Below the pieces are notes generated by a model. It worked only from the letters and a program-made list of their open reading frames with translations. It was not told the origin of the DNA and did no database searches. A program made the position numbers and the translations under genes. DNA of 5,457 nucleotides from Clostridia bacterium (lineage in GTDB: Bacteria > Bacillota_A > Clostridia > Oscillospirales > CAG-272): assembly GCA_017631775.1 (NCBI GenBank), contig JAGBSQ010000088.1:1-5457 (forward strand). Direction: 5' to 3'. Below, piece after piece: positions 1-5,457 of the stretch. Numbering within the stretch: position 1 is the first letter of the stretch; each line of letters starts with the position of its first letter.

Positions 1-202
1 GATCAACCGTCAGGTCAAATAATTCGTCAAGTGTTACGCCAAGCTCGGTTGCCAAGGCAGGCAAAAGCGAAATATCGGGCATTGTGGTGGCGGTTTCCCA
101 TTTTGAAACCGATTGCGCGCTGAGGCCGAGAGCATTTGCAAGCTGTTCTTGCGTGAGCCCTGCTTTGTAGCGCAGCTGCTTAATTTTGTTTCCAATTTCC
201 AT
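1..202 (-). CDS. XRE-family helix-turn-helix transcriptional regulator (5' part, cut by window edge)
   Basis: Reading the minus strand from the ATG at 202-200 gives 67 uninterrupted residues that run off the left edge, so the C-terminus is unseen. The N-terminus MEIGNKIKQLRYKAGLTQEQ, followed by LANALGLSAQSVSKWE (residues 21-36) and MPDISLLPALATELGVTLDE (41-60), is the classic Cro/C1-type HTH_3 fold. The turn and recognition helix fall at about residues 17-36, including the conserved SVSKWE. Such proteins bind operator DNA as dimers. Whether this one is a short stand-alone HTH protein or carries a C-terminal membrane or sensor domain cannot be told. The start is supported by an AGAGG Shine-Dalgarno (minus strand of 211-215) 8 nt before the ATG and by a good promoter further up. 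It lies downstream of lysC on the same strand, but with its own promoter and an intervening terminator, so it is probably a separate unit. Its target is unknown; autoregulation is possible. Confidence 0.9.
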   Translation of the reverse strand, partial: MEIGNKIKQLRYKAGLTQEQLANALGLSAQSVSKWETATTMPDISLLPALATELGVTLDELFDLTVD

Positions 203-245
203 AATGAATACCTCTTTTTTGTAAACTCAAGGCCTTTGTGACTTT

Positions 246-274
246 ATTATAACACCGAAGAGAGAAAAAATCAA
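246..274 (-). promoter_or_regulatory. Sigma-A promoter of the XRE regulator gene
   Basis: On the minus strand the -35 box TTGATT (274-269) is followed after exactly 17 bp by a perfect -10 box TATAAT (251-246). Transcription would start near 239, giving a leader of about 37 nt with the AGAGG ribosome site at 215-211. No obvious operator palindrome overlaps the boxes. Confidence 0.8.
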
Positions 275-311
275 CAACGCATTTTTAGAGCCAACTCGCA
301 AAATGGGTGAG

Positions 312-334
312 AAAAAAGGCGACCAATGGTCGCC
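312..334 (-). terminator. Intrinsic terminator-like hairpin for leftward transcripts
   Basis: On the minus strand GGCGACC (334-328), loop ATT, and GGTCGCC (324-318) form a perfect 7-bp GC-rich stem followed directly by six T residues (317-312). This is the standard rho-independent arrangement. It would stop transcripts arriving from lysC, about 210 nt past its stop codon, and it sits just before the XRE promoter, separating the two units. The same hairpin may also be a dispersed intergenic repeat, since stem and flanks look like short palindromes common in Oscillospirales genomes (from memory). Confidence 0.6.
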
Positions 335-407
335 CCTACATTTGTCTCTATTCAACCTTCTTAACGGGCAGGGTCTCGGTGGCACCTGACCGTTAGCGCT
401 AGCAAAA

Positions 408-426
408 GCGAGGTCTTGTGCCTCGC
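408..426 (-). repeat. Inverted repeat, weak terminator-like hairpin
   Basis: GCGAGG (408-413) and CCTCGC (421-426) are perfect 6-bp inverted repeats around a 7-nt loop. On the minus strand the stem is followed by only four T residues (407-404), so it could be a weak terminator for lysC read-through or simply part of an intergenic repeat mosaic. The palindrome TAGCGCTA (394-401) lies immediately beside it. Confidence 0.45.
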
Positions 427-496
427 GTCGACCGTCTATCCGAAAACTTACAACTCTATTTACTGATTTCCTGTTAGAGAGTTTTTGAGGGGGTCA

Positions 497-528
497 AAGG
501 GGGAACTTTTTGCAAAAAGTTCCCCCTT
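497..528. repeat. 32-bp perfect palindrome just past the lysC stop codon
   Basis: The sequence from 497 to 528 is its own reverse complement: AAGGGGGAAC, TTTTTGCAAAAA, GTTCCCCCTT. With one bulged A, pairing extends to TCA (494-496) against TGA (528-530). It begins 14 nt beyond the lysC stop. In RNA it would form a very stable long stem with almost no loop, so it could act as a 3'-end stabiliser or terminator. It has no U tract on the lysC side (TGACC follows), so a terminator role is uncertain. It may equally be a dispersed palindromic repeat. Confidence 0.65.
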
Positions 529-541
529 GAAAATCCTATTC

Positions 542-1864
542 TTATTTTACAAACTCATTATAAATAGCAGTGAGTGCTTTTTCGAGGTCGTGTTCTTCCA
601 CACCGATGATGATGTTAAGCTCGCTTGAACCTTGGTCGATCATACGAATGTTGATGCCTGCATTGGAGATAGCAGAGAACACACGTGCCGCGGTACCCTT
701 GGCTTTTACCATACCGCGACCAACGACTGCAAGGAGAGCGAGACCGTCCTCGATAACGATGCTATCGGGATGTACGCGCTTGTTGATGGAGGTCAGGATG
801 CGTTCTCTCTTGAACTCGTCTTTAATGCAGGAGGAAGAGATGATAACGCTCATGGTATCAACGCCGGAGGGCAGATGCTCAAAGGAGATGTCGTTGTCCT
901 CGAGTACGTCAAGTACGCGACGGCCAAAACCGATCTCGGAGTTCATCATGTCCTTTTCGATATAGATGATAGAAAATCCGCGTCTGCCTGCAACACCGGT
1001 AATGATGTGCTCGTTATCGTATTCCGAGGTAGCGGAAACGATCATGGTGCCGGGGGCTGTGGGATCGTTGGTGTTGCGAATGTTGATCGGAATGCCTGCG
1101 TGGCGAACAGGGAAGATCGCATCCTCGTGCAGAACCGATGCACCCATGTAAGAAAGCTCGCGCAATTCGCGATAGGTGATGGTCTTAATGGGCAGGGGAT
1201 CGTCAACAATGCGGGGGTCTGCCATCAGACATCCCGAAACGTCTGTCCAGTTTTCATAAAGATCTGCTTCTGCCGCGCGGGAAACGATAGAGCCGGTAAT
1301 ATCCGAGCCGCCGCGGCTAAAGGTCTTAATGGTGCCGTTGGGCATAACACCGTAAAAGCCGGGAATAACGGCATATTGGTGCTTTTTGAGTTCTTCGCGC
1401 AAGCAGTTGTTGGTTTTTTCTTCATCAAACGTGCCGTTCTCGCGGAAGTAGATGACCGATTCGGCATCAATAAAATCGAACTTGAGATATTTGGCAAGAA
1501 TGAGGGAGTTGAGATATTCACCGCGGCTTGCGGCAAAGTCTTGACCGGAGTAGTGTTCAATCGCATTGCGAATATAATCAAGCTCACCCGAAATATCAAA
1601 ATCGAGGCCGAGATCTGCAATAATCGAATTATAGCGCTCGCAAATCAGCGCATAATACTCGCTAATGTTTTTGCCTTGGCGCACAAGCTCATAGCAATGG
1701 TAAAGCATATCGGTTACCTTAACGTCCTCTTTGTGTCTCTTGCCGGGGGCAGAGGCAACAACGTAACGGCGCGCAGGGTCTGCCTTTACAATTGCGGCAA
1801 CACGGCGGAACTGATTGGCATCTGCCAAAGAGGAGCCACCGAATTTAACAACTTTCATTTCCAT
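542..1864 (-). CDS. lysC: Aspartate kinase (monofunctional, with C-terminal ACT domains)
   Basis: It phosphorylates L-aspartate to 4-aspartyl phosphate, the first committed cytosolic step towards lysine/diaminopimelate, threonine and methionine. The 440-aa product has the amino acid kinase fold at about residues 4-280: KFGGSS (7-12) near the N-terminus, SRGEYLNS (113-120), the nucleotide/aspartate-site motif SRGGSD (183-188), WTDVSG (206-211), ADPR (215-218), and ELSYMGASVLHEDAI (236-250). Two ACT regulatory domains follow (about 295-360 and 374-440); the second carries the VGRGM and GINIRMIDQGSSELNI segments typical of feedback-binding domains. The length fits monofunctional aspartokinases, and no homoserine dehydrogenase is fused. 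The start is set by AAAGGA 8 nt before the first ATG; the second ATG (M3) would sit too far, at 14 nt. It is transcribed alone and leftward, divergently from the T-box operon. The leader of about 50 nt is too short for a lysine riboswitch, so control is probably allosteric (inference). Confidence 0.97.
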   Translation of the reverse strand: MEMKVVKFGGSSLADANQFRRVAAIVKADPARRYVVASAPGKRHKEDVKVTDMLYHCYELVRQGKNISEYYALICERYNSIIADLGLDFDISGELDYIRNAIEHYSGQDFAASRGEYLNSLILAKYLKFDFIDAESVIYFRENGTFDEEKTNNCLREELKKHQYAVIPGFYGVMPNGTIKTFSRGGSDITGSIVSRAAEADLYENWTDVSGCLMADPRIVDDPLPIKTITYRELRELSYMGASVLHEDAIFPVRHAGIPINIRNTNDPTAPGTMIVSATSEYDNEHIITGVAGRRGFSIIYIEKDMMNSEIGFGRRVLDVLEDNDISFEHLPSGVDTMSVIISSSCIKDEFKRERILTSINKRVHPDSIVIEDGLALLAVVGRGMVKAKGTAARVFSAISNAGINIRMIDQGSSELNIIIGVEEHDLEKALTAIYNEFVK

Positions 1865-1872
1865 ACAAAGGT

Positions 1873-1878
1873 TCCTTT
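1873..1878 (-). promoter_or_regulatory. Shine-Dalgarno site of lysC
   Basis: AAAGGA on the minus strand lies 8 nt before the ATG at 1864-1862 and 14 nt before the alternative ATG at 1858-1856, so it favours the longer product beginning MEMKVVKF. A small hairpin (CTCAC/GTGAG, 1882-1896) sits just upstream in the leader. Its role, if any, is unknown. Confidence 0.75.
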
Positions 1879-1920
1879 CGTCTCACACGGGGTGAGGGGT
1901 CAAAATTCATTACTTACTAT

Positions 1921-1949
1921 ATTATACGGGATACGGAAGGATTTGTCAA
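1921..1949 (-). promoter_or_regulatory. Consensus sigma-A promoter of lysC
   Basis: On the minus strand a perfect TTGACA (1949-1944) is followed after 17 bp by a perfect TATAAT (1926-1921). The predicted start near 1914 gives a leader of about 50 nt. This fully consensus promoter implies strong constitutive initiation unless a repressor acts; no clear operator palindrome was seen. Its -35 box is 41 bp from the -35 box of the divergent T-box promoter. Confidence 0.9.
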
Positions 1950-1990
1950 GAAGAAAAGTGACAAAACCCGACGGAATTATTGCAAAATAC

Positions 1991-2019
1991 TTGACAAATA
2001 TAAGTGGGAGTGATATAAT
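1991..2019 (+). promoter_or_regulatory. Consensus extended -10 promoter of the T-box operon
   Basis: A perfect TTGACA (1991-1996), a 17-bp spacer, and a perfect TATAAT (2014-2019) preceded by TG at 2011-2012 (TGATATAAT) make an ideal sigma-A promoter with an extended -10. Transcription would start near 2026, just ahead of the T-box stem I. Strong constitutive initiation with control left to leader termination is the usual T-box design. Confidence 0.92.
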
Positions 2020-2025
2020 AATCAG

Positions 2026-2282
2026 TAATAATAAAAGATGTTGACCGAAAACAAGTAGGTAATTCCTGCGTGCACAGAGAACTGTCGGAGGGTGCGAGAC
2101 AGAGACAAAGAATTGCTGAATACAGTTCGCGAGTTTCGTACCGAAGGCAAATGGTTGGTAGGCTACGACGGGCAGCCCGTTACAGCGCACAAAGTGGTTG
2201 GTCAAAAAGATCAACAACAGAGGTGGTACCGCGGTAGTTCCATCGCCCTCTGCGCGTGTCGCAGAGGGCGGTTTTGTTTTTT
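2026..2282 (+). promoter_or_regulatory. T-box riboswitch leader, predicted tyrosine (UAC) specifier
   Basis: This cis-acting RNA binds uncharged tRNA and then permits read-through into the downstream genes. Visible elements, in order: AGUA of the stem I internal loop (2054-2057); a stem AAUUC (2061-2065) with GAAUU (2110-2114); the AG-rich side ACAGAGA (2074-2080); a distal hairpin CUGUC/GACAG (2082-2086, 2098-2102) with loop GGAGGGUGCGA; then CUGAA followed by UAC (2121-2123) in the specifier position. The order GAA-UAC resembles the Bacillus subtilis tyrS leader, hence Tyr. Stem III is a 7-bp hairpin with an A5 loop (2197-2203/2209-2215). The T-box AGAGGUGGUACCGCGG spans 2219-2234. The antiterminator pairs AGAGG (2219-2223) with CCUCU (2247-2251) and GCGGU (2231-2235) with AUCGC (2242-2246), leaving the bulge UGGUACC; its UGGU complements an ACCA tRNA end, as expected for tRNA-Tyr. 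The exact stem I base is unsure (CGAAA 2046-2050 with UUUCG 2134-2138 is possible). Confidence 0.95.
2244..2282 (+). terminator. Rho-independent attenuator terminator of the T-box
   Basis: CGCCCTCTGCG (2244-2254) and CGCAGAGGGCG (2260-2270) form a perfect 11-bp stem with loop CGTGT, followed by G and the tract TTTTGTTTTTT (2272-2282). Its 5' strand contains the CCUCU and CGC that the antiterminator needs (2244-2251), so the two folds exclude each other. With charged tRNA this hairpin should stop transcription 19 nt before the ligase start codon. Confidence 0.95.
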
Positions 2283-2289
2283 GGTCGGA

Positions 2290-2295
2290 AAGGGG
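2290..2295 (+). promoter_or_regulatory. Shine-Dalgarno site that fixes the ligase start
   Basis: AAGGGG lies 6 nt before the ATG at 2302-2304 and just after the attenuator U tract. The reading frame stays open upstream to an ATG-like start at 2092, but that stretch is the structured T-box RNA. This site therefore decides for a 544-aa product rather than a 614-aa one. Confidence 0.85.
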
Positions 2296-2301
2296 AATTC
2301 C

Positions 2302-3936
2302 ATGACAATTATCGATTTGTTAAATCAAAATGCATCACTTTATGGGGAAGAGACCGCGCTGGTAGAGATCAACCCCTGCTTTGAACCCGAAAGCCGCTTG
2401 ACGTGGAAGGATTATTCCCTGATGCAACCCGAACCCGGCAAGCCCTTCCGCCGCGCCCTCACATGGGGCGAGTTTAATGCCAAGGCAAACCGTTTTGCCA
2501 ACTTTTTGCTCACAAGAGGCTGCAAAAGAGGGGATAAGGTTGCTATCCTTTTGATGAACTCCATTGAGTGGCTCCCCATTTATTTTGGTATTCTCAAGGC
2601 GGGTGCCATCGTTGTGCCGCTCAACTACCGCTACGTGGCAGAGGAGATCAAATACTGTCTTGAAAAGGCCGATTGCTCCATGCTCGTTTTCGGTCCCGAA
2701 TTTGTGGGACGTATGGAACAGATCTGCGATGCTTTGCCCGACGTTAAGCATATGTTCTACGTTGGTGAGGATTGCCCCTCCTTTGCCGACAGCTACGATA
2801 AAATGATTGGCTATTGCAACACCAAAGCGCCCGACATAACCATTGAGGAGAGCGACGATGCCGCTATCTACTTTTCCTCGGGCACTACGGGTTTTCCTAA
2901 GGCTATTTTGCATGCCCACCGCAGTCTCATTCATGCGGCAAGGGTAGAGCACAATCACCACGGTCAAACACACAACGACGTTTTCCTTTGCATTCCGCCT
3001 CTTTATCACACAGGTGCAAAAATGCACTGGTTTGGCTCTTTGATGAGCGGCAGCAAGGCAGTGCTCCTCAAGGGTACGCGCCCCGAGTGGATCTTTAAAG
3101 CCGCAAGCGACGAGCGTTGCACCATAGTTTGGTTGCTTGTTCCGTGGGCGCAGGATATACTTGACGCCATCGAGCGTGGAGACATTAAGCTTGAAGATTA
3201 TGATCTTGAACAGTGGCGACTGATGCACATTGGCGCACAACCCGTGCCGCCCTCTCTTGTTCGCCGTTGGCTCAAGGTGTTCCCAAACCATCAATATGAC
3301 ACAAACTACGGTCTTTCCGAGTCCATCGGCCCCGGTTGTGTTCACCTTGGCGTTGAGAACGTCGAAAAGGTTGGTGCCATCGGCAAAGCCGGCTACGGCT
3401 GGCAGGTTTGCATCATCAACGAGCGTGGAAGTATTGTTCCGCGCGGTGAGGTTGGTGAGCTTTGCGTAAAGGGCCCCGGTGTTATGAAGTGCTATTACAA
3501 GGATAAAGAAGCCACCAATGAGATCCTTCACGGTGAGTGGCTCCTGACGGGAGACATGGCAATGGAGGACGAGGACGGCTTTATCTTCCTTGTTGACCGC
3601 AAAAAGGACGTTATCATTACGGGTGGCGAAAACCTCTATCCCGTACAAATCGAAGATTTTATTCGCAAGAACAATGCCGTTAAGGACGTAGCCGTTATCG
3701 GCTTGCCCGACCCCCGACTTGGCGAGATTGCCGCCGCCATTGTGGAGCTCAAAGAAGGGTACACCTTGACCGAGGAGGAGCTTGAGCGCTTCTGTGCGCC
3801 GCTTCCTCGTTACAAGCGCCCCCGCCGCATCATTTTTGCCGAGGTTCCGCGCAATCCCACCGGCAAAATCGAAAAACCCAAGCTGCGCAGTATGTACTGT
3901 GGCGAGAGCCTTGTAGCGCAGCAGATCGAATCCTGA
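2302..3936 (+). CDS. AMP-forming acyl/aryl-CoA synthetase (ANL superfamily), T-box controlled
   Basis: It activates a carboxylic acid with ATP to an acyl-adenylate and transfers it to CoA, releasing AMP and pyrophosphate; it is cytosolic. The 544-aa product has the full class I adenylate-forming set: P-loop FSSGTTGFPK (191-200), substrate-pocket PPLYHTGAK (232-240), YGLSE (336-340), TGD (416-418), the hinge region VDRKKDVIITGGENLYP (431-447), and the C-terminal catalytic lysine in PTGKIEK (519-525, K522). It looks intact and of normal family length. The general family (FadD, benzoate/cinnamate/aryl ligases) is clear, but the acid used cannot be read from sequence. Its place between a Tyr T-box and iorA, with a 13-nt gap to the latter, suggests an arylacetate such as 4-hydroxyphenylacetate or phenylacetate, to supply aryl-acetyl-CoA to the oxidoreductase. 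Alternatives are fatty-acid activation or an acid-exporting role in aromatic degradation. Translation should begin at 2302. Confidence 0.93.
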   Translation: MTIIDLLNQNASLYGEETALVEINPCFEPESRLTWKDYSLMQPEPGKPFRRALTWGEFNAKANRFANFLLTRGCKRGDKVAILLMNSIEWLPIYFGILKAGAIVVPLNYRYVAEEIKYCLEKADCSMLVFGPEFVGRMEQICDALPDVKHMFYVGEDCPSFADSYDKMIGYCNTKAPDITIEESDDAAIYFSSGTTGFPKAILHAHRSLIHAARVEHNHHGQTHNDVFLCIPPLYHTGAKMHWFGSLMSGSKAVLLKGTRPEWIFKAASDERCTIVWLLVPWAQDILDAIERGDIKLEDYDLEQWRLMHIGAQPVPPSLVRRWLKVFPNHQYDTNYGLSESIGPGCVHLGVENVEKVGAIGKAGYGWQVCIINERGSIVPRGEVGELCVKGPGVMKCYYKDKEATNEILHGEWLLTGDMAMEDEDGFIFLVDRKKDVIITGGENLYPVQIEDFIRKNNAVKDVAVIGLPDPRLGEIAAAIVELKEGYTLTEEELERFCAPLPRYKRPRRIIFAEVPRNPTGKIEKPKLRSMYCGESLVAQQIES

Positions 3937-3937
3937 A

Positions 3938-3944
3938 AAGGAGG
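3938..3944 (+). promoter_or_regulatory. Strong Shine-Dalgarno site of iorA
   Basis: AAGGAGG lies 5 nt before the ATG at 3950-3952, inside the 13-nt gap after the ligase stop codon. No promoter or terminator fits in this gap, so the two genes should be co-transcribed under the T-box. Confidence 0.85.
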
Positions 3945-3949
3945 TTTTT

Positions 3950-5457
3950 ATGAAGAAATTAATGCTTGGCAACGCCGCCGTAGCGCAAGGCGCTTATGAA
4001 GCAGGCGTGCATCTTGTTTCCTCTTATCCGGGCACGCCCAGCACCGAGATTACCGAGTGCATGGCGACTTACCCTCAAGAAGAGGTATTTGTAGAGTGGG
4101 CTCCCAACGAAAAGGTAGCCGCCGAGGTTGCTATCGGTGCATCGATTGCAGGAGGCAGAGCTATGACCTGCTGCAAGCACGTAGGGCTCAACGTTATGGC
4201 AGACCCCCTCTTTACCAACAGCTATACCGGTGTGCATGGCGGCATGGTCTACTGCGTAGCAGATGACCCCGGAATGCATTCCTCGCAAAACGAGCAGGAT
4301 TCTCGCCACTATGCAAGGGCGGCAAAAATCCCCATGCTCGAACCCTCCGACTCTTTGGAGTGCCGCGACTTTACCAAAGCGGCGTTTGATTTGAGCGAGG
4401 AGTTCGACACTCCCGTGCTCGTTCGTCTTTCCACTCGTGTTTCTCACTCACAAAGCCTTGTGGAGCTTGGTGAGAGGGAAGTACATCCCGTAAAGGAATA
4501 CCAAAAGAACATCGCAAAGTACGTTATGATGCCTGCAAACGCCATCAAGCATCACGTTGTTGTTGAAGAAAGAACAAAGAAGCTTGAAGCGTATGCCGCA
4601 GATTGTTCTTTCAACACCGTTGAGGACAACGGCAGCGACATTGGCGTCATTTCGGCAGGTATTGCATATCAGTATGCAAAAGAGGCTCTTGGCGAAAAGG
4701 TCAACTACCTCAAGCTCGGCATTGTTTGGCCGCTTTCCGAAAAACTGCTCAAAGACTTTGCATCTAAGTGCAAGATCGTTTACGTCATTGAAGAACTCGA
4801 CCCCTTTATTGAGGATGCATGTCGCGCGATGGGCATAGATGTCAAAGGAAAAGAACTTTTCTCTATGCTTGGAGAATATACCCCCTCTATGATCAAAAAG
4901 GTTGTGTTGGGTGAAGATGCCGCAGAGTTTGTTGCACTTGAAGAGCAAATTCCCGGTCGTCCTCCCGTTATGTGTGCGGGATGTCCGCACCGCGGAACCT
5001 TCTACGTCCTCAACAAATTGGGCGTTACCGTTTCGGGCGATATCGGTTGCTACACCTTGGGCGCTGTTGCACCGCTCGCCGCGGTTGATACAACCATTTG
5101 CATGGGTGCATCTGTCAGCGCGGCACACGGCATGGCAAAGGTGCAGGGCAAAGAGTTTGCAAGCAAGCTCGTGTCTGTTATTGGTGACTCTACCTTTATG
5201 CATTCCGGCATTACCGGACTGATCGACATTGTTTATAACAAGGGCATCAATACCGTTCTCATTCTCGATAATTCCATTACGGGTATGACGGGACATCAAG
5301 ATAACCCCACCACGGGCAAGACCATTCGCGGTGAGGCCACCCGTCAGGTCGACCTCATCAAGCTCTGCCAAGGCATTGGCGTTGAGCGCATTATGGTTGC
5401 CGATCCCTTTGACGTAAAGAATTTTGAAAAGGTCGTTAAAACAGAACTCGCAACCGA
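3950..5457 (+). CDS. iorA: Indolepyruvate:ferredoxin oxidoreductase, alpha subunit (3' end beyond window)
   Basis: It is the thiamine-diphosphate subunit of an oxygen-sensitive cytosolic enzyme that interconverts arylpyruvate + CoA + oxidised ferredoxin with aryl-acetyl-CoA + CO2 + reduced ferredoxin. The open frame runs 502 codons to the right edge. The N-terminal pyrimidine-binding part has GNAAVAQGAYEAGV (7-20), SSYPGTPSTEI (24-34), EWAPNEKVA (49-57) and CCKHVGLNVMADPLF (74-88). The middle part holds CAGCPHRG (342-349) and GDIGCYTLG (364-372). The ThDP/Mg site includes GDSTFMHSG (412-420) and LDNSITGMTGHQDNPTTG (439-456). Family members are about 580-650 aa and end in a 2[4Fe-4S] ferredoxin domain, which would lie just past the window; iorB is expected next. 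It follows the CoA ligase under the same Tyr T-box, which favours reductive carboxylation (synthesis of arylpyruvate) over degradation. Substrate preference among the indole, phenyl and hydroxyphenyl forms is unresolved. Confidence 0.95.
   Translation, partial: MKKLMLGNAAVAQGAYEAGVHLVSSYPGTPSTEITECMATYPQEEVFVEWAPNEKVAAEVAIGASIAGGRAMTCCKHVGLNVMADPLFTNSYTGVHGGMVYCVADDPGMHSSQNEQDSRHYARAAKIPMLEPSDSLECRDFTKAAFDLSEEFDTPVLVRLSTRVSHSQSLVELGEREVHPVKEYQKNIAKYVMMPANAIKHHVVVEERTKKLEAYAADCSFNTVEDNGSDIGVISAGIAYQYAKEALGEKVNYLKLGIVWPLSEKLLKDFASKCKIVYVIEELDPFIEDACRAMGIDVKGKELFSMLGEYTPSMIKKVVLGEDAAEFVALEEQIPGRPPVMCAGCPHRGTFYVLNKLGVTVSGDIGCYTLGAVAPLAAVDTTICMGASVSAAHGMAKVQGKEFASKLVSVIGDSTFMHSGITGLIDIVYNKGINTVLILDNSITGMTGHQDNPTTGKTIRGEATRQVDLIKLCQGIGVERIMVADPFDVKNFEKVVKTELAT

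Follow-up and report, generated by a model that had tools for sequence, protein, structure and literature searches.

The stretch of DNA analysed here (the window; 5,457 nucleotides from a Clostridia bacterium, contig JAGBSQ010000088.1) likely holds the tyrosine member of a group of T-box-controlled acid-salvage modules, which lead from an acid through its acyl-CoA and the 2-oxoacid to an amino acid. A preliminary description had proposed a tyrosine T-box operon that pairs a CoA ligase with indolepyruvate:ferredoxin oxidoreductase (IOR), and all parts of this operon are recovered: promoter, RF00230 leader, UAC specifier, terminator, a ligase with domains PF00501 and PF13193, and iorA by TIGR03336 (Table 1). 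We infer, with good support, that the two enzymes work in the biosynthetic direction.

Table 1. Features of the window, with positions counted from its first nucleotide
Feature	Position	Strand	Evidence
Sigma-70 promoter TTGACA-17-TATAAT	1991..2019	+	12/12 consensus positions
T-box leader (tRNA-sensing RNA switch)	2032..2253	+	Rfam RF00230, 117.9 bits, E 1.6e-26
AGAGA motif of Stem I	2076..2080	+	Read in sequence; aligned to the model's AGAGA
Specifier triplet UAC (tyrosine)	2121..2123	+	Loop GAA-UAC-AG between helices GGUAAUUC/GAAUUGCU and CGAA/UUCG
T-box core AGGTGGTACCGCGG of antiterminator	2221..2234	+	Sequence; RF00230 conserved block
Intrinsic terminator: stem 2242-2272 and T-rich tail	2242..2282	+	Folding energy; terminator scan
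AMP-forming acyl-CoA ligase, FadD-like; proposed 4-hydroxyphenylacetate--CoA ligase	2302..3936	+	PF00501 and PF13193
iorA, indolepyruvate:ferredoxin oxidoreductase alpha subunit, running past the window edge	3950..5455	+	TIGR03336

The leader covers the whole RF00230 model (1-219 of 219) and, at 117.9 bits, exceeds the gathering score of 93. It is the sole Rfam match within the window up to E = 1. In the T-box core, UGGN pairs with the acceptor end of the tRNA. A CAGAGG/CCUCUG antiterminator pairing can be read from the sequence ahead of the coding region, and the 5' arm of the terminator overlaps it. The terminator stem folds with -24.7 kcal/mol (z -6.1), which none of 200 shuffles equals. 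When folded alone, the antiterminator stretch (z -0.96) and Stem I (z 0.30) are not better than shuffles, so both of these parts rest on the covariance model. Going by the T-box family, uncharged tRNA-Tyr would base-pair at the UAC specifier as well as at the T-box bulge, stabilise the antiterminator, and allow read-through into the genes.

Note that the Rfam alignment is off by one base at the specifier loop of the window. The register was therefore checked on four T-boxes in the genome of the closest relative. In that genome, a GUC T-box heads an operon with valS as its second gene (preceded by an 875-aa ORF that matches no NCBIfam model), UGG is found upstream of a TrpB-like gene, AUC upstream of ileS, and UUC upstream of a partial pheS. 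Since the register is valid on these four T-boxes of known target, the specifier of the window is UAC, for tyrosine. The triplet ACA, given by the raw Rfam columns, is ruled out by the same check.

The first gene encodes a ligase of 544 aa. None of the best 25 NCBIfam models for this protein is above its own cut-off, and the solved chains nearest to it are FadD13 and FadD5, both fatty-acyl-CoA ligases. The protein is not PaaK: PF13193 is present, and PF14535 (AMP-binding_C_2), found in the PaaK of relatives, is absent. In these relatives paaK is a gene separate from the window-type ligase. The ligase would turn an imported arylacetate, most likely 4-hydroxyphenylacetate, into its CoA thioester. 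The second gene, iorA, begins on the same strand, 13 nt past the stop codon of the ligase, and the two are placed in one transcript unit by gene order alone. It scores 645.5 bits against a TIGR03336 cut-off of 650.9, matching profile positions 1-518 of 595; positions 519-595 lie beyond the window edge. By the known chemistry of its family, run in the direction proposed here, IorAB would use reduced ferredoxin and CO2 to convert the CoA thioester to 4-hydroxyphenylpyruvate. An aminotransferase, mostly encoded elsewhere, would carry out the last step to tyrosine.

The preliminary description had suggested looking for iorB and an aromatic aminotransferase past the end of the contig, and related operons contain both. 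In the closest relative (L001; ligase 94% identical), iorA is followed by iorB, paaK, and an ACT gene. Another operon, L030, lacks a T-box; it reads ligase-iorA-iorB-aminotransferase and ends with this PLP aminotransferase. An aminotransferase gene is near the ligase in L027 and L049 as well. At 19 of 80 ligase loci iorA comes directly after the ligase, and a PaaK-type ligase is also present in 10 of these 19 operons. L016 likewise has the ligase and then iorA, inside which the contig stops. A T-box directly upstream of iorA is found in none of 30 iorA loci (flanks up to 1.5 kb), some of which repeat the ligase operons. Four weak core matches near iorA (one in L084 and three in L105) all lack the AGAGA motif.

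At 19 of the 80 ligase loci, a T-box core precedes the ligase or a symporter gene leading into the ligase. Codons were tabulated at all T-boxes tied to the window-type ligase, as the preliminary description had proposed; with the window included, the specifier is UAC in 20 of 20. The T-box of L235, from a separate sample, also has UAC, and the specifier loop of L079 is longer by one base. In the genomes covered by an Infernal search, a T-box is confirmed by position at 11 of 11 T-boxed loci (among the matches listed). No iorA adjoins the ligase at 10 of the 19 loci with a T-box, among them L031, where the contig runs only a short way past the ligase. A T-box core was not found by the consensus-pattern scan at 61 of the 80 loci, including 11 with the ligase-iorA tandem. 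Because the scan relies on a consensus pattern, weak T-boxes may have been overlooked. Eight of the 80 contigs start less than 450 bases from the ligase.

The many loci where the scan sees no T-box, together with the kinship to FadD13 and FadD5, would suit a fatty-acid-type ligase that came to lie between a tyrosine T-box and iorA by chance. Such a coincidence is extremely improbable given UAC T-boxes at 19 ligase loci of differing gene order, the recurrence of the ligase-iorA tandem, and the aminotransferase genes near the ligase at three loci.

A second alternative keeps the salvage and changes the acid. The ligase would then act on phenylacetate, indoleacetate, or a phenylpropionate, with the UAC codon serving as a general signal of aromatic shortage. 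Phenyl-, hydroxyphenyl-, and indolepyruvate are all reported substrates of IORs (PMC13285125), and 1965 work described the conversion of phenylacetate to phenylalanine (cited in PMC7356843). The frequency of PaaK-type ligases in the same operon also agrees with this alternative. We consider it unlikely, as no Phe or Trp codon occurs among the 20 specifiers, and the closest relative has T-boxes of its own for Phe (pheS) and Trp (the TrpB-like gene). 4-Hydroxyphenylacetate is our inferred substrate for the ligase.

Further CoA ligases are found behind T-boxes of other than the Tyr type in relatives. Among 29 ligases with HTH and cupin domains (36 rows minus seven copies shorter than 500 aa), 16 have an Ile specifier (counting L171 and L172, which have AUC), 10 Val, and one CUG, and two are without a T-box. 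Leu T-boxes are accompanied by a TIM-barrel ligase. Specifiers cluster on the tree of HTH-cupin ligases (corrected labels; none of 500 shuffles is as clustered). The top NCBIfam match of these ligases is MbcS (NF047394), with 442.9 bits against a curated cut-off of 850. MbcS is an acyl-CoA synthetase that uses 2-methylbutyrate and isobutyrate; the HTH-cupin ligases differ from it in carrying the added HTH and cupin domains and in standing mostly behind Ile or Val T-boxes.

In 11 genomes, picked for having an oxidoreductase nearby, the HTH-cupin ligase is followed by vorBAC and ilvE. A T-box core was not found in one of these 11 branched-chain clusters (G005). The ilvC gene is absent in 18 of 22 genomes with an HTH-cupin ligase versus 5 of the 18 genomes lacking that ligase (p = 0.001). 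If any search match to the HTH-cupin ligase is admitted, the contrast is weaker (19 of 26 versus 4 of 14; p = 0.009). In Ruminococcus flavefaciens, a relative available in culture, ilvC is seen in neither of the two genomes included, and one of them carries a ligase behind an Ile T-box. On the salvage reading, relatives hold the same logic for Ile and Val, with other ligases, VorBAC, and IlvE, and probably for Leu. The preliminary description had argued that the ligase-IOR pair runs anabolically, and these modules, in the same genomes as the Tyr T-boxes, lend weight to that direction. Its strongest support is that a ligase lies together with a 2-oxoacid ferredoxin oxidoreductase and IlvE in genomes most of which lack ilvC.

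The opposite direction would make the operon catabolic. Amino acid breakdown would then supply arylpyruvates for oxidation by IorAB, the ligase would act on the resulting acyl-CoA or acid, and the T-box would do no more than tune expression. IOR takes part in the conversion of phenylalanine to phenylacetate in Bacteroides thetaiotaomicron and in the fermentation of Pyrococcus (PMC13285125), and ligase-iorAB-paaK-ACT blocks exist without a T-box core (L004, L007, L008, L010, L070, and L078). A T-box, however, would switch such genes on when the amino acid to be burnt is scarce, and AMP-forming ligases typically favour acyl-CoA synthesis (PMC13285125). Nine of the 19 loci with a T-box also include a transporter gene: SSF in L013, L018, L023, L024, L026, and L056, MFS in L021, DMT in L055, and ABC in L079. 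Elsewhere in the genome of the closest relative (L114), a Tyr T-box is upstream of an SSF symporter gene. With the branched-chain counterparts described above also against it, the catabolic reading is very unlikely.

Tyrosine auxotrophy was considered as a motive for the salvage and is ruled out by the presence of prephenate dehydrogenase and chorismate synthase in most genomes (domain above cut-off in 31 of 40 and above cut-off in 36 of 40, respectively). The prephenate dehydrogenase domain is found in 15 of 19 genomes with the Tyr T-box and 16 of 21 others (p = 1). Being equally common in both groups, it shows that the salvage is not linked to loss of the shikimate route.

Taken together, these genomes of gut Clostridia probably hold a salvage regulon. 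Each dedicated CoA ligase, whether for Tyr or, within the same genomes, for Ile, Val, or Leu, would be controlled by a T-box naming the final product and would feed IorAB or VorABC and then a transaminase, turning the fermentation acids of other organisms back into precisely the scarce amino acid. For Ile and Val this would largely replace the lost ilvC route. In the 1960s rumen bacteria reportedly were seen to convert isovalerate and phenylacetate to amino acids. The modules provide candidate genes, with their likely control, for Tyr, Ile, Val, and Leu versions of this conversion, which makes the rumen salvage physiology testable gene by gene. If true, the regulon would be the genetic basis and control logic of the branched-chain and aryl acids long known as growth factors of rumen bacteria. 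The analysis also provides a hint, from within the genomes, as to which way enzymes commonly annotated as catabolic run, and T-box specifiers may serve as substrate predictors for otherwise anonymous CoA ligases.

In RNA family, structure, and specifier logic the leader of the window is the same as other T-boxes of Firmicutes (RF00230). Tyr T-boxes of Firmicutes are known on tyrS, tyrosine biosynthesis, and NhaC transporter genes (PMC2494555). The available main text of this 2008 survey has no CoA ligase or ferredoxin oxidoreductase target, and indolepyruvate, ferredoxin, CoA ligase, and phenylacet each occur zero times in it. In the literature covered, which leaves the T-box compilations of RNA 2008 and MMBR 2009 as places of a possible earlier mention, no report joins T-box, CoA ligase, and ferredoxin oxidoreductase in this way. 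The nearest precedent is a Geobacter metallireducens paper, in whose table of upstream sequences, as far as available, iorAB-paaK is listed under tryptophan and a T-box is named for leuA only. The idea of a biosynthetic IOR next to an AMP-forming ligase is already published: in Bacteroides, IOR lies beside an arylacetate-CoA ligase of this type, and the authors suggest the biosynthetic direction (PMC13285125). The co-location is as in the window, the phylum differs, and the available text of that paper mentions no T-box or amino-acid-specific set. The same paper notes a proposal that methanogen IOR runs in reverse for biosynthesis, and rumen cultures form phenylalanine from phenylacetate (cited in PMC7356843). 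The aryl-acid pathway of methanogens and rumen bacteria, from arylacetate to arylpyruvate via IorAB, shares with the proposed reading of the window a ligase and a reductive IOR leading to aromatic amino acids. In contrast to that pathway, the ligase of the window is FadD-like with PF13193 rather than PaaK, and a tRNA-sensing RNA links the genes of the window to a single amino acid.

The Stem I loop of the window's T-box has the sequence GAA-UAC-AG, with UAC at 2121-2123. The Rfam alignment is one base out of register at the specifier, and the reading was therefore calibrated on four T-boxes of G001, the genome of the closest relative. These carry GUC in an operon in which valS, the second gene, comes after an 875-aa ORF lacking an NCBIfam match, UGG upstream of a TrpB-like gene, AUC upstream of ileS, and UUC upstream of a partial pheS. 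In all four, a single base separates the specifier triplet from the lower helix that follows. By this register, the predicted specifier of the window is UAC, a tyrosine codon. The aspartate kinase gene is divergent from the T-box operon, has its own promoter, and is retained in the closest relative (93% identity). The order Val T-box, 875-aa ORF without NCBIfam match, and valS is found at L112.

Features of the window and extents of T-box loci in relatives
Sequence	Feature	Position	Strand	Basis
Window	HTH_3-type DNA-binding protein, start only, runs off left edge	2-202	-	domain match
Window	aspartate kinase	542-1864	-	profile match
Window	aspartate kinase promoter, perfect	1949-1921	-	promoter scan
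Window	sigma-70 promoter, perfect	1991-2019	+	consensus scan
Window	T-box, full-length	2032-2253	+	Rfam covariance match, 117.9 bits
Window	terminator, strong	2242-2272	+	-24.7 kcal/mol
Window	AMP-forming ligase	2302-3936	+	domain matches
Window	iorA, runs off window edge	begins 13 nt past ligase stop	+	profile match
L112	Val T-box, ORF, valS	130-3047		
L116	tandem HTH-cupin fusions	184-4740		
L153	tandem HTH-cupin fusions, P-loop gene, vorBAC, ilvE	49-9648		
L170	tandem HTH-cupin fusions, P-loop gene, vorBAC, ilvE	191-9774		
L158	Leu T-box locus	45-4209		
L170	Leu T-box locus	11230-15395		

A species-genome collection was searched with the ligase, and the best 80 loci (68-94% identity) were listed. 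A T-box core lies directly upstream of the ligase at 16 of these 80 loci, and at 3 more it lies upstream of an SSF symporter running into the ligase. With the window included, all 20 T-boxes tied to the ligase have the UAC specifier; that of L079 has one additional base in the specifier loop. An Infernal search reached the genomes of 11 of the 19 T-boxed loci, and coordinate comparison places a T-box at all 11. No T-box core was found at the other 61 of the best 80 loci by the consensus pattern scan, which may miss weak T-boxes; 8 of the 80 contigs start less than 450 bases from the ligase. In a sample of 61 genomes of one family, including the family centre, the ligase is present in 7 (E up to 1e-150), one of which (L235) has a UAC T-box upstream. 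Four homologues with 69-70% identity (L035, L041, L071, L080) come from contigs whose labels are Lentisphaerae, Lentisphaeria, or Victivallales, suggesting either lateral transfer or a binning error.

At 19 of the best 80 loci, iorA lies directly downstream of the ligase in the same orientation. Eight of these tandems are T-boxed (L001, L002, L003, L009, L018, L023, L024, and L072) and 11 are not. A ninth T-boxed case is L016, where the contig stops within iorA; a second contig of the same genome starts with the same bases and bears iorA-iorB-paaK-ACT. No iorA was seen at the remaining 10 of the 19 T-boxed loci, one of which (L031) is on a contig that stops shortly past the ligase. The closest relative's locus (L001) has the order T-box, ligase, iorA, iorB, paaK, and ACT pair, and paaK and ACT are downstream at 10 of the 19 tandem loci. 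Aminotransferase genes are found in ligase-iorA-iorB-aminotransferase (L030) and ligase-aminotransferase (L027, L049) orders, where no T-box core was found.

Transporter genes of four families exist at 9 of the 19 T-boxed loci: SSF (L013, L018, L023, L024, L026, L056), MFS (L021), DMT (L055), and ABC (L079), the MFS and DMT matches being under the NCBIfam cut-offs. A further UAC T-box in G001 (L114) lies upstream of a partial SSF sodium:solute symporter, which aligns over 127 residues, at 73% identity, with the SSF encoded at one of the ligase loci. This symporter is a candidate aryl-acid importer.

Promoter, T-box, terminator, specifier, gene order, and partners are read from the sequence, and the remaining steps follow family knowledge. 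Uncharged tRNA-Tyr would stabilise the antiterminator. The ligase would form arylacetyl-CoA, IorAB with reduced ferredoxin would carboxylate it, and an aminotransferase would perform the last step. The tyrosine codon points to 4-hydroxyphenylacetate as the putative ligase substrate, but the nearest solved relatives of the window ligase are FadD13 and FadD5, and PaaK is often in the same operon; both count against over-reading the substrate.

Parallel systems exist for branched-chain amino acids. G001 has two tandem T-boxes, AUC (Ile) and GUA (Val), upstream of HTH-cupin-AMP-ligase fusions, and a third, CUC (Leu), upstream of a LeuA-like gene and a TIM-barrel/AMP-ligase fusion. In Rfam alignments of five further genomes (G003, G007, G009, G015, G017), the Ile leader is found in five, the Leu leader in five, and the Val leader in four. 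None of the loci read in Ruminococcus flavefaciens G017 has a Val leader; the Leu leader of this genome is directly upstream of the TIM-barrel gene, the LeuA-like gene being absent there.

The HTH-cupin ligase matches 26 of 40 genomes searched (E up to 1e-100), and 22 are counted as bearing it (copy starting at query residue 9 or earlier, identity at least 55%). Among 29 such ligases of at least 500 aa, the specifier is Ile for 16 (AUC assigned by hand for L171 and L172), Val for 10, and CUG for one (L183); for the other 2, a stretch of 460 bases shows no T-box core. Their top NCBIfam match is MbcS, under its cut-off. In the ligase tree, Val-specified proteins group with L183, which has CUG instead of a Val codon, and Ile-specified ones form two groups. 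None of 500 shuffles clusters either specifier as well, though related rows favour such clustering.

The LeuA-like gene has a T-box core with the AGAGA motif at 12 of 20 loci. CUC is found in 11 of the 12, mostly read by eye (L208 from the alignment); the twelfth is L212. The arrangement of Leu T-box, LeuA-like gene, and TIM-barrel/AMP-ligase fusion is seen at L158, L111, L154, L170, and L201-L219. In an alignment of L201-L219 (19 rows) with P0005, the LeuA-like protein encoded by L201, none has an intact HxH, the metal motif of LeuA; L214 and L218 retain one H, and L220, without that part of the protein, is outside the comparison. P0005 retains the LeuA_dimer domain. The LeuA-like protein is perhaps a leucine-sensing pseudoenzyme.

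Eleven genomes, selected for a Vor-like match near the HTH-cupin ligase rather than at random, were read. All 11 have vorB, vorA, vorC, a P-loop gene, and ilvE within a few kilobases on the ligase's strand, and 10 have a T-box upstream of an HTH-cupin ligase of the same genome (CUG in G004). No T-box was found at the HTH-cupin ligase of the eleventh, G005, nor at the vor-adjoining copy in G032. Genes for the acid ligase, the ferredoxin-dependent carboxylating enzyme, and the transaminase are therefore grouped, and these predicted salvage groups mostly follow T-boxes whose specifiers match the amino acids expected as products of the proposed route. Tandem fusions with one T-box each exist at L116, L153, L170, and L165, the first T-box having an Ile specifier (AUC) and the second a Val specifier (GUA or GUC). 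At L153 and L170 they run into the P-loop gene, vorBAC, and ilvE; at L153, VorB and IlvE are above the NCBIfam cut-offs and the other two Vor subunits under theirs. The whole is a predicted branched-chain acid salvage cluster.

Of the 22 genomes that bear the HTH-cupin ligase, 18 lack ilvC (ketol-acid reductoisomerase, PF01450), versus 5 of the 18 others (Fisher p = 0.001); when all 26 matched genomes are counted, it is absent from 19 of them versus 4 of 14 (p = 0.009). Kinship is ignored in both comparisons, and the 40 genomes, of unstated completeness, are mostly metagenome assemblies by title. Tyrosine has no corresponding association, since prephenate dehydrogenase is present in 15 of 19 Tyr-T-box genomes and in 16 of 21 others (p = 1). 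Tyrosine salvage seems to be an additional route, and branched-chain salvage often the sole one. Two isolate genomes, R. flavefaciens YAD2003 (G017) and Y1 (G018), have the HTH-cupin ligase, with an AUC T-box in G017, and no ilvC by PF01450. They represent a culturable test organism.

Conversion of phenylacetate to phenylalanine and of isovalerate to leucine in rumen bacteria is reported in work of 1965 and 1962, respectively, as cited in PMC7356843. According to a 2026 study (PMC13285125), a Bacteroides ligase adjoining IOR is an arylacetate-CoA ligase, for which the authors suggest biosynthesis. The 2008 T-box survey (PMC2494555) lists tyrosine genes and transporters as targets of Tyr T-boxes, and its main text has no terms for the acid-salvage pathway. 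An RNA switch joined to this chemistry, with one specifier per acid ligase, was not found in the literature searched, two larger T-box compilations aside. The T-box switch and the salvage chemistry are each known separately; on present evidence, their joining may be new.
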